From: Mageeibacillus indolicus UPII9-5
GTDB taxonomy: Bacteria > Bacillota > Clostridia > Saccharofermentanales > Fastidiosipilaceae
Reading direction: 5' to 3'
Length of the DNA: 64,000 nucleotides
Assembly (NCBI RefSeq): GCF_000025225.2
Contig: NC_013895.2
Span: 868,001 to 932,000, forward strand
This document shows positions 1-64,000 of this stretch, piece by piece. Every line of letters starts with the position of its first letter. The stretch's first letter is position 1. Position numbers and translations under genes: made by a program. The notes beneath the pieces are model-generated. The model did no database searches. It was given only the letters and a program-made list of their open reading frames with translations, and was not told the DNA's origin.

Positions 1-1244
1 AGTTAGTCGCTAATTTAAAGTTGTATGTACTATGCCACATTGTTACCGTCCCTTTGCATATTTTGCTTGGAACGTCGGTAAGCCTTTTCAGCCCGCTATG
101 TGAACTTATACTGGCAAGTTTTACCGGAACGATTATGCTTGGCGGCTTAGGCGTTTTCACAGCAGTAATCATCGGCGGCGGTAATCTTATTTATCCTTCA
201 TTGTTTTGCGTAAAAACTTTGTTGAATTTCTTACTATATTTGCTAAATATGCCTGTGTTCAGCAATAAGTTCGATATCGATTACGGTAACTTTCCGCTTT
301 GGACAGGTTATTTAATTTTGCTATCCTGCTTAATTTATTTTTTACGACCTACATTCAATTTTAGGCTTAACAGAAGTTACTATATCCGTTCCTACGCCTT
401 AATCGGTCTTGTTTTTACTGCGAATTTTTTTATTTCAACTTATTTTCAGCCTGATTTGACCATATATTTTTTGGATGTCGGGCAGGGGGACGGAATTCTG
501 TTACAAACGCCTAAGCAAAGCATTGCCATAGACTCCGGACGACCGGAAGGGGGGAAAGACATGGTTAAGATTTTACAGGCATTAGGTATCAGAAAATTGG
601 ACGCGTTTATATTGACACACGAACATGCAGATCATTTTGGCGGTGCACTGGAACTTTTGAAACGAAATAAAATTAAACACGTTTATTTGCCGGGAAGGCC
701 AAATCCACAAATAACCAGCAAAAACCGTTCCTCCAATTGGCCGCAATTCGTTTCAGCCGTGCAAAAAAGCCACGTGCCATCAACAGTTATCAGCCGCGGA
801 GACTGCTTAACGATTAATCCGCAGATAAAGATCAAAGTTCTATTTCCGCCTGAATTGCGCATGTACGCTGATGAAAATAACAACAGTCTGGTTTGTTTGC
901 TTGAAGTTTGCGGTAAAAAAATATATTTAACCGGAGATGCTGAAGAACCGGTGGAAAAGGACTTGCAACACATTTGGCAACCGGCTTGGGGACTAAAAGT
1001 AGGGCATCACGGTGGTAAAAATGCCAGCAAAGCCTTTTTTTTACATCGCTTAAGGCCTCGACACGCTTTCATATCTGTCGGGCGAAACAACTATGGCCAT
1101 CCAGCACCGCGTGTAATCGAAGATTTACATAAAGAAGGCTGTTATGTTTGGCGTACAGATGTTATGGGAACGGTTGTAATAAAATTCCGGAAGGGTAAGT
1201 CAGAGATTTTTTCTTATCTTATGTCGAGCAAAATTTATGAATAA
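1..1244 (+). CDS. comEC: ComEC/Rec2 DNA-uptake channel protein, C-terminal part (cut by left edge)
   Basis: Inner-membrane competence protein that carries single-stranded DNA into the cytoplasm during natural transformation. The reading frame is open to the window edge (frame begins at base 3), so the N-terminal part is missing; the TTG at 21 is not a credible start. What remains is the end of the hydrophobic Competence domain (several membrane segments in about the first 140 residues) followed by a metallo-beta-lactamase-fold domain. Seen there are LDVGQGDG, the metal-binding HEHADHFGG motif, HHGGKNAS and a final GHP. The order Competence domain then MBL domain is the usual ComEC C-terminal half. 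dprA and comM in the same window also belong to the transformation machinery. holA lies directly downstream, as is common in Firmicutes. Confidence 0.93.
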   Translation, partial: LVANLKLYVLCHIVTVPLHILLGTSVSLFSPLCELILASFTGTIMLGGLGVFTAVIIGGGNLIYPSLFCVKTLLNFLLYLLNMPVFSNKFDIDYGNFPLWTGYLILLSCLIYFLRPTFNFRLNRSYYIRSYALIGLVFTANFFISTYFQPDLTIYFLDVGQGDGILLQTPKQSIAIDSGRPEGGKDMVKILQALGIRKLDAFILTHEHADHFGGALELLKRNKIKHVYLPGRPNPQITSKNRSSNWPQFVSAVQKSHVPSTVISRGDCLTINPQIKIKVLFPPELRMYADENNNSLVCLLEVCGKKIYLTGDAEEPVEKDLQHIWQPAWGLKVGHHGGKNASKAFFLHRLRPRHAFISVGRNNYGHPAPRVIEDLHKEGCYVWRTDVMGTVVIKFRKGKSEIFSYLMSSKIYE

Positions 1245-1278
1245 TATTATATGGCGGAAACTTTTACGCGGCTATCAT

Positions 1279-1333
1279 CACCTGATACCGGATTCAGGCC
1301 ACTAGCACCTGATGCCGGACTTCAGACCATTAG
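1279..1333. repeat. two imperfect tandem copies of a 27-28 bp unit
   Basis: Copy 1 is 1279-1305 and copy 2 is 1306-1333. Both begin CACCTGAT(A/G)CCGGA and end in (C/T)AG, differing at a few positions. They sit between comEC and holA, and the second copy runs into the -35 region of the candidate holA promoter. Function is unknown; they could be a tandem duplication or a paired protein-binding site. Confidence 0.6.
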
Positions 1334-1349
1334 CATAAAATGTTATAAT
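1321..1349 (+). promoter_or_regulatory. candidate extended -10 promoter for holA
   Basis: TTCAGA (1321-1326), a 17-base spacer and TATAAT (1344-1349), with TG one base upstream of the -10 (extended -10). The -35 is weak. It lies about 40 bases before the holA start. Confidence 0.55.
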
Positions 1350-1390
1350 ACCCGTCAAGAACCACTTTCATATCTAAGTAGTGAGGTAGC

Positions 1391-2431
1391 ATGGCCAAAG
1401 TAAAAACAAGCAATGAATATGACTATAGAAAACTAATTGTCGATTTGAGGCGAGGTGAGGGGAAGTCTCTATATCTTTTGGCCGGAGAAGAGACTTATTT
1501 GATCCGCAGTCTGCTCAAAGAATTACAGAAAACTTTCATTTCACCCGGGGCCGAAGACTTAGACGTTTTTAAATATGACAGTCAGTCTTCCGAAAACAAG
1601 TTGAGCCCTAAGGTTCTGATTGAACAGATTAAAACACCGGCTTTTATCTCGGCAAGACGCTTATTTATTTTGCGCCGTACGGGTTGGTTCAACGGTAGCG
1701 TCCCTTTTGCCGAACAACTTATAGATATGTTTAAGTCACTGGATGACACTGTATGTCTCGTATTTTGGGAAGAAAAAGTTGATAACCGTCAAAAGAAATT
1801 GCTTGACGCGGTGCGCAAATATGGTATTTACGGCGTTTTGAACCGCCAAACTGTTCAAGAACTTAGCCGTTGGCTGAGCGGTTTTTTTGCCAAATATAAA
1901 CTAAACATCAGCCGTGCCGCGGCCGAAAAACTTATTTCGGTTGCACAGTCTGATATGTTTACACTGATGAATGAAGTTAACAAAATTACCCTTTATTGCC
2001 AGGCCACGGCGCAAACTGAAGTTAGTGAAGCATTGCTAGACCTTGTTTCGCCGCCCGACTTGGCTGGTAACATATTTCAGCTTAACGACACATTATTAAG
2101 CGGCCGGAGCGATCGCGCGATAAACCTATTGCACAAGTTGCTTGTTCAGCCTCAGCCTCCTTTACTGATTTTATTCATGCTGGCTCGCCACATAAAACAG
2201 CTGATAATTGTAAAAAGCATAACCAATCGCGAAGAAGCCGCCGCCGCCTTGCATATACCCGGATTCGCTCTGGATAAATTATATCGGCAAAGTTCAGCAT
2301 ATTCGCTTGAAAAGCTGGTCAAAATTTACAACAACTGTTATTTAAGCGATCGAGCCATCAAGAACGGTGATTTAGACGAAGTTTTAGCACTTGAATTATT
2401 GATAACATCTTTCATTCCAAAATGGGTTTAA
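1391..2431 (+). CDS. holA: DNA polymerase III delta subunit (clamp-loader wrench)
   Basis: Delta subunit of the clamp loader, which opens the beta sliding clamp ring during replication. At 346 residues it is normal for the HolA family. The N-terminus (YLLAGEETYLIRSLLKEL near residue 28) is the family hallmark, and the rest follows the delta pattern: an AAA-like domain without a functional nucleotide site, then a helical collar domain with a conserved region near LLILFMLARHIKQL. The ATG at 1391 has a GAGG ribosome site a few bases upstream. In many Firmicutes rpsT follows holA; here pflB follows instead. Confidence 0.93.
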   Translation: MAKVKTSNEYDYRKLIVDLRRGEGKSLYLLAGEETYLIRSLLKELQKTFISPGAEDLDVFKYDSQSSENKLSPKVLIEQIKTPAFISARRLFILRRTGWFNGSVPFAEQLIDMFKSLDDTVCLVFWEEKVDNRQKKLLDAVRKYGIYGVLNRQTVQELSRWLSGFFAKYKLNISRAAAEKLISVAQSDMFTLMNEVNKITLYCQATAQTEVSEALLDLVSPPDLAGNIFQLNDTLLSGRSDRAINLLHKLLVQPQPPLLILFMLARHIKQLIIVKSITNREEAAAALHIPGFALDKLYRQSSAYSLEKLVKIYNNCYLSDRAIKNGDLDEVLALELLITSFIPKWV

Positions 2432-2456
2432 TTAAGTTAACATTGAACAACAATTT

Positions 2457-2499
2457 TGTGATTCCTGTCACTGCATAAACATTTTTAATAACTTAAAGT
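2457..2499 (+). promoter_or_regulatory. Crp/Fnr-type operator TGTGA-N6-TCACT with candidate -10 upstream of pflB
   Basis: Bases 2457-2472 read TGTGATTCCTGTCACT, an inverted repeat matching the TGTGA-N6-TCAC(A/T) boxes bound by Crp and by Bacillus Fnr. A possible -10, TAAAGT, is at 2494-2499. A start at about 2506 would place the operator centre at -41.5, the classical class II activator position. There is no good -35 in front of that -10, as expected for an activator-dependent promoter. The operator is seen in the sequence; the transcription start is inferred. Confidence 0.65.
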
Positions 2500-2558
2500 A
2501 AAAGCATAGAAGGTGATTGACGATACCGCACAATATTTTATAGAAAGAGGTAGCCCCT

Positions 2559-4811
2559 ATGAATAACAAAGCTTGGGAAGGTTTCAAATCGGGTAATTGG
2601 TCCAAAACAATCGATGTACGCGATTTTATTCAAAAAAATTACACTCCTTATGAGGGAGATGAAAGTTTCTTAGTTGCTCCTACCGCTGACACGACATCTC
2701 TTTGGAATCAAGTAAGCGATATGATTCAAGAAGAGATCCGTACGCATATGATCAAAGTTGATTTAGACCGTTTCAGCGGAATCAATAACTTTGCACCAGG
2801 TTATATTGATCGTGACAAAGAATTGATCGTAGGTTTACAAACCGATGCTCCTATGAAACGTATAATGAATCCTTATGGCGGCTTCCGTATGGTTCGTGAT
2901 GCTTTGAAAGCCTACGATCTTCATATGAAACCGGAATTGGACAGATATTTCAACGAATATCGCAAAACCCATAACCAAGGTGTATTCGACGCATATACGC
3001 AAGATATGCGTAACGCCCGCACTGTCGGTTTACTTACCGGTTTACCCGATGCCTACGGCAGAGGCCGTATTATAGGTGATTATCGTCGTGTTGCCTTGTA
3101 CGGTATTGATTACCTTAAAGCTGAACGTCAAAAGGATCTGCAGAACCTTGTAGGTGACGCAACCGAAGAGATGATCCGCTCACGCGAAGAACTTTCCGAG
3201 CAAATTAGGGCTTTTGATGCTATAAAAGAGATGGCGGCAAGCTATGGTTTCGATATCGGACGTCCGGCCGAAACTGCACAGGAAGCCATTCAATGGCTGT
3301 ATTTCGGCTACTTAGCCGCAGTAAAAGAAAACAACGGTGCTGCGATGTCCCTCGGCCGCAATACAAGCTTTATTGACTGTTACATCCAACGCGACTTGCA
3401 AAGAGGGCTTATCGATGAGTCTTACGCTCAAGCTTTGGTCGATCAGTTCATCATTAAGCTTCGTCTTGTTCGTCACCTGCGTACGCCTGAGTATGACGAG
3501 TTGTTTGCTGGTGATCCGACTTGGGTAACCGAATCAATCGGTGGTATGGGCGAAGACGGGCGCACTTTGGTTACTAAAACAGCTTTCCGTTTCTTGCACA
3601 GCCTGATTAACATTAACACTTCACCGGAGCCCAATATGACTGTTCTTTGGTCCGAGTCATTGCCGACCCCGTTCAAAGATTTCTGCTCGGCTATGAGTAT
3701 TAAAACCGGTGCCGTTCAATATGAAAATGATGACGTGATGCGCCCAATTTACGGTGACGACTATGCGATCGCCTGCTGCGTATCGGCCATGACTGTAGGT
3801 AAGCAAATGCAATTCTTCGGAGCTCGCGCTAACTTGGCTAAATCTTTGCTATATGCCATCAATGGCGGTGTAGACGAAGTTAAAGGCGATAAGAAGACTG
3901 GTGCGCCTTTGACTGTTATTGCCGGCATACCTAAGATGGATGACGAAATCCTTGACTTTGATAAAGTTTGGGCTAATTACAAATTGGTCATGGATAAACT
4001 GGCACGCCTTTATGTAAATACTATGAACACAATTCATTACATGCACGATAAGTATGCATATGAAGCGGGGCAAATGGCTTTGCACGACGCCCACATCCAT
4101 CGTTTCATGGCTTTCGGAATTGCCGGTTTGTCAATTGCTGCCGACTCACTTTCCGCAATCAAATATGCCAAAGTTAAGCCTATTCGCAATGAGAACGGTT
4201 TAGCGGTCGATTTTGAAACTATCGGCGACTTCCCGAAATACGGTAATGATGATGACAGAGTTGACTCAATAGCGGTTGAAATTACCAAATACTTCTCTCA
4301 AGCTTTGAAACGCACACCTACTTATCGTAATGCCGAGCACACGTTGTCGTTACTGACAATTACTTCAAACGTTGTTTACGGCAAGAAAACCGGTACAACG
4401 CCTGACGGACGCAAACGCGGTGAACCGTTCGCTCCTGGTGCCAATCCGATGCACGGCCGCGACAGTTCTGGCGCCTTAGCCTCATTGAATTCCGTAGCTA
4501 AAATTCCTTACAATTGTGTATGCCAAGACGGCGTGTCCAATACTTTCTCTATAGTTCCAGACAGCCTCGGCAAGAACATGGATGAACGTGTAGACAACCT
4601 TACCGGAATAATGGATGGCTACTTCAAACAAAATGCCTTCCACCTCAATGTAAACGTTATGGATCGGGCTTTACTGGAAGATGCCATGAAAAATCCGGAA
4701 AAATATCCGAATCTGACTATTCGTGTTTCCGGTTACGCAGTACGTTTCACGCAGTTGGACCGTGAGCATCAGGAAGAAGTTATTCGCCGTACTTTCCACG
4801 ATTCAATTTGA
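2559..4811 (+). CDS. pflB: pyruvate formate-lyase (formate C-acetyltransferase)
   Basis: Oxygen-sensitive glycyl-radical enzyme that converts pyruvate and CoA to acetyl-CoA and formate in anaerobic fermentation. At 750 residues it is full length for PflB. The adjacent catalytic cysteines (Cys406-Cys407 in AIACCVSAM) and the C-terminal glycyl-radical loop RVSGYAVRF with Gly725 are both intact. The ATG at 2559 has an AGAAAGAGG ribosome site. The gene is followed after 116 bases by its activase on the same strand. A Crp/Fnr-type palindrome precedes it, pointing to oxygen- or redox-linked control. Confidence 0.98.
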
Positions 4812-4863
4812 TTTATACGAGGCAAAAATTTATGATATGATGGACACGGGTATCGACTCGTGT

Positions 4864-4897
4864 AAGGTAGAGCTACCCACTTCGGTAGCTCTATCTT
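4864..4897 (+). promoter_or_regulatory. intercistronic stem-loop between pflB and pflA-crp
   Basis: Arms 4864-4877 and 4884-4897 form a 14-pair stem (one G.U) with a six-base loop. It is followed by TTGTCTATT rather than a strong U-run, so it looks like a partial terminator or mRNA-stabilising hairpin that would set the pflB-to-activase ratio. A weaker ACACG/CGTGT hairpin lies just upstream. Confidence 0.6.
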
Positions 4898-4927
4898 GTC
4901 TATTAGAGAAAGGGATTTTAATCTTAA

Positions 4928-6439
4928 ATGGCAGAACCTGTAAAAGGAAGGATACATTCAATTGAGTCAATGGGGTTAGTTGATGGACCGGGAGTTCGTA
5001 CCATCTTTTTCCTGCAGGGCTGCCCTTTGCGTTGCAGTTTTTGCCATAATCCTGACACTCAAGCTACAACCGGCGGAACGCTTATGACCCCAGAAGAAGT
5101 TCTAGCTAAAGCCAAACGTTACCGACCATATCATCGAGAAGACGGTGGCGTAACTTTTTCCGGCGGCGAGCCTTTACTGCAAGGCGAATTTTTGGCGGCA
5201 ACTCTTAAACTTTTACATGACAATGGATTTAACACTTGCCTTGACACCTCTGGTTACGGCGATATAAGGTATTACGACAAAATTTTCCCTTATGTAGACA
5301 CGATTTTGCTGGATGTTAAGGCATTTAATCCGACCGCATTTAGAAAAATCGCCAAGGTTGATATGCAAATTTTCAAGAATTTTATTGAAAATTTATGGAC
5401 GTACGGCTTTAAAGGGAATATTTGGTTGCGGCATGTTATGCTCCCAGGCTACACCGATAATGAGGCATCCATGATACAATTGATAAGGGTGATCGAGCCG
5501 ATTGCTAATTTTATCGAGCGAATCGAAATTTTGCCTTACCATACAATGGGAGTAGATAAATATAAGGCTTTAGGAAGAAAATATGAGTTGGAAGGCTTAC
5601 CGCCTATGGACAAAGCAGTAGCTAAAAAATATCAAATATTAGCCAATAAAATATTTGCTTTGTACATACATAGCTCACGTTACAACAGAAAGGTAGAGTC
5701 GCGTATGTCAACCGAAAATAATATTAGATGTGAATTATTACCGCCTGAACAAATAACGGCCCTAGAAAATGAATTTAAAGAAATTCCATTAATTCATGAT
5801 ATTATATCCGCGTCTTCTGAAACGATGTGGACACATTTTAAATTTTTCCGCGTTAATAAAGGGGATTTTGTATTTCGTACCGGCGACTCTGCGAATTACA
5901 TGTATATAATCTGTCGAGGCCATGTAAAAATTTTCCATAACACGGCTGACGGCAGAGAGCAGATCCTTTATATATATAATAAGGGTGATTTTATCGGCGG
6001 GCTGAATGTACTTGGAGGCAAAGATTATTTGTATATGGGACAGGCTTTGGAGGACAGCATTATTGCAGCTTTCCCCAAGGCAGATTTTGATCGTTATGTC
6101 GCCGGCAGTCCAGCCATATTACAAAGAATACTGCTAAAAAGCTTTGATCGTATACGCTGGGCGGAAGACTTGATCAATCGGCTTACCACCAGCAATGCTA
6201 CTATGAAAGCTGCCGCCTTGCTGTTGCGACTCAAAGACAATTTCGGTGTCCCGAGTAAGGACGGCATCAGGCTCGATTTGACGATTAATCGCGAGGAAAT
6301 GGGAAATTATTCTGGTTTGACGCGGGAGACTATTACCAGAAAATTGGGTGAGTTTAAAGATATGGGATATATTGATTTTATCGGAAATAAAGTAATCATT
6401 ATCAAAAACTTAGAAGCTTTGGAAGATTTTTGCTTTTGA
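4928..6439 (+). CDS. pflA: pyruvate formate-lyase activase fused to a Crp/Fnr-family regulator
   Basis: One continuous 503-residue frame holds two normally separate proteins. Residues 1 to about 250 are a complete PFL-activating enzyme: the radical SAM cluster CPLRCSFC (Cys32, Cys36, Cys39), the GGEP motif and YHTMGVDKY near the end. It would install the glycyl radical on PflB. Residues from about 260 are a complete Crp/Fnr regulator: a cyclic-nucleotide-binding-type beta-roll, a dimerisation helix and a winged helix-turn-helix with SGLTRETITRKLG at 462-474. Arg466, Glu467 and Arg471 match the DNA-reading residues of Crp. The four Cys of a classical Fnr cluster are absent and the Crp cAMP-binding Arg-Ser/Thr pair is not evident, so the signal is unknown. 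An internal ATG at 5705 (residue 260), with AGAAAGG 11 bases upstream, could yield the regulator alone. A lost stop codon between two adjacent genes, or a sequencing error, are the alternatives. Confidence 0.9.
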   Translation: MAEPVKGRIHSIESMGLVDGPGVRTIFFLQGCPLRCSFCHNPDTQATTGGTLMTPEEVLAKAKRYRPYHREDGGVTFSGGEPLLQGEFLAATLKLLHDNGFNTCLDTSGYGDIRYYDKIFPYVDTILLDVKAFNPTAFRKIAKVDMQIFKNFIENLWTYGFKGNIWLRHVMLPGYTDNEASMIQLIRVIEPIANFIERIEILPYHTMGVDKYKALGRKYELEGLPPMDKAVAKKYQILANKIFALYIHSSRYNRKVESRMSTENNIRCELLPPEQITALENEFKEIPLIHDIISASSETMWTHFKFFRVNKGDFVFRTGDSANYMYIICRGHVKIFHNTADGREQILYIYNKGDFIGGLNVLGGKDYLYMGQALEDSIIAAFPKADFDRYVAGSPAILQRILLKSFDRIRWAEDLINRLTTSNATMKAAALLLRLKDNFGVPSKDGIRLDLTINREEMGNYSGLTRETITRKLGEFKDMGYIDFIGNKVIIIKNLEALEDFCF

Positions 6440-6464
6440 TTCTTAGTAAGAAAAGTGATACAAT
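6436..6464 (+). promoter_or_regulatory. candidate promoter for the SEC-C protein gene
   Basis: TTGATT (6436-6441), a 17-base spacer and TACAAT (6459-6464). The -35 overlaps the pflA-crp stop codon. It lies about 80 bases upstream of the next start. Confidence 0.65.
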
Positions 6465-6544
6465 AAAACGGTATATCTTTTCGCTTGCCGTAGTTAGCTT
6501 ACGGCGTGGTGAATAATTTTGTCGATTCTATTGTTGAGGTAGAT

Positions 6545-7051
6545 ATGAGTTATTTTGCAGATTGGAATAAAGAAATTGAACAGGTAACCGCCAATGGGCA
6601 ATCAAATCAGTTCGTTAAAGACTATTACCGCCTAGAACAGCAGGCTTATGATAGAATTTTAAAGTCCTATCCAGATGTTCAGCTGAGTGGTAAATTTACT
6701 GATATTCAAGACAAATTAGGTTTTGCTGGAGAATCAGCCATATTTTTAGGCTTTCTCGAAGGCATTAATCCTTGTTTAACCTCCGAATTGGACTTGGACA
6801 GCTTGGGGGATGACAGTGTATTGGATCTTCAAATTGATTTTGCCAAATTATTATATAATATGTATGATGCTAAAGCCAATTGGCTATATGATCTTGATTC
6901 TTGGCAAAATGTTTTTTCAGATGCCGAGCACAAGGAAATTGCAAAAAAATTCCGTACAGATCATATAGCTGTGAGCAACAAGATCGGTCGTAATGATCCA
7001 TGCCCTTGCGGTAGCGGCAAAAAGTACAAAGCCTGTTGTGGGAAAAATTGA
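6545..7051 (+). CDS. SEC-C motif (zinc-binding) protein, function unknown
   Basis: 168 residues ending in a SEC-C motif, [19 protein letters not shown], the zinc-binding tail first known from SecA. The remainder is helical and acidic and resembles small Clostridia proteins annotated only by this motif. I place the start at ATG 6545, which has TTGAGG five bases upstream; an in-frame GTG at 6506 has no good ribosome site. It appears to have its own promoter, so it need not share a role with pfl. The SEC-C tail suggests contact with ribosomes or other proteins, but no function can be assigned. Confidence 0.85.
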
Positions 7052-7072
7052 GAAAAAAACCAACCGCAATTC

Positions 7073-7102
7073 TTAATTGTAAAAGAGGAAGGGCGATATA
7101 AT
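7073..7102 (+). promoter_or_regulatory. candidate asnS promoter
   Basis: TTAATT (7073-7078), an 18-base spacer and TATAAT (7097-7102). The -10 is perfect and the -35 is poor. No T-box leader (no T-box motif or terminator) is visible between it and asnS. Confidence 0.45.
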
Positions 7103-7189
7103 ATCTTTACTGCTGCGCCCCGTCATTGCAGGTTCAAAAATTCATGCTGAGTACTAATCCGACAACGGCAACCGAGATAAGAGGTTTTT

Positions 7190-8584
7190 ATGCAAAAAAC
7201 AGTTTCAATAAAAGACATTTTTTCCAATCCTTCAGACTACCTTGGCCAACAGGTGACGGTTGCAGGGTGGGGCAGGACAATACGTGACCAAAAACAGTTT
7301 TGTTTTGTCGACTTGGCGGACGGATCGTGTTTGCCAATGTTACAAGTTGTGGCTACGACAGATTTGTCGAATTATTCTGAACTGGTAAAAGCTGGTAACG
7401 GAGCGGCGCTGATTGTAACCGGTAAGATTGTCAACGCTCCTCAGGGAAATCGTCCGGTAGAAATGCAAGCTCATACGGTTGAGGTAGAAGGCATTTCGCC
7501 TTCTGATTATCCGCTACAGCCTAAACGTCATACAGTTGAATATTTGCGTACCATAGCACATTTACGCCCACGAACAAATTTGTTTAACGCCGCCTTTAGG
7601 GTGCGTTCGGAAGCAGCTTTTGCCATTCATGATTTTTTTCACAAACGCAACTTTGTCTATGTCCATACTCCGTTGATTACGGGCAGCGACTGTGAGGGTG
7701 CTGGCGAAATGTTCACCGTAACAACCTTAGATCAAAAACATATTCCGTTTAATGATCAGGGAGAAGTTGATTACACTCAAGATTTTTTTGGTAAGCACAC
7801 TCATCTTACGGTTAGCGGTCAACTGAACGGCGAAGTTTTTGCTCAAGCTTTTAAGAATATATATACATTTGGACCTACTTTCCGTGCTGAAAACTCTTAT
7901 ACACCGCGTCATGCCGCCGAGTTCTGGATGATTGAACCGGAGCTTGCTTTCGCTGACTTAAATGACATGATGGGCGTAGCCAAAGATATGTTGCAGCACA
8001 TAATAACTCACATACTAAAAAACTGCCCGAATGAAATTGAATTTTTCAATAAATTTATTGACAAGGGGATTAAGGATCGGTTAGAACATGTGGCTACAGC
8101 CGATTTTGCCCATGTTACATATACAGATGCGATTGAATTGCTCAAACAGGCTAAACAGGATTTTAAATACCCAGTATATTGGGGTGTGGATCTGCAGACT
8201 GAACATGAACGCTATTTGACCGAGCAACTGTTTAAAAAACCTGTTTTTGTCACCGATTATCCTAAGGAAATTAAGGCTTTTTATATGAGGCTTAATGATG
8301 ACAACAAAACAGTTGCCGCGGTGGATTGCTTGGTACCAGGTATCGGAGAGATTATAGGTGGATCACAAAGAGAAGAGCGGCTCGATTATTTGACTAAACG
8401 ATTGGCTGAAAACAACTTGCCGCAAGAAGAATATTGGTGGTATCTTGAACTACGCAAATACGGTTCAACTCGTCACGCTGGCTATGGCCTTGGCTTTGAG
8501 CGACTGATCATGTATTTAACCGGTATTTCTAACATCCGCGATGTACTGCCATTCCCGCGTACAACCGGTTCGGCTGAATTTTAA
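7190..8584 (+). CDS. asnS: asparaginyl-tRNA synthetase
   Basis: Class IIb synthetase that charges tRNA-Asn with asparagine. At 464 residues it is normal. The N-terminal OB-fold anticodon-binding domain ([21 protein letters not shown]) is followed by the class II core: motif 2 region [10 protein letters not shown] and motif 3 [13 protein letters not shown]. The C-terminus [10 protein letters not shown] is typical of AsnS rather than AspS. The ATG has an AAGAGG site. A strong terminator follows, so the gene is probably transcribed alone. Confidence 0.97.
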
Positions 8585-8602
8585 AATTATGGCTGTTTCA
8601 GT

Positions 8603-8634
8603 AAACCCGGCGCCGTTTGGCATGCCGGGTTTTT
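8603..8634 (+). terminator. intrinsic terminator after asnS
   Basis: AAACCCGGC (8603-8611) pairs with GCCGGGTTT (8624-8632), with an inner GCC/GGC extension, followed by a U-run. Confidence 0.9.
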
Positions 8635-8788
8635 ACATTTTGGTGGTTTTTGACGATTTTTGTCCCAAATTGTTGCTAAAGAAGTTTTTTTCTCAACTTA
8701 TAATTAAATTGACCGGCCAACATAATCTACTAACTACCGGTTAAATAATAAATTTTAAATATAATTAGGATAAATTATAAGGTGAGAG

Positions 8789-9508
8789 ATGAACAAGCTA
8801 AAAGACTTAATAGAAAAAGATCGACCACTCGAAAAATGTTTGGAGCAAGGTGCCAAAGTGCTTAATGACAGTGAATTACTCGCGCTTTTATTGGGCAACG
8901 GCAGTCCTGACTGCGATGTGTTGAACTTAAGTTGTCGAATTATTAACGGTATTACTGTAAGGTGTAATGAACACGAAAGCTTTTATAATTATGCCTTGCT
9001 AAATTATCGTTATCTAAGCAATTTCCCCGGCATCGGTAAAGTGAAAATAAGCCGTATAATGGCGGCAATTGAATTGGGCCTGCGGATTGCGGCGGCGAAC
9101 CCGGTTAAAAAGTTACCCTTAGTAAATCGGCCGGATTTGGTGGCTAAATACTTATATCAAGAGATGAGCTATTTAGACCACGAGGAGATCTATGGAGTAT
9201 TTTTAAACACCGCCAATCGAGTTATTAAAGTTCAACACTTAGCAACCGGAGGCCTAGATAAGTGCATGTTAACTCCACGTGATATTTATCATTATGCTTT
9301 GGCTTGCAATTCTGCCAGTATAATTTTGGCTCATAATCATCCCAGTGGAAATCTTGAACCGTCTAAGGCGGATCTGGTGGCTACACAAAAATATTGCAAT
9401 CTAGGCAATGAACTATGTCTGCCTTTGGTAGATCATCTTATAATAGCCGGGCATAATTATGTTAGCCTGCGATCCGTTCATCCGGAAATTTTCCTTCCTC
9501 TCACATAA
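8789..9508 (+). CDS. radC: RadC family protein (JAB/MPN domain)
   Basis: 239 residues. The N-terminal helix-hairpin-helix region (YLSNFPGIGKVKISRI) is followed by the JAB/MPN metalloprotease-like domain with the family signature HNHPSGNLEPSKAD. Named for DNA repair, but the biochemical role of RadC is not settled; it is often linked to genome maintenance and mobile elements. The ATG at 8789 follows AAGGTGAGAG. The stop codon lies inside a perfect 19-bp inverted repeat. Confidence 0.93.
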   Translation: MNKLKDLIEKDRPLEKCLEQGAKVLNDSELLALLLGNGSPDCDVLNLSCRIINGITVRCNEHESFYNYALLNYRYLSNFPGIGKVKISRIMAAIELGLRIAAANPVKKLPLVNRPDLVAKYLYQEMSYLDHEEIYGVFLNTANRVIKVQHLATGGLDKCMLTPRDIYHYALACNSASIILAHNHPSGNLEPSKADLVATQKYCNLGNELCLPLVDHLIIAGHNYVSLRSVHPEIFLPLT

Positions 9509-9538
9509 ACAAAATTATTATTTTGTTTATGTGAGAGG
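9497..9538. repeat. perfect 19-bp inverted repeat spanning the radC stop codon
   Basis: Arms 9497-9515 and 9520-9538 are exact reverse complements with a four-base TATT loop. The left arm contains the radC stop (9506-9508). It lies between the convergent genes radC and asd. No U-run follows on either strand, so it is not a textbook terminator, but it probably ends or protects radC mRNA. Confidence 0.8.
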
Positions 9539-9639
9539 TGCATTAAGAAACTATTCTTCCAATCTCATCAGTGCTAATTTTTGAATTCATTATGAAATTT
9601 GAGGAATCAGTCATCAGCCTAACGAAGAATTTTTTTGAA

Positions 9640-10725
9640 TTAGCTTATATATCCCAAGTAAATCAGCAATTCAGCGGTAAGAACGGCTCCGCCCGCGGCC
9701 CCTCGCAAAGTGTTATGAGATAAGCAAGTGAATTTATAATCCATAATATTGTCTTCACGTAATCTGCCTAAACTTATTCCCATACCGGCATATAAGCCAC
9801 TATCAAGACGCGGCTGTGGCCGATCATTTTCTTGGTGATAAGTTAAAAACTTGACCGGAGCGGATGGCAAATTATATGACTTAATAGGCGTATGATAATT
9901 TTCCCAAGCAGAAATGATTTGTTCAAGCGATGGCCGTTCTGCAAATTTGACTGCAACCGAAGCAGTATGCCCTTCCTGCACTGCTACCCGATAACACTGA
10001 GCCGAAATAATAGGTTTTTCAGCCGGTATAATATGATCAGACGTATCTTGGGCCAGTTTACCCCAAATTTTTAGCGGCTCACGTTCACTTTTTTCCTCTT
10101 CGCCTGGAATGTAAGGAATTAAATTATTATTCATTTCAGGCCAATCAGTGAAGGTTTTGCCGGCCCCGGATATAGCTTGATATGTCGAAACCATAAGTTG
10201 TTGCGGTCTAAACTCCAGCAAAGGCGTAAGAGCAGGCACATAAGTTTGGATAGAGCAATTTGGCTTACATACGATAAATCCCCGTTTAGTGCCCAAACGG
10301 CGGCGTTGAACCTGAATCAAACGTGAATGCTGCGGGTTTATCTCCGGGATAAGCATTGGTACGTCCATCTGCCAACGATTGGCCGAGTTGTTGGAAATAA
10401 CCGGCAACTCTAATTTGGCAATATTCTCTTCCAGTTTTATCAATTCATCTTTAGGCATATCAACAGCACAAAATACCAAATCAAGTTCATCTGCCATCGA
10501 GGCTATGTCAGCTGTATTATGCACAACTAATTCCCGACACATCTCTGGGATAGATTCAGAAAGTTTCCAACGTCCGCTAACAGCTTGTTCGTAAGTTAAT
10601 CCGGCTGATTTTTTCGAGGCAAATAAAGCCGATAGTTCAAACCAAGGATGTCCGTCAAGTAATGTCACAAAACGCTGCCCGACATAGCCTGTTGCCCCGA
10701 TAATACCTGCTTTAAACTTTTTCAT
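9640..10725 (-). CDS. asd: aspartate-semialdehyde dehydrogenase
   Basis: Converts aspartyl phosphate to aspartate semialdehyde with NADPH, at the branch to lysine/diaminopimelate, threonine and methionine. At 361 residues it shows the N-terminal Rossmann motif GIIGATGYVGQRF, the catalytic cysteine region CKPNCSIQT and the active-site histidine in EGHTASVAV. Length and motif spacing fit the archaeal/fungal-type subclass rather than the E. coli type. ATG with GCGGAGG upstream. It is divergent from the recombinase gene. Confidence 0.95.
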   Translation of the reverse strand: MKKFKAGIIGATGYVGQRFVTLLDGHPWFELSALFASKKSAGLTYEQAVSGRWKLSESIPEMCRELVVHNTADIASMADELDLVFCAVDMPKDELIKLEENIAKLELPVISNNSANRWQMDVPMLIPEINPQHSRLIQVQRRRLGTKRGFIVCKPNCSIQTYVPALTPLLEFRPQQLMVSTYQAISGAGKTFTDWPEMNNNLIPYIPGEEEKSEREPLKIWGKLAQDTSDHIIPAEKPIISAQCYRVAVQEGHTASVAVKFAERPSLEQIISAWENYHTPIKSYNLPSAPVKFLTYHQENDRPQPRLDSGLYAGMGISLGRLREDNIMDYKFTCLSHNTLRGAAGGAVLTAELLIYLGYIS

Positions 10726-10749
10726 AATTTTACCTCCGCTAAACTTTAC

Positions 10750-10784
10750 TTCTCAATTCTAGCATAAAAAGCTATAATATTATA
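10750..10784. promoter_or_regulatory. candidate divergent promoter region of asd and the recombinase
   Basis: TTCTCA (10750-10755), 17 bases and TATAAT (10773-10778) read toward the recombinase. The -10 is part of the palindrome TATAATATTATA (10773-10784), which gives a second TATAAT on the minus strand toward asd, with no clear -35 there. Confidence 0.45.
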
Positions 10785-10826
10785 AGCGTAATGGATTAAT
10801 ATCATTAATATTAAGGGGTTAGCGTT

Positions 10827-11927
10827 TTGAAAGAATCAAACAGCATTTTATCGGCAGACGAGCTACGTTTGCCAACTAATCCGACAATTCAATCGAGTAA
10901 GACAGCAGCTGAACGGAAAGATTGTAAAAATGCAACTGTACAGGTAGATTTCCCGGCCCTTACGGACTTTTTAGCTTATCTTTCCGGTATCAAAGGTCGC
11001 TCGGCTCTAACGATAAAAGAATACCATTATGACTTAGTTTTGTTTTTTCGTTATTATAAGATTTTACAAAAGCGCGTCCCGCATGACCTCGATTTCCGGG
11101 CAATACCGCTTGATGACATTACTGAAGCCGATTTAAATCAGATTGATTTAAAGATACTTTATTCTTTTATAGGCTGGTTGGCCAACGAAAAAAAGGCTTC
11201 AACAGCGAATCGCAGTCGTAAAATAGCTACTTTACGCAGCTTTTTTAAATATCATCATACAAAAACACGTTTAATCAAGGAAAATCCGGCCGCAGAACTG
11301 GAAAGTCCTAAACAGCTGAAGAAGCAACCACGTTATCTGGAAGTTGAAGAAAGCAAGCAGTTACTGCAAACCGTTGCTCAAGCGAATTCCAATTTTTCCC
11401 AACGTGACTACTGTATTCTTACACTGTTTTTAAACTGCGGATTACGTTTAGCCGAATTATGTGGAATAAATTTGGGCGATATCGGCGAAGACACCTTGCG
11501 CGTGCTCGGCAAAGGTGGAAAAGAACGTACAGTTTATCTTAATGGAGCTTGTATCGCAGCTTTGAATGCCTATTTGCCGGAGCGCAAACAACAAAAAAAC
11601 AGTTTTAATTCAGCAGAGAAAAAGCAGGCTGAAACGCCACTGTTCATAAGCCGGCAAGGTAATCGCATATCTCATCCAGCAGTTCAGCTTTTAGTAAGAA
11701 AATATATAATTTTGGCCGGTTTGGATCCGCATAAATATACGCCACACAAGCTTCGGCACACCGCCGCAACGCTTATGTATAAATATGGTCACGTAGACAT
11801 AAGAATGTTACAACAAATTTTAGGGCACAGTTCAGTAGCTACAACAGAAATATATACGCATCTCGATGCCGACAGTCTACATAATGCCGTAGAAAAAAAT
11901 CCGTTAGCCGATGAACGTAGCTGCTGA
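10827..11927 (+). CDS. Xer-type tyrosine recombinase
   Basis: 366-residue site-specific recombinase with a SAM-like core-binding domain (about 50-170) and a catalytic domain carrying the full active set: Arg207 (GLRLAEL), Lys in GKGGKERTV, His307 and Arg310 (HKLRHTAAT), His334 (LGHSS) and nucleophile Tyr343 (IYTHL). This matches XerC/XerD-like enzymes that resolve chromosome dimers. The start is TTG 10827 with AAGGGG upstream. About 45 residues precede the core domain, a longer N-terminus than usual. No integrated element or attachment-site pair is visible nearby, so a housekeeping role is more likely than a phage integrase. Confidence 0.9.
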   Translation: MKESNSILSADELRLPTNPTIQSSKTAAERKDCKNATVQVDFPALTDFLAYLSGIKGRSALTIKEYHYDLVLFFRYYKILQKRVPHDLDFRAIPLDDITEADLNQIDLKILYSFIGWLANEKKASTANRSRKIATLRSFFKYHHTKTRLIKENPAAELESPKQLKKQPRYLEVEESKQLLQTVAQANSNFSQRDYCILTLFLNCGLRLAELCGINLGDIGEDTLRVLGKGGKERTVYLNGACIAALNAYLPERKQQKNSFNSAEKKQAETPLFISRQGNRISHPAVQLLVRKYIILAGLDPHKYTPHKLRHTAATLMYKYGHVDIRMLQQILGHSSVATTEIYTHLDADSLHNAVEKNPLADERSC

Positions 11928-11958
11928 CTTTGATGCATGTGTAAATACTTAGCAATTT

Positions 11959-12183
11959 TTAGAAACTAAATCCTAAAGTTTTGAAAATTTCAGCCAATAA
12001 TGATATAGGTCGTATCCATATCCACAACGCTACGATGGCCGCAATCACAATTATTATAGTAACAACATGGCTTGCCTTATTCTTGTTACTCATCCTGCGA
12101 TATTTGTCTTCAACGCGTGACGCTGTAGTATATCCCTTAAGACGGTAACGTTTATTTTGATAACGGGTGCGTAAAAGTGACAT
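11959..12183 (-). CDS. small basic single-pass membrane protein, unknown
   Basis: 74 residues. The N-terminal half is strongly basic (RTRYQNKRYRLKG, KYRRMSNKNK) and is followed by one membrane segment, VVTIIIVIAAIVALWIWI. The start is the second ATG of the frame: it has GGAGG five bases upstream, while the first ATG (12195) has no site. It is the last gene after miaA and the Hfq-like gene on the minus strand. I do not recognise a family. The basic face could bind nucleic acid or phospholipid, but that is a guess. Confidence 0.7.
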   Translation of the reverse strand: MSLLRTRYQNKRYRLKGYTTASRVEDKYRRMSNKNKASHVVTIIIVIAAIVALWIWIRPISLLAEIFKTLGFSF

Positions 12184-12306
12184 TTTGTCCTCCATTTCAG
12201 CATACAGAAATAATAGCTTTGCAGAAGCTTTGCAGATATCATGGCTAAATATTATATCATATTAACCCCTGTTAATTAATACAACAGATGAGTTTCTTTA
12301 TAATAT

Positions 12307-12603
12307 TTAATAAAATTCAGCCGACAAAATTATCCCAGAAATATTGCTCAAAGCGATAAATTTTAGTCGATTTCCAGTTAATATCAATAAAGCCCATTTA
12401 TCCATAGAGGTAATGTATCCGTGCACTTCCCGGTGATCTGTGAGTCGTAAAGTCGCTTGTATTTTGCTCTTACATGCATATTTAGCCGCATTTTCTATCC
12501 GCTCGTATGCTCGGCGGTTTTTCAATGCAATTTTGTTTAAGCTTTTGTCAATTGACTCGAGGCTTAATTTACCGTAACCGTAACTATAACTGTATGAATG
12601 CAT
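12307..12603 (-). CDS. divergent Hfq-like Sm-fold protein
   Basis: 98 residues. Residues about 47-95 fit an Sm fold: LRLTDHREVHGYITSMDKW matches the Sm1 pattern (G in the second strand, D before the turn) and FIALSNISGIIL matches Sm2. The gene follows miaA in the order mutS-mutL-miaA-hfq known from many bacteria, which is the strongest argument. The Hfq YKH RNA-contact motif is replaced by IAL, and a tyrosine/serine-rich N-terminal tail (HSYSYSYGYGK) replaces the usual short N-terminus. The ATG has AAAGGAG at good spacing. It is either a fast-evolving Hfq or an Sm-like protein that has lost the usual RNA surface. Confidence 0.6.
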   Translation of the reverse strand: MHSYSYSYGYGKLSLESIDKSLNKIALKNRRAYERIENAAKYACKSKIQATLRLTDHREVHGYITSMDKWALLILTGNRLKFIALSNISGIILSAEFY

Positions 12604-12670
12604 ATCAATTTCTCCTTTTCGTATCAGCTATATAATAAGTTTAGCCGAGGGTAAGAAATTTGTCAGCAAA

Positions 12671-13642
12671 TTATTCTGTTTTTCGGCCTCGTAAAATAAA
12701 TTTGATTTCCTCTATTCTTTCACCGGTAGAAGTGCCGTTTAGCCAATAAACATAGGATTTTCCACGCAATAAGCTTAGTTGACGTTTGGCGTAATTACGC
12801 GAATTTTGTCGAATTTTGTCGACTACTTTATCTCGATCCGCCGGTTGATTTTCGTCGGATCTATCGAAATATGGCAGCCACTCTTTATAACCGATAGCAA
12901 CAGTAAAAGCAGCATCTGGTTCAGGATAAGTTTGCCTAATTTGCCTAGCTTCAGCTTCCAGTCCGGCAGCTATCATCAAATCCACCCTATGATTAATGCG
13001 TTCATACAAGTATTGACGGGGTAAATTGCAGGCGAAAACCAAATATTCACGCTCAGGACCATTTATACGTGAACGAATATTTATTTCTGTAGGCGTCAAA
13101 CCGGTCTGCTGCCAAACTTCTAAAGCGCGTACAATCCTTTTTCGATCACGTGGTGCTAATTTGGCAGCTGCAAGCTGGTCAAACTCGGCAATTTTAAGCA
13201 GCATCGCCTCCCCGCCCAACCGTTCATACTCTTGCTCCAAATGCAAGCGCAAAGAACGGTCTGCGGGGACTGATATAAATTGTAATCCCTCCGCCAAAGC
13301 CGAGATATATTGACCTGTGCCGCCGCAAAATATAGGAATTTTCCCCATTGCAATAACTTCTGCCGCTGTACGCCTTGCCAAATCGACATAATCACTTACA
13401 TTATAAATAGAATTAGGTTCTCGGATATCAAATAGGCGATGTGGTACAGTAGCTCGGTCTGCCGCCGTAGGTTTAGCTGTACCTATATCCATGCCTCGGT
13501 ATATTTGCATTGAGTCACAGCAAATAATAATGCCGTTCATTTCATCTGCCAGTTGCATTGCCAAATCTGATTTGCCAGATGCTGTAGGGCCAGTTATAAT
13601 TATGGCAAAATCATCTCGTTTATTGTTAGCATTCATACTCAT
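12671..13642 (-). CDS. miaA: tRNA dimethylallyltransferase
   Basis: Adds the dimethylallyl group to A37 of tRNAs reading UNN codons. At 323 residues it has the P-loop GPTASGKSDLA, the DSMQIYRGMDIGTAKP motif and GGTGQYISAL, all classical MiaA. It starts three bases after the mutL stop, with no clear ribosome site, so translation is probably coupled to mutL. A second ATG two codons in is an alternative start. MiaB, which acts on the product of MiaA, is encoded in the same operon. Confidence 0.96.
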   Translation of the reverse strand: MSMNANNKRDDFAIIITGPTASGKSDLAMQLADEMNGIIICCDSMQIYRGMDIGTAKPTAADRATVPHRLFDIREPNSIYNVSDYVDLARRTAAEVIAMGKIPIFCGGTGQYISALAEGLQFISVPADRSLRLHLEQEYERLGGEAMLLKIAEFDQLAAAKLAPRDRKRIVRALEVWQQTGLTPTEINIRSRINGPEREYLVFACNLPRQYLYERINHRVDLMIAAGLEAEARQIRQTYPEPDAAFTVAIGYKEWLPYFDRSDENQPADRDKVVDKIRQNSRNYAKRQLSLLRGKSYVYWLNGTSTGERIEEIKFILRGRKTE

Positions 13643-13645
13643 ATT

Positions 13646-15679
13646 TTATATTATCCGTTTAAATCGTTTTTCTAATTCTTGCTTGCTTAGGCGAATTATA
13701 ACCGGGCGGCCATGCGGACAATTATACGGTTGTTTCAAAGCGGCCAGCTCTTGTAACAGTGTTTTTATTTCGTCTTCAGTTAGTGGGTCATTACCTTTAA
13801 TTGCGGCTTTACATGCTACAGTTGCTATAAATCCGTAAAGCTGGTGTTCCGGCCAGGTCTTATCATTGGGCTTAACCTCGTCACGTAAATAATCCAACAC
13901 GGCTTCAAATGCTTCAGTGGGGTTATTGGTGAGGAGGCAGGCTGGAACAGTGCGTAAAATCAAGCTTTCTCCATCAAATTCATCAAATTCATAGCCTAAA
14001 TCAGCTAGATCATTTCGAAAATTAAGTGCCATACGTTTGTCGTCAAGATTCAGGCGGATCGGCACGGGTATCAATGTCTGCAAACGCAGCTCGCGCTCGT
14101 TAAGCTGTTGCATAAATCGTTCAAAGAGAACCTTTTCGTGAGCGGCATGCTGATCGACAAGCCAAAGTTCTTCATGGTCAGCCAAAATAATATATGTGTT
14201 GAATACTTGGCCTACCAAAGGCAAGAAAGGAAGTCGGGAAGCAACATCTTTGGTATCGACTCCTATGATTGTGCCGCCCTCTCCCGTTCTTGCACTTACG
14301 TCAGCAATTGCTATTTCGCTCTCGGGTTTAGGCTCAGTTCCGAGCTTACGTCCAGCCTCGGGGTTAAGCTCAGTTTCGGACTCCCTTCCGGCCACAGTTT
14401 CACAAACGGCATCGCTTCCCAAGCCAACACCCATCGCTTCACCTTCATTTTGGCCTTGCGTTGCCGCGTGCGTTGCTGCGTGCCCGTCTCCGTCAGCGTC
14501 GATTGCGGCAAAAGGTTCATTAAGAGCCACATTCTCAAATGATTTATTTACCGGATAATTGGCTGCCGGCCTTTGGGCAACACAAGAATCGATAGAGTCC
14601 GGTAAAGTTGTTCCACCCCTATTTTCCTTACCGGCCGACTCAGGTTTAGTTCGATCCGACCAATCGCCTGGCGGAAGAACATCTTCAGCTAAAGCAGATT
14701 TTATAGTGTGATAGACAGAATTAAATACTGTACCTGAATTCCAAAATCTCACTTCTGACTTTTGCGGATGAACATTAATATCAACTAAATATGGCGGCAA
14801 ATTAAGTTTTATTATAACAACTGGATATTTACCTTTCATGAGCCGATCTCGATAGGCTTCATCAATCGCCTTAGTCACCGCGATATCATGCACCGGACGA
14901 TTATTGACAAAAACTAGTTGACTTGCTCGCGAACTGCGAGCCGCTCCAGGTTGCCCAATCAAACCACTTACCTTAACGGGTGAATTATCCGCCATATCCA
15001 ATTCCGGTAAAGCAATCAATTCACTTGCTGTCTGTTTGCCGAATAACGAAAAAACCACGCTAGGCAGATCATTATTTCCGGGCGTATGCAGTAAAATTCG
15101 TTCCGGAGTAGACAATAAAAAAGAAACATCAGGTCGAGCTAAAGCTAATTTTTGAACTATATCAATAATTTTATTTAATTCAGTTGAATCTTTTTTCAAG
15201 AATTTAAACCGAGCCGGTGTATTAAAAAACAGATCTTCGACAGTTATACATGTACCTATAGGAGCCCCTACAGGTGTGATTTCAGACCATTTTCCACCGT
15301 CAACCTGTAAAGTTACTGCACTCGGAGCATCGGCCGTTCTGGTGATCAGGTTAACCTTAGCAACAGCAGCAATCGATGCCAAGGCTTCGCCTCTAAAACC
15401 CATTGTGTCTAGATTATCCAAGTCCGATATAACGGAAAGTTTACTGGTTGCATGTGGCAAAAAAGCCAATTTTGCGTCTTCACCAGTCATTCCACAGCCA
15501 TCGTCCAAAACTTGTAAATACGAATTCCCGCCATTTTTTATTGTTATTTTAATATTTCCGGCACCCGCGTCCAAAGCATTCTCACACAATTCCTTGACCA
15601 CAGAAGCTGGACGCTCAACCACTTCACCGGCGGCAATGCTGTTGGCTGTTTGAACGTCCAAAACTTTTATTTTATTCAT
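13646..15679 (-). CDS. mutL: DNA mismatch repair protein MutL (endonuclease type)
   Basis: 677 residues. The N-terminal GHKL ATPase domain shows IAAGEVVERPASVVKEL, DDGCGM and GFRGEAL. The C-terminal domain carries the nicking motif DQHAAHEKVLFERF (DQHA-x2-E-x4-E) plus ACKAAIKG and CPHGRP, so this MutL cuts DNA itself, as in bacteria without MutH. An acidic, low-complexity linker joins the domains near residues 380-475 and holds short degenerate repeats. The start is ATG 15679, with GGGGTAAG upstream; an in-frame TTG six codons earlier overlaps the mutS stop and is less likely. Confidence 0.97.
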   Translation of the reverse strand: MNKIKVLDVQTANSIAAGEVVERPASVVKELCENALDAGAGNIKITIKNGGNSYLQVLDDGCGMTGEDAKLAFLPHATSKLSVISDLDNLDTMGFRGEALASIAAVAKVNLITRTADAPSAVTLQVDGGKWSEITPVGAPIGTCITVEDLFFNTPARFKFLKKDSTELNKIIDIVQKLALARPDVSFLLSTPERILLHTPGNNDLPSVVFSLFGKQTASELIALPELDMADNSPVKVSGLIGQPGAARSSRASQLVFVNNRPVHDIAVTKAIDEAYRDRLMKGKYPVVIIKLNLPPYLVDINVHPQKSEVRFWNSGTVFNSVYHTIKSALAEDVLPPGDWSDRTKPESAGKENRGGTTLPDSIDSCVAQRPAANYPVNKSFENVALNEPFAAIDADGDGHAATHAATQGQNEGEAMGVGLGSDAVCETVAGRESETELNPEAGRKLGTEPKPESEIAIADVSARTGEGGTIIGVDTKDVASRLPFLPLVGQVFNTYIILADHEELWLVDQHAAHEKVLFERFMQQLNERELRLQTLIPVPIRLNLDDKRMALNFRNDLADLGYEFDEFDGESLILRTVPACLLTNNPTEAFEAVLDYLRDEVKPNDKTWPEHQLYGFIATVACKAAIKGNDPLTEDEIKTLLQELAALKQPYNCPHGRPVIIRLSKQELEKRFKRII

Positions 15680-15693
15680 ACTCTTACCCCGTT

Positions 15694-18324
15694 TCAAAGC
15701 TGAATTTTGGCGGCCTTGCCGATATATTCGTTTAATAAATGAAAGGCGTCTAAAGGAGAAAGTTGCTGTATGTCTAAATTCTTCAATTCTTTTACGAGCT
15801 CTTTCATAGCTGGATCAATGCTGCCCTGTGAATTGAAAATGGCTATTTGCCCAGATAAAGGTATCTCTTTGCGGAACTTCAGCCTCGTCCGACCAGCATT
15901 ATTCTTTTCCAAAAGCTTCAGCAACTCATTTGCTCGTTCAACCACATTTTTCGGCACCCCGGCCAAGCGTGCTACTTCAATACCGAAAGAATCATCCGAG
16001 CCACCGCGTTCGATTTGATGTAGAAAAATTATTTCTTCACCCCGACGTTCAACAGCGACATGATAATTTATAACATTAGGCAGGATATCCTCCATCTCAA
16101 CCAATTCGTGATAATGTGTAGAAAATAATGTACGCGCTTGAATTCCATCTTTGCCTGTCAATGTTTCAATAACTGCCGACGCTATTGCCAATCCATCATA
16201 AGTGCTTGTACCACGGCCAATTTCGTCCATGATCAGCAAACTACGTTTGGTTGCTTTGGCAAGAATCGTCGCCACCTCATGCATTTCGACCATAAAAGTA
16301 GATTGTCCTGCCGTCAAGTCGTCCGAAGCACCGATCCTAGTGTATATTGCGTCGACTATACCTATTTCAGCCTTCGCTGCCGGTACAAAACTTCCCATTT
16401 GCGCCATTATTACAATTAAGGCAGTTTGACGCATAAATGTAGACTTCCCGGCCATATTGGGGCCAGTGAGCAAAAGTAATGATTTGTCATCAGGTAAAAT
16501 CAAATCGTTGGGAACGAACCTTCCTTTCTCAACAAATTGCTCAACCACTGGATGGCGTCCTGCTATTATATGCAATTTGCGGTCAACATAAATATCAGGT
16601 CGGACAAAATTATATTTGTCCGCGGCCTCGGCCAAGGCTGCCAAAGAATCAAGATAAGCCAGATTCGCCGCTGTTTCTAATAAATCATGGCCAAAGTCAG
16701 CCGCCATTTCACGCAATTCGGTAAACAAGGAATATTCAAGCTGCAATAATTTTTGCTGGGCACCTAGAACTTTTTCTTCCAAACTTTTAAGTTCATCAGT
16801 TATATATCGTTCTCCGTTGGCCAAGGTCTGCTTACGGAGGTAATCAGCCGGAACTTTTTCAAGATTGCTTTTACTTATTTCAATATAGTAGCCGAATACT
16901 CTGTTATAGCCGATTTTTAAATTGCGTATACCTGACCTGTCTCTTTCCCGTTGTTCAAGCTGCAATATCCAAGAACGACCATTCGCTGAGGCCTGACGTA
17001 ATTCATCACAGCTTGCGTTATAACCATCTTTGATTATACCGCCTTCCTTGGGCGAGAGCGGCGGACGTTCAACCAGAGCTTTATCCAAAACGAGACGAAG
17101 ATGGTCGAAACAATTGATTTCGGTAAACAAACTTTTCAAGAGTGGATTTTTAAATCTTTCCGCCAAATTAAGCAGAGCCGGCAGTTTGTCTAAAGTTGAA
17201 CGCAGATTGCCAAGATCTCGCGGACCGGCAGTATAGTTCAATATTTTTGTCGTCAGTCGTTCCAAATCCTGCATGCCGCGCAAAATTTCACGCAGTTCCT
17301 GCCTTAGGATAAACCCTTCCTTTAATTCTTGTACTGCTGCCAGTCGTTCATCAATTTCGACTTTGTTAAGCAAAGGTTGCTCCAATAGTTTTCGAAGCAT
17401 ACGACTGCCCATAGCTGTTTCCGCACAGTCTAAAAGTCCCAGCAAAGAACCGCGCTTACTTCCGGATGCCATGGATTCAGTAAGTTCTAAATTGCGTCTG
17501 GCAACGTTGTCCAAGAATAAAAAGTCTTGCCTTTGATAAAGTTTAGCCGGTTGTAAGGCTGAGGCCGGATAATTCTGTGTGCTGGCTAAGTACCAAAGCA
17601 GACCATTAACAGCTTTGCCGCATAGATCGGCCTTTCCGGCATCGGTTTCCGGCCAAAAAGCCTTAAACTTATCGGTTGCAAAAGCGTCATCCGGCAATTC
17701 CGATACCAAAACTCCCTTTTTTACCAATTCGTCTGCGACTTCAGATTCATAAAATTTAGTGTTTCCGACTACCTCGGCAGCCATAAGACGCTTGATTTCA
17801 TCGCCAACCTGATCTGCACAGTTGCCGAGCAAAAAAGACGTCGTTTGTAGTTCGTAGGTAGTAATATCAATATAAGCAAGCCCATAATATGATTTGCTTT
17901 GATAGACGGATACAAGATAATTATTTCGACCGGATTCTAGGGCTTCCCCCTCGGTCACAGTACCAGGCGTAACTATTCTTATTATTTCACGCTTAACTAA
18001 TCCCTTGGCCAAGGCAGGGTCTTCCATTTGCTCACAGATGGCTACTTTTAAGCCATTGGCGATAATTTTGGCAACATAATTGTCCACCGCATGAAACGGA
18101 ACCCCACACATGGGTGCTCGCTCTTTCTGGCCGCAATCACGTCCGGTCAAGGCAAGTTCCAGAAGTTTGGCCGCAATTAACGCGTCATCAAAAAACAGTT
18201 CGTAAAAATCGCCCAAACGAAAAAACAGCAAACAGTCCGGATGAGAACGTTTCATTTCAACATACTGCTGCATCATCGGACTCAGAGTTGCCAAATCTAT
18301 TTTGTCCAGCAAAGGAGTATCCAT
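15694..18324 (-). CDS. mutS: DNA mismatch repair protein MutS
   Basis: Recognises mispaired bases and recruits MutL. 876 residues with the mismatch-binding FYELFF motif near the N-terminus, the clamp and lever regions, and the ATPase domain with Walker A GPNMAGKSTFMRQ, Walker B LLIMDEIGRGTST and STHYHEL. I use ATG 18324, whose A is the last base of the miaB stop (TAATG) and which has GAGAGGTGG upstream; a longer version from 18342 would lie further inside miaB without its own site. The overlap implies translational coupling with miaB. Confidence 0.98.
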   Translation of the reverse strand: MDTPLLDKIDLATLSPMMQQYVEMKRSHPDCLLFFRLGDFYELFFDDALIAAKLLELALTGRDCGQKERAPMCGVPFHAVDNYVAKIIANGLKVAICEQMEDPALAKGLVKREIIRIVTPGTVTEGEALESGRNNYLVSVYQSKSYYGLAYIDITTYELQTTSFLLGNCADQVGDEIKRLMAAEVVGNTKFYESEVADELVKKGVLVSELPDDAFATDKFKAFWPETDAGKADLCGKAVNGLLWYLASTQNYPASALQPAKLYQRQDFLFLDNVARRNLELTESMASGSKRGSLLGLLDCAETAMGSRMLRKLLEQPLLNKVEIDERLAAVQELKEGFILRQELREILRGMQDLERLTTKILNYTAGPRDLGNLRSTLDKLPALLNLAERFKNPLLKSLFTEINCFDHLRLVLDKALVERPPLSPKEGGIIKDGYNASCDELRQASANGRSWILQLEQRERDRSGIRNLKIGYNRVFGYYIEISKSNLEKVPADYLRKQTLANGERYITDELKSLEEKVLGAQQKLLQLEYSLFTELREMAADFGHDLLETAANLAYLDSLAALAEAADKYNFVRPDIYVDRKLHIIAGRHPVVEQFVEKGRFVPNDLILPDDKSLLLLTGPNMAGKSTFMRQTALIVIMAQMGSFVPAAKAEIGIVDAIYTRIGASDDLTAGQSTFMVEMHEVATILAKATKRSLLIMDEIGRGTSTYDGLAIASAVIETLTGKDGIQARTLFSTHYHELVEMEDILPNVINYHVAVERRGEEIIFLHQIERGGSDDSFGIEVARLAGVPKNVVERANELLKLLEKNNAGRTRLKFRKEIPLSGQIAIFNSQGSIDPAMKELVKELKNLDIQQLSPLDAFHLLNEYIGKAAKIQL

Positions 18325-19781
18325 TAAAGCCACCTCTCCCAAGCACCTTGCAAAGAAAATGTTTTGGCTTCGGTTACTTTAACTTGAGCAAGTTTCCCTT
18401 CAACTATGCCGGCGGCAGCAATCGGGCTTAGCGTCCGACCGGATAAGGCCGCTAATTCATTTGCTGGAATCTCAAAGTTAATTAAATGGTTGTCACTGAA
18501 ACGGCCGGTAAACATGCCCGGATTATGGTCACTTATCCCTTCGATTAAAACTTCGCCGCTACGATTCAGTCGACGCAAATTAGCCGCCAAAGAATTTTGA
18601 TTTTGCAAAGTAACCAACCGATCAAAACGCTCGGAAACGACTTCCGCCGGGACTTGATTCGTCCATTTGGCGGCCGGAGTCCCCGGTCGCGGTGAATATT
18701 GGAAGGTAAACGCACTGTCATAACCTACTTCGCCAACGATACGCAAGGTTTCGGCAAAATCTGCTTCAGTTTCGCCGGGAAAACCGACAATAATATCAGT
18801 AGTTATAGATAAATCCGGTATCTTTCGTTTGGCTAAATCGACAATTGACATGTATCTAGCAATATTGTAGTGTCGATTCATCTTACGCAAAACTGCGTCG
18901 CTCCCCGATTGTAATGGCAAATGTATGTGACGCTCAATATTCGGATATGCCGCCATAACATCTATTAACTCAGGTGAAAGATCTTTCGGATGAGAAGTCA
19001 TGTAACGAATACGCGGCAGGCCAGAATGCTCCGCCGCCAAAGCTAGTAGTTCAGCAAAGCTCATTTTATCAGCCAAGTCACGGCCATAAGAATTAACATT
19101 CTGCCCCAAAAGCATTACTTCGGTATAGCCGGATGCCGCTAATTCCTGCAGTTCCCGCAATATTTCTTCCGGCTGGCGACTGCGCTCACGCCCTCTGGTA
19201 AAAGGAACAATGCAGTAAGTACAATAATTATTGCAGCCGTACATAATAGTACATAAAGCACGATATTTTCGCTCGTGCAAAACCGGAATACCTTCTGCAA
19301 CCACGTCATCAGCCGTAATATCATAAACCCGTCTGGTTCCGTTAAGTCGCCGCCATAACAATTCTGGGAAACGGTATAAATCGGACGGAGCAAGCAGAAC
19401 ATCGACAAAAGGATAGCTACGTTTAATCTTTTCCACAACTTCTTCTTGCTTCATCATACAACCGCAAGTACATATAAGCATACCTGGATTGGATTTTTTC
19501 AAAGGCTTAAGTATACCTAAATTACCAAAAAATCGGTCGGAAGCATTTTCTCGCACCGAGCAGGTGTTAATTAGAACAATATCCGCAGATTCCCGATTCG
19601 CAGCGGGGGTATAACCCATCTTTTGGAGTAAACCAGCAAGTTTTTCTGAGTCATTGTCATTCTGCTGACACCCGAAAGTTTGTATAAAGTAGGTCTTATT
19701 TTCACCGAGCAACTTACGAATATCCGCGCATATTTGCAATTGTCGGATTATCTCAGCCGCTGTAATTTGTATCGTCGCCAC
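18324..19781 (-). CDS. miaB: tRNA-2-methylthio-N6-dimethylallyladenosine synthase
   Basis: Methylthiotransferase that adds a methylthio group at C2 of i6A37 in tRNA. 485 residues: N-terminal UPF0004 domain with cluster cysteines (FGCQQND, NTCSVREN, CGCMM), the radical SAM motif CNNYCTYC followed by RGRERSR, and a C-terminal TRAM domain. The start is GTG 19781 with AAGGAG upstream; it overlaps the end of mnmA by 29 bases. It works after MiaA, which is encoded downstream in the same operon. Confidence 0.96.
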   Translation of the reverse strand: MATIQITAAEIIRQLQICADIRKLLGENKTYFIQTFGCQQNDNDSEKLAGLLQKMGYTPAANRESADIVLINTCSVRENASDRFFGNLGILKPLKKSNPGMLICTCGCMMKQEEVVEKIKRSYPFVDVLLAPSDLYRFPELLWRRLNGTRRVYDITADDVVAEGIPVLHERKYRALCTIMYGCNNYCTYCIVPFTRGRERSRQPEEILRELQELAASGYTEVMLLGQNVNSYGRDLADKMSFAELLALAAEHSGLPRIRYMTSHPKDLSPELIDVMAAYPNIERHIHLPLQSGSDAVLRKMNRHYNIARYMSIVDLAKRKIPDLSITTDIIVGFPGETEADFAETLRIVGEVGYDSAFTFQYSPRPGTPAAKWTNQVPAEVVSERFDRLVTLQNQNSLAANLRRLNRSGEVLIEGISDHNPGMFTGRFSDNHLINFEIPANELAALSGRTLSPIAAAGIVEGKLAQVKVTEAKTFSLQGAWERWL

Positions 19782-20895
19782 ATTTAGCTCCTTTTAATAT
19801 CTCATCGTCAGTTGCGCCGCGCATTATTGTCGCTCCGCCCAACACCAAATCATCTTTATAGCATACAACAGCCTGACCGGGGGTGATTGCCCGCTGCGGT
19901 TCTGCAAAAATCAAGCCTACTTGATCATCAGCCAGTGGATACAATGTCGCCGGAGCGGCGGTGGCTCGGTACCTAATTTTTGCTTTTACGCTTAACGGTT
20001 CACTTAGTTTAGGCCATGCGCTCCAAACCGGATTATTAGCTATTAATGCTGTTGCATAAAGATCTTCATCCGCAGCTAAAATAACCTCATTTGTATCCAT
20101 ACGCAAAGCCTTGACAAAAAGAGGATGCTTATAAGCTATACCTAAACCCTTGCGCTGGCCGATCGTGTAATGAATCAACCCGCGATGACGCCCCAAAACT
20201 GTGCCATCAGACAAAATAAAATTGCCGGGACGCGAAGTCCGCGCACTAAACTCTTCAACAAAACGCGCATAGTTGTTGTCTGTAACAAAGCATATTTCCT
20301 GACTGTCCCGTTTATTGGCAACCGGCAGGCCGGCTTCCAAGGCTATTTCTCTGACTCTCTCTTTAACCAAATCGCCCAATGGTAGCAAAAGATGAGAAAG
20401 CTGTTGCTGCGTCAAAGTATATAAAGCATAAGTTTGATCCTTAGCTGTTGTAGCCGATAAAGCTAAAGCATAACGACCTGTAGCTTGATTGTAGACTACT
20501 CGTCCATAATGCCCGGTTGCAATATGGTCAAAGCCCATCATAAGTGCTTTTTGCAAAAACTCTTCAAATTTTATATGGCGATTGCACAAAATACATGGAT
20601 TAGGAGTTTCGCCCTGCCAATATGCGTCAACAAATGGAGCTATAACCTGTTTGCGAAAATCATCCTTAAAATTAAGCACATAATACGGTATTCCTATCTT
20701 GGCCGCGACCCGACGAGCGTCTTCAACCGCTGAAAGTGAGCAGCAACCGCGATCGCAATGATTCTCTTCGCGTTCATTTTGCCAGATCTGCATCGTAGCT
20801 CCGGTCACATCATATCCGTGATCAACCAACAACTTGGCAGCCACCGAGCTGTCCACACCACCACTCATAGCTACCAAAACTTTACCCTTACTCAT
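19753..20895 (-). CDS. mnmA: tRNA-specific 2-thiouridylase
   Basis: Makes 2-thiouridine at wobble U34 of tRNA-Lys, -Glu and -Gln using sulfur relayed from a cysteine desulfurase. 380 residues with the PP-loop motif SGGVDSS, the catalytic cysteine in NPCILCNRHIKF and the second cysteine in SQEICFV. The ATG follows the upstream SDR stop directly (TAA then ATG). The nearest GGAGG is 13 bases away within the SDR gene, so translational coupling is likely. Confidence 0.97.
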   Translation of the reverse strand: MSKGKVLVAMSGGVDSSVAAKLLVDHGYDVTGATMQIWQNEREENHCDRGCCSLSAVEDARRVAAKIGIPYYVLNFKDDFRKQVIAPFVDAYWQGETPNPCILCNRHIKFEEFLQKALMMGFDHIATGHYGRVVYNQATGRYALALSATTAKDQTYALYTLTQQQLSHLLLPLGDLVKERVREIALEAGLPVANKRDSQEICFVTDNNYARFVEEFSARTSRPGNFILSDGTVLGRHRGLIHYTIGQRKGLGIAYKHPLFVKALRMDTNEVILAADEDLYATALIANNPVWSAWPKLSEPLSVKAKIRYRATAAPATLYPLADDQVGLIFAEPQRAITPGQAVVCYKDDLVLGGATIMRGATDDEILKGAKCGDDTNYSG

Positions 20896-21717
20896 TTAAA
20901 TAAGAAATCCTCCGTTAGGGCTCAATACTTGGCCCGTTACAAATCCTGCCTCACGGCCTACGAGAAAGGCTATGGCAGTTGCAACATCAGCTGGGGTTCC
21001 CAAGCGTCCGACCGGTGTCTGTTCAATAAGTTCAAGACGAGTCGCAGTTTCAAGAGAACTGTTCATAGCCGTGTCAATAACTCCCGGAGCTACTGCATTT
21101 ACAGTTATTCCAGAAGGTCCCCATTCTTTAGCTAAAGCTTTGGTCAAACCGATTTCGCCGGCTTTGAGTGCTGAATAAGCTACTTCGCAGGACGCTCCAG
21201 TAATCCCCCAAATTGACGATACCATGACAATTCTACCCCATTTGTGCTGCAATAAATGCGGTAACATGGCTTGACAAGCAAAAAGCGGTGTTTGCAAATG
21301 CAAATATTGCAATTTACAATAAGTTTCCTCCGTCAAATCATTAAGTGGAGCTATATTGGCTGTTCCAGCACAGCTAACAAAAATATCTGGATTCCCAGCA
21401 ATATCCTGACAAAGCTTAATTAATGTACTACCCGCTTCCGGCTTCGCCAAATCAATTGTAATAACGGTAAAAGTCTGAAGTGGATAAATTTTTTTCAACT
21501 CATGTGCCAGTTTTTCTGCCGCCGTTGGGTTGGAATTGGCCTGCAAGCAGATATCAGCTCCCATGGAAGCAATTTTCCTTGCTGCCGCCGCTCCTATCCC
21601 GCCTGAAGCTCCCGTAATTAAGGCTAATCTATGTAATAAACTCTTGTATTTGATCAATTGTGGCTTACTGTCTGCTGTAACATGCCACTGAATTGCCGTC
21701 AAATCTAATGTCTTCAT
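20896..21717 (-). CDS. FabG-like short-chain dehydrogenase/reductase
   Basis: 273 residues with the Rossmann motif TGASGGIG, catalytic Ser in VSSIWG, and YSALK (Tyr-x3-Lys), all intact. About 30 extra residues precede the fold. It heads the mnmA-miaB-mutSL-miaA operon with an AGGAG site. Stand-alone FabG-like enzymes in Firmicutes include the EF-P 5-aminopentanone reductase (YmfI) as well as acyl-ACP reductases. The translation and tRNA context slightly favours the former, but the sequence alone does not decide it. Confidence 0.85.
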   Translation of the reverse strand: MKTLDLTAIQWHVTADSKPQLIKYKSLLHRLALITGASGGIGAAAARKIASMGADICLQANSNPTAAEKLAHELKKIYPLQTFTVITIDLAKPEAGSTLIKLCQDIAGNPDIFVSCAGTANIAPLNDLTEETYCKLQYLHLQTPLFACQAMLPHLLQHKWGRIVMVSSIWGITGASCEVAYSALKAGEIGLTKALAKEWGPSGITVNAVAPGVIDTAMNSSLETATRLELIEQTPVGRLGTPADVATAIAFLVGREAGFVTGQVLSPNGGFLI

Positions 21718-21839
21718 AACTTACTCCTGAAACAACTTAAAAATTAAACTAGCCAAGTCTGCACTCGGGCAACAAAATCAGCCAAGTTCGCGACTCGACG
21801 CTTGATTCATATCTAAGGTAAAGTATAAACTAACCTAAT

Positions 21840-22616
21840 TCATTTTGCTCTGCCCTGCAGGTTGATTTTACCAGTAATTAAATCAAGTCCTAAACGAGCT
21901 GCCGCTGCCTGCCTAGCTGAATTTTCAATTGTATTGTCTGCTGGCGGTAATTGATAGTCTTTATACCTGCTTTGCAAAGCCATGCCTAGCAAATAGTCTG
22001 TCATTGCTGGATTTTTCGGCAAAAAGCTCCCGTGGGCATAAGTACCTAATATAGTGCCGTTCATGCATCCTTCGTCTTTTCCAGAAATATTATTTCCATA
22101 ACCAATAATAGTTTTAGCAAGCGGCTTTGCTTCAGGCAATAAAATTGTATTACCAGAATGATTTTCAAAGCCAAATAAATAAGCGTCTTCTCCATCAGCC
22201 AGCCATTCAGCCTTATAAACGGTATCGCCGATTAAGCGTTTAGGACGTCCTTCAGTATAAACAGGTAAAAGATCCAAACATTCCATGCGTTTGCCGCTAT
22301 GCGTCATAAAATATCGGCCAAACAGCTGATAACCGCCGCAAATGCACAAAAATGGTTTACCGGCCGCAGCCGCAGTCATTATGGCAGATTTTTTGGCAAA
22401 CAAATCCGTAATTATATTGCTTTGCTGCTCATCTTGCCCTCCACCAATAAAGAAGAAATCATAATTATCCGGATCCAATTTATCACCAGTGCTAATTTTA
22501 GTGTAAGTTATATCAATTTTTCGCAAGCCAGCCCTATATTTCAGCGCAATTATATTGCCGAAATCGCCGTATAAATTCAACATATCCGGGTACAAATGGC
22601 AAATACGTAAATTCAT
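21840..22616 (-). CDS. gatD: lipid II isoglutaminyl synthase, glutaminase subunit
   Basis: Class I glutamine amidotransferase (CobQ type) that releases ammonia for amidation of the D-glutamate of lipid II by MurT. 258 residues with catalytic Cys in CICGGYQLFG and His in TYAHGSF. ATG 22616 overlaps the murT stop as ATGA and has GGAGGAAAGG upstream; an earlier ATG seven codons in front lies within murT and lacks a site. The murT-gatD pair is the standard arrangement in Firmicutes. Confidence 0.93.
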   Translation of the reverse strand: MNLRICHLYPDMLNLYGDFGNIIALKYRAGLRKIDITYTKISTGDKLDPDNYDFFFIGGGQDEQQSNIITDLFAKKSAIMTAAAAGKPFLCICGGYQLFGRYFMTHSGKRMECLDLLPVYTEGRPKRLIGDTVYKAEWLADGEDAYLFGFENHSGNTILLPEAKPLAKTIIGYGNNISGKDEGCMNGTILGTYAHGSFLPKNPAMTDYLLGMALQSRYKDYQLPPADNTIENSARQAAAARLGLDLITGKINLQGRAK

Positions 22617-24154
22617 AGCCTTTCCTCCGTACTCCATTGCTGTGAAAAATGATAACAGTTTGCCAAAGCAGCTCTAATACCAAGCATTGCCGTATAATTG
22701 GCTATTATATAGAAATCATGATTACTAGTTTTCGAATCAATTATCGACTGACAAAGATCCAATGGCCTGATTAGGTAATTATTATTCAGTAAAGAATATC
22801 CTGCGTAAGTTAGACGTAAGGCCAATTCCGCCCCACGCTCTCCGGCCACATATACGGGGTGTGCCGAAGCAGCAAATTCTTCAAAAGGTACATCCCATAT
22901 CCAAGATACATCACAGCTGTCGGCAACGTTACTGTTAAGTAAGAATAAAATTGAAACTTTAGGCTGCAAACCTTCAACAGACGTATTTTTTTGACCGACG
23001 CTCATCTCGGCCGGCGGAAGCAACGGCAAGGTTTGGGAAAATCCTACCGGATTTTTAACCAGCATCAGATGCAGTGAACATCCGCCGGGCAAAGAAATAA
23101 TTTCCTGTCTGCCGAAAGCTGCCTTGGATCCGCTCAAATATCCCGACAGCTTTAAAAATCCCGTCTCTGCTTTATCATCACATTTGAGGGCAGTTGCGGC
23201 ATGAGCAGAACAGTTCAGCAAAGTATCTGCTACAGCAACGGCTGCACAGGCATTATATGCATTAAACAACCCTTGTAACGGAAAATCTACTGTCTTTTCA
23301 TAGTGGCGAAGAGGCTTACCAGCAGTAGCAACATGTTCTACCAGCTCGGTCAGAGACCCGGCGTAAAGGCGCAAACGACGGTCTTCAGTCTGTGAGAATG
23401 AATATTCTGGCTCTTGTCTAATATAACCGCATTTCGTGCATGAATATCCGCCCAAATGGCTCATTGTATGCCAATTGTAAAGCAATTGATTTTGGCAACA
23501 CGGGCAGGATGTCGTCGACATATCAGTTTTAAATTCATTAGCAGAATTATTAACCCCAGATGATAATGATGTGGCAGCGACATGTAAACCATAGTATTTG
23601 ACTGAAGTGCCAGCCCCAGCAAATTTTCGTAAATTAGCGACTACCGGGTCATCGACGCATAAAATTAAGTTTTCCGGCGAAGCATCCTCTATTCCCTTGC
23701 CGATCAAATCATAAACAGTATTTACTTCACCGTATCGATCCAACTGATCACGGAAAATATTGGTAACCAATAAAACGAGTGGTTTCAGTTCACCCGCCTG
23801 ATGCCCCAAAGTCGCTTCGTCTACTTCTATGACATAAATGTCAGTATCAGCTGGTGCAACTGTGAAAGCAGTCACTATTCCCGACAACAGGTTAGCTCCG
23901 CTGGCATTAGTGGCCACTTTAAAGCCAGCAGACCGCAAGACTTCGACGATTAAAGCCGTAGTCGTTGTCTTACCATTAGTGCCAGTAACCGCAACTACTA
24001 CCTTATCAGCTGCCAACTTTGCTAAAATATTCCGGTCAAATTTAAGCATAACCCTACCAGGCAAAGTTCCGGCGTGATGGCCGGTCAAATGCAAAAGTCG
24101 TGCCATAACTCGGCCTAAACAAATCAACAAAGCAGTTATTAAAGCTTTTACCAT
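22613..24154 (-). CDS. murT: lipid II isoglutaminyl synthase, Mur-ligase subunit
   Basis: ATP-dependent Mur-ligase-like subunit that amidates lipid II with GatD. 513 residues: N-terminal hydrophobic stretch, P-loop VTGTNGKTTT, an inserted Cys4 zinc ribbon (CPCC, then CTKC, about residues 212-235) and a DUF1727-like C-terminal domain. It is longer than typical MurT (about 440), mainly through extra residues around 325-405 between the central and C-terminal domains. An intrinsic terminator ends only nine bases before the ATG, so transcription must start or read through there. Confidence 0.92.
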   Translation of the reverse strand: MVKALITALLICLGRVMARLLHLTGHHAGTLPGRVMLKFDRNILAKLAADKVVVAVTGTNGKTTTTALIVEVLRSAGFKVATNASGANLLSGIVTAFTVAPADTDIYVIEVDEATLGHQAGELKPLVLLVTNIFRDQLDRYGEVNTVYDLIGKGIEDASPENLILCVDDPVVANLRKFAGAGTSVKYYGLHVAATSLSSGVNNSANEFKTDMSTTSCPCCQNQLLYNWHTMSHLGGYSCTKCGYIRQEPEYSFSQTEDRRLRLYAGSLTELVEHVATAGKPLRHYEKTVDFPLQGLFNAYNACAAVAVADTLLNCSAHAATALKCDDKAETGFLKLSGYLSGSKAAFGRQEIISLPGGCSLHLMLVKNPVGFSQTLPLLPPAEMSVGQKNTSVEGLQPKVSILFLLNSNVADSCDVSWIWDVPFEEFAASAHPVYVAGERGAELALRLTYAGYSLLNNNYLIRPLDLCQSIIDSKTSNHDFYIIANYTAMLGIRAALANCYHFSQQWSTEERL

Positions 24155-24162
24155 AATCCCCC

Positions 24163-24196
24163 AAAAAAGTTAAAGCGGCTCAGAGAGCCGCTTTAA
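24163..24196 (-). terminator. intrinsic terminator after srtB, immediately upstream of murT
   Basis: A 12-pair stem (24170-24181 with 24185-24196), three-base loop, then ACTTTTTT on the minus strand. The U-run abuts the murT ribosome site. Confidence 0.88.
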
Positions 24197-24214
24197 AGAT
24201 AAGTTCTTAAAATT

Positions 24215-25000
24215 TTATTTAATTTCTTCTAGGCGGCGGGCTACCAATACATAGCGCCCATCAGAATCAGCTGTGTGGTATGGCGTTGTACACATTGAAA
24301 GCGTCAAAAGATGGTCACCATATTTCGCTTCAACACCAGTATCGTAAAGAGCTATTTTCTTTATATTGCTGATATAATCATTAAATTCCTGTTCATTCTT
24401 GGAACCGAAAAACTGGTAGTACTTAAATACCTTGTCGGTTCTGTTATAAACTTTAGAACGGGCAAAAGCTACGACTTCATACTTATATTTTTTATGCAAA
24501 GTACTGTATTCAAAGGTTTTATTTTTCTCCCAGAAAGCTTTGTCATTATACTGCAGGAAATCGTGGAACTGTGAACCATTGTCAGTCTCATGCCCATAAA
24601 TCAAGTAGTTGTCACCATCTAAAGAACACCTAGAATCTATGTAAGGCAAGCCGTAAATATCGTCAGCTTTCTCAAAATTGCGACGCAAATAAAAATCTCT
24701 GTCATTCGGAGTATACATAACCGGATAGTTAACACGAGAATTGGGAAGGGTAATCCAACCTACCATATCAGGGTTCTTCTCTGCGCTTGCTTTTAAATCC
24801 GGCAAAACTTCAGTTGAATTAGGTTCTTCCGGCTCGGATCCCTCAGCTCGATCTGTTTCCCTTTGCACCGCTGTCAAAGATGATTCGGAAGGAACCGACT
24901 GTTTGCTGGGTTTATTCATTGCCAGAAATATTCCCGCAACGAGTCCGAGAAAAATAACAACCGACACGGATATTATAACGGTAAACTTTTTATCTTTCAT
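24215..25000 (-). CDS. srtB: class B sortase
   Basis: Membrane-anchored transpeptidase that links surface proteins to peptidoglycan. 261 residues: an N-terminal signal anchor (residues 7-28), a Ser/Glu-rich stalk, then the sortase domain. NPDMVGWITLPN is the class B opening; catalytic His is in YGHETDNGSQF, Cys in LSMCTTP and Arg in GRYVLVARR. ATG with TTGGAGGAC. The gene sits alone between the tRNA-Pro terminator and its own terminator; no sortase substrate or pilin genes are next to it. Confidence 0.93.
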   Translation of the reverse strand: MKDKKFTVIISVSVVIFLGLVAGIFLAMNKPSKQSVPSESSLTAVQRETDRAEGSEPEEPNSTEVLPDLKASAEKNPDMVGWITLPNSRVNYPVMYTPNDRDFYLRRNFEKADDIYGLPYIDSRCSLDGDNYLIYGHETDNGSQFHDFLQYNDKAFWEKNKTFEYSTLHKKYKYEVVAFARSKVYNRTDKVFKYYQFFGSKNEQEFNDYISNIKKIALYDTGVEAKYGDHLLTLSMCTTPYHTADSDGRYVLVARRLEEIK

Positions 25001-25029
25001 AAGTCCTCCAAAATTATTGAATTAATGTG

Positions 25030-25038
25030 ATTATACCA
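25030..25038 (-). promoter_or_regulatory. candidate extended -10 of srtB
   Basis: TGGTATAAT on the minus strand about 30 bases before the srtB start. No convincing -35. Confidence 0.4.
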
Positions 25039-25116
25039 TAGTTTCACCACTATACCAAAGCAAATATGTAAAAAAAAATGTAACGTATTCAGGTAAAATC
25101 GGTATAAATATGCAAT

Positions 25117-25146
25117 AAAAAGCCACAAGGCAAGTTACCTTGTGGC
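25117..25146 (-). terminator. intrinsic terminator after tRNA-Pro
   Basis: GCCACAAGG (25122-25130) pairs with CCTTGTGGC (25138-25146), with TTTTT following on the minus strand. Confidence 0.9.
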
Positions 25147-25148
25147 AA

Positions 25149-25225
25149 TGGTCGGAGTGACAAGACTTGAACTTGCGACCTCTTGCACCCCAAGCAAGCA
25201 CTCTAGCCACCTGAGCTACACCCCG
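25149..25225 (-). tRNA. tRNA-Pro (anticodon GGG)
   Basis: 77 nt including an encoded CCA. Acceptor CGGGGTG pairs with CACTCCG (one G.U). D-stem GCTC/GAGT, anticodon stem CTTGC/GCAAG around loop TTGGGGT (anticodon GGG), T-stem GCAAG/CTTGT with loop TTCAAGT. It has its own promoter and terminator, so it is a single-gene unit downstream of pnp. Confidence 0.97.
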
Positions 25226-25238
25226 AATCACTCCAACC

Positions 25239-25267
25239 ATTCTATATTAGCGATAATTTTTTGTCAA
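25239..25267 (-). promoter_or_regulatory. tRNA-Pro promoter
   Basis: TTGACA (25267-25262), a 17-base spacer and TAGAAT (25244-25239) on the minus strand, 14 bases before the tRNA. Confidence 0.85.
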
Positions 25268-25281
25268 GAATCAGCACCAAT

Positions 25282-27519
25282 TCAATCTCTAAATCGGCCG
25301 AGAGAATTGAAAGAGTTGCGATCATCGCGACCTTCATTGCGTCTTCCACGGCTACCACCATGTTCGCGATCACCATGAGGACGTTTTATACGCTCGTGAT
25401 CACGCTCCTTTTCTTCTTGATAGCCTTCCGGTTTCGGCAAACAATCACGCATTGAAAGATTTATTCTACCTTGTGCATCAATTTCGATGACTTTAACTGT
25501 TACAATGTCTCCTTCTTTAACGCAATCTTCAACTTTTTCGACATGTTGCCAAGCCATTTTTGAAATATGAACAAGGCCTTCTTTACCAGGCAAAAATTCC
25601 ACAAAAGCACCAAAATTCATCAGGCGAGTTACTTTACCGGTAAAGACTTGACCCGGCTCAGGATCATTGACAATTCCATTTATAATCTTTAATGCTTTGT
25701 TACCTTGCTCTAAGTCAACCGCCGAGATAAACACCCTTCCATCCTCTTCGATGTCAATTGCGACCCCGGTATCGGCGATGATTTTATTAATTACTTTACC
25801 GCCTTGACCTATTACTTCACGGATTTTATCTACCGGAATGGAAAGTTGCAAAATTTTCGGCGCATATTGCGAAAGTTCGGCACGCGGTCCGGGCAAACGC
25901 GGCAATATGATATCATTGATTATTTGTAACCTACCTTTACGGGTAATTGCCAAAGCCTGTCGTATGACGTCATATGAAAGTCCATCAACTTTTATATCAA
26001 CCTGTATTGATGTTATGCCCTCAGTAGTTCCGGCCACTTTAAAGTCCATATCGCCGAAGAAATCTTCGATACCTTGGATATCCATGAAGACCAAAAAATC
26101 TTCATCATTTTCCTCATTTACCAACAATCCGCAGGAAATACCAGCAACCGGGCGTTTAATCGGAACGCCAGCGTCCATCAAAGCCAGTGTACTGGCGCAC
26201 ACTGATCCCTGGGAAGTTGATCCGTTGGACATCATAATTTCAGATACAGTACGAATAGCATAAGGGAATTCTTCTTCCGATGGCAAAACAGGAACAAGTG
26301 AACGCTCAGCTAAAGCACCATGTCCGATTTCGCGTCGCCCCGGAGAACGATTAGGCTTAGCTTCTCCTGTGCTGTAACCCGGCATGTTGTAATGATGCAT
26401 GTAACGTTTTTCTTTTTCATTGTCTAAGCCATCCAAGGTTTGAGCACTCGACAGTGGCCCTAGGGTACAAATTGTCAGCACCTGAGTTTGTCCACGCTGG
26501 AACAAACCTGAACCATGTACCATTGGCAAAATACCAGCATCGCAACTCAAAGGACGGATTTCATCAATCCCACGTCCATCAACACGACGATGCTCATGAA
26601 ATAAATAATTACGGACAGTCTTTTTTTCGAGTTGATAAACAGCGTCATTGGTCCAAGCAGCCCATTCTTCATTAATAGCTGTAAGATGTTCATTAATTTC
26701 AGCAGTCAGAGCGTCAATATTTTGATCGCGCTCATTTTTATCAACCGCCAAAACCGCCTGTTTCATTTTTTCAGCAGCAAATTGTTTGACTTCAGTCATT
26801 ATTTCTTCCGGTACGGCGGCTGATTCGTAAGTAAACTTAGGCTTGCCAATTTCAGCTACAATTGATTTTATAAAGCGACAAGTTTTCTGAATTTCTTGAT
26901 GTCCGGCAAGCAAGGCATTCATCATAACATCTTCCGGAACTTCATCGGCCCCTGCTTCAATCATGCAAATTTTCTCTTCCGTGCCGGCCAAAGTTACAGC
27001 CATCTGACTCTGTTTGCGCTGCTCTTCATTAGGATTGATGATTACCTGTCCGTCAATCAATCCAAGTTGCACACCGGAAATAGGTCCGCGCCAAGGTATA
27101 TCGGAAATGGCGACAGCAATTGACGATCCGATCATCGCGGCAATCTCGGGACTTGCATTTTGGTCAACTGCCAAAACCAAATTATTTACTGCCACATCAT
27201 TACGCAAATCCTTGGGGAACAGCGGTCGCATTGGGCGATCAATAACCCGCGAAGTTAAAATGGCTTTCTCAGATGGGCGCCCTTCACGCTTAATAAATCC
27301 TCGCGGAATCTTTCCTATGGCATACATTTTTTCCTCATAGTCAACGCTCAAAGGGAAAAAGTCGATGCCTGGGCGTGGCTGCTTGGATGCGGTTGCTGTA
27401 CTTAGCACCACAGTATTTCCATAACGGATTAAGCATGAACCGTTGGCAAATTGAGCTAATTTCCCGGTTTCAACAATGAGGTCTCGGCCGGCCAATTCTG
27501 TCTTAAATATTTTTTCCAT
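25282..27519 (-). CDS. pnp: polyribonucleotide nucleotidyltransferase (PNPase)
   Basis: 3'-to-5' phosphorolytic exoribonuclease. 745 residues: two RNase PH domains with the linking helical domain, a KH domain (PVDKIREVIGQGGKVINKI) and an S1 domain (GQVFTGKVTRLMNFGAFVEFLPGKEGLVHISKM). The C-terminal tail after S1 is rich in Arg, Asp, Gly and His, as in other Firmicute PNPases. ATG with TAGGAGG. It follows rpsO, the widespread rpsO-pnp order, with a structured leader between them. Confidence 0.98.
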   Translation of the reverse strand: MEKIFKTELAGRDLIVETGKLAQFANGSCLIRYGNTVVLSTATASKQPRPGIDFFPLSVDYEEKMYAIGKIPRGFIKREGRPSEKAILTSRVIDRPMRPLFPKDLRNDVAVNNLVLAVDQNASPEIAAMIGSSIAVAISDIPWRGPISGVQLGLIDGQVIINPNEEQRKQSQMAVTLAGTEEKICMIEAGADEVPEDVMMNALLAGHQEIQKTCRFIKSIVAEIGKPKFTYESAAVPEEIMTEVKQFAAEKMKQAVLAVDKNERDQNIDALTAEINEHLTAINEEWAAWTNDAVYQLEKKTVRNYLFHEHRRVDGRGIDEIRPLSCDAGILPMVHGSGLFQRGQTQVLTICTLGPLSSAQTLDGLDNEKEKRYMHHYNMPGYSTGEAKPNRSPGRREIGHGALAERSLVPVLPSEEEFPYAIRTVSEIMMSNGSTSQGSVCASTLALMDAGVPIKRPVAGISCGLLVNEENDEDFLVFMDIQGIEDFFGDMDFKVAGTTEGITSIQVDIKVDGLSYDVIRQALAITRKGRLQIINDIILPRLPGPRAELSQYAPKILQLSIPVDKIREVIGQGGKVINKIIADTGVAIDIEEDGRVFISAVDLEQGNKALKIINGIVNDPEPGQVFTGKVTRLMNFGAFVEFLPGKEGLVHISKMAWQHVEKVEDCVKEGDIVTVKVIEIDAQGRINLSMRDCLPKPEGYQEEKERDHERIKRPHGDREHGGSRGRRNEGRDDRNSFNSLGRFRD

Positions 27520-27537
27520 TTTACCTCCTAAAACAGT

Positions 27538-27609
27538 GTGACGGCGGTAGCATTCGTAGAGTCAAAAGCTGTAAAATCAGCTTCTCAATCTACTATCTAC
27601 AGCTGTCAC
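27538..27609 (-). promoter_or_regulatory. structured 5' leader of pnp
   Basis: Nested inverted repeats: GTGAC 27538-27542 with GTCAC 27605-27609, GTAG 27547-27550 with CTAC 27597-27600, GTAG 27556-27559 with CTAC 27590-27593, and inner AAGCTG 27566-27571 with CAGCTT 27578-27583. Together they make one long interrupted hairpin ending about 18 bases before pnp. In E. coli a leader hairpin mediates pnp autoregulation; a similar role here is inference. Confidence 0.6.
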
Positions 27610-27658
27610 GCCAATTTGTTTCGTTATAGTTATTAAATATTTTTTTGTTGCAAGTACT

Positions 27659-27690
27659 AAAATTGGTGAGCATCGCTGCTCACCAATTTT
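27659..27690 (-). terminator. terminator-like hairpin after rpsO
   Basis: A 14-pair stem (27659-27672 with 27677-27690) around a TCGC loop, with the U-rich end inside the 3' arm. Probably partial, since pnp lies downstream. Confidence 0.7.
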
Positions 27691-27698
27691 AGGCACAA

Positions 27699-27962
27699 TT
27701 ACTTTCTCAAGTTCAATTTCTTGACTATGGCACGGTAACGCTCGATGTCAATCTTGGCTAAATAATCCAAGAATGCACGACGGCGGCCTACCATTTTTAA
27801 AAGCCCACGACGTGAATGATGGTCTTGTAAATGAAGTTTCAAATGCTCAGTCAAGTGATTAATTCGCTCAGTCAAAATGGCAATTTGAACCTCGGGTGAA
27901 CCTGTGTCACCTTCATGAACGGCATAAGTCTCTATTATTTCTTGTTTTCTTTGTTTGTCCAT
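27699..27962 (-). CDS. rpsO: 30S ribosomal protein S15
   Basis: Early-binding small-subunit protein that contacts the 16S rRNA central domain. 87 residues, normal length, with the family core [34 protein letters not shown] and [13 protein letters not shown] with AAGGAGG. It lies 81 bases downstream of rpsD and upstream of pnp. The rpsD-rpsO gap can form GC-rich pairings (GTTCGG with CCGAC) that may be an S15 leader, but I cannot confirm this. Confidence 0.98.
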
Positions 27963-28043
27963 ATTTCCTCCTTAAGCCTGCAACTAAGTAGCACGTCGGA
28001 CATTCGCCGAACCTGGTTGCGGTATCCGGTAATCGGATTAAAA

Positions 28044-28655
28044 TTACAGTTTCTTAGCGTAGAACTCAACCACGAGAGATTCTACTACCTCTACCGGTAC
28101 ATCAGCCCGTTGAGGATAGGTTGTCAAAAAGCCTTGCAAATTTTCCTTATTCAGTTGCAGGTATGGAACTACAAATGAGGTTGCCTCCATATTTGCCTTG
28201 ATCAGTTCAAATTCTTTGGCTTTAGAACGTACGCTGATTTCATCTCCGACTGAACATACGAATGACGGAATATCGACTTTTTTACCGTTAACCGCAATAT
28301 GCCCGTGTACAACCATCTGACGAGCCTGACGCAATGAACGCGCAAAACCTAGTCTATAGGTCAGATTATCCAAACGTCTTTCCAAAGTTGTAACCAAAAT
28401 GTCACCCAAAATCATGTCTGAACGTTGAGCTTGTTTCTTAGCTTTGCGCATGCAGTTTTGCATTTGCTTTTCCGAAACACCATAATACAACTTCAATTTC
28501 TGCTTTTCATTAAGTTGTTTAGCGTACTCAGACTCTTTTTTCCTACCATCCTTTTTTGGCCCTCTTTTCAACTCGTTAGGATTGCCAAAAATATTTACTC
28601 CAAATCTTCTCGATTGCTTAAATCGAGGTCCCATTGACCGTGCGATATAAATCAC
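28044..28655 (-). CDS. rpsD: 30S ribosomal protein S4 (start codon uncertain)
   Basis: Primary 16S rRNA-binding protein and assembly nucleator. About 200 residues with the S4 N-terminal domain and the S4 RNA-binding motif (RRLDNLTYRLGFARSLRQARQMVVHGHIAVNGKKV). Family members begin Met-Ala-Arg; here the equivalent codon (28646-28644) is ATC, and AAAGGAG lies exactly eight bases upstream of it. The listed start is the in-frame GTG at 28655, but its first base directly overlaps that ribosome site. The next ATG (28634) is about 20 bases from it. A rare AUC start is therefore plausible. A strong promoter and a leader hairpin precede the gene. Confidence 0.95.
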   Translation of the reverse strand: MIYIARSMGPRFKQSRRFGVNIFGNPNELKRGPKKDGRKKESEYAKQLNEKQKLKLYYGVSEKQMQNCMRKAKKQAQRSDMILGDILVTTLERRLDNLTYRLGFARSLRQARQMVVHGHIAVNGKKVDIPSFVCSVGDEISVRSKAKEFELIKANMEATSFVVPYLQLNKENLQGFLTTYPQRADVPVEVVESLVVEFYAKKL

Positions 28656-28687
28656 TCCTTTACTACATTTTCACGTCAAATTGTGCG

Positions 28688-28707
28688 TGTTCTAAAGCAT
28701 TAGAACA
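28688..28707 (-). promoter_or_regulatory. hairpin in the rpsD leader
   Basis: TGTTCTAA / TTAGAACA, eight pairs around AGCA, between the promoter and the ribosome site of rpsD. Possible S4 autoregulatory element. Confidence 0.5.
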
Positions 28708-28717
28708 TAACATTCAA

Positions 28718-28746
28718 ATTATATCTAACAATTTGTGGAAAGTCAA
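28718..28746 (-). promoter_or_regulatory. rpsD promoter
   Basis: TTGACT (28746-28741), a 17-base spacer and TATAAT (28723-28718) on the minus strand. Confidence 0.88.
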
Positions 28747-28888
28747 ATAAACCAGAAATAGCCCTGTCAGTGATCGAAATCTGTAGCACAGTTTTGCTAA
28801 ATATTCCACCTCAAAGAGCAAAATCGGCCTCGATGAGAATTGTTTAAGCTTTAAAAACCGTGCGAAAACAATTGTATATACACCTGAG

Positions 28889-28916
28889 ATTATACTGTAA
28901 TCAGGAAAAAATTCAA
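28889..28916 (-). promoter_or_regulatory. candidate distal minus-strand promoter upstream of rpsD
   Basis: TTGAAT (28916-28911), 16 bases and TATAAT (28894-28889). The -10 lies in the imperfect palindrome CCTGAGATTA...TAATCAGG. The 422-base stretch 28656-29077 otherwise shows no gene; it holds these rpsD promoters and the upstream region of the transporter, for which I see no clear promoter. Confidence 0.5.
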
Positions 28917-29077
28917 GAAAATCCGATCAACACATTTGTTTAACTTTCATTCATATAAATACACGTTTTTTATGAAAATAAATTTAAATTCGAATTTTAC
29001 TGTATGTGTATTTCCCGGCCTCTACAATTATGGTAAAATCCCTGCCTATATCGTAACGGAAACGAGGAAGAAGTTTT

Positions 29078-30469
29078 ATGAAAAAACACTCAGGATTTAC
29101 AGGACAATTAGGTTTTATTCTCGCAGCGGCGGGTTCAGCTGTAGGCGTAGGAAATCTTTGGCGTTTTCCCTATTTGGCGGCAAAAGATGGCGGTGGAGTT
29201 TTTCTGATTATATACCTCGTCTTAATTTTAACCGCCGGTTTTGTGCTTCTTTCCACTGACCTCGCTATCGGCCGCAGAACCGGAATGAGTGCAATCCGCG
29301 CTTACAAAACAATGCATAAAAAATGGGCATTTTTGGGTATTTTAACCTTTTTGGTACCGGTTATTATCATGACATATTATGCTGTAATCGGCGGTTGGAT
29401 TTTAAAATATCTCCTTATGTTTTTTAACGGTACAGTCGATTTGGCGGCGCAAGATAACTATTTCACCTCTTTCATCACTTCAACTGGATCAGTAACTTAC
29501 GGTCTGATTTTTATGGCCGTAACGGCTGTTATTGTTTTGGGCGGTATCGAAAAAGGTATTGAACGTGTATCGAAGCTAATCATGCCGGTTTTGTTTGTTA
29601 TGATTATCATCATCGCAGTTTATTCTTTGACCTTGAGGCTCGAAACACCCGACGGTCATGTCCGCACCGGCTTAGATGGACTCATACTTTATCTTAAGCC
29701 TGATTTCAAAGGAATGAATATAAAAAGATTTTTGCAAATTTCCCTCGATGCCATGAGCCAGCTATTCTTCTCGCTCAGCGTTTCTATGGGTATTATGATA
29801 ACGTACGGTTCTTATGTTAAAAAAGATGTCAATCTGGCCAAATCTGTATCCTTTATTGAAATTATGGACACCGGTGTTGCCTTTTTGGCTGGAGTTATGA
29901 TCGTCCCAGCAGTTTATGTATTTTTGGGGATGGAAGGGATGAGCGCCGGCCCAGGTCTAATGTTCATTTCTTTGCCTAAAGTTTTTCTGCACATGAATAT
30001 CGCTGGTCGTTTAATCGGTTTAGTATTTTTCATCTTAGCTGCTTTTGCCGCTCTTACTTCATGTATTTCAGTGTTAGAATCTATAGTTGCCAATGTAATA
30101 GAAATTTTCCATACAGATCGTCGCAAAACGGCAGTTACCCTCTCCGGCGTTTATTTGGTTGCTACAGCTGTAATTGCTCTCGGCTACAATATCTTTTACG
30201 TTGAAATACCGCTGCCAAACGGCCTTACCGGTCAGCTCTTAGACATAATGGACTATGTTTCCAACAGTTTCATGATGCCGCTTATCGCGTTGATTTCTTC
30301 TATCTTTATCGGTTGGGTTATGAAACCTAAGTGGGTTATAGAGGAAATGGAACTTGGTGGTGCCAAATTCTCACGGCAATGGCTTTATGTGGTGATGACC
30401 AAGTATGGCCTGCCATTAATCTTGTTTGTTCTGTTTTTGCAATCCACCGGTATCTTTAGCCTTATATAA
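29078..30469 (+). CDS. sodium-dependent amino-acid transporter, NSS family
   Basis: 463 residues with about 11-12 membrane segments. The N-terminus GFILAAAGSAVGVGNLWRFPYLAAKDGGGVF is cut here to its key part: GSAVGVGNLWRFPY is the NSS hallmark and forms the substrate and sodium sites in TM1. Bacterial members (LeuT, TnaT, MhsT) take up amino acids. The substrate cannot be told from sequence. ATG with GAGGAAGAAG. Monocistronic: it ends in a strong terminator and its neighbours are on the other strand. Confidence 0.93.
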   Translation: MKKHSGFTGQLGFILAAAGSAVGVGNLWRFPYLAAKDGGGVFLIIYLVLILTAGFVLLSTDLAIGRRTGMSAIRAYKTMHKKWAFLGILTFLVPVIIMTYYAVIGGWILKYLLMFFNGTVDLAAQDNYFTSFITSTGSVTYGLIFMAVTAVIVLGGIEKGIERVSKLIMPVLFVMIIIIAVYSLTLRLETPDGHVRTGLDGLILYLKPDFKGMNIKRFLQISLDAMSQLFFSLSVSMGIMITYGSYVKKDVNLAKSVSFIEIMDTGVAFLAGVMIVPAVYVFLGMEGMSAGPGLMFISLPKVFLHMNIAGRLIGLVFFILAAFAALTSCISVLESIVANVIEIFHTDRRKTAVTLSGVYLVATAVIALGYNIFYVEIPLPNGLTGQLLDIMDYVSNSFMMPLIALISSIFIGWVMKPKWVIEEMELGGAKFSRQWLYVVMTKYGLPLILFVLFLQSTGIFSLI

Positions 30470-30502
30470 ACTTGTCTGAACGTAAGGCAAACAAAAATCA
30501 AA

Positions 30503-30547
30503 ACGACCTGTCAATCCAATAATCGGAGCTTGGCAGGTCGTCTTTTT
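30503..30547 (+). terminator. intrinsic terminator after the NSS transporter
   Basis: 11-pair stem (30503-30513 with 30531-30541, one G.U), then TCTTTTT. Confidence 0.9.
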
Positions 30548-30660
30548 GCGTTCATAAACAACGGACAGCGACACTTACTTAAGGCCCTTTATTTATGTAC
30601 ATTATTTGACGTTTACCGTTTGAAATTTTGGGCAAATTTTCTGAGAGTTAGTAAAATGAT

Positions 30661-31034
30661 AGCTGAGTAAGCCGATAAGCCGGGTTCTGTCTTGGACAAT
30701 CATCTATCTAAGCGAAGGATTTCGCCTACGCTTGAGCCACCTCCATAGGCACGCGGGTCACGTATTGCCAGCCACGGTGTTGCTCCGGATGGGGTTTACA
30801 GGGCATACATGTTTTCATGCTGCCGGTGAGCTCTTACCTCGCCTTTCCACCCTTACCTGCCCTGATAAACATAACGTTATCAACCAATGCAGGCGGTATA
30901 TTTCTGTTGCACTTTCCTTGAAGTCGCCTTCACCGGGAGTTACCCGGCATCCTTACCCTAAGGAGCCCGGACTTTCCTCATCTGATGCGTGTTCTCAACG
31001 AGCACGACCAGCCGCGATTGTCTAGCTTACTCAG
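30661..31034 (-). ncRNA. rnpB: RNase P RNA, type A
   Basis: Catalytic RNA that removes tRNA 5' leaders. On the minus strand the universal GAGGAAAGTCC (30979-30969) is followed by GGGCTCC, the bacterial type A form, and the 3' region has AGAACCCGGCTTAT (30688-30675). P1 is formed by CTGAGTAAGC at the 5' end (31034-31025) and GCTTACTCAG at the 3' end (30672-30663). The 5' end overlaps the stop codon of the Nif3-like gene. Exact mature ends are uncertain by a few bases. Confidence 0.95.
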
Positions 31035-31900
31035 TATACCAAGTTATTGTAAGACAAACCGCTGTTTATTGCAATCCGGCAGTCTGGAATAGCTAACTTC
31101 AGATATTGCATTAGTCGTGGTAATACCGTTCGCTCAGTTACATCATGTCCGACAGCGACTGCGTGAATCCCTGACTCCGCCAATGCCAACAGAAGATTAT
31201 GTTTAATTTCCCCTGCAACTACACAGTCAATTTGTTTGGCAATACAAACCGGAATCGCCATTTCATCAAAAGCTCCGCCCCAAATAGCAATTCTCCGATA
31301 AGTTTTATCCTTATCAAAATTGATTATGCATCCGGTTGACTGCAAGTTATTATTAACCATACGTAAAAATGGCTTAGCACGTGTTTTTTCAGGAGGAACA
31401 GCTATACGACCGAGCCCGGGAAGAACATTACTGCTTGCCCCAATGAAATCCTTGAGATATTCATTTACCGTCCCCCGCGAGGTTTCATCCGTCAAACCAG
31501 CGAAAATTGGAAGTGAATTTGGGATCAGTGTATCTATCACTTTTAAATTCAAAACTGCAGCCAAAGCATCGCTCACCCCACCAACAGCACTGTCTAAATT
31601 GGTGTGAGCAGCATATACAGATACGTTGTTTTTGATACACTTATATATTATATGATTTATTGGCGGTTCATCACGCAAAGTACGCAGTGGATTGAAGATA
31701 AGCGGATGATGCGCAATAATCATTTCACTACCGAGCCGATCGGCCAGTGCCACAGCTTCGGAAGTGACATCCAATGTAAGCAGCACACGAGAAACTGGGG
31801 CTTCGGTGGAACCAATTAGCAGACCGCAATTGTCCCATTTTTCTGCCAGTTGAAGTGGAGCAAGATTTTCTACTGCCGAACAAATATCTTTTACTAACAT
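31031..31900 (-). CDS. Nif3-like dinuclear metal centre protein (DUF34)
   Basis: 289 residues of the widespread Nif3/YqfO family, whose members form hexamers with a two-metal site; the reaction is not established. Seen are the metal-site motifs IAHHPLIF and YAAHTNLD and the C-terminal VAVGHDVTERTVLP. ATG 31900 has GGAGG four bases upstream; a TTG 18 bases earlier has none. The order dnaG-rpoD-trmK-nif3 matches dnaG-sigA-yqfN-yqfO of Bacillus. Confidence 0.92.
   Translation of the reverse strand: MLVKDICSAVENLAPLQLAEKWDNCGLLIGSTEAPVSRVLLTLDVTSEAVALADRLGSEMIIAHHPLIFNPLRTLRDEPPINHIIYKCIKNNVSVYAAHTNLDSAVGGVSDALAAVLNLKVIDTLIPNSLPIFAGLTDETSRGTVNEYLKDFIGASSNVLPGLGRIAVPPEKTRAKPFLRMVNNNLQSTGCIINFDKDKTYRRIAIWGGAFDEMAIPVCIAKQIDCVVAGEIKHNLLLALAESGIHAVAVGHDVTERTVLPRLMQYLKLAIPDCRIAINSGLSYNNLVY
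31046..31074 (-). promoter_or_regulatory. rnpB promoter inside the Nif3-like gene
   Basis: TTGCAA (31074-31069), 17 bases and TACAAT (31051-31046) on the minus strand, within the last codons of the upstream gene. The predicted start is about 31039, a few bases before P1. Confidence 0.7.
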
Positions 31901-31952
31901 GTCGCCTCCAATTGCCAAAATTTAATTGCGCACAAATCACAGCAAAATCGTG

Positions 31953-32672
31953 TTACCTATTGTATAGACCTTCCAATTCTAATCTAATTAATCCACATCT
32001 CTGTCTGTAATCTGTATTATAATTTAAATTATTGAGCGCAGTTAACCGATTATTCAAATATCCAAACATTAGCGTGTCCAAGGTTTGCTCCGACTTAAGC
32101 TGTGTCTGAAGCTCTTGCCATAGACACGGACCGAAAAATAATTCTGCCTCACTTAATCGGGCTGACGGATTAGGATTGCTTTCCACCGGTACAGCTTTAA
32201 TAATAACATAAATTTTTTCTTTTTCACGACAAAGTCGCTCATCTACAATGTCGAGGTGCAATTCTTGCAAAACCTTTCTTAACTCGTAGGCGGAACGGGT
32301 AGGATGTAAAATAACTTGTCCTATCTTATTGCGCTCGGCCAAATCTGTTCTGCGCAAAATTTCCCCGATTTCTATGCCACCCATACCGGCTATTATAATT
32401 GCATCCTGCCGACTTAACTCAATGTTATTTAGACCATCAGAAAGATCAGTTGTAATCAAATGTTGTAAATTACACTTACTTATCAGATTTGTAGCCTTTT
32501 CAAGCGGCTTGCTCCGCACATCTATTGCAACGGCTGTGGCTGCAATGTTCCGCTCGACGGCAGCTACACTTAAATAACCATGATCACAACCCACATCCAA
32601 TAACCTCGGTGTGGGTTGCAACATTTCCAGAATCATTCGCATGCGGACAGACAAATGAATTTTTCTCGACAT
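31953..32672 (-). CDS. trmK: tRNA (adenine22-N1)-methyltransferase
   Basis: SAM-dependent enzyme that methylates A22 in the D-arm of certain tRNAs. 239 residues; Rossmann motif I LLDVGCDHGYLSV and the catalytic-loop region IIAGMGGIEIGEIL are characteristic of the TrmK (YqfN) family. Its ATG overlaps the rpoD stop by one base (TGATG), so translation is coupled to the sigma factor gene. Confidence 0.93.
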   Translation of the reverse strand: MSRKIHLSVRMRMILEMLQPTPRLLDVGCDHGYLSVAAVERNIAATAVAIDVRSKPLEKATNLISKCNLQHLITTDLSDGLNNIELSRQDAIIIAGMGGIEIGEILRRTDLAERNKIGQVILHPTRSAYELRKVLQELHLDIVDERLCREKEKIYVIIKAVPVESNPNPSARLSEAELFFGPCLWQELQTQLKSEQTLDTLMFGYLNNRLTALNNLNYNTDYRQRCGLIRLELEGLYNR

Positions 32673-33733
32673 CAGTCCAAATAATCTTTCAATTTTTTGC
32701 TGCGACTTGGGTGACGCATCTTGCGCAAGGCTTTAGCTTCAATTTGTCTGATTCTTTCACGCGTAACGTTAAACTCACGTCCTACTTCTTCCAACGTACG
32801 ACTGCGACCGTCATCTAAGCCGAAACGTAGGCGTAAAACTTTTTCTTCACGCGGAGTAAGGCCGGAAAGGATTTCCAAGAGTTGTTCTTTTAACAAAGTA
32901 AACGCAGCTTGGTCAGCGGGAGAAGGTGCATCATCGTCAGGAATAAAGTCGCCCAAATGGCTGTCCTCTTCTTCACCGATAGGCTTCTCAAGTGAAACTG
33001 GCTCTTGAGAAATCTTTTGGATTTCACGAACTTTTTCAGGACTTATCCCCATCTCTTGGGCTAATTCTTCTACTTCCGGCTCACGACCCAATTCTTGCAG
33101 CAACTGTCTTTGTACACGAATTAATTTATTTATGGTTTCAACCATGTGTACCGGTATACGGATTGTTCTAGCTTGGTCGGCAATAGCACGGGTGATGGCC
33201 TGACGTATCCACCATGTAGCATATGTACTGAATTTAAAGCCTTTTTCATAATCAAATTTGTCCACTGCCTTGATAAGTCCCAAGTTGCCTTCTTGAATCA
33301 GATCCAAAAATTGCATACCCCGGCCGACATACCTTTTGGCAATACTGACAACCAACCTAAGATTGGCTTCACATAGCCTATCTTTCGCCTCTTGACTGCC
33401 CTCTTTCATAGCTCTGGCCAAGTCTTTTTCTTCTTCCGCATTTAGCAGCGGCACCTTGCCAATTTCCTTAAGATACATTCTTACTGGATCATCGACATTC
33501 ATAACATCAGATGAATCATCAATGTTTAAGTCCTCGTCCACAGTTGCATCTTCTATAATTTCGACACCGTTTTGTTTGAGTTGCTCAAATATCGTGTCAC
33601 TTGCTTCTAAGTCGAAGTCTATAGCTTCCAGCTTAGACAAGATATCTTGACCATTGATTTTATTGTTGTTTGATTTAGCAATTTTAACTAAATCATTAAC
33701 GATTTCTTCAATATTATTTCCGGGTTTGTCCAT
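32672..33733 (-). CDS. rpoD: primary sigma factor (RpoD/SigA)
   Basis: Housekeeping sigma factor that reads the TTGACA/TATAAT promoters seen throughout the window. 353 residues: short region 1.1, region 1.2 ([16 protein letters not shown]), region 2 with [24 protein letters not shown] in part and [11 protein letters not shown], region 3 and region 4.2 ([20 protein letters not shown]). ATG 33733 has GGAGG immediately upstream and follows the dnaG stop by ten bases; an ATG at 33757 lies inside dnaG. Confidence 0.98.
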
Positions 33734-33743
33734 TTTTCCTCCA

Positions 33744-35609
33744 TTAATACTGTTCAATCAATTGCTTATATTCTATTATTTTTTGCGACCAGGTTTGAAT
33801 CTCCTGTTTTAAACCAGCATCAATTTTGTTATCTGGATGCAGTCGCTGTGCAAGCCGGTTCAGCTTATCCGCAGCGGAATCTCGCATCAAAATTAGGCTG
33901 TTCTTTTCCAGTTTTTTCACCGTGTCGGCAGAAATTTCAAAATTAACACATATTTCCATTATACGCTTGTAATAGCTCTCCGGGAAGTCACGTACAGCTT
34001 GGGTTAAACCGATCAATGTAGTGAAATCAGGTTTTCCGGGAGCTAAAGTCTTTATTGCCATGAACAGCAACCCCAAACTTCGGTCGCTGAAATCGTCGGC
34101 TTGCGGCAAAAATTTGGCTTTGGTGATCAAATCCGGTACACAGAGGATTATTGATATTATATTAAGCTGCAACTCAATATCGCCAAGTGTCTCCGGAACA
34201 GAATTTGAGATATCTGAGGTTGAGGCAACTCCCTCGCCCGATTTGCGTTCTGGAAAATTATCCTTATTGCTGGTTAATTGCCTTATAAAGGCTGGATCTC
34301 GGTTTTTAGCTTGGTAGTCATTGATGAGCAACTGTAAACGACAGCCAAGTTCAATCGATAAATTATTAAGCACTGAATCCACAAGCAAAGAATTTTTTTC
34401 CTGTCGCAAGATGGCAAAAACATTTTCCTGATAACGACGCTTATCTAATTGGCCGGATACAATGGCATTTTCTTTAGCTAAATGCAATTTAAAATCCAGC
34501 ACCGAAACTGTTTTTTGTGTCAAACCTAAAAAGGCCGCCGCCCCGTTTTTTCGGATGTATTCATCCGGATCTTTTCCGTCAGGTAGAAGCAAAATATCTG
34601 TTGGAATATCTTCTTCAGCTAAAATATCAATACTACGCATGATTGCAGACTGACCGGCCGCATCAGAATCAAAAGCCAAAGTAATAGTTTTATGCAAATT
34701 TCCCAAAATACGAGCTTGCCTTTTGGTTAAAGCAGTCCCTAAAGAGGCAACCGTAAAATCAGCTCCTGCTGCATGGGCACTGATAACGTCCATATAGCCT
34801 TCGACCAAAAGAATGTGATTGCTTTTCGTTTTACGAGCCAAATGCAACCCGTAAAGATGGTCTCCCTTGGTATATATAGGCGTTTCAGGCGAATTAAGGT
34901 ACTTTGCCTGTGCCTTATCAGCATTCATGATTCGTCCGCCAAAAGCAATGATTTTGCCGGTGGTGTCAAAAAAAGGGAAAATCAATCGATTACGCATTCG
35001 ATCACAGTAACCGCCGTACTTGTTCTTGGTAAATAGCCCTGATTTTTCTAAAGCTTCTTTATCCCTTGTCAAGTGCTTTAATTCAAAATGCTTATACAAA
35101 GCATCCCAAGTATTCGGCGCAAAGCCTATGCCAAAACTTCGCCGTGAAATCGGGGTAATTCCTCTGGCCACGCAGTACTTTAAGGCGGTATGCTCAGGAT
35201 CACGCTCCAAGGCCCGATAATAAAACTTTGCCGCTTCAAGGTACATGGACTCTATTTGTTTTTGTAAAGAACGTCTTTTTGCATCATAAGGTGAAACATC
35301 AGTCTCCGGGATGGTTATATTAACCCGCTTAGCTAAAAATCGTATGGCTTCCGGATAATTAAGTTTCTCAATTTCCGATATAAATTTGATCACATCACCG
35401 CCGCGATGACAGCCGAAGCAATAAAAAATTTGCTTATCCGGAGCAACGCTGAAAGAAGGAGTAACTTCATTATGAAAAGGGCAGAGCCCAAAAAAATTAG
35501 CGCCTGTTTTTTTAGATAAAGTAACATACTCCTCTACCACAGCAACAATGTCGTTACTGCGTTTTACATCTGCGATAATTGTTTCGGGTATTCTGCCGCC
35601 GTTCGTCAA
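33744..35609 (-). CDS. dnaG: DNA primase
   Basis: Makes RNA primers at the replication fork. 621 residues: N-terminal CHC2 zinc finger (CPFH...CFGCHRGGD), the RepA-type linker, the TOPRIM domain ([27 protein letters not shown]) and a helical helicase-interaction domain. The start is TTG 35609 with GAGGT upstream. First gene of the dnaG-rpoD-trmK-nif3 macromolecular-synthesis block, downstream of the SCIFF maturase. Confidence 0.97.
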
Positions 35610-35618
35610 AATATTACC

Positions 35619-37028
35619 TCAATTAGTGGCTGTTTGTCGTAACTTCTCCTGTTGTCTTTTTGCCTGCACCCAAAGGGCACATTCCAATCTCTTTTTCTGT
35701 AACCTGCAGCCTAAGCGATACAAACCCGTCAAACTGCCGGAGTCATGATAAGCGTTAGCTACGCAGCCTCCACTACAAAAATATCTAGCCCAACATTTTA
35801 CGCAATCAGGCTTATTGGGGACCATTATTTCAGCAAAAGCCGCCTCAAGCTTCGGGTTGTGAATCGGAGGATTGTCCCAAACATTTCCCATTATGAAAGC
35901 ATCGTTGCCGACAAATTGATGGCAAGGATAGATATCGCCCTCCGGGGTAACGGCGCAATATTCTGACCCGACACCACACCCTTTCATGCGCTTATACAAG
36001 CAAGGACCACCTTCCAAATCAATATTGAAATGGAAAAAGTTAAACGGATTCTTACTTCCTTTTTCATTATAGCGCAAATATTCATGCGCCAAATTCTCAT
36101 ACTCGGCTTCTATTTGCGGCAAATCGCTTAACTTCAAACTGTAATCGACTTCCGGCGGGGCCACAACCGGCTCCATCGACAGTTGTTCCAATCCTTCATC
36201 GGCAAAATGCAAAACATCTTTTGAAAAATCCGTGTTAAAATGCGTATAAGTACCGCGCACATAGTATTCTTTCTTACCACGTTGCGCAACGAACTTTTTT
36301 ATATTTCGCATCACTAAAGCGTAAGAGCTACGCCCTCCGGTCGCTGGCCGCATCCTATCATTAGTCTCCGGCCTTCCGTCAATACTCAAAACAACATTTT
36401 TCATGTGCTCATTCAGGAAATCAATCTTTTCCTGATTCAGCAATGTAGCATTGGTCGTCAGAGTAAGGCGTATATTCTTATTGTGCTTAGGTCCTTCCGT
36501 CTCAGCATACTTTGTCAACTCAACTACAACCGGCCAATTAAGCAGAGGCTCTCCGCCGAAAAAATCTATGTCTAAGTTATGACGGCTGCGCGATGCTTCA
36601 ATTAAGAAATCTATTGCCCGCTTACCAGTAGCCAAAGCAAGCATAGAACGATGACCTGTTCCGTAGTCTCCTTGGCCAGCGAAGCAATATTTACATCTTA
36701 AGTTGCAGTCGTGCGATAGGTGTAGGCACATCGACTTTATCATCGGTTTTTCTGGATAAAGCTGCTCGACTGAAATTTTTACGGGAGGTTGAAAAATAGC
36801 TTTTTGTTCAATTAAAGCATCAACCTCGTCACAGCAATCCTCTATCTCATGGATATCAAATCCCGACCGTTCGGACAACTCCGTCAATTTAGCCTTGGTA
36901 GGTCGTTTAGCTGAATTTTCAATATAAGCCGAGAACACGGCTTCTGCTAATTCATCAACAAAAAATAGGGCTTGAGATTCCGAGTCGTAGGCAAGTTTGT
37001 CATTGCGGACTTTAAATAAATGCAGCAA
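35619..37028 (-). CDS. SCIFF peptide maturase (radical SAM, SPASM)
   Basis: 469-residue radical SAM enzyme that forms Cys-derived thioether crosslinks in the SCIFF precursor encoded just upstream. Domains: N-terminal peptide-recognition region (about 1-90), radical SAM core with CNLRCKYC, FFGGEPLL, and a SPASM domain with cysteines in GPCLYKRMKGCGVG, YPCHQF, KPDCVKCWARYFCSGGC and LGCRLQ. This layout is that of the SCIFF maturase family (CteB of C. thermocellum is a studied member). The start is TTG 37028 with GGGAGG upstream, 16 bases after the precursor gene. Confidence 0.95.
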   Translation of the reverse strand: MLHLFKVRNDKLAYDSESQALFFVDELAEAVFSAYIENSAKRPTKAKLTELSERSGFDIHEIEDCCDEVDALIEQKAIFQPPVKISVEQLYPEKPMIKSMCLHLSHDCNLRCKYCFAGQGDYGTGHRSMLALATGKRAIDFLIEASRSRHNLDIDFFGGEPLLNWPVVVELTKYAETEGPKHNKNIRLTLTTNATLLNQEKIDFLNEHMKNVVLSIDGRPETNDRMRPATGGRSSYALVMRNIKKFVAQRGKKEYYVRGTYTHFNTDFSKDVLHFADEGLEQLSMEPVVAPPEVDYSLKLSDLPQIEAEYENLAHEYLRYNEKGSKNPFNFFHFNIDLEGGPCLYKRMKGCGVGSEYCAVTPEGDIYPCHQFVGNDAFIMGNVWDNPPIHNPKLEAAFAEIMVPNKPDCVKCWARYFCSGGCVANAYHDSGSLTGLYRLGCRLQKKRLECALWVQAKRQQEKLRQTATN

Positions 37029-37044
37029 TCAATAGCCTCCCGAA

Positions 37045-37188
37045 TCAGCGTTCGATCGCTTCACATTTTTGGTTGGCAACGGTACAGCTAGTTTTACAAG
37101 CTGACTGGCAAGATGTTTGACACTCACCGCAAGCTTTGCTCACGCATTTGGCAGATACAGGTTTCGCAATAATTTGAATGTGTTTCAT
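37045..37188 (-). CDS. SCIFF ranthipeptide precursor
   Basis: 47 residues, seven Cys. The C-terminal core CGECQTSCQSACKTSC plus TVANQKCE holds the six family cysteines (Cys20, 23, 27, 31, 35, 42) in the spacing that gave the name six cysteines in forty-five residues. The N-terminus MKHIQIIAKP is the expected leader. Cys15 is an extra cysteine in the leader/core boundary. ATG with GAGGAGG. It sits between yajC and the maturase gene, the usual SCIFF locus. No dedicated protease or exporter gene adjoins it. Confidence 0.95.
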   Translation of the reverse strand: MKHIQIIAKPVSAKCVSKACGECQTSCQSACKTSCTVANQKCEAIER

Positions 37189-37213
37189 AATATTCCTCCT
37201 CAATTTCCAACTG

Positions 37214-37546
37214 TTATTTTGAAGTTTCCGTTTCGTTTTCTTTTTGAGCCTTTACTACTTGATTAATAGCTTCTTTGCGGAAGGTCATCATCGTACCGGC
37301 AACACTCGTTGAGATGGTTACTTCCTTATCTTTAATGTTGACAATTCGTCCGATAATACCTCCGATAGTTACAACATTATCTCCGACCTGCATATTGTTA
37401 CGCAAATCTTGTAACTTGCGCTCTTGCTTCTTCTGTGGTCTGATCATGAATACATACATGAAGATAAGAAATAATGCAGGAATGGCCAGCATACTTACAG
37501 TTGAGCCCAACCCGCCGGCTTGAGTTAAAGAAAAAATGTCGTTCAT
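37214..37546 (-). CDS. yajC: preprotein translocase subunit YajC
   Basis: Small accessory membrane protein of the SecDF-YajC complex. 110 residues: a single membrane segment (AIPALFLIFMYVFMI) followed by RPQKKQERKLQDLRNN and a soluble domain with GDNVVTIGGIIGRI. ATG 37546 has GGAGGAG upstream. Located between tgt and the SCIFF gene, a context common in Clostridia. Confidence 0.95.
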   Translation of the reverse strand: MNDIFSLTQAGGLGSTVSMLAIPALFLIFMYVFMIRPQKKQERKLQDLRNNMQVGDNVVTIGGIIGRIVNIKDKEVTISTSVAGTMMTFRKEAINQVVKAQKENETETSK

Positions 37547-37647
37547 AGTTCTCCTCCACAATAATTATTCATTTTAGAATACCGCAAAAATTACTTTTTT
37601 GCAACTTTTGCCCGGCCATAATCTGTAATCGATCTTTAAAAAATCTA

Positions 37648-38121
37648 TTAATTATTTGATTCGCCTTGAATTTTTTGCATATATTCAATAACCTTATTAA
37701 GGTATACTCGGTAGTCCTTTTCTTGGTCGGTATTACCGGAAATTTTTTCCAGCTCATTCTTAAGCACTTCGACAGCATCCGATCGTTTTATAAATTCTTT
37801 TACAGGTTTAATTATATCCAGATGCTTTTTCCAGTCAATATTTTTCAACGTTTCAGGCGTAAGCTGGCTGCTCTCAGCGTAATTTTTCAAATAAGCAAAC
37901 AGTTCATCGGTGCTTTTGTTTAAGTCAATCTTACTCTTAGGCAGAACAATGTCAGGTACACTATCCAAGGCACTTTTTATGGCTACTGCAGTATCTCCCT
38001 CTCCGGTTGAAATACTTTTAACTAATTCAGTTGTAGCTTTGTAACTACGGTAAACAACTGTTCCGGCTCCGATAAGCATCAGCAAAATTATTAGCAAAAT
38101 TACACGTCGTATCAATTTCAT
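37648..38121 (-). CDS. membrane-anchored hypothetical protein
   Basis: 157 residues: a strong N-terminal signal anchor (basic KLIRR, then about 18 hydrophobic residues) and a hydrophilic, mostly helical domain without Cys, facing outside. ATG with GGGAG upstream. It lies between tgt and yajC. I recognise no family. Lys/Glu-rich helices in the last 60 residues might form a coiled coil. Confidence 0.75.
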   Translation of the reverse strand: MKLIRRVILLIILLMLIGAGTVVYRSYKATTELVKSISTGEGDTAVAIKSALDSVPDIVLPKSKIDLNKSTDELFAYLKNYAESSQLTPETLKNIDWKKHLDIIKPVKEFIKRSDAVEVLKNELEKISGNTDQEKDYRVYLNKVIEYMQKIQGESNN

Positions 38122-38166
38122 TGTTTTTTCTCCCTGTATATTTTCGCTTCTCTAGGTTCTGATTTA

Positions 38167-39324
<1,158 letters not shown>

Positions 39325-39331
39325 TTAATTT

Positions 39332-40381
39332 TTATATCTTTCCTTCGGGAATGCAGTTTTGAATAAACATTGCATCACCAAAGCTGAAAAACCGATATTT
39401 CTCTTTTACCGCTTCAGCATATGCTGAAAAAATGAAATCTTTTCCGGCGATTGCACTGACCAGCATCATTAGAGTTGACTCCGGCAAGTGAAAATTAGTG
39501 ATCAATCCATCAATCACCCCAAATTTAAAACCTGGGTAAATAAAAATATCTGTCCATCCCGTTTCAGGGACAACTTTGCCATTGTTATGATAAACACTCT
39601 CCACTGTACGTGTCGAAGTGGTTCCTACCGCTATAATTTTATGGCCAGAGGCCTTGACTTCGTTAATCAATTGAGCGGTTTCAGGCGGCAGTTCATAGTA
39701 TTCGCTATGCATATGGTGTTCAGCAATATTTTCAGCTTTAACCGGTCTGAACGTGCCAAGACCAACATGCAGCGTCACATAAGCAAGTTTTACACCTTTA
39801 GCTTGCAATGCAGCCAACAGTTCCGGCGTAAAATGCAATCCAGCAGTTGGAGCAGCAGCAGAACCATCATATTTAGCATATACGGTGTTATAACGTGAAG
39901 GATCTGCCAGCTTTTCTTTTATATAAGGAGGTAACGGCATCGTGCCTGCTTTATCCAGAATCTCTTCCCAAATCCCATTAAAAAAGAATTTCACAACACG
40001 ATTACCAGTCGGCAAAACTTCAGTAATTTCTGCTGAAAGTTCTCCCGGCATAAAATCGACCACAGAACCTTGGCGCAAACGCCGCCCTGGTCGTACGATG
40101 ACCTCCCATTCATCATCCGCCCGTCGATTAAGCAGTAAAAATTCTACATGTACCCCAGTGTCACGCTTGACACCTAGTAACCTAGCTGGAATTACTTTTG
40201 TGTTATTTAAGACCAAACAATCACCAGCATCTATATAATTTATAATTTCTGAAAAATGAGTGTGCCCTATTGATTGAGTTGCAGGGTTGACCAGCATCAA
40301 CCGTGAATTGTCACGCTTGGCAGTCGGATGTTGAGCTATCAATTCTTTGGGCAGTTCATAGTAAAAATCACTTGTTTTCAT
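39332..40381 (-). CDS. queA: S-adenosylmethionine:tRNA ribosyltransferase-isomerase
   Basis: Converts preQ1-tRNA to epoxyqueuosine-tRNA using the ribosyl group of SAM. 349 residues with [41 protein letters not shown] and [18 protein letters not shown], all QueA signatures. The ATG overlaps the trmFO 3' end by 14 bases and has AGAGAGG upstream. Confidence 0.97.
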
Positions 40382-41750
40382 TTTTACGCCTCTCTTCCGC
40401 CAAAGTCATAGGATCAGGGATTTCGTATACAGGGCGCTTCTCCACGCGCAGTTGATTAAGTTCAGTCGACAAAGTTGTGATCAATTGTAACGAACGTCGA
40501 GCGAGATGATATGGCCGATCCTTTTTACCAGTATTATATTCTAATTTGGGCAATAAACCAAAATTGGCATTCATTGGTTGAAAATGTTTAACCTCAGGAT
40601 CTGAAATATAATTGGCCATTGCTCCTATAACAGTCTGCTTTGGGAAAACAAGTTCCGGCAGATTATAGAAATAACGTACAGCGTTTATGGCCGCTACCAT
40701 ACCTGAGGCAATTGATTCCACATAACCTTCAACTCCGGTCATCTGCCCAGCAAAAAAAAGGTCGTGGCGCTTTCTTGTTGCATAGGTAGGGTTCAAATGT
40801 TTGGGGGAATTAATAAATGTATTTCGATGCATTACTCCATAGCGATAAAAAATTGCCTTGCTTAAACCTGGAATCAGGCCAAATACACGTCTTTGTTCCC
40901 CTTGCTTTAAGCGTGTCTGGAAACCGACAATATTGTACATCTCGCCCCGAATATCATCTTGGCGCAGCTGCACGCAGGCATACGGTTCACGTCCGGTACG
41001 CGGATCTTTAAGGCCTACCGGTTTCAAAGGTCCGAACCGCATTGTATCTTCACCCCGCGAAGCCATGGTTTCGATCGGCATACAGCCTTCAAAAACGATC
41101 TCTCGATCAAAATCATGTACTTCAGCTCGTTCCGCCGTTTTCAAAGCAGCATAGAACTGTTTGTATTCATTTTCATCCATAGGACAGTTCAGATAATCAT
41201 CACCGCCCTTGTTGTAGCGTGATTGTGGAAAAGCTATACTCGTATCAATACTGTCTTTGCTGATAATCGGCGCCGCGGCATCAAAAAAATGCAAGTGCTC
41301 TTCACCGAAAAAATCAGCCATGGAAGCAAATAATTTCCCTTGAGTCAGCGGGCCGGTTGCTATCAGCCAAATTCCGTTTGCCGGTATGTCATCGATTAAC
41401 TCGTGATGCACCGTGATCAGCGGATTGCTCATTATTTTTGCCGTAACTTCTTCGGCGAATAAATTGCGGTCAACAGCTAAGGCCCCACCTGCTGGCACTT
41501 CATTATGCAAGGTGGCTTCCAGCAAATATGAACCTAAGCTCAAAAGTTCATACTTTAACAGGCCTACCGCATTGTTAATCATATTTGAGCGCAAAGAATT
41601 TGAGCATACTAGTTCTGCAAACAAATCCATTTTATGTGCCGGTGATTTATATTTAGGTTTCATCTCGTACAAGTTCACCGGAACTCCGCACGCAGCTATC
41701 TGCAAAGCGGCTTCCGATCCGGCTAAACCCGCTCCAACAACATTAATCAT
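40368..41750 (-). CDS. trmFO: methylenetetrahydrofolate-tRNA (uracil-54-C5)-methyltransferase
   Basis: Folate- and FAD-dependent enzyme that makes T54 in tRNA. 460 residues: FAD motif [16 protein letters not shown] at the N-terminus, CSNSLRSN, and the C-terminal [20 protein letters not shown] start at ATG 41750, which gives the proper FAD-fold N-terminus and overlaps the topA stop by eight bases; the frame is open further upstream inside topA, but that extension is just antiframe-basic sequence. The topA-trmFO pairing is common in Firmicutes. Confidence 0.95.
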
Positions 41751-43959
41751 TATCTTTTTTCTTCTCCTTAGGCGTATTTTTTCGCCGCTTAGTTTCAACA
41801 GCGGAAGGCTCCGCCGTATCGTTGGCTTGTTTCTCACCAGCAACATTCTTATCTGTCTTGCCACGTTTCGATTTGCGGGTTACGCAACTATCATTGGAGC
41901 AACGTTTATAAAGCCTGCCGCGCAAGCGATGCCAAACCATATAGGATCCGCACTCGGGACATTTCTCATTATCAACAGGCAAGTCCCAGCTGATGAAATC
42001 ACAGTTTTTATCGTCAGCATTTTGACTACAAACATAAAAAATACTGCCTCTACGGCTACGCCGCGACACCAAGTCACTGCCGCATCGCGGACAATGTCCG
42101 TCAACTTTTTCAACAGCATTTTTTGTGAACTTGCAATTCGGGAAAGCTGAGCAAGCAATAAATTTTCCGAATCGTCCTTCCTTAATCACTAAATCCGCTC
42201 CGCATTCAGGGCATTTCTCACCCGTAGCTTCAACAGGAATAACAATTTTACTGATATCTTTCTGCGCTTTAACAATCGCGGCGTGGAAGACTGGGTAGAA
42301 ATTTTTGATCAGCTCAACCCAGTTTAGTTTGCCGCTTTCCACTTCGTCTAAATCGTTCTCCATCTCGGCAGTAAATTTAATATTAATCAATTTTTTGAAG
42401 TGTTCGCGCAAAATATTGGTTACCAAAAAGCCAAGTTCTGTCGGAATAAGCGACTTGTTTTCTTTAACTGCATATTGACGTTCCATAATTGTCGAAAGCG
42501 TCGGAGCATAGGTAGATGGTCGGCCGATTCCAGCTTCCTCCATGGCTTTGATGAGTGAGGCCTCATTATAGCGAGCCGGCGGTTGCGTGAACTTTTGTTC
42601 TTCAAGAAGTTCCAACTTACGCAAAGTTTCATTTTTTTCGAGGTCAGGTAAAATATTCATTTCTTTTTCGGCCACTTTTTCGGGATTGACTTTAAGGAAC
42701 CCCGGGAAAATTACCGTTTCGCCTGTAACCCTGAAAATGATGTCACCTGCCGCTATATTGATTGTAGTGGCCGCTAGTTTGGCTGGAGTCATCTGTGAAG
42801 CCAAAAAGCGTTCCCAAATAAGTCGATAAAGCTTATATTGTTCGGTTGAAAGACCAACCTTTATTTTTTCCGGTGGCAATTCTAAATGGCTGGGACGAAT
42901 TGCTTCATGCGCATCTTGAGCGGCATTCTTATTTTTAAAGTGGTTAGGCTCGGCCGGCACAAACTCCGGGCCGAAGGTGGATACTATTATTTTACGCATT
43001 CCAGCTACCGCGTCTGCCGATGACCGCACCGAATCAGTACGTATATAGGTAACCAAGGCGGTAGCACCAAGTTCCGGTAAATCAACGCCCTCGTACAATT
43101 GCTGAGCGATTAGCATAGTCTTTTTGGCGGAAAAGCCAAGTTTTCGCGCAGCGTCCTGTTGCAACGTACTAGTTGTATAAGGAGGAGCAGGGTTGCGTTG
43201 CCTATTTCGTTTAACAATCTCCAAAACCTTATATGGCTCTTGTATCTGTTTTTTTATGTTTTCGACCGCAGAGGCATCAGGCAGCTCTTCCTTGACGCAT
43301 TTGCCACTCGCATCTAAGCGCCCGTAAAATTGAGCTGTAAAGTCCGCTAACGGCTGTTTTTCTTCGGCTAAATGAACACTCAAAAGCCAGTATTCTTGCG
43401 GTTCAAAAGACCGGATTGCTTCTTCTCGTTCAACCAGCATTAATGTGGCTACTGACTGAACTCTACCGGCTGACAAACCTTTCTTTACCTTACTCCACAA
43501 AAGCGGACTGAGTTCATATCCGACCAGCCGATCCAAAATGCGTCTTGCCTGTTGCGCATTGACCAAATCCAAGTCTATGGCTCGCGGTTGCTCAACAGCG
43601 GTTTTAACCGTATTTTTGGTGATCTCATTAAATGTTATTCGGCACAATGAAAGCGGATCAATATGTAAGACATTAGCCAGATGCCAAGCAATCGCTTCTC
43701 CCTCACGATCAGGGTCGGTAGCAATTAACGTATGAGCATTAGCTGCCGCTTTGGCTTTCAAATCATTAATAATCTTTTCTTTGCCACGCATGTTGATATA
43801 ACGTGGCTTAAAGTCGTTGTTGATATCAACTCCCATAGTAGATGAAGGTAAGTCGCGAATATGTCCAACTGATGCGGCTATTTCATAGTCTTTGCCTAAA
43901 TATCTGCCAATGGTTTTAGCTTTAGCCGGTGATTCAACTATAACCAAGGTTTTATCCAT
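41743..43959 (-). CDS. topA: DNA topoisomerase I
   Basis: Type IA topoisomerase that relaxes negative supercoils. 738 residues: TOPRIM domain (LVIVESPAKAKTIGRYLG; ATDPDREGEAIAWHLA), catalytic Tyr in ALVTYIRTDS (about residue 305) and three C-terminal zinc ribbons (CPECGADL, CPRCGSDL, CPECGSYM with their partner cysteines). A Lys-rich tail follows. ATG with ATCGGAGGAAG. Confidence 0.98.
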   Translation of the reverse strand: MDKTLVIVESPAKAKTIGRYLGKDYEIAASVGHIRDLPSSTMGVDINNDFKPRYINMRGKEKIINDLKAKAAANAHTLIATDPDREGEAIAWHLANVLHIDPLSLCRITFNEITKNTVKTAVEQPRAIDLDLVNAQQARRILDRLVGYELSPLLWSKVKKGLSAGRVQSVATLMLVEREEAIRSFEPQEYWLLSVHLAEEKQPLADFTAQFYGRLDASGKCVKEELPDASAVENIKKQIQEPYKVLEIVKRNRQRNPAPPYTTSTLQQDAARKLGFSAKKTMLIAQQLYEGVDLPELGATALVTYIRTDSVRSSADAVAGMRKIIVSTFGPEFVPAEPNHFKNKNAAQDAHEAIRPSHLELPPEKIKVGLSTEQYKLYRLIWERFLASQMTPAKLAATTINIAAGDIIFRVTGETVIFPGFLKVNPEKVAEKEMNILPDLEKNETLRKLELLEEQKFTQPPARYNEASLIKAMEEAGIGRPSTYAPTLSTIMERQYAVKENKSLIPTELGFLVTNILREHFKKLINIKFTAEMENDLDEVESGKLNWVELIKNFYPVFHAAIVKAQKDISKIVIPVEATGEKCPECGADLVIKEGRFGKFIACSAFPNCKFTKNAVEKVDGHCPRCGSDLVSRRSRRGSIFYVCSQNADDKNCDFISWDLPVDNEKCPECGSYMVWHRLRGRLYKRCSNDSCVTRKSKRGKTDKNVAGEKQANDTAEPSAVETKRRKNTPKEKKKDND

Positions 43960-43985
43960 TGTCTTCCTCCGATATTTTATTTACG

Positions 43986-45236
43986 TTAATTCATTAGTCT
44001 GTAAGCAGAATCCTTTACAGCATACCTTCCCAATCGGGAAAAAATCAAGCCTTTCAATTCACAAATACTTAACTCCGGCAAAAGTTCGGTAAGTTTACAG
44101 TGTAGCAATAAGCACAGTTCATCAACGCTTCGTTCAGCGACAGTCAGTTCTCTAAGTATTTTTTCGGACAAAGGTGAAAGCTCCGGTGGCTTTTCCTTAT
44201 AAGCAGATAAAGGCAAATCAGTACCGGTTTGCCGTTCGATCTCATCAGCTAAGTTTTCAGGTGCAATCAATGGAATAGCTCCGTCATTAAGGAGGCGGTT
44301 AGAACCGCTGCTCTGTTTAGAATAAATCGTTCCGGGAACCGTCCATACCGATTTGCCGATTTCCGCAGCATAGCCAGCGGTAATCAGTGAACCGCTTTTA
44401 GCGCCTGCTTCAGTGACCACCAAAATATCGCTAAATGCCGCCAGCAAACGGTTGCGCACAGGAAAATAATATCGCAAAGGCACAGTGCCAGGCGGATATT
44501 CACTTACAAGAACTTGACTCCGCCAAATCGCCTCGTAAATTGGCCTGTTTTGCCGAGGATAACAAATATCTATCCCATTGGCAAGAACGGCCAACGTGGG
44601 GGTATGATGTAAAAGTGCCTGAGTATGCGCCAAAGAATCAACACCCAGGGCCATACCGCTTATTATTGGACAATTATAATGAGCAGCAATATTGGCAACA
44701 TCTTTAGTTACACTTATGCCATAACCTGTCGGATGTCTGGTGCCAACAATGCCTATTTTAAAGTTTTTAGAATTAATTAATGCAAATAAATTTCCGTGAT
44801 AGAACAAAGTTAACGGCAACGGCTCAATCCCCAAGAAACATTTGGGATAGGTTGTTGATCCCAAAAAAGTTGCCTGAATTCCTGCCGCTGATAAAGGCCT
44901 TGCTTTTTCCTCATAATCAGGAAATTTACTGGCCAATTTTTCCAACTGCTGCAGCAATTCGTTCAGCGGAGAAAAATTGTCACTTAAACCGGCTGAAAAA
45001 AGGTTTAAGTTTTCGTTTTTTTCTTCACAGTTTACATTGTCCGCATCCTCGGTACATCCGCCGGCATAGTTGCTGCTAATTAATGAAGCTAGCAAATCAC
45101 TAAAAGCAGGGTACCTCTCATTTATTATTTTTAATAGGTAATGATTTTGCCCTAAAATCAATCGTAATAATCGTGAAGCGCCCTTAATACTCTGACAATC
45201 ATAAAGCCATAGCGCTGACGCCAACAGATGCTGCAT
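43986..45236 (-). CDS. dprA: DNA processing protein DprA/Smf
   Basis: Loads RecA on incoming single-stranded DNA during transformation. 416 residues with the Rossmann-like core: VGTRHPTGYG, IISGMALGVDSLAH, LANGIDICYPRQN, SEYPPGTVPLRYYFPVRNRL and EAGAKSGSLITAGYA. A C-terminal winged-helix-like region (ILRELTVAERSVDELCLLL) follows. ATG with GGAGG; it overlaps the comM 3' end by 38 bases. Confidence 0.96.
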   Translation of the reverse strand: MQHLLASALWLYDCQSIKGASRLLRLILGQNHYLLKIINERYPAFSDLLASLISSNYAGGCTEDADNVNCEEKNENLNLFSAGLSDNFSPLNELLQQLEKLASKFPDYEEKARPLSAAGIQATFLGSTTYPKCFLGIEPLPLTLFYHGNLFALINSKNFKIGIVGTRHPTGYGISVTKDVANIAAHYNCPIISGMALGVDSLAHTQALLHHTPTLAVLANGIDICYPRQNRPIYEAIWRSQVLVSEYPPGTVPLRYYFPVRNRLLAAFSDILVVTEAGAKSGSLITAGYAAEIGKSVWTVPGTIYSKQSSGSNRLLNDGAIPLIAPENLADEIERQTGTDLPLSAYKEKPPELSPLSEKILRELTVAERSVDELCLLLHCKLTELLPELSICELKGLIFSRLGRYAVKDSAYRLMN

Positions 45237-46830
45237 CTTTACCTCCCCAATTAAATTTTTGTTTCATTTGCCATGCTGTCGCGACATGTAGTGGAGTCAC
45301 TTTCTCACTATCCGCCAAATCGGCAACCGTACGGCTCAATGTAAGCAGACTGTGCTGACTGCGCGAAGATGAATTATACTTGCGACTGATCTCAAAAATT
45401 TGCTCCGTGGCTGCGGCCGAAATATTAAAGCATTTGTTTATTATTTCCAAGTCCGCTCGTGCATTATATACAAAGCCCAAGTTATGTTTTTCCAAGCGTA
45501 ATTTTTGACGCTGACTGGCAGTTTCAAATTTATCTCGTAACTCGTTAAGGTCTATTTTTTGGCAGCCAGTATCCTCTTCCAACAGATTGGCGTCAAACTT
45601 TGGCAAAACCACCGTACAATCGAACCTATCCAGCAAAGCTTCATCAATATAACGCCAGTAAGCACTTAATGCCGCAGCCGAACAGCTGCAGCCACCTTCA
45701 GATAAGTATTGGCCGCAGGGACAAGGATTCATCGCCGCCAAGCACAAAAATTCACTTTCAATCCGGTATATTTTTCCGGCTTGGTAAGTCTCAAGCTCTT
45801 TTTCAGTCAAAAAATGTTTTATAACTTTAATGATACCAGGGGAAAAATGATTGAATTCATCCATAAACAAAATGCCGTTATTGGTAAGACGAATTAAGCC
45901 CGGCCAGTCGTGAACAACATCGCCTATGAAATCCTTGATTTTAGCTTGCACCCCGGGGTGTTCACAATGTGCGACATCGAATGTATTAAGCAAATTTGCC
46001 TTCGGCATATCTGGACTAACGGCCAAAAGTTCAAGCTGGCGCAAACTTGTCGAATATGGCAGCTTAGGCATAAGTGCAGCCGCATAATTTAATAAACTGC
46101 TTTTCCCGGTTCCAGGTGCTCCAGTTATCAGTAAATGATGTCGCCCTAAAACCGCCGCACATATTGCAAGCCAAGCAAAGTTTTGATTTGGATAAATTTT
46201 GATTTCTCGCTCATATAGCGAATTTTCTTTTTTCACATAAGTTAGGCAGTTGGTGGTAATACCTTTCGTTCTTCCTTCATTTTCAGCTTTCAGATCTTTT
46301 ATACTACGCAAAGGGAAAAAATTTGGGCAATTTCGAATTAGCGGCCTCATTCGATAAAAACTCGTTTGTGGGATCAACAAAGTTTTGCCACAGCAGGAGT
46401 CAGGGCTTGAATCAAGCAGTTCTAGCTGATAGTAGGCTACTGCAGCTGTGTCAACCGTATTTTCACATAATTCTCCGCGTAAACTCACTTGGCCAAATGC
46501 GCTCAAACTTGGAACGCCTCCCGATTCGTTCGGCAAATGTAACTGATGATCGGCCAACAATATGCCTATGAGTAGCGGCAAATCCCATAACTGCGTTGAG
46601 CGTACAGTTGTAGCAGGTGAGACATCAACTATAATTTTACGGTTAGGCATTCTAAAGCCGCAGTTTTTCATTATTGCAGCCAATTTGATTCTCGTTTCAC
46701 GCGCTCGCTGGTTAGGGATCCCGACAAAAAGCAAAAGTGGCAAGCCAGTCTGTAAGCTGATCGTCAATGTGACAGGATGTATACCAGCCCCGTCTGCAGT
46801 CACCGTATTTATTGTAATATTTTCTGGCAT
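45199..46830 (-). CDS. comM: ComM/YifB family Mg-chelatase-like AAA+ ATPase
   Basis: 543 residues: N-terminal Lon-protease-like ChlI domain (VTLTISLQTGLPLLLFVGIPNQRARETRIKL, key part GLPLLLFVGIPN), AAA+ core with Walker A GAPGTGKSS and Walker B GILFMDEFNHF, and a C-terminal helical domain with a SRSQHSLLTLSRT sensor motif. In Gram-negative competent bacteria ComM is a branch-migration helicase; in Firmicutes the role is untested. It is slightly longer than usual. ATG with TGGAGGTAC. First gene of the long minus-strand array, divergent from ychF. Confidence 0.93.
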   Translation of the reverse strand: MPENITINTVTADGAGIHPVTLTISLQTGLPLLLFVGIPNQRARETRIKLAAIMKNCGFRMPNRKIIVDVSPATTVRSTQLWDLPLLIGILLADHQLHLPNESGGVPSLSAFGQVSLRGELCENTVDTAAVAYYQLELLDSSPDSCCGKTLLIPQTSFYRMRPLIRNCPNFFPLRSIKDLKAENEGRTKGITTNCLTYVKKENSLYEREIKIYPNQNFAWLAICAAVLGRHHLLITGAPGTGKSSLLNYAAALMPKLPYSTSLRQLELLAVSPDMPKANLLNTFDVAHCEHPGVQAKIKDFIGDVVHDWPGLIRLTNNGILFMDEFNHFSPGIIKVIKHFLTEKELETYQAGKIYRIESEFLCLAAMNPCPCGQYLSEGGCSCSAAALSAYWRYIDEALLDRFDCTVVLPKFDANLLEEDTGCQKIDLNELRDKFETASQRQKLRLEKHNLGFVYNARADLEIINKCFNISAAATEQIFEISRKYNSSSRSQHSLLTLSRTVADLADSEKVTPLHVATAWQMKQKFNWGGKDAASVGVSAMAL

Positions 46831-47024
46831 AGTACCTCCAGTTCCGACTCAAAAAATGTTCTCATATCGCCTGCTTTACTATTTGAACAGGTGCTCTTGC
46901 TTGATATAGCATTATGCGAACGATACGAGGCAAGTCTTTTTTCATACGCTGAATTTACCATTGCCAAAACTAATTTTTGCCGACAAATTTCGACAAGAAT
47001 CAACACAAGGCAAGACAAAGCAGC

Positions 47025-47053
47025 TTGAGAGGGAGTTTCCTATCTGTTATAAT
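47025..47053 (+). promoter_or_regulatory. ychF promoter
   Basis: TTGAGA (47025-47030), 17-base spacer and TATAAT (47048-47053), 24 bases before the ychF start. Confidence 0.88.
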
Positions 47054-47077
47054 CGCGTCTATAAGGAGACAAGAATA

Positions 47078-48172
47078 ATGCAACTTGGAATTGTCGGATT
47101 ACCTAATGTTGGTAAAAGTACTTTATTTAATGCTATAACCAAAGCAGGTGCGGAAAGTGCTAACTACCCTTTTTGCACAATAGAACCTAATGTAGGTGTG
47201 GTCCCAGTGCCAGATCAGAGGCTCGATTTCTTAGCTGAGATGTATAAACCAGAAAAATACACGCCGGCCGTACTGGAGTTGGTTGACATTGCCGGTTTAG
47301 TGGCTGGAGCAAGTCGCGGCGAAGGCTTGGGCAATAAATTTTTATCTCATATTCGTCAAGTTGACGCCATAATTCACGTCGTACGCTGTTTCGATGATCC
47401 AAACGTAATTCATGTCAATGGTAGTGCTGACGCCAAACGCGATATTGAGACAATTTCTTTAGAGCTGATTTTAGCCGATCTAGAATATCTTGAGCGCCGT
47501 ATTGACAAAGTAAAAAAGTCTATGAAGGGCGGCGACAAGAAACCGCAAGCCCAGTTGGAAGTTCTATTAAGAATTAAAGAGGCTCTCGACGCCGGCAAAT
47601 CGGCTCGCAGTGTCGAACTTTCCGATGAAGAGAAAGAAGAGATAACTGATCTTGAATTGTTGTCAGCCAAACCTATTTTGTACGTAGCTAACGTCTCAGA
47701 AGACGATTTGGCCGCTCCTGAGAAAAATAATCAATTTCTTGCGGTTCAGCAAATTGCACGCGCTGAACAGGCAGCCTGCATAGCCATCAGTGCCAAAATC
47801 GAAGAAGAACTTGCCTCACTGGATGACGAAGAACGGGCAATGTTTTTGCAAGATCTCGGCATCGTTGAATCAGGTTTGGACCAAATTGTGAAGTCAGGCT
47901 ATTCCCTGCTCAATTTGATTTCTTACCTTACGGCTGGTCCCAAAGAGGTACGGGCTTGGACAATAATCCGTGGAACTAAAGCTCCGCAAGCGGCCGGAAA
48001 AATTCACTCCGACTTTGAGCGTGGTTTCATTCGGGCCGAAGTCGTCGCTTATGATGATTTGCATGCGCTTGGCAGTATGGCTGCCTGTAAGGAAAAAGGG
48101 CTGGTGCGCTCGGAAGGTAAAGATTACGTCATGAAAGACGGCGACATCGTTCTCTTCCGCTTCAACGTTTAA
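47078..48172 (+). CDS. ychF: ribosome-binding ATPase YchF
   Basis: OBG-family P-loop protein that prefers ATP and binds ribosomes. 364 residues: G1 GLPNVGKSTLFNAIT, G3 DIAGLVAGASRGEGLGN (key part DIAGLV), NVSEDD in the G4 position as in YchF rather than NKxD, and the C-terminal TGS domain (GTKAPQAAGKIHSDFERGFIRAEV, key part GKIHSDFERGFI). ATG 47078 with AAGGAG; longer in-frame starts upstream would include the promoter. Confidence 0.97.
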   Translation: MQLGIVGLPNVGKSTLFNAITKAGAESANYPFCTIEPNVGVVPVPDQRLDFLAEMYKPEKYTPAVLELVDIAGLVAGASRGEGLGNKFLSHIRQVDAIIHVVRCFDDPNVIHVNGSADAKRDIETISLELILADLEYLERRIDKVKKSMKGGDKKPQAQLEVLLRIKEALDAGKSARSVELSDEEKEEITDLELLSAKPILYVANVSEDDLAAPEKNNQFLAVQQIARAEQAACIAISAKIEEELASLDDEERAMFLQDLGIVESGLDQIVKSGYSLLNLISYLTAGPKEVRAWTIIRGTKAPQAAGKIHSDFERGFIRAEVVAYDDLHALGSMAACKEKGLVRSEGKDYVMKDGDIVLFRFNV

Positions 48173-48215
48173 GACTTTAAAATAGCAAGGTTATACATCG
48201 CAATAGACGCAAATG

Positions 48216-48244
48216 AAAAGCCACGTAAATTTACGTGGCTTTTT
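48216..48244. terminator. bidirectional intrinsic terminator between ychF and the lipoprotein gene
   Basis: AAAAGCCACGTA (48216-48227) pairs with TACGTGGCTTTT (48232-48243), giving a U-run on both strands between two convergent genes. Confidence 0.88.
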
Positions 48245-48307
48245 ACGATGCAAATCAATTCTGTAACTGTCAATTCATTATGAAATTTATCACTAGATTT
48301 TGCACAA

Positions 48308-48904
48308 TCAGTAGACTTTATAGCGCCAAGTTCTTCCTTGATCAACGGATTGCACTAAAAAATTGAGTTCGCCTAATTTTTTGCTGTCAGAGAATTTAAC
48401 TGTTTTGAGCTGAAAAGAGTAATCGGAAATTTTCTCTAGAGTAGCAGCTATTTTAATGTAACCAGGTTTTACTTTACCGTCACTCGGCCACAACAAAACT
48501 TTTTCGTCCTTAACATTATTGGCCACCGCCTGTGCTTTAAACGCATCAAACACAAGTGAAACTAATTTCGGCGGCAAATTCAAATCAATATACACAAGTT
48601 CATTATCATTTTCTGGAGCGAGATATGAATGGTGTGCCCGCCACAAAAAGCCTGGAATGGTATCAATTGCAAACTTTTCTTCCATAGAAATCGGTGCCGT
48701 TTCGCCAGGCACAGGAATGGCAACTGCTCGAGGCGCATTTTTATCAAAGACAAACGCAGTACCTTCCTCAATTATCAGATTTTCCGACGGTTCCGTAAAA
48801 GCAGTATTCATCGGGACATCGTCAAAGTTCTGACAAGAAGAACTCAGTACCAAAGTAGCAGTTAAACTCGCCAAACAGGCTAATTTTAGAATGTTACACT
48901 TCAT
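48308..48904 (-). CDS. putative secreted lipoprotein, unknown
   Basis: 198 residues. Signal peptide with a basic start, a hydrophobic core and Cys24 in VLSSSC. The lipobox is not ideal (Ser at -3), so lipidation is likely but not certain. The mature part is soluble and beta-rich, with FLWRAHHSYLAPEN and GELNFLVQSVDQGRTWRYKVY; I recognise no family. The ribosome site is weak (AAGGGAAA). It has its own promoter. Confidence 0.75.
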   Translation of the reverse strand: MKCNILKLACLASLTATLVLSSSCQNFDDVPMNTAFTEPSENLIIEEGTAFVFDKNAPRAVAIPVPGETAPISMEEKFAIDTIPGFLWRAHHSYLAPENDNELVYIDLNLPPKLVSLVFDAFKAQAVANNVKDEKVLLWPSDGKVKPGYIKIAATLEKISDYSFQLKTVKFSDSKKLGELNFLVQSVDQGRTWRYKVY

Positions 48905-48938
48905 TGATATTTCCCTTGCTGATTTGTTCGTTAAACTA

Positions 48939-48968
48939 ATGATACCTTAGGCTCGTACAAAATTGCAA
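48939..48968 (-). promoter_or_regulatory. promoter of the lipoprotein gene
   Basis: TTGCAA (48968-48963), an 18-base spacer and TATCAT (48944-48939) on the minus strand. Confidence 0.65.
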
Positions 48969-49013
48969 GTAAAATCTTAAATCACGTATTATTTTATGTT
49001 GAAAAAGCAAAAA

Positions 49014-49640
49014 TCATTCATTTTTGTCATAATTAATATTTATCCCGCGTACCGTCAAAACAGGCTCTAAAGCGGCACGAAGGTGTTCGCGCAAATCTTC
49101 AAGCGTAGAGGAATTATCAATTAAAGCATCAGCCATTGATGCATAGTCTTGTTCGCTTAACTGAACCGCCATTCGCTGTCTGGCCTTTTCTTCCGGTAGT
49201 CCGCGCGCTTGTAGCCGCTGCAGACGTGTACGTAAATCAGCCGTTATTACCAAAATAAAGTCACAACTATCCAAAAAGCCATCTTTTAATGGTATCGGAA
49301 CATCAAAAACACATATTTTTTTACCAGCCTCAATCAGCTTTTCCCGATCAGCGTGCATTGTTGCAATAACGTGGCGATGTACTATAAAACTCAAGGTATC
49401 GAGAGATTTGCGATCATGGAACACTAAATCGGCAACCGCATCGCGATCAAGCTCCCCCGTGTCGCTTATTACTGTTGAGCCAAAAGTAGCAACAATTTCC
49501 GGTATGGCAGCCCCACCCACCGCAGTGACCTGATGCGAAACGGCATCAGCATCCAACACCGGTATACCCCAATTTTTCAATACATGGGCGGCAGCCGACT
49601 TGCCAGTCCCTATCCCGCCTGTTATTCCTATTGTAAACAT
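49014..49640 (-). CDS. coaE: dephospho-CoA kinase
   Basis: Last step of coenzyme A synthesis. 208 residues with P-loop GGIGTGKSAAA, LDADAVSHQV and VFDVPIPLKDG, normal for CoaE. The ATG overlaps the polA stop by one base (TGATG). The polA-coaE association is common in Firmicutes, here without mutM between them. Confidence 0.95.
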   Translation of the reverse strand: MFTIGITGGIGTGKSAAAHVLKNWGIPVLDADAVSHQVTAVGGAAIPEIVATFGSTVISDTGELDRDAVADLVFHDRKSLDTLSFIVHRHVIATMHADREKLIEAGKKICVFDVPIPLKDGFLDSCDFILVITADLRTRLQRLQARGLPEEKARQRMAVQLSEQDYASMADALIDNSSTLEDLREHLRAALEPVLTVRGININYDKNE

Positions 49641-52408
49641 CAGCCTTTAGCCTCCAACCAGTTTTTACCATATTCCAATTCGACCGGTAAACTGACTTTC
49701 AAATCAATTACTCGCTCCATTTCATTCCTTAGAAGCTCCGCCACTTCGGCAAATTCCGGCTCAGGCACTTCAAGAACCAACTCATCATGAATTTGCAAAA
49801 TCATATGCGACTTAAGTTTTTTCTCCCGCAGCTTTCGTGCAAGATTAACCATTGCTAACCGCATGATATCAGCAGCTGTACCTTGAATCGGAGTGTTCAT
49901 TGCTACGCGTTCTCCGAACAGCCGCCGATTGTAATTTTTCGATTTTAATTCCGGAATATATCTGCGCCGTTTAAACATCGTTTCCACATAGCCATCGATT
50001 TTTGCTCGTTCGACTAAATCGTTTAAATAGGCCTTGATTTGTGGGTAGGTTGCATAATATTCGGCAATATAATTTTTGGCCTCCGCCACTGAAATGTGCA
50101 GATCCTGCGCCAAAGAAAAGGCCGAGATACCGTATACTATACTGAAGTTTATCGTTTTACCAACGCGCCGATGTTCGGATGTTACATCTACGGGATCCAT
50201 GTGAAAAACCCGAGCGGCTGTCAGAGCATGAATGTCTTCTTTGGCGGCGAACGCTTTGAGCATAGCTGTATCGCCGGATAGATGAGCCAACAAACGCAAC
50301 TCAATTTGTGAATAGTCAGCATCTATAAGTATACATCCCGGAGCGGCTATGAACGCCGCCCTTATTCGGCGACCTTCTTCCGTTCGTGCGGGGATATTCT
50401 GCAAATTGGGGTCGGAACTGCTTAGTCGGCCAGTTTGGGTTAAGGTCTGGTGGAAAGTTGTGTGTATCCGATGATCAGCTGCAATGTATTTATGCAAGCC
50501 TACTATGAAGGTAGACAATAATTTGCTAAGCATGCGATAGCGCAAGATGAGATCGACGATAGGATGTAAATCTTGCAAGTGCATGAGATCTTCAGCCGAA
50601 GTTGAATATCCTGACTTAAGTTTTTTCCCTCCTGGCAACCCTAGCTCATTAAATAGGACTTCTGCTAGCTGTCTGGGAGAATTAAGATTAAATTCATGCC
50701 CAGCCAGTTTATATATTTCATCAGCTATGTCAGCAATTTCGCTTGAAAATGCTTCGGTTTGACGCTGCAATACAGCCTCATCAACGGCTACCCCATCTCT
50801 TTCCATCTGAGTCAAAACTTCTACCAGCGGTAAATCGACTTGGCTAACCAAATAGTTTAATCCCTGACTTTCAATTTTCGATTTTACCAAGCTGTAAACA
50901 GCGATTATCGTATTAAAATATGAGATGAGTTCCTTATTCAAATCAGCAACAGCAACAGCCTGAGCCTGAGCCTCAGCCTCAGCGGAAGAAATGGAACAAT
51001 TATTTTCCGGTAACTCTTTCATTCCCGTATTTTCGCTTGAAATAGGATAATTTAACCTGTATAATTCCGCCAAATCACTCAAGTAGGCAACCTTTTGGGC
51101 ATCACCGCAAGCATAGGCAAGTATAGATAAATCAATTATTGTTCCAGTAGTATAATCGACGCAATTATTTTCAGAAAGCAAAGCCGGAAAACGTTGTAGG
51201 ATCTGCTTTAGGCTGAAGCATAAAATCTTTTTGCCACTCAATTCAGACCAAGCATAAAAATCAGGAAATATTGTTTGATCTATACATATATAAACATGTT
51301 GTTCAGGATCTGCGATATATATTGATGGATATCGTTCGGCCATAATCAATATGGGCGAGGCGTTTTCCAGCCAAGTTCGCCATTCGTCAGTATTGATAAA
51401 TCTATATAAAGCAGGTGTACTCGTTTCCTGAGTGCCGCTTTCATTCGGCAATGAATTTTTCTCTGTCGCGCCAATCTTCTCATCAGCAATAGTATCGCTA
51501 TCAGCTAAGGCCGTTTCCTTCTTATCAGTTTCTACCTGAGCTGCTGAATAAAGGACATTCATTTTTTCGAGCAATGAATTAAACGAGTATTTTTTTATAA
51601 CTTCTCGCCACTTATCATGGCTACCGGCAAGCGAAAGATCGGCCAACGCCCATTTCAACGGAATTGCGCAATTAATAGTAACTAGTGCTAAAGCCTGATA
51701 GGCAGTATTTCGACCTTCAACTAATTTTGCCTGCACTTTAGGCGAAAAAGCCGACAAATTTTCATATATTTCATCTAAGGATGAAAACTGACCGACGATT
51801 TTGCTGGCACTGACTTTGCCAATGCCTGGCACTCCAGGAACAGCATCGGAAGTATCACCCAGCAAAGCTTTGTAAGTAATGAAACTTTTCGGAGTACAGC
51901 CGAAATCTTCCTGCAGCCTAGCCGGGGTATAAAAAGTTACTGCACTGTGACGGCCAGGATAAATTACACTTATGTTGCTATCAACAAGCTGCAACGTATC
52001 CCGATCACCGGACAAAATATACACATGCTCCATTTCCGAACAACTCTGTTTGGCCAACGTGCCCAAAATATCGTCAGCTTCATAACCGGCCAAACTGTAG
52101 CAGGCCCAACCCAGCTCCGGCAAAATCATCTTTAAGAAGGTGAATTGGGTCGCCAAGTCATCACTCATCGGTTTGCGTCCGCTTTTGTAGGAATGAAACA
52201 ATTTATGACGAAAAGTCGGCTCAGGTAAGTCAAAGGCCACCGCCAGATGAGTTATGTGTAATTCTTTGGCATAACGCAAGACAATGTTAAAAAAAGTATA
52301 AACAGCCCCAATAGGTGTACCATCTGCTAGGTTTAATTCTGTGCCTCCGTAATACGCCCGATTAATTAAACTGTTCCCGTCTATTAAAAGTAAATCCCGG
52401 CCTTGCAT
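49640..52408 (-). CDS. polA: DNA polymerase I
   Basis: 922 residues in three parts. The 5' nuclease domain (about 1-290; GNSLINRAYYG, YEADDILGTLA, GDTSDAVPGVPGIG) is intact. The middle 3'-5' exonuclease-like domain lacks the acidic D-x-E motif (LIMAERYPSIYIA at that place), so proofreading is probably dead, as in Bacillus-type Pol I. The polymerase domain is intact: motif A DADYSQIELRLLAH, motif B RRVGKTINFSIVYG, motif C QIHDEL. A simple Ala-Glu/Ala-Gln/Ala-Val run lies just before the polymerase domain. Confidence 0.97.
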   Translation of the reverse strand: MQGRDLLLIDGNSLINRAYYGGTELNLADGTPIGAVYTFFNIVLRYAKELHITHLAVAFDLPEPTFRHKLFHSYKSGRKPMSDDLATQFTFLKMILPELGWACYSLAGYEADDILGTLAKQSCSEMEHVYILSGDRDTLQLVDSNISVIYPGRHSAVTFYTPARLQEDFGCTPKSFITYKALLGDTSDAVPGVPGIGKVSASKIVGQFSSLDEIYENLSAFSPKVQAKLVEGRNTAYQALALVTINCAIPLKWALADLSLAGSHDKWREVIKKYSFNSLLEKMNVLYSAAQVETDKKETALADSDTIADEKIGATEKNSLPNESGTQETSTPALYRFINTDEWRTWLENASPILIMAERYPSIYIADPEQHVYICIDQTIFPDFYAWSELSGKKILCFSLKQILQRFPALLSENNCVDYTTGTIIDLSILAYACGDAQKVAYLSDLAELYRLNYPISSENTGMKELPENNCSISSAEAEAQAQAVAVADLNKELISYFNTIIAVYSLVKSKIESQGLNYLVSQVDLPLVEVLTQMERDGVAVDEAVLQRQTEAFSSEIADIADEIYKLAGHEFNLNSPRQLAEVLFNELGLPGGKKLKSGYSTSAEDLMHLQDLHPIVDLILRYRMLSKLLSTFIVGLHKYIAADHRIHTTFHQTLTQTGRLSSSDPNLQNIPARTEEGRRIRAAFIAAPGCILIDADYSQIELRLLAHLSGDTAMLKAFAAKEDIHALTAARVFHMDPVDVTSEHRRVGKTINFSIVYGISAFSLAQDLHISVAEAKNYIAEYYATYPQIKAYLNDLVERAKIDGYVETMFKRRRYIPELKSKNYNRRLFGERVAMNTPIQGTAADIMRLAMVNLARKLREKKLKSHMILQIHDELVLEVPEPEFAEVAELLRNEMERVIDLKVSLPVELEYGKNWLEAKG
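50942..50983 (-). repeat. hexanucleotide run inside polA
   Basis: On the coding strand, GCTGAG x2, GCTCAG x2, GCTGTT x2, then GCTGAT, encoding AEAEAQAQAVAVAD. Units are multiples of three, so slippage would keep the frame. Confidence 0.8.
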
Positions 52409-52427
52409 AAATTTTCCCTCGTTCTGT

Positions 52428-53129
52428 TTATTGTAAAATACCTACAGACGGCGTGAATCTTTTCCACGGTTCTCCTTTAGGATATTCTGCAGTAAAAATA
52501 AGTTCTTCTTTAGTGGTGGGATGTAATAGCCTGAGTTGAAAAGCAAGTAATGCAATATCGCCGTGTTCCCCACTCACTCCATATCGACGATCGGCGTAAA
52601 GCGGATGCCCATGATGTTTGAATTGAACTCTAATCTGATGTGATCGGCCTGTTTCGAGCTTTATTCTTACCAAGGCTAAATCTCCGGAATGTTGAATGCA
52701 TTCATAGTTTAACGCCGCATACTTGGCTTCTGGGTGACCGCGATCCACGATTGCTGCGGAATTAAGTCGTTTATCTTTAAATATATAATCTTCCCACCGT
52801 TCGCCGGCAGCCAATGTTCTTTGCTCGTCATGGCAAATCGCCAAGTAAATCTTTTGCCAACTGTGACTTCTTATCTGTTCCGCTAAGCGTCCGGCCGCTT
52901 TGGAAGTACGGGCCAAGACTAGCACTCCAGCCACCGGACGGTCAAGCCTGTGTACAAGGCCCAAATAAACGTCACCTGGCTTGTCATACTTCTTTTTCAC
53001 GTAGGCTTTGCTCCAAGCCAAAATATCAGGAGCCGCCGTTCCATCAGCTTGTGACAAATAGCCGGCCGGTTTGTACACAGCCAGAAGATGGTTGTCGCAG
53101 TAAATAACTTTAGGCTCGATCAGTTGCAT
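52428..53129 (-). CDS. RluA-family pseudouridine synthase
   Basis: 233 residues with the catalytic HRLDRPVAG motif (Asp nucleophile), AVYKPAG and ETGRSHQIRVQ, and no S4 domain. The RNA target is not predictable. I use ATG 53129 with AGGTGG five bases upstream; a GTG three codons earlier is the alternative. It overlaps the 3' end of the upstream methyltransferase gene by ten bases. Confidence 0.9.
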   Translation of the reverse strand: MQLIEPKVIYCDNHLLAVYKPAGYLSQADGTAAPDILAWSKAYVKKKYDKPGDVYLGLVHRLDRPVAGVLVLARTSKAAGRLAEQIRSHSWQKIYLAICHDEQRTLAAGERWEDYIFKDKRLNSAAIVDRGHPEAKYAALNYECIQHSGDLALVRIKLETGRSHQIRVQFKHHGHPLYADRRYGVSGEHGDIALLAFQLRLLHPTTKEELIFTAEYPKGEPWKRFTPSVGILQ

Positions 53130-53995
53130 GGTTGCCACCTACCAGTACAGCCGCACGGTAAAAATATATCTCGTCGTTTTGCCGGCAAAATCAGCTCTAT
53201 TCCCTCTGTTATGCCGCCGAACTTCGCCTTAACACTAAGATTCATTATGCTTTGCAATGCGCCGGCGGTTAGGCCGGTAGTATAACTATTCAGAACAAGG
53301 AAAATAGCTTGTCTGCTTAAAAGTCGCACGCAATTATCTATTAGACTGCCAATAGATGTTTCAAATTGCCATAACTCACCGTTTGGCCCGCGCCCATAGG
53401 CTGGAGGGTCCAAAACAATGCCGTCGTAAACGCGCCCACGCCGTATCTCACGCTCAACAAACCGGTTGGCATCCTCCGCGATAAAGCGGATATATTTGTC
53501 GGTCAACTTACTGTCAGCAACATTTTTTTTGGCAATTCCGATAATTCTTTTAGAAGCATCAACATGAACGACTTCAGTGGCTCCGGCAGCTGCACAGGCC
53601 AATGTAGCTCCGCCAGTGTAGGCGAATAAATTTAAAATTCTTATCGGCGCCGCCGGATTTCTTTCTTTGCGTTCAGCGATAAGCTTTTGCATGAAATCCC
53701 AGTTAGTTGATTGCTCAGGAAATAAGCCGGTATGTTTAAACCCCATCAATGATATGTTGAACCTAAGCTCGCCACATAGGCTAGGATATCTAATAAGCCA
53801 GCTTTGAGGCACATGATTTTGCGTCCAACTGCCGCCGCCTTCAGGCGAGCGGACGTATGTCGCATCAACGGTTTTCCATTCCGGTCGGTACCAAATTGCT
53901 TGAGGATCAGGTCTTTGCAGGATATAATGCCCCCACTTTTCCAGCTTTTCGCCTCCTCCGGCATCCAATAACTGAAAGTCTATCCATCTGTCCAT
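53120..53995 (-). CDS. class I SAM-dependent methyltransferase, RlmI-like
   Basis: 291 residues of the COG1092 type: motif I NLFAYTGGATL, VHVDASK, and DPPAYGRG (motif IV), as in 23S rRNA cytosine methyltransferases, but without the N-terminal PUA domain of RlmI. The substrate is not certain. ATG 53995 overlaps the stop of the upstream GNAT gene (TGATG) and has AAGGAG upstream. Confidence 0.85.
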   Translation of the reverse strand: MDRWIDFQLLDAGGGEKLEKWGHYILQRPDPQAIWYRPEWKTVDATYVRSPEGGGSWTQNHVPQSWLIRYPSLCGELRFNISLMGFKHTGLFPEQSTNWDFMQKLIAERKERNPAAPIRILNLFAYTGGATLACAAAGATEVVHVDASKRIIGIAKKNVADSKLTDKYIRFIAEDANRFVEREIRRGRVYDGIVLDPPAYGRGPNGELWQFETSIGSLIDNCVRLLSRQAIFLVLNSYTTGLTAGALQSIMNLSVKAKFGGITEGIELILPAKRRDIFLPCGCTGRWQPCN

Positions 53996-54720
53996 CAAGT
54001 GTTCTCCTTAATTTTAAAATTTTCTTTAGTGTTTTTGATAAAATCGCACCGCAAAAGTCCAAGTATGTCCATATTCAGATACTTACCGTCACGGAAAACC
54101 TGTTCACGCAAAGAACCTTCCGAACGGAATCCACAGTTTTGGAATAAGCGGTGTGAAGGAATATTGTCCTCGATAATATGAGCGGTAAGATGATGCATAT
54201 TAAGCTGATTAAAGCAGTAGTTGATCATTATACCTGTAGCTTCCAAGCCCAAGCCGAGTCGGCGAAATTTTGGTAAGATTGCTAGGCCAACATCCAAATG
54301 ACGCTGTGGCCAATCAACTTCAGATAAATTAAACGCACCGGCCGGTTCCCGACTAAGTTTTTCAACAATGACCCAAACAAAATTTTCTGAATTATCATGC
54401 CAGTCTTGCAAAAGTGCAGTCGCTTGTTCATTTCGAAATATTCGCCAGCATGTCGGCAGGTACATTCTCATTGTCGGTTCATCTGTCAGCAATGTTTCTA
54501 TAGCCGCAAGATCGCACTTGGCCAATGGCCGCAGAAGCGTTTTGTTTCCCGTAAGGCAGAATCCCTGAGATGGAATGGAATTGTCCACGTTAGGAGTACA
54601 TACGCCTGTCACACCCTCTGCGGCTGATTTTTTTATATCGTCGAAAACATCTGAGATACCTGAAGAATCCGATGCACATGCAGGATCAGAAATATCGAGT
54701 AGATTGTTAAATTTATGCAT
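53995..54720 (-). CDS. GNAT acetyltransferase, RimJ/RimL type
   Basis: 241 residues. About 55 N-terminal residues of low similarity precede a GNAT fold: LLRPLAKCDLAAIETLL, the acetyl-CoA loop RRLGLGLEATG, and IIEDNIPSHRLFQNCGFRSEG, typical of RimL-like N-acetyltransferases. The substrate is unknown. ATG with GAGG four bases upstream. First gene of the operon that continues with the methyltransferase, pseudouridine synthase, polA and coaE. Confidence 0.88.
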   Translation of the reverse strand: MHKFNNLLDISDPACASDSSGISDVFDDIKKSAAEGVTGVCTPNVDNSIPSQGFCLTGNKTLLRPLAKCDLAAIETLLTDEPTMRMYLPTCWRIFRNEQATALLQDWHDNSENFVWVIVEKLSREPAGAFNLSEVDWPQRHLDVGLAILPKFRRLGLGLEATGIMINYCFNQLNMHHLTAHIIEDNIPSHRLFQNCGFRSEGSLREQVFRDGKYLNMDILGLLRCDFIKNTKENFKIKENT

Positions 54721-54823
54721 AATACCTCATTAGCAAAGTTTTTGTACCAAGGGTTTAGGTCAATGGTATGAGTATCGGCTGGGGTTTCATTCCAGCTAGC
54801 AACCAGAATTAGAACTTCCATTT

Positions 54824-54870
54824 GAAATTCGCTTCTGGCCATCTAATATGAAATCCACTTCTGGCCATCT
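54824..54870. repeat. paired 21-bp direct repeats, possible IS21-like end remnant
   Basis: Copies 54824-54844 and 54850-54870 match at 19 of 21 bases, core CTTCTGGCCATCT (AGATGGCCAGAAG on the other strand), spaced five bases apart. Tandem terminal repeats of this style occur at ends of IS21-type elements. No transposase gene or second end is present. The rest of 54721-55013 shows only the GNAT upstream region. Confidence 0.4.
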
Positions 54871-54876
54871 TTTAAT

Positions 54877-54885
54877 AGTATAACA
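54877..54885 (-). promoter_or_regulatory. candidate extended -10 for the GNAT-polA-coaE operon
   Basis: TGTTATACT on the minus strand just upstream of the 21-bp repeats; the -35 is not clear. Confidence 0.45.
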
Positions 54886-55013
54886 TATCACAGCAGGGTT
54901 CATTATTGCTCTAACTCATGTTAAAATTTATGAACAGAGTTTTAATAAGCTCATAAAAGTTGTAGCTTTAGGATTACAATAAGTCCATATGGTGAAATAC
55001 AAGGAGACGGATT

Positions 55014-55646
55014 ATGAATAATAATTTTGTACCGACTTTGCAAGCTGTTCGCTTCAATCCAAACGAGTTGCTCAATCTTATCAGACATTTTTTCAGTCCT
55101 CATCCCACTCGTCTTATCTACGAAAGAGGATCACTGAGTTTGCCAAGCCTTATCCTGATCATGTTGGGTCAGCTTATTTTTAACAGCTTGGCTTGGATGT
55201 TTACTTTCAAAAAATTTTTTATTAACTCTGTCTCAATTAAAATCATTGCCGACGCCTATCCTTCCGGCAAAACTTTTCTGATAATGCTCCTAGTTAATTT
55301 TATTCTTCTTGCGTTATTGGCCGCTCTGTGGCATGTCATCAGCATTCTTTTGCGCGGCACTTCCAATTTTTTGGACATACTGTTTATGCTCGGCGCGACT
55401 CAAACCCCCACGGTCATATTCAGTATAATTTCCTGTATTCTCGCTTTCATTTCACCCTCGATCAGCAGCGTGGTGCTACTCGCCAGTGCATGTACTACTA
55501 TTCAGTTTATCCACACTTCATTCGAGATGGATGAGTTCAAATATAGGATCGACAAGTATTGGATCTTCGTTGTCTTAGATATAATATTAATTTTCGCTCT
55601 TTTCCTGCTAATACGGAGCTGTATTATTCCAGCCTTGTTGAGTTGA
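55014..55646 (+). CDS. Yip1-like multi-pass membrane protein
   Basis: 210 residues with about five hydrophobic segments (starting near LPSLILIMLGQLIFNSLAW, FLIMLLVNFILLALLAALW, ILFMLGATQTPTVIFSII, VVLLASACTTIQFI and the C-terminal FVVLDIILIFALFLLI). The layout and GATQTP-type motif in the middle fit the Yip1/YIP1-domain families of unknown function in bacteria. ATG with AAGGAGACGG. Monocistronic, ending in a hairpin shared with ssrA. Confidence 0.75.
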   Translation: MNNNFVPTLQAVRFNPNELLNLIRHFFSPHPTRLIYERGSLSLPSLILIMLGQLIFNSLAWMFTFKKFFINSVSIKIIADAYPSGKTFLIMLLVNFILLALLAALWHVISILLRGTSNFLDILFMLGATQTPTVIFSIISCILAFISPSISSVVLLASACTTIQFIHTSFEMDEFKYRIDKYWIFVVLDIILIFALFLLIRSCIIPALLS

Positions 55647-55678
55647 GGCAGGTTTAGATGTAAATTGCCGTTTATACA

Positions 55679-55710
55679 AAAATAACCACTACATGTGTAG
55701 TGGTTATTTT
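55679..55710. terminator. bidirectional terminator between the Yip1-like gene and ssrA
   Basis: AAAATAACCACTAC / GTAGTGGTTATTTT, a long stem with ATGT loop and U-runs on both strands, between convergent genes. Confidence 0.85.
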
Positions 55711-55713
55711 ACT

Positions 55714-56093
55714 TGGTGGAGATGAGGGGAATCGAACCCCTGTCCAAAGCACCATTGCCTGAAACTTCTCCGGGTGCAGCTTCTTCAAAAATATTCCCCG
55801 GCCATCTCTAAAGAAGCAAAATTTCCGGCTAGGTAGCTTCATAAATACAAGATTACGGCAAAGCTTAGGTAATCAGGTTGCCTTCCTTAACCTCTAGGAA
55901 GTGAGGTCTGCAGTTGACACCGCAGTTTCCGTCAGGCAGATCTAACGGAGCGATGACGCGCTGAAATCAAGCAGCAGCGTAAGAATAGTTTTTGTTTGCA
56001 ATTAGATTGCACTCTCGTTTATTAAAGTGGCCAACGAGAATCCACTACCCGCTGTCTCAGGGTCTGTCACCCTGTCGAAACCGGTGCATCCCC
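55714..56093 (-). ncRNA. ssrA: transfer-messenger RNA (tmRNA)
   Basis: Rescues stalled ribosomes. The 5' GGGGATG pairs with 3' CATCTCC, followed by A and an encoded CCA. The tRNA-like T-arm GGGGTTCGATTCCCC is present. The tag frame (55999-55967) encodes ANKNYSYAAA and then stops with TGA. The tag end AAA is a degradation signal of the usual AA-type. About 380 nt in one piece. Confidence 0.97.
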
Positions 56094-56108
56094 ATATCTA
56101 TGAACTGA

Positions 56109-56137
56109 ATTATACTTGAAGCGGTAAAACAGTGCAA
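56109..56137 (-). promoter_or_regulatory. ssrA promoter
   Basis: TTGCAC (56137-56132), 17 bases and TATAAT (56114-56109) on the minus strand, just before the tmRNA 5' end. Confidence 0.88.
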
Positions 56138-56269
56138 GCTCAAAGCAAGTTCACCGCCGCACTCAGTTCAAGAACGAAATAAAACGTCACCAAGTGCATT
56201 CACACTCATCAACGCGACACGGCACGACTGCTTTGAGCCTGCTCCTCCAGCTCTACCCTATAATTATCA

Positions 56270-57514
56270 TTACTTAGTTGCCAAAACTTTTTTCAGACGA
56301 GCAAATCTCGGTAAGCCGTCTTCCTTAGGTGATGATGATTCACCGGCGATCAGCGGCAAAGCATATTTGACAAAGTCGTCCGTCACATAATTACCGGCCG
56401 GGGTAATCCACTCCGCCGGGACCCTTTTTTCGGTATTAGCTACCTGGTCTAAAGGTAGTAAGACGATTTCACATTTATACTCTTTGCCTGCAGCCCGTTT
56501 GAACGCGACCATTTTGTCGGTTTCGCCGCGAACGGCCGCCTGTACGGCAGTTTGTCCAGACAGGAAAGATTCTTCAACGTCAGTCTTGGAAGCGCAATGA
56601 GCGGCGCATCTTTGTAACAAAGACAATTCAATCGCTCTGACTTTGCAGTTGATTTTTTGCGTAATGTAGTTGGCTAATACGCTGGCGGTACCGCCCATTT
56701 GTTTGTGGCCGAAAGCATCAACTTTTACCTCACCGACCAATTCCGGAATAAATTTGCCTTCTTTAGTTTTGACGCCTTCCGAAACCGCTACAATAACCTT
56801 GCCGGTTTGTTTATAAATGCGCTCAACATCTTCAGTCATCTTTTCCAAATCGAAATCAACTTCTGGCAGATAAATCAGATCAGGCCCATAACCCTTATAG
56901 CCAGCCAAAGCCGAAGCTGCCGTAAGCCAGCCAGCATTGCGCCCCATTATTTCAATGAAAGTAATCATTCCTATATCGTAAACACGGGCGTCCAGATAAA
57001 CTTCCATGATTGATGTCGCAATGTATTTTGCCGCAGAAGCAAAGCCCGGGCAATGATCCGTGCCGAACAAATCATTGTCGATCGTTTTAGGTACGCCCAT
57101 AACACGGCATTCGTAACCGGCTTTTTGCAAATATTTGGAAATTTTGTTGCAGGTATCCATTGAATCGTTGCCACCGTTATAAAAGAAGTAACGGATATTA
57201 TAGGCCTTAAAAACTTCAAGTATACGTTTATAGTCTGTATCATCAACTTCAGCATCAGCCAATTTGTAACGGCATGATCCAAGTGCCGATGAAGGCGTAG
57301 TCTTAAGCAGCATCAACTCTTCCGGGTCTTCTTGCCCCATATCAAAAAAGTTCTCGTGCAAAATGCCTACGATACCGTTGGCCGCCCCGTAAACTTTATC
57401 AATTACACCCTTTTGTTTAAGCGCTTCCGTAATAACTCCGGCTGCGCTTGAATTGATGACCGAAGTGGGTCCGCCGGATTGGCCGAAAATTGCATTACCT
57501 CTTAATTCTGACAT
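56270..57514 (-). CDS. diphosphate-dependent 6-phosphofructokinase
   Basis: 414 residues of the PfkA superfamily. GGNDSMD replaces the GGDGS of ATP enzymes and PKTIDND has Lys where ATP enzymes have Gly; both mark use of pyrophosphate instead of ATP. MGRNAGW is also present. The enzyme would run the fructose 6-phosphate / fructose 1,6-bisphosphate step reversibly and save ATP. ATG with AGGAGG. A long leader (about 190 bases) precedes it. Confidence 0.93.
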   Translation of the reverse strand: MSELRGNAIFGQSGGPTSVINSSAAGVITEALKQKGVIDKVYGAANGIVGILHENFFDMGQEDPEELMLLKTTPSSALGSCRYKLADAEVDDTDYKRILEVFKAYNIRYFFYNGGNDSMDTCNKISKYLQKAGYECRVMGVPKTIDNDLFGTDHCPGFASAAKYIATSIMEVYLDARVYDIGMITFIEIMGRNAGWLTAASALAGYKGYGPDLIYLPEVDFDLEKMTEDVERIYKQTGKVIVAVSEGVKTKEGKFIPELVGEVKVDAFGHKQMGGTASVLANYITQKINCKVRAIELSLLQRCAAHCASKTDVEESFLSGQTAVQAAVRGETDKMVAFKRAAGKEYKCEIVLLPLDQVANTEKRVPAEWITPAGNYVTDDFVKYALPLIAGESSSPKEDGLPRFARLKKVLATK

Positions 57515-57630
57515 AATTTCCTCCTAAAATTATTAAATTACTAAAGTGATATGAACAGCAAGTTTACCGTTAATTTCAGGCCTCTTTTCATATTCAGCTT
57601 TTGTGTTTAGCGTACACACAGTAAATAATG

Positions 57631-57720
57631 TGCTACAATCGCACTTCAAATATTCGGCTTTCGTAGAAGGCATCGTAATATTACAAATCATTTGTTCGAT
57701 TGTTGCACTTTATTATAGCA
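57631..57720 (-). promoter_or_regulatory. extended -10 promoter and inverted repeat in the phosphofructokinase leader
   Basis: TGCTATAAT on the minus strand (57720-57712) predicts a start near 57705. From there, 11-base arms TGCAACAATCG (57707-57697) and CGATTGTAGCA (57641-57631) pair except for one A.A mismatch and would close a 55-base loop at the mRNA 5' end. The remainder of 57515-57821 holds this leader and the response-regulator promoter. Confidence 0.5.
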
Positions 57721-57755
57721 CACTTAGCCACAATAAAAATTAACCGAATTATTTT

Positions 57756-57785
57756 TGTGAAATTTCGCCGATAATTTGATATAAT
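57756..57785 (+). promoter_or_regulatory. promoter of the two-component system
   Basis: TTGTGA (57756-57761), 18 bases and TATAAT (57780-57785) with TG in the extended -10 position. Confidence 0.7.
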
Positions 57786-57821
57786 GTTAAGCGTATTTTA
57801 AGATAATTTACGGAGGTCAAC

Positions 57822-58520
57822 ATGGCAAAAGGTCCACACATACTTATCTGTGACGATGATCCGGTTGTTCATGAGTCTTTGTCACTATATTTCGATAATG
57901 AAGGTTTTAAGCATAGTTCCGCTTATAATGGCAGTGAAGCGATTGAGCATTTTCACAGTGACAATCCAGATCTTATAGTTTTGGATATGATGATGCCTGA
58001 GATGAACGGCGTTGACGTTTGTCGTGAAATTAGACGTATGAGTAATGTCCCTATTATCATGCTTACAGCTAAAAGTGAAGAGATTGATAAAGTTGTTTGT
58101 TTGGAAATAGGTGCCGACGACTATATAACCAAGCCTTTCAGTGTACGGGAGGTTGTCGCCAGAATCAAGGCGGTATTGCGCCGCATCACTGAAACCCCCG
58201 TAACCAGTTCCGACTGCTTAAAGCTGCCTGATCTAGAACTCACTCCCTTTAACTACCAAGTTAAAGTGCGAGGTGAAGTCGTTCCGTTCACACCTAAAGA
58301 ATTTGAAATACTTTATATGTTGGCCAGCAACCCCGGCAAAGTCATAAGTCGCGAGGATATTATGCAAAAAATTTGGGGATATAATTATGAAGGTGACTTA
58401 CGCACAATCGATACTCATGTCAAGCGTATTCGTCAAAAAATAAATGTTGACAATGCCAAGTGGGCTTTGTCAACCGTATACGGATTAGGTTACAAATTTG
58501 AGACTGTCGGGAAAGTATAA
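57822..58520 (+). CDS. OmpR/PhoB-family response regulator
   Basis: 232 residues. Receiver domain with acidic pair CDDDP, phospho-acceptor Asp55 (VLDMMMPEMNG), Thr in MLTAKSEE and Lys in YITKPFS; C-terminal winged helix (FTPKEFEILYMLASNPGKVISREDI, key part LYMLASNPGKVISRE; TIDTHVKRIRQKI). ATG with CGGAGG. It overlaps the histidine kinase gene by 23 bases. It resembles PhoP/WalR-type regulators, but the stimulus and regulon are unknown. Confidence 0.95.
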   Translation: MAKGPHILICDDDPVVHESLSLYFDNEGFKHSSAYNGSEAIEHFHSDNPDLIVLDMMMPEMNGVDVCREIRRMSNVPIIMLTAKSEEIDKVVCLEIGADDYITKPFSVREVVARIKAVLRRITETPVTSSDCLKLPDLELTPFNYQVKVRGEVVPFTPKEFEILYMLASNPGKVISREDIMQKIWGYNYEGDLRTIDTHVKRIRQKINVDNAKWALSTVYGLGYKFETVGKV

Positions 58521-60453
58521 ACTGTCGGATTTTCGCAAAAGTTTTGTATTAAGTCGCACATTTATTCTTCTGATAATGGCGATTGTATTTTCGGCTGTCC
58601 TGATTTTGGTCTGGTACAACTTTATGAACCGCCATTATCACAATCGTGCGATCATTAATGAGTTGACACAAAAAGCTCAGGTTGTCGGCCGGGAAACTGC
58701 ATTATATGAGAACGGCACAATTTCAGCTGATGCATTCAACCATTTTTTGCGCACGGCACCTGATCTGTTGCAGACAGGTATTGCCATGGATATGAACAAG
58801 GACGTCACTTGGAGCACGCCTCGCCGCCCCTCAAACGCAAAATGGTCACCTGAGGATCTATCTTTGTTGAATAATCATATCGGCACATTCGTTGACTCAA
58901 TTCAAGCTAAACAAAAGGTTATTTTCACCACTAAACTCGGCAAAGAAAATAACGGCGACACCGTAATTTGTGTCGGGGTACCAATTTTATCAATCACCAA
59001 AGATGACCGCCCGGAAGAGGTTTTAGGCGGTATATATGCATTTCGCTCCATGGATGATTATCAAACATCATCATCACCAATTATAATATCTTTTTTGGCC
59101 TCGTTTTTACTTACCTTAAGCATGATGGCGTTTCCAGCTTATTACTATATAACTTTGATTGTCCGCCCTCTGTTGCAGATAAGAGATGTGGCCAAAGGAA
59201 TTTCTGACGGTGATCTGTCAAAACGAGCAGAAATTAACAGTCAGGCGGAATTTGGCGAGCTGGCCACATCAATCAACCAGATGGCCGATCATTTGCAATT
59301 AAACATCGCCGACTTGGAAGCCGAATCCAATCGCCTGCAGCAAATACTTAACGGGTTGAATGAGGGAATCATAGCCTACACTGCCAAATTGCATTTAGCG
59401 CATTTGAACCCTGTCTTTCGAGAATATTTTTCAGAATGTCAGAACCTGGAACTCGGCAGTTCTATCAACGATTTACCGGTAGAAGATATTCGGGAAGCAA
59501 TCAATGAAGCTGTAGCGACCGGAACAACTCAATACATTACAATTTCAGTCGGTGAACTGTTGTTGTTCGGGCAATTGCTGCTCCTGCATAGTGCAGACAA
59601 AACTTTCCAAGGAGTAGTAGGTCTATTCCGTGATGTCACCAAAGAACAACAGTTAGAGCAAACACGGCGGGACTATGTTTCAAACGTTTCTCACGAATTG
59701 AAAACTCCCCTTACAGCTATTCGTTGTATGGTTGAACCGATTATCGATGGTCTAATCAAGGATCCAGACCGTTTGCAACGCTATTACCACATTATTTATG
59801 ACGAAGTATTGCGGATGGCGCGGTTGATTGACGATATGCTTGAGCTTTCACGTTTGCAATCTGGCAAAGCAGTTATCGAGCTAGAGCCTTGTCAGTTGCA
59901 AACTTTGCTTGAAAATCTGTATGCCAAATTTTCATCTGTAGCCAAAGAAAAGCAAATTAACTTTGCCTTAGAATTGCCTAACTGCAATCTGCCTTTAGCA
60001 TATGTTAACCCAGATCGTATCGAACAGATAATCTACGTATTTTTGGATAATGCCAGCAAGTTTACGCCTCCCGGCGGAGACATTATTTTGCGAGCAGCCC
60101 TCAAAGATGATCGCATAATAATTGTTGTACAAGATACTGGCAAAGGTATCGCAGCTGAAGACAAAGCACATGTTTTTGAACGTTTTTACAAGGCCGATAA
60201 ATCGCACGGTTCCATAGGTACAGGTTTGGGGCTTTCTATTGTCAAAGAAATAACAGAAAAAACCGGAGAAAAAGTGTGGGTCGAAAGCGAGTTGGGGCAT
60301 GGAGCGGCTTTCTACATCTCAGTTGCCGTCTATAACAACCAAGATGCTTGTCCGATCGACAAACCATTGTCTGGCTCTGGCGGAGCGGCAAATAAAATTG
60401 GTGCCGACTTGTCCAGCCATACATCATCTGACGAAGCAAACAATGCTGAATGA
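58498..60453 (+). CDS. sensor histidine kinase with HAMP and PAS domains
   Basis: 651 residues: TM1 (about 20-42), an extracellular sensor domain (about 43-195), TM2 (about 196-218), HAMP (about 219-270), PAS (about 275-385), HisKA with His399 in SNVSHELKTPLT, and HATPase (DNASKFTPPGG, DTGKGIA, GTGLGLSIV). Layout as in PhoR/WalK kinases. The only usable start is TTG 58498, inside the response regulator gene with a weak upstream site, so coupling is likely. No phosphate-transport genes adjoin the pair. Confidence 0.92.
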   Translation: MRLSGKYKLSDFRKSFVLSRTFILLIMAIVFSAVLILVWYNFMNRHYHNRAIINELTQKAQVVGRETALYENGTISADAFNHFLRTAPDLLQTGIAMDMNKDVTWSTPRRPSNAKWSPEDLSLLNNHIGTFVDSIQAKQKVIFTTKLGKENNGDTVICVGVPILSITKDDRPEEVLGGIYAFRSMDDYQTSSSPIIISFLASFLLTLSMMAFPAYYYITLIVRPLLQIRDVAKGISDGDLSKRAEINSQAEFGELATSINQMADHLQLNIADLEAESNRLQQILNGLNEGIIAYTAKLHLAHLNPVFREYFSECQNLELGSSINDLPVEDIREAINEAVATGTTQYITISVGELLLFGQLLLLHSADKTFQGVVGLFRDVTKEQQLEQTRRDYVSNVSHELKTPLTAIRCMVEPIIDGLIKDPDRLQRYYHIIYDEVLRMARLIDDMLELSRLQSGKAVIELEPCQLQTLLENLYAKFSSVAKEKQINFALELPNCNLPLAYVNPDRIEQIIYVFLDNASKFTPPGGDIILRAALKDDRIIIVVQDTGKGIAAEDKAHVFERFYKADKSHGSIGTGLGLSIVKEITEKTGEKVWVESELGHGAAFYISVAVYNNQDACPIDKPLSGSGGAANKIGADLSSHTSSDEANNAE

Positions 60454-60520
60454 CCTTAATGGACTAACGAGTACGGAAAAATCAGGCCGATCTTACGAAA
60501 TTGAAAATGAGATAGAAATA

Positions 60521-61396
60521 ATGGCAGCAAAAATTAGAATTAATAAATATATTGCCGGTTTAGGCATCGCTTCTCGACGAGCAGCAGATGAACTATTGGC
60601 TGACGGCAGGATAACAATCAACGGGGAAACTGCCGGTTTGGGGGAAATGGTTGATCCACAGTCAGATAGAATTGAACTTGACGGTCGTCCATTAAAAGTT
60701 GAATGCGCGCCTTTACCTTATGCGCCTTACGGTAAAGCATCTCCTCCCCGCTTAACTTCAAAAGATGACAATCAGGCGACGTCCAATTATCCCCAACGTG
60801 TTTATATTGCCTTGAATAAGCCGAAGGGTATTGTCTGTACTACCGATTCGCGTGAACCGGAAAACATAACTGAATACATGAATTTCCCTATCCGTATTTT
60901 CCCGATCGGAAGGCTTGATAAAGCTTCAAGTGGCTTGCTTTTGCTCACCAACGACGGTAGTATTGTCAACCGAATATTGCGGGCACACAACCACCATGAA
61001 AAAGAATACCGCGTAGAAGTTGACAAGCCGCTCACTGAGGCAGCTTTGCAAACTATGCGTACCGGCGTACCAATTTTAGGGGTTGTAACGCTTCCCTGCC
61101 GCATCAAGCTGCTCAATCCGACAACTATGACAATCATCTTGACCCAGGGGTTAAATCGTCAAATCCGTCGCATGTGTGAATATTGCGGCTATAAGGTAGT
61201 AAAATTGGAACGTCGCCGGATCATGAATATAACTTTGGGCAAAATGCCCGTCGGAGCTTGGCGATATTTAACTTACCCAGAGTTAAGTCAGTTAGATGAG
61301 TTATTAATCGGCTCAAGCGAGTCCGCCTCCCTTCAGCAAAAAATGTCAACCGTGCAAAGCAGGAGTTCAGGCAATTCAGGCGATTCAGGCAGCTAG
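60521..61396 (+). CDS. rluF: RsuA/RluF-type pseudouridine synthase
   Basis: 291 residues: S4 domain (RINKYIAGLGIASRRAADELL, key part ASRRAADELL), then catalytic IGRLDKASSGLLLLTNDG and GLNRQIRRMCEYCGYKVVKLERRRI, which fits RluF (23S rRNA U2604) better than RsuA. I start at ATG 60521; an ATG at 60443 overlaps the kinase stop. The last about 20 residues are a Ser/Gly tail encoded by degenerate 9-bp repeats that continue past the stop in another frame. Confidence 0.9.
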   Translation: MAAKIRINKYIAGLGIASRRAADELLADGRITINGETAGLGEMVDPQSDRIELDGRPLKVECAPLPYAPYGKASPPRLTSKDDNQATSNYPQRVYIALNKPKGIVCTTDSREPENITEYMNFPIRIFPIGRLDKASSGLLLLTNDGSIVNRILRAHNHHEKEYRVEVDKPLTEAALQTMRTGVPILGVVTLPCRIKLLNPTTMTIILTQGLNRQIRRMCEYCGYKVVKLERRRIMNITLGKMPVGAWRYLTYPELSQLDELLIGSSESASLQQKMSTVQSRSSGNSGDSGS

Positions 61397-61434
61397 GCTG
61401 TTCAGGCGATTCAGGAAATTCCGCCAGTTCAGGG
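61364..61434 (+). repeat. degenerate 9-bp tandem repeat at and beyond the rluF stop
   Basis: About eight units of the type (A/G)(A/G)TTCAGGC, one of which (61400-61407) is only eight bases long. The rluF stop TAG lies in the fourth unit (61391-61399). In the shifted frame the repeats still read Ser-Gly-Asp/Asn-rich to a TAA. Confidence 0.75.
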
Positions 61435-61501
61435 AATTAAGCAATATCGTCAAATGCTGAATTTACCGAAACTTAGCTTACATTTATTAACGAGGAATAC
61501 C

Positions 61502-62461
61502 ATGGGTAAACTTTTTTCAAAAACTGACCGAAGGAAACGTGCTTTACTTATAATCAACTATAAATCAGGCAAAGGCGGAAATACGTTTGCCTTGGGAGCC
61601 GTAATTAAAAGTCTTGCTGAATTGCCATATATTGTAACTTTGATGCCTCCGCAATCAGCAGCCGATTTACGCACCGCTCTGCCGCTGATGCTTCCGGATT
61701 TTGATTTGATTATCGCTTTGGGAGGCGATGGTACAGTTAATATAGTTATCAATGCTTTGATGAGTTTACCACCGGAATTTCGAGTCCCTCTCGCTATTAT
61801 ACCTGCTGGTACAACTTGCGACTACGCCCGCACTTTAAAGATATCGCTAAATCCGACCAAAGCGGTTCAACAGTTGGCAACAGCCAAGCCTTTAGCCATA
61901 GATATAGGACAACTTGGCGAACGTTATTTTACCTATGTCGCCTCATTCGGAGCCTTCAGTGATATTTCTTACACTACTCCCACAGAGCTGAAGAAAAAGT
62001 TGGGGCACTTGGCTTACATAATCGAAGGTATAAAGGGGTTGTCCAATCTGACATCCTATGACTTTTCCGTAACCGTCGATGGAGTTGAAATCAATGGACG
62101 GTTTCTGTTCATGGCGCTCAGCAATAGTCGTTCAATTGGTGGGTTGCTCAAACTTTCCGATCGACAAGTAAACATTGCTGACGGGGAATTTGAGTTATTG
62201 CTAATTCGCGATCCGTCATGGCAATTCATGCGAACAGCAACGATGGCCAAAATTTTGGTTAACATACCTAATGGCAACGATGATGCCATTTTTTTGCACG
62301 GTTCTTCTTTTCACTTTCGCTCTGAGCAGAAAATTCCTTGGACCATTGACGGTGAATACGGCGGTCAATTCACCGATGTCGCAGTAAAAATTCATCACCA
62401 AGCAGTAAAAATTATGATTCCGACTTCATTTGGGCGAAGTTCAACTAATATTGAGGCGTAA
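61502..62461 (+). CDS. diacylglycerol kinase family lipid kinase (YegS/BmrU type)
   Basis: 319 residues of the DagK-catalytic fold: IINYKSGKG, the nucleotide motif GGDGTVN, and PAGTTCDYART in place of the PxGTxND motif. Membrane-lipid phosphorylation is expected, but the substrate is not defined by sequence. ATG 61502 with CGAGG upstream; a start at 61454 lacks a site. Follows rluF after a repeat-bearing gap. Confidence 0.9.
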   Translation: MGKLFSKTDRRKRALLIINYKSGKGGNTFALGAVIKSLAELPYIVTLMPPQSAADLRTALPLMLPDFDLIIALGGDGTVNIVINALMSLPPEFRVPLAIIPAGTTCDYARTLKISLNPTKAVQQLATAKPLAIDIGQLGERYFTYVASFGAFSDISYTTPTELKKKLGHLAYIIEGIKGLSNLTSYDFSVTVDGVEINGRFLFMALSNSRSIGGLLKLSDRQVNIADGEFELLLIRDPSWQFMRTATMAKILVNIPNGNDDAIFLHGSSFHFRSEQKIPWTIDGEYGGQFTDVAVKIHHQAVKIMIPTSFGRSSTNIEA

Positions 62462-62467
62462 GGCGAA

Positions 62468-64000
62468 TTAAGATGTAATCCACCTAAAATGGAACATATT
62501 AAGTGGGAAATAAACTGAAGGTAGTATCTCAGTGGTCTTTCCGGCTTCAATCAGCTGAATACGCGTGGTGCCAACATTTGTCTCAGCCAAGGTCCGACTT
62601 GTGGCTGTTGTTTTTTTGTCGATGAACGCTTTGTTAGAGCTTTCCGTCGGCGTTGTTACAGGCAGGCAAGCCGTTATGAATAATTCCTTACCGGCATTAA
62701 TAGATACAAACTGAGCAATATCCTGCGCCAATGTGCGTTCCGGGAAGTTGTGCACTGCTGAATTTAGCTCCTTTTCTTCATTTCCCACTTCCGGCAAACT
62801 AACTTCCTTAAGTAAATTGTTTTCACTCAGATAAAGCAGTTTTCTGCCGTCAGCCGTAAAAGAAAAGTCGCCGTTTCCTTGCTTGATCTTTTTTCCAAGT
62901 GATATAGGACGGTGAAAAGCACCATTTCGGTAGTAAAAGATATAGAACTCATTGTCAAGTGTGCGCGCATAGCCCAATCCGGCTGCTCCATCAGGCAACC
63001 GCTTTTCTCCTTTGCTACCGTCATGTGCCAACAGCTTACTGCCGGTATTGTTAATTAAACGGAAGCCCCACTCCGCTATTTTATGGCCGATTATGACTGG
63101 ATGACGAGCTTTACTCGAATAGTCAGCATAATAAATTCCGGTCTTGTCTTTCCCACCCTCACCACAGTCATAAAACAAAAATCCGTATTCTCCGACAAGC
63201 AGACCTCGATCTGATGCAATATCAGTATTTTCTTTCCTGTTCATCGCATCACTTTCCGCTTTAGCCCACGGCCTGAGTTGCTCAACGAAAGCCTGCTCGC
63301 CCGATTTTCTGTAATACAATAAATCATCATTTTGTTGCATAAGCAAAGGAAACAAACTTTTATTTTTATATACATTAAGATCGAAGGTTACAGACCCATA
63401 CTCATAATGATGCGAATAAATGATATTTTCCGTTGTTTGAAGCAGACTGCTATCTGGCCTGTCGCTCAAGCGCACCAGTTTATTGGCACCATATGCCCAA
63501 ATTTCCGCATCGCTCTTTAATATGTATTCATTGCCAGAAAGATTGCTTGAAACCTCAAGCTTGCGCAATTCCTTAGCGGCTAATGCGATAGTCAAAATTT
63601 TGCGCTTTTCATAATTGCTTTCGCTGTCTTGTCCACCTGTCTTACAAAACTCAATTTGTAAGTTATTGTTACCTGCAGGGCTTGTTGGATTTAACAATAG
63701 CAGAAGCCGGCCATCTTCGCTTATCGACAGCGGCAATTGGCGAACTCTTCCTGCATGGCTAAACAGCACTTTACCTCTAATGTCTTGCAAAATCACCGAA
63801 AAACTGCCCTCGTCACTTTTCTTTACACAAGCAAAGTATTTGCCTAGACTAGAAATTATAAAACTGTCGCGTTCAACGTAGGATGCAGCCAAATAGCTTC
63901 GCTTGGCCGTCGTGTCGTAAACGTAATATGATCCGTACACAACGCGGCCATCATTGGCCGTTTCTTTAAAATAATACAAGTACTCTCCATCTGAACTCCA
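62468..64000 (-). CDS. beta-propeller-like protein, N-terminus beyond right edge
   Basis: The frame is open to the last base (511 codons including stop), so the true start lies outside the window; the ATG at 63979 is not a credible start. Repeated strand-turn units of the type SSDGEYLYYF, ISEDGRLLLLLNP and FTADGRKLLYLSENN occur through the sequence, as in TolB/WD40-like propellers. No enzyme motif is visible. A secretion signal, if any, would be outside the window. The family is not recognised. Confidence 0.7.
   Translation of the reverse strand, partial: WSSDGEYLYYFKETANDGRVVYGSYYVYDTTAKRSYLAASYVERDSFIISSLGKYFACVKKSDEGSFSVILQDIRGKVLFSHAGRVRQLPLSISEDGRLLLLLNPTSPAGNNNLQIEFCKTGGQDSESNYEKRKILTIALAAKELRKLEVSSNLSGNEYILKSDAEIWAYGANKLVRLSDRPDSSLLQTTENIIYSHHYEYGSVTFDLNVYKNKSLFPLLMQQNDDLLYYRKSGEQAFVEQLRPWAKAESDAMNRKENTDIASDRGLLVGEYGFLFYDCGEGGKDKTGIYYADYSSKARHPVIIGHKIAEWGFRLINNTGSKLLAHDGSKGEKRLPDGAAGLGYARTLDNEFYIFYYRNGAFHRPISLGKKIKQGNGDFSFTADGRKLLYLSENNLLKEVSLPEVGNEEKELNSAVHNFPERTLAQDIAQFVSINAGKELFITACLPVTTPTESSNKAFIDKKTTATSRTLAETNVGTTRIQLIEAGKTTEILPSVYFPLNMFHFRWITS

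Follow-up and report, generated by a model that had tools for sequence, protein, structure and literature searches.

Pyruvate formate-lyase activase fused in frame to a CRP-type regulator in Mageeibacillus indolicus and other bacteria, with a predicted operator at the pfl operon

Pyruvate formate-lyase (PFL) is central to anaerobic fermentation. In E. coli, PFL transcription and its radical activation are carried out by separate proteins. Elsewhere, catalytic and DNA-binding roles in the same pathway can be combined in one polypeptide, as in the trigger enzymes PutA, BirA and NadR. The protein described here likewise joins an enzyme to the regulator of its own pathway; it differs from these three in uniting a radical SAM activase, which modifies PFL post-translationally, with a complete Crp/Fnr protein, the coupling between them being putative. 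Its whole N-terminal half resembles E. coli PflA (PDB 3c8f/3cb8; TIGR02493), which has the radical SAM motif and lies beside pflB, whereas the solved PflA chain is only 245 residues long and the fusion carries an added regulator. The C-terminal half resembles E. coli CRP at class II promoters in its fold, in R180/E181/R185, in its TGTGA-N6-TCACA type of site and in the -41.5 geometry. Unlike in CRP, the cAMP residues are replaced, an enzyme is attached, and the operator-plus-promoter pattern occurs about once per genome. FNR is similar to the regulator half in overall sequence, but its cluster cysteines are not conserved there, and the recognition residue and operator are of the CRP type. In the open literature, as represented by titles and the beginnings of abstracts and with subscription journals mostly outside its scope, we recognised no description of an activase-regulator fusion. 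This is a conserved, presumably bifunctional protein that has apparently gone undescribed.

The window analysed here is a 64-kb stretch (64,000 nucleotides) of the M. indolicus UPII9-5 genome, which consists of one contig of 1,809,746 bases. Positions are those of the window, and the features discussed below are as follows.

2457-2472, no strand assigned: operator TGTGATTCCTGTCACT upstream of pflB, with a perfect GTGA-N6-TCAC core; presumed binding site of the regulator half.
2494-2499, + strand: predicted -10 hexamer TAAAGT, 29.5 nt from the operator centre, which would place the start site at about 2506 and the operator at -41.5.
2559-4811, + strand: pflB, pyruvate formate-lyase, 750 aa, partner of the activase half; an open reading frame named from sequence and context.
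4863-4898, + strand: stem-loop with a 15-bp stem, a possible processing site or partial terminator.
4928-6439, + strand: pflA-crp fusion gene, 503 aa plus stop, identified from the open reading frame, domain matches and the same frame in 24 other genomes.
4949-5632, + strand: activase (PflA) half, residues 8-235, with C32-x3-C36-x2-C39; TIGR02493, nearest solved chain E. coli PflA.
5633-5794, + strand: inter-domain linker, residues 236-289; 52-58 residues in 18/22 main-clade fused loci, dN/dS 0.07-0.31.
5705-5707, + strand: in-frame ATG, a possible internal start for a free regulator, with AGAAAGG about 11 nt upstream.
5849-6427, + strand: Crp/Fnr-type regulator half, residues 308-500, with cNMP_binding and HTH_Crp_2; recognition helix R-E-T-I-T-R.

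The open reading frame list and the translation both give a single uninterrupted frame of 503 codons and a stop. Over residues 8-235 the protein matches TIGR02493 (PFLA) with 253.9 bits, above the curated cutoff of 231.75, and Pfam-type domains are found at residues 28-185 (Radical_SAM), 308-391 (cNMP_binding) and 429-500 (HTH_Crp_2). C32, C36 and C39 are invariant across a 14-row alignment; the CX3CX2C motif and the position of pflB directly upstream are those of a PFL activase, and the best solved match of this half is E. coli PflA (3c8f, E 6.7e-48). Membership of the regulator half in the Crp/Fnr superfamily follows from PF00027 (70.6 bits) and PF13545 (57.9 bits), both above cutoff, and from Foldseek matches to CRPs; among solved chains 9qlt, an "FNR type regulator", matches it best in sequence. 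Of the 73 solved chains matched, 60 were listed, and none of these spans both halves. A structure model (mean pLDDT 81.1, pTM 0.52), built from 14 rows of which only five, including the window, cover the regulator half, has both halves folded, and Foldseek with this model gives PflA and CRP matches that are each limited to one half. The other Crp-like proteins of the window's genome are distant, at 22-24% identity. The initial annotation had read the gene as a complete radical SAM PflA followed in one frame by a complete Crp/Fnr regulator, and the domain matches agree with this; the in-frame continuation stands, but the claim that there is no linker was imprecise, since about 54 residues (236-289) intervene. 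We predict that the 503-aa protein is a working activase that forms the glycyl radical on PflB.

Whole-genome searches, checked at the DNA level, found the same uninterrupted fusion in 24 other genomes, giving 25 different genomes from five families including the window's own. By search, fused genomes number 11 of 188 in the order and 9 of 130 in another family, overlaps included. In the class and phylum samples there are at least 3 of 391 and at least 6 of 398, again with overlaps; these are lower bounds, because at most three candidates per genome were scored at E 1e-60. Several hosts have near-complete assemblies (G640 in one contig, G609 in two, G650 in three). For G045 and G652, whose fused gene is broken by a contig boundary, the check was confined to the segment spanning the junction. 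The gene for PFL lies upstream on the fetched piece in 22 of the 25 genomes; the contig is cut in G045 and G652, and pflB is elsewhere in G640. At ten measured loci from fused genomes, the pflB upstream of the fusion is 69-76% identical. The activase motif and the HTH are intact in all aligned fused rows that reach them.

Within the operon, the spacer that follows pflB and precedes the fused gene (4812-4927) has a folding energy of -38.5 kcal/mol (z -5.64), and all four related loci that were folded form hairpins too. We suggest that the stem-loop may hold the level of the activase-regulator below that of PflB.

A first scan for CRP- and FNR-type sites found a CRP-type palindrome in nearly every pflB locus. 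FNR-type sites (TTGAT-N4-ATCAA) gave no consistent match upstream of pflB, many of the weak ones being the CRP-type palindrome itself, and were set aside. The perfect GTGA-N6-TCAC core is present at 41 of 42 tested pflB loci, rows not being corrected for kinship. The first set comprised 36 regions upstream of pflB, 35 with the regulator fused or adjacent and one (L091) with an unlinked regulator: the core occurs in 35, against 0.083 expected from shuffles, and the core with A/T at both ends in 30, against 0.035. At six further loci (L140, L143, L144, L154, L155 and L176) the operator is present in all six, as is a -10 hexamer at +29.5. L095, where the pflB start is cut off, was left out, and for L093, L133 and L134, where the piece lacks pflB, L094, L207 and L206 served to test the same genomes. 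Regions from fused genomes have the core in 22 of 23 cases. The sole miss among the 42 is G651, with no operator in the 260 nt before the contig end. By comparison, where no regulator adjoins on the same strand, the core is missing from 10 of 13 regions, some of which are near-duplicates; eight of the genomes may have a regulator elsewhere. The core does occur in three: L037, on a contig that stops shortly after pflA, and L156 and L170, from genomes in which the regulator is unlinked. G001 and G011, which have a related unfused regulator, show no perfect operator at pflB, and this speaks against a strict rule.

The promoter is held in register with the operator. In 31 of 38 aligned regions the start of a TATAAT-like hexamer lies exactly 29.5 nt from the operator centre, against a mean of 2.3 over 69 offsets and a mean of 2.6 (maximum 7) in shuffles; of the seven that fail, four, all from group g16, have the hexamer one base nearer. 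With the usual start site, the fixed -10 would place the operator at -41.5, overlapping the -35 region, which is the class II position for CRP (PMC2859248); this class assignment is made from predicted -10 hexamers rather than mapped start sites. A consensus scan of the + strand between operator and pflB found no sigma-70 promoter that includes a -35, which fits an activator taking the place of that element. Taken across genomes, these comparisons argue strongly that the pfl operon itself is a target of the regulator. Operons with separate activase and regulator genes have the same operator, so this regulation does not need the fusion. The proposal in the initial annotation that PflB activation is joined with transcription control finds backing in a real fusion and in the comparison of operators and -10 hexamers.

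The composite of operator and -10 occurs once in the 1.81-Mb genome of the window, and the control pattern not at all. It is found in 15 of 17 fused genomes (reversed control 0/17), once in each except for an overlapping pair in G631. Its position is at pflB in 11 genomes and elsewhere, not at pflB, in four (G044, G049, G640 and G685); it is absent from two. G640 is of particular use: here the fused gene stands alone, with pflB about 102 kb away, and both genes have the operator with a -10 (TAGAAT or TATAAT) at +29.5. This natural separation, with the same promoter at both genes, speaks for activation of both pflB and its own gene by the fused protein. Within the 64-kb window, sites with one mismatch are not commoner than chance (6 against 5.0 expected), and the case for the operator therefore comes from the comparison between genomes.

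A wider regulon is not claimed: WGTGA-N6-TCACW is found at five places in the window's genome, against three for the reversed control. One of the five is at pflB, another falls within a coding gene (window 23861), and the remainder are near rnfC, an MgtC-like gene and a lyase/panE-like pair, all named by eye. The palindrome near the rnfC-like gene (L184 3569-3584) is about 225-240 bp upstream of it and by eye has no -10 at +29.5. In other genomes, G685 (L197) has its composite site between a second Crp/Fnr-like gene (a 256-codon frame) and a hemerythrin-like gene, also named by eye, and G044 (L187) and G049 (L188), both of group g16, have a second composite site downstream of an rsmG-like gene.

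The residues of the regulator half were compared with those of E. coli CRP and FNR in 25 fused and 41 unfused regulators. The DNA-contact residues R180 and R185 of CRP are kept in all of them (25/25 and 41/41), and E181 in 20 of the 25 fused proteins, with D in four and Q in one. At the cAMP contacts of CRP, which we take to be E72, R82, S83, T127 and S128, the window has G, L, Y, A and E, which is not the pattern of a cAMP-dependent CRP. All 25 fused proteins have E72 replaced by G, S83 by Y, T127 by A and S128 by E, and 21 have R82 replaced. The unfused regulators share most of these changes: E72 is replaced in 39/41, S83 is Y in 39/41 and S128 is E in 41/41, T127 being A in only 20/41. Presumably the FNR cluster is held by Cys 20, 23, 29 and 122. 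No Cys is found at these positions in the window, and Cys at 122 is present in only 4 of the 25 fused proteins, most fused rows being cut before the region of the first three (20, 23, 29); in the full alignment, no Cys of the linker is conserved. Both earlier expectations, that the regulator half lacks the Fnr cysteines and lacks a cAMP pocket, are borne out by the residues, which indicate that the effector is not cAMP and that an Fnr-type cluster is absent. Since most of the pocket changes are common to unfused regulators, it is simplest to suppose that the signal is sensed by the regulator half itself.

Our preferred explanation, to which we give a probability of about 0.7, is that one gene makes a single protein which would be both a PFL activase and a CRP-type class II autoactivator of the pfl operon, sensing through its own altered pocket. 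The N-terminal half would place the glycyl radical on PflB, while the C-terminal half, as a dimeric activator, would bind WGTGA-N6-TCACW at -41.5 of the pflB promoter and so activate transcription of pflB and of its own gene, a class II positive autoregulation. The signal would most likely be read through the altered pocket, whose changes are mostly common to fused and unfused members, and the fusion would fix the dose of activase to the dose of regulator. The fusion, its conservation, the intact motifs of both halves, the operator and the fixed promoter register are directly visible in the DNA; the enzymatic activity, DNA binding, direction of regulation and signal of the fused protein we infer.

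An alternative that we rate only a little below an even chance is that the fusion merely ties together two operon products for co-expression, with halves that work independently. Adjacent separate genes are indeed common, occurring in G013, G019, G020, G280, Helcococcus and others. In four records of Anaerococcus, which like Helcococcus belongs to the family with 9 fused genomes of 130, the two adjacent genes share a frame and are separated by one stop codon, a single codon from fusion. In G001, G653 and G655 the activase and regulator genes lie apart. Fusion and fission also recur on the trees: four changes between the fused and separate states are needed on the activase tree (55 rows) and three on the regulator tree (66 rows), and well-supported branches force at least two and three, respectively, so that gain or loss of the fusion took place more than once. 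The trees come from quick searches, with branch support limited to SH-aLRT values, and the activase tree is without the short fragment L093. Against independent halves, three or four changes are few, so the fused state has long been kept once made, and the linker is selected as protein. Its dN/dS is 0.07-0.31 in 8 of 11 close pairs, which share genomes, dS being saturated in the remaining three, and the sole length change among the pairs is in one pair, by in-frame indels summing to three codons. These values point to purifying selection on the linker, that is, selection as protein.

Two further observations concern the distribution of the regulator. G047 has an activase with a C-terminal tail of about 110 aa that gives no regulator match (L091 3008-4105), and a standalone regulator elsewhere (L092); the tail is perhaps a decayed or replaced fusion. 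Six fused genomes of group g16 (L159-L164) have a second, standalone regulator, which is nearer to the window's regulator half (52-55% identity) than their own fused one is (43-46%).

We consider it rather unlikely that translation from the ATG at 5705 supplies most of the window's regulator as a separate protein, in which case the regulator of the long product would matter little. The AGAAAGG ahead of this ATG favours such a start, and G025 and G026 have an internal ATG with a strong AAGGAGGT. At the regulator boundary, 7 of 25 fused loci (G025, G026, G009, G010, G442, G609 and G629) have a start codon accompanied by an SD-like core of at least 5 nt; in the same scan the window's core is shorter, AAGG within AGAAAGG. 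The other 18 have no such start codon, and most members therefore seem to make, and to rely on, only the long form. In addition, there is no stop between the halves in the window, so full-length activase must carry the regulator. Internal starts are plausible in some members, the window included, and free regulator could then do the regulating; judged from its sequence, the window may produce some free regulator besides the long form.

It is doubtful, and to us less probable still, that the activase half is the sensor, as the initial annotation suggested, such that SAM loading, the 4Fe-4S state or docking on PflB alters the regulator half and the cell measures activase occupancy to adjust pfl transcription. 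The fusion is kept across families, and 18 of 22 main-clade loci hold the linker to 52-58 residues (54 in the window), the exceptions being G009, G010, G025 and G026 with 65-79; in a separate clade (G629, G640 and G641) it is 37-38 residues long. In the model a helix (229-262) is predicted to cross the junction, and the regulator has neither the cAMP residues nor the Fnr cysteines. Set against these points, separate-gene operons share the operator and most of the pocket changes, the linker is less conserved than either half in most pairs compared, and pLDDT falls below 50 at 248-266. A transcription factor gated by the state of a radical SAM maturase (its cluster, SAM, or docking on unactivated PflB) and exerting class II activation on the operon that encodes enzyme and activase would be a long shot; if true, the cell would gauge how much glycyl radical enzyme awaits activation.

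Finally, many relatives have two separate genes, but an assembly or sequencing artefact, or a recent loss of a stop codon without function, is contradicted by conservation: the same fused frame in 24 other genomes excludes in practice an error hiding a stop or frameshift, close relatives show both fused and separate states rather than two separate genes throughout, and the smallest well-supported set that holds the window is fused in 21 of 27 members on the activase tree and 18 of 19 on the regulator tree.

The fusion puts PFL activation and transcription control on one polypeptide, and the conserved promoter would place the operon under the control of its own product. It would provide a compact, testable model of how anaerobes, including some that live in the human body, autoregulate their fermentation, and it offers a way to ask if a radical SAM activase can be a sensor.
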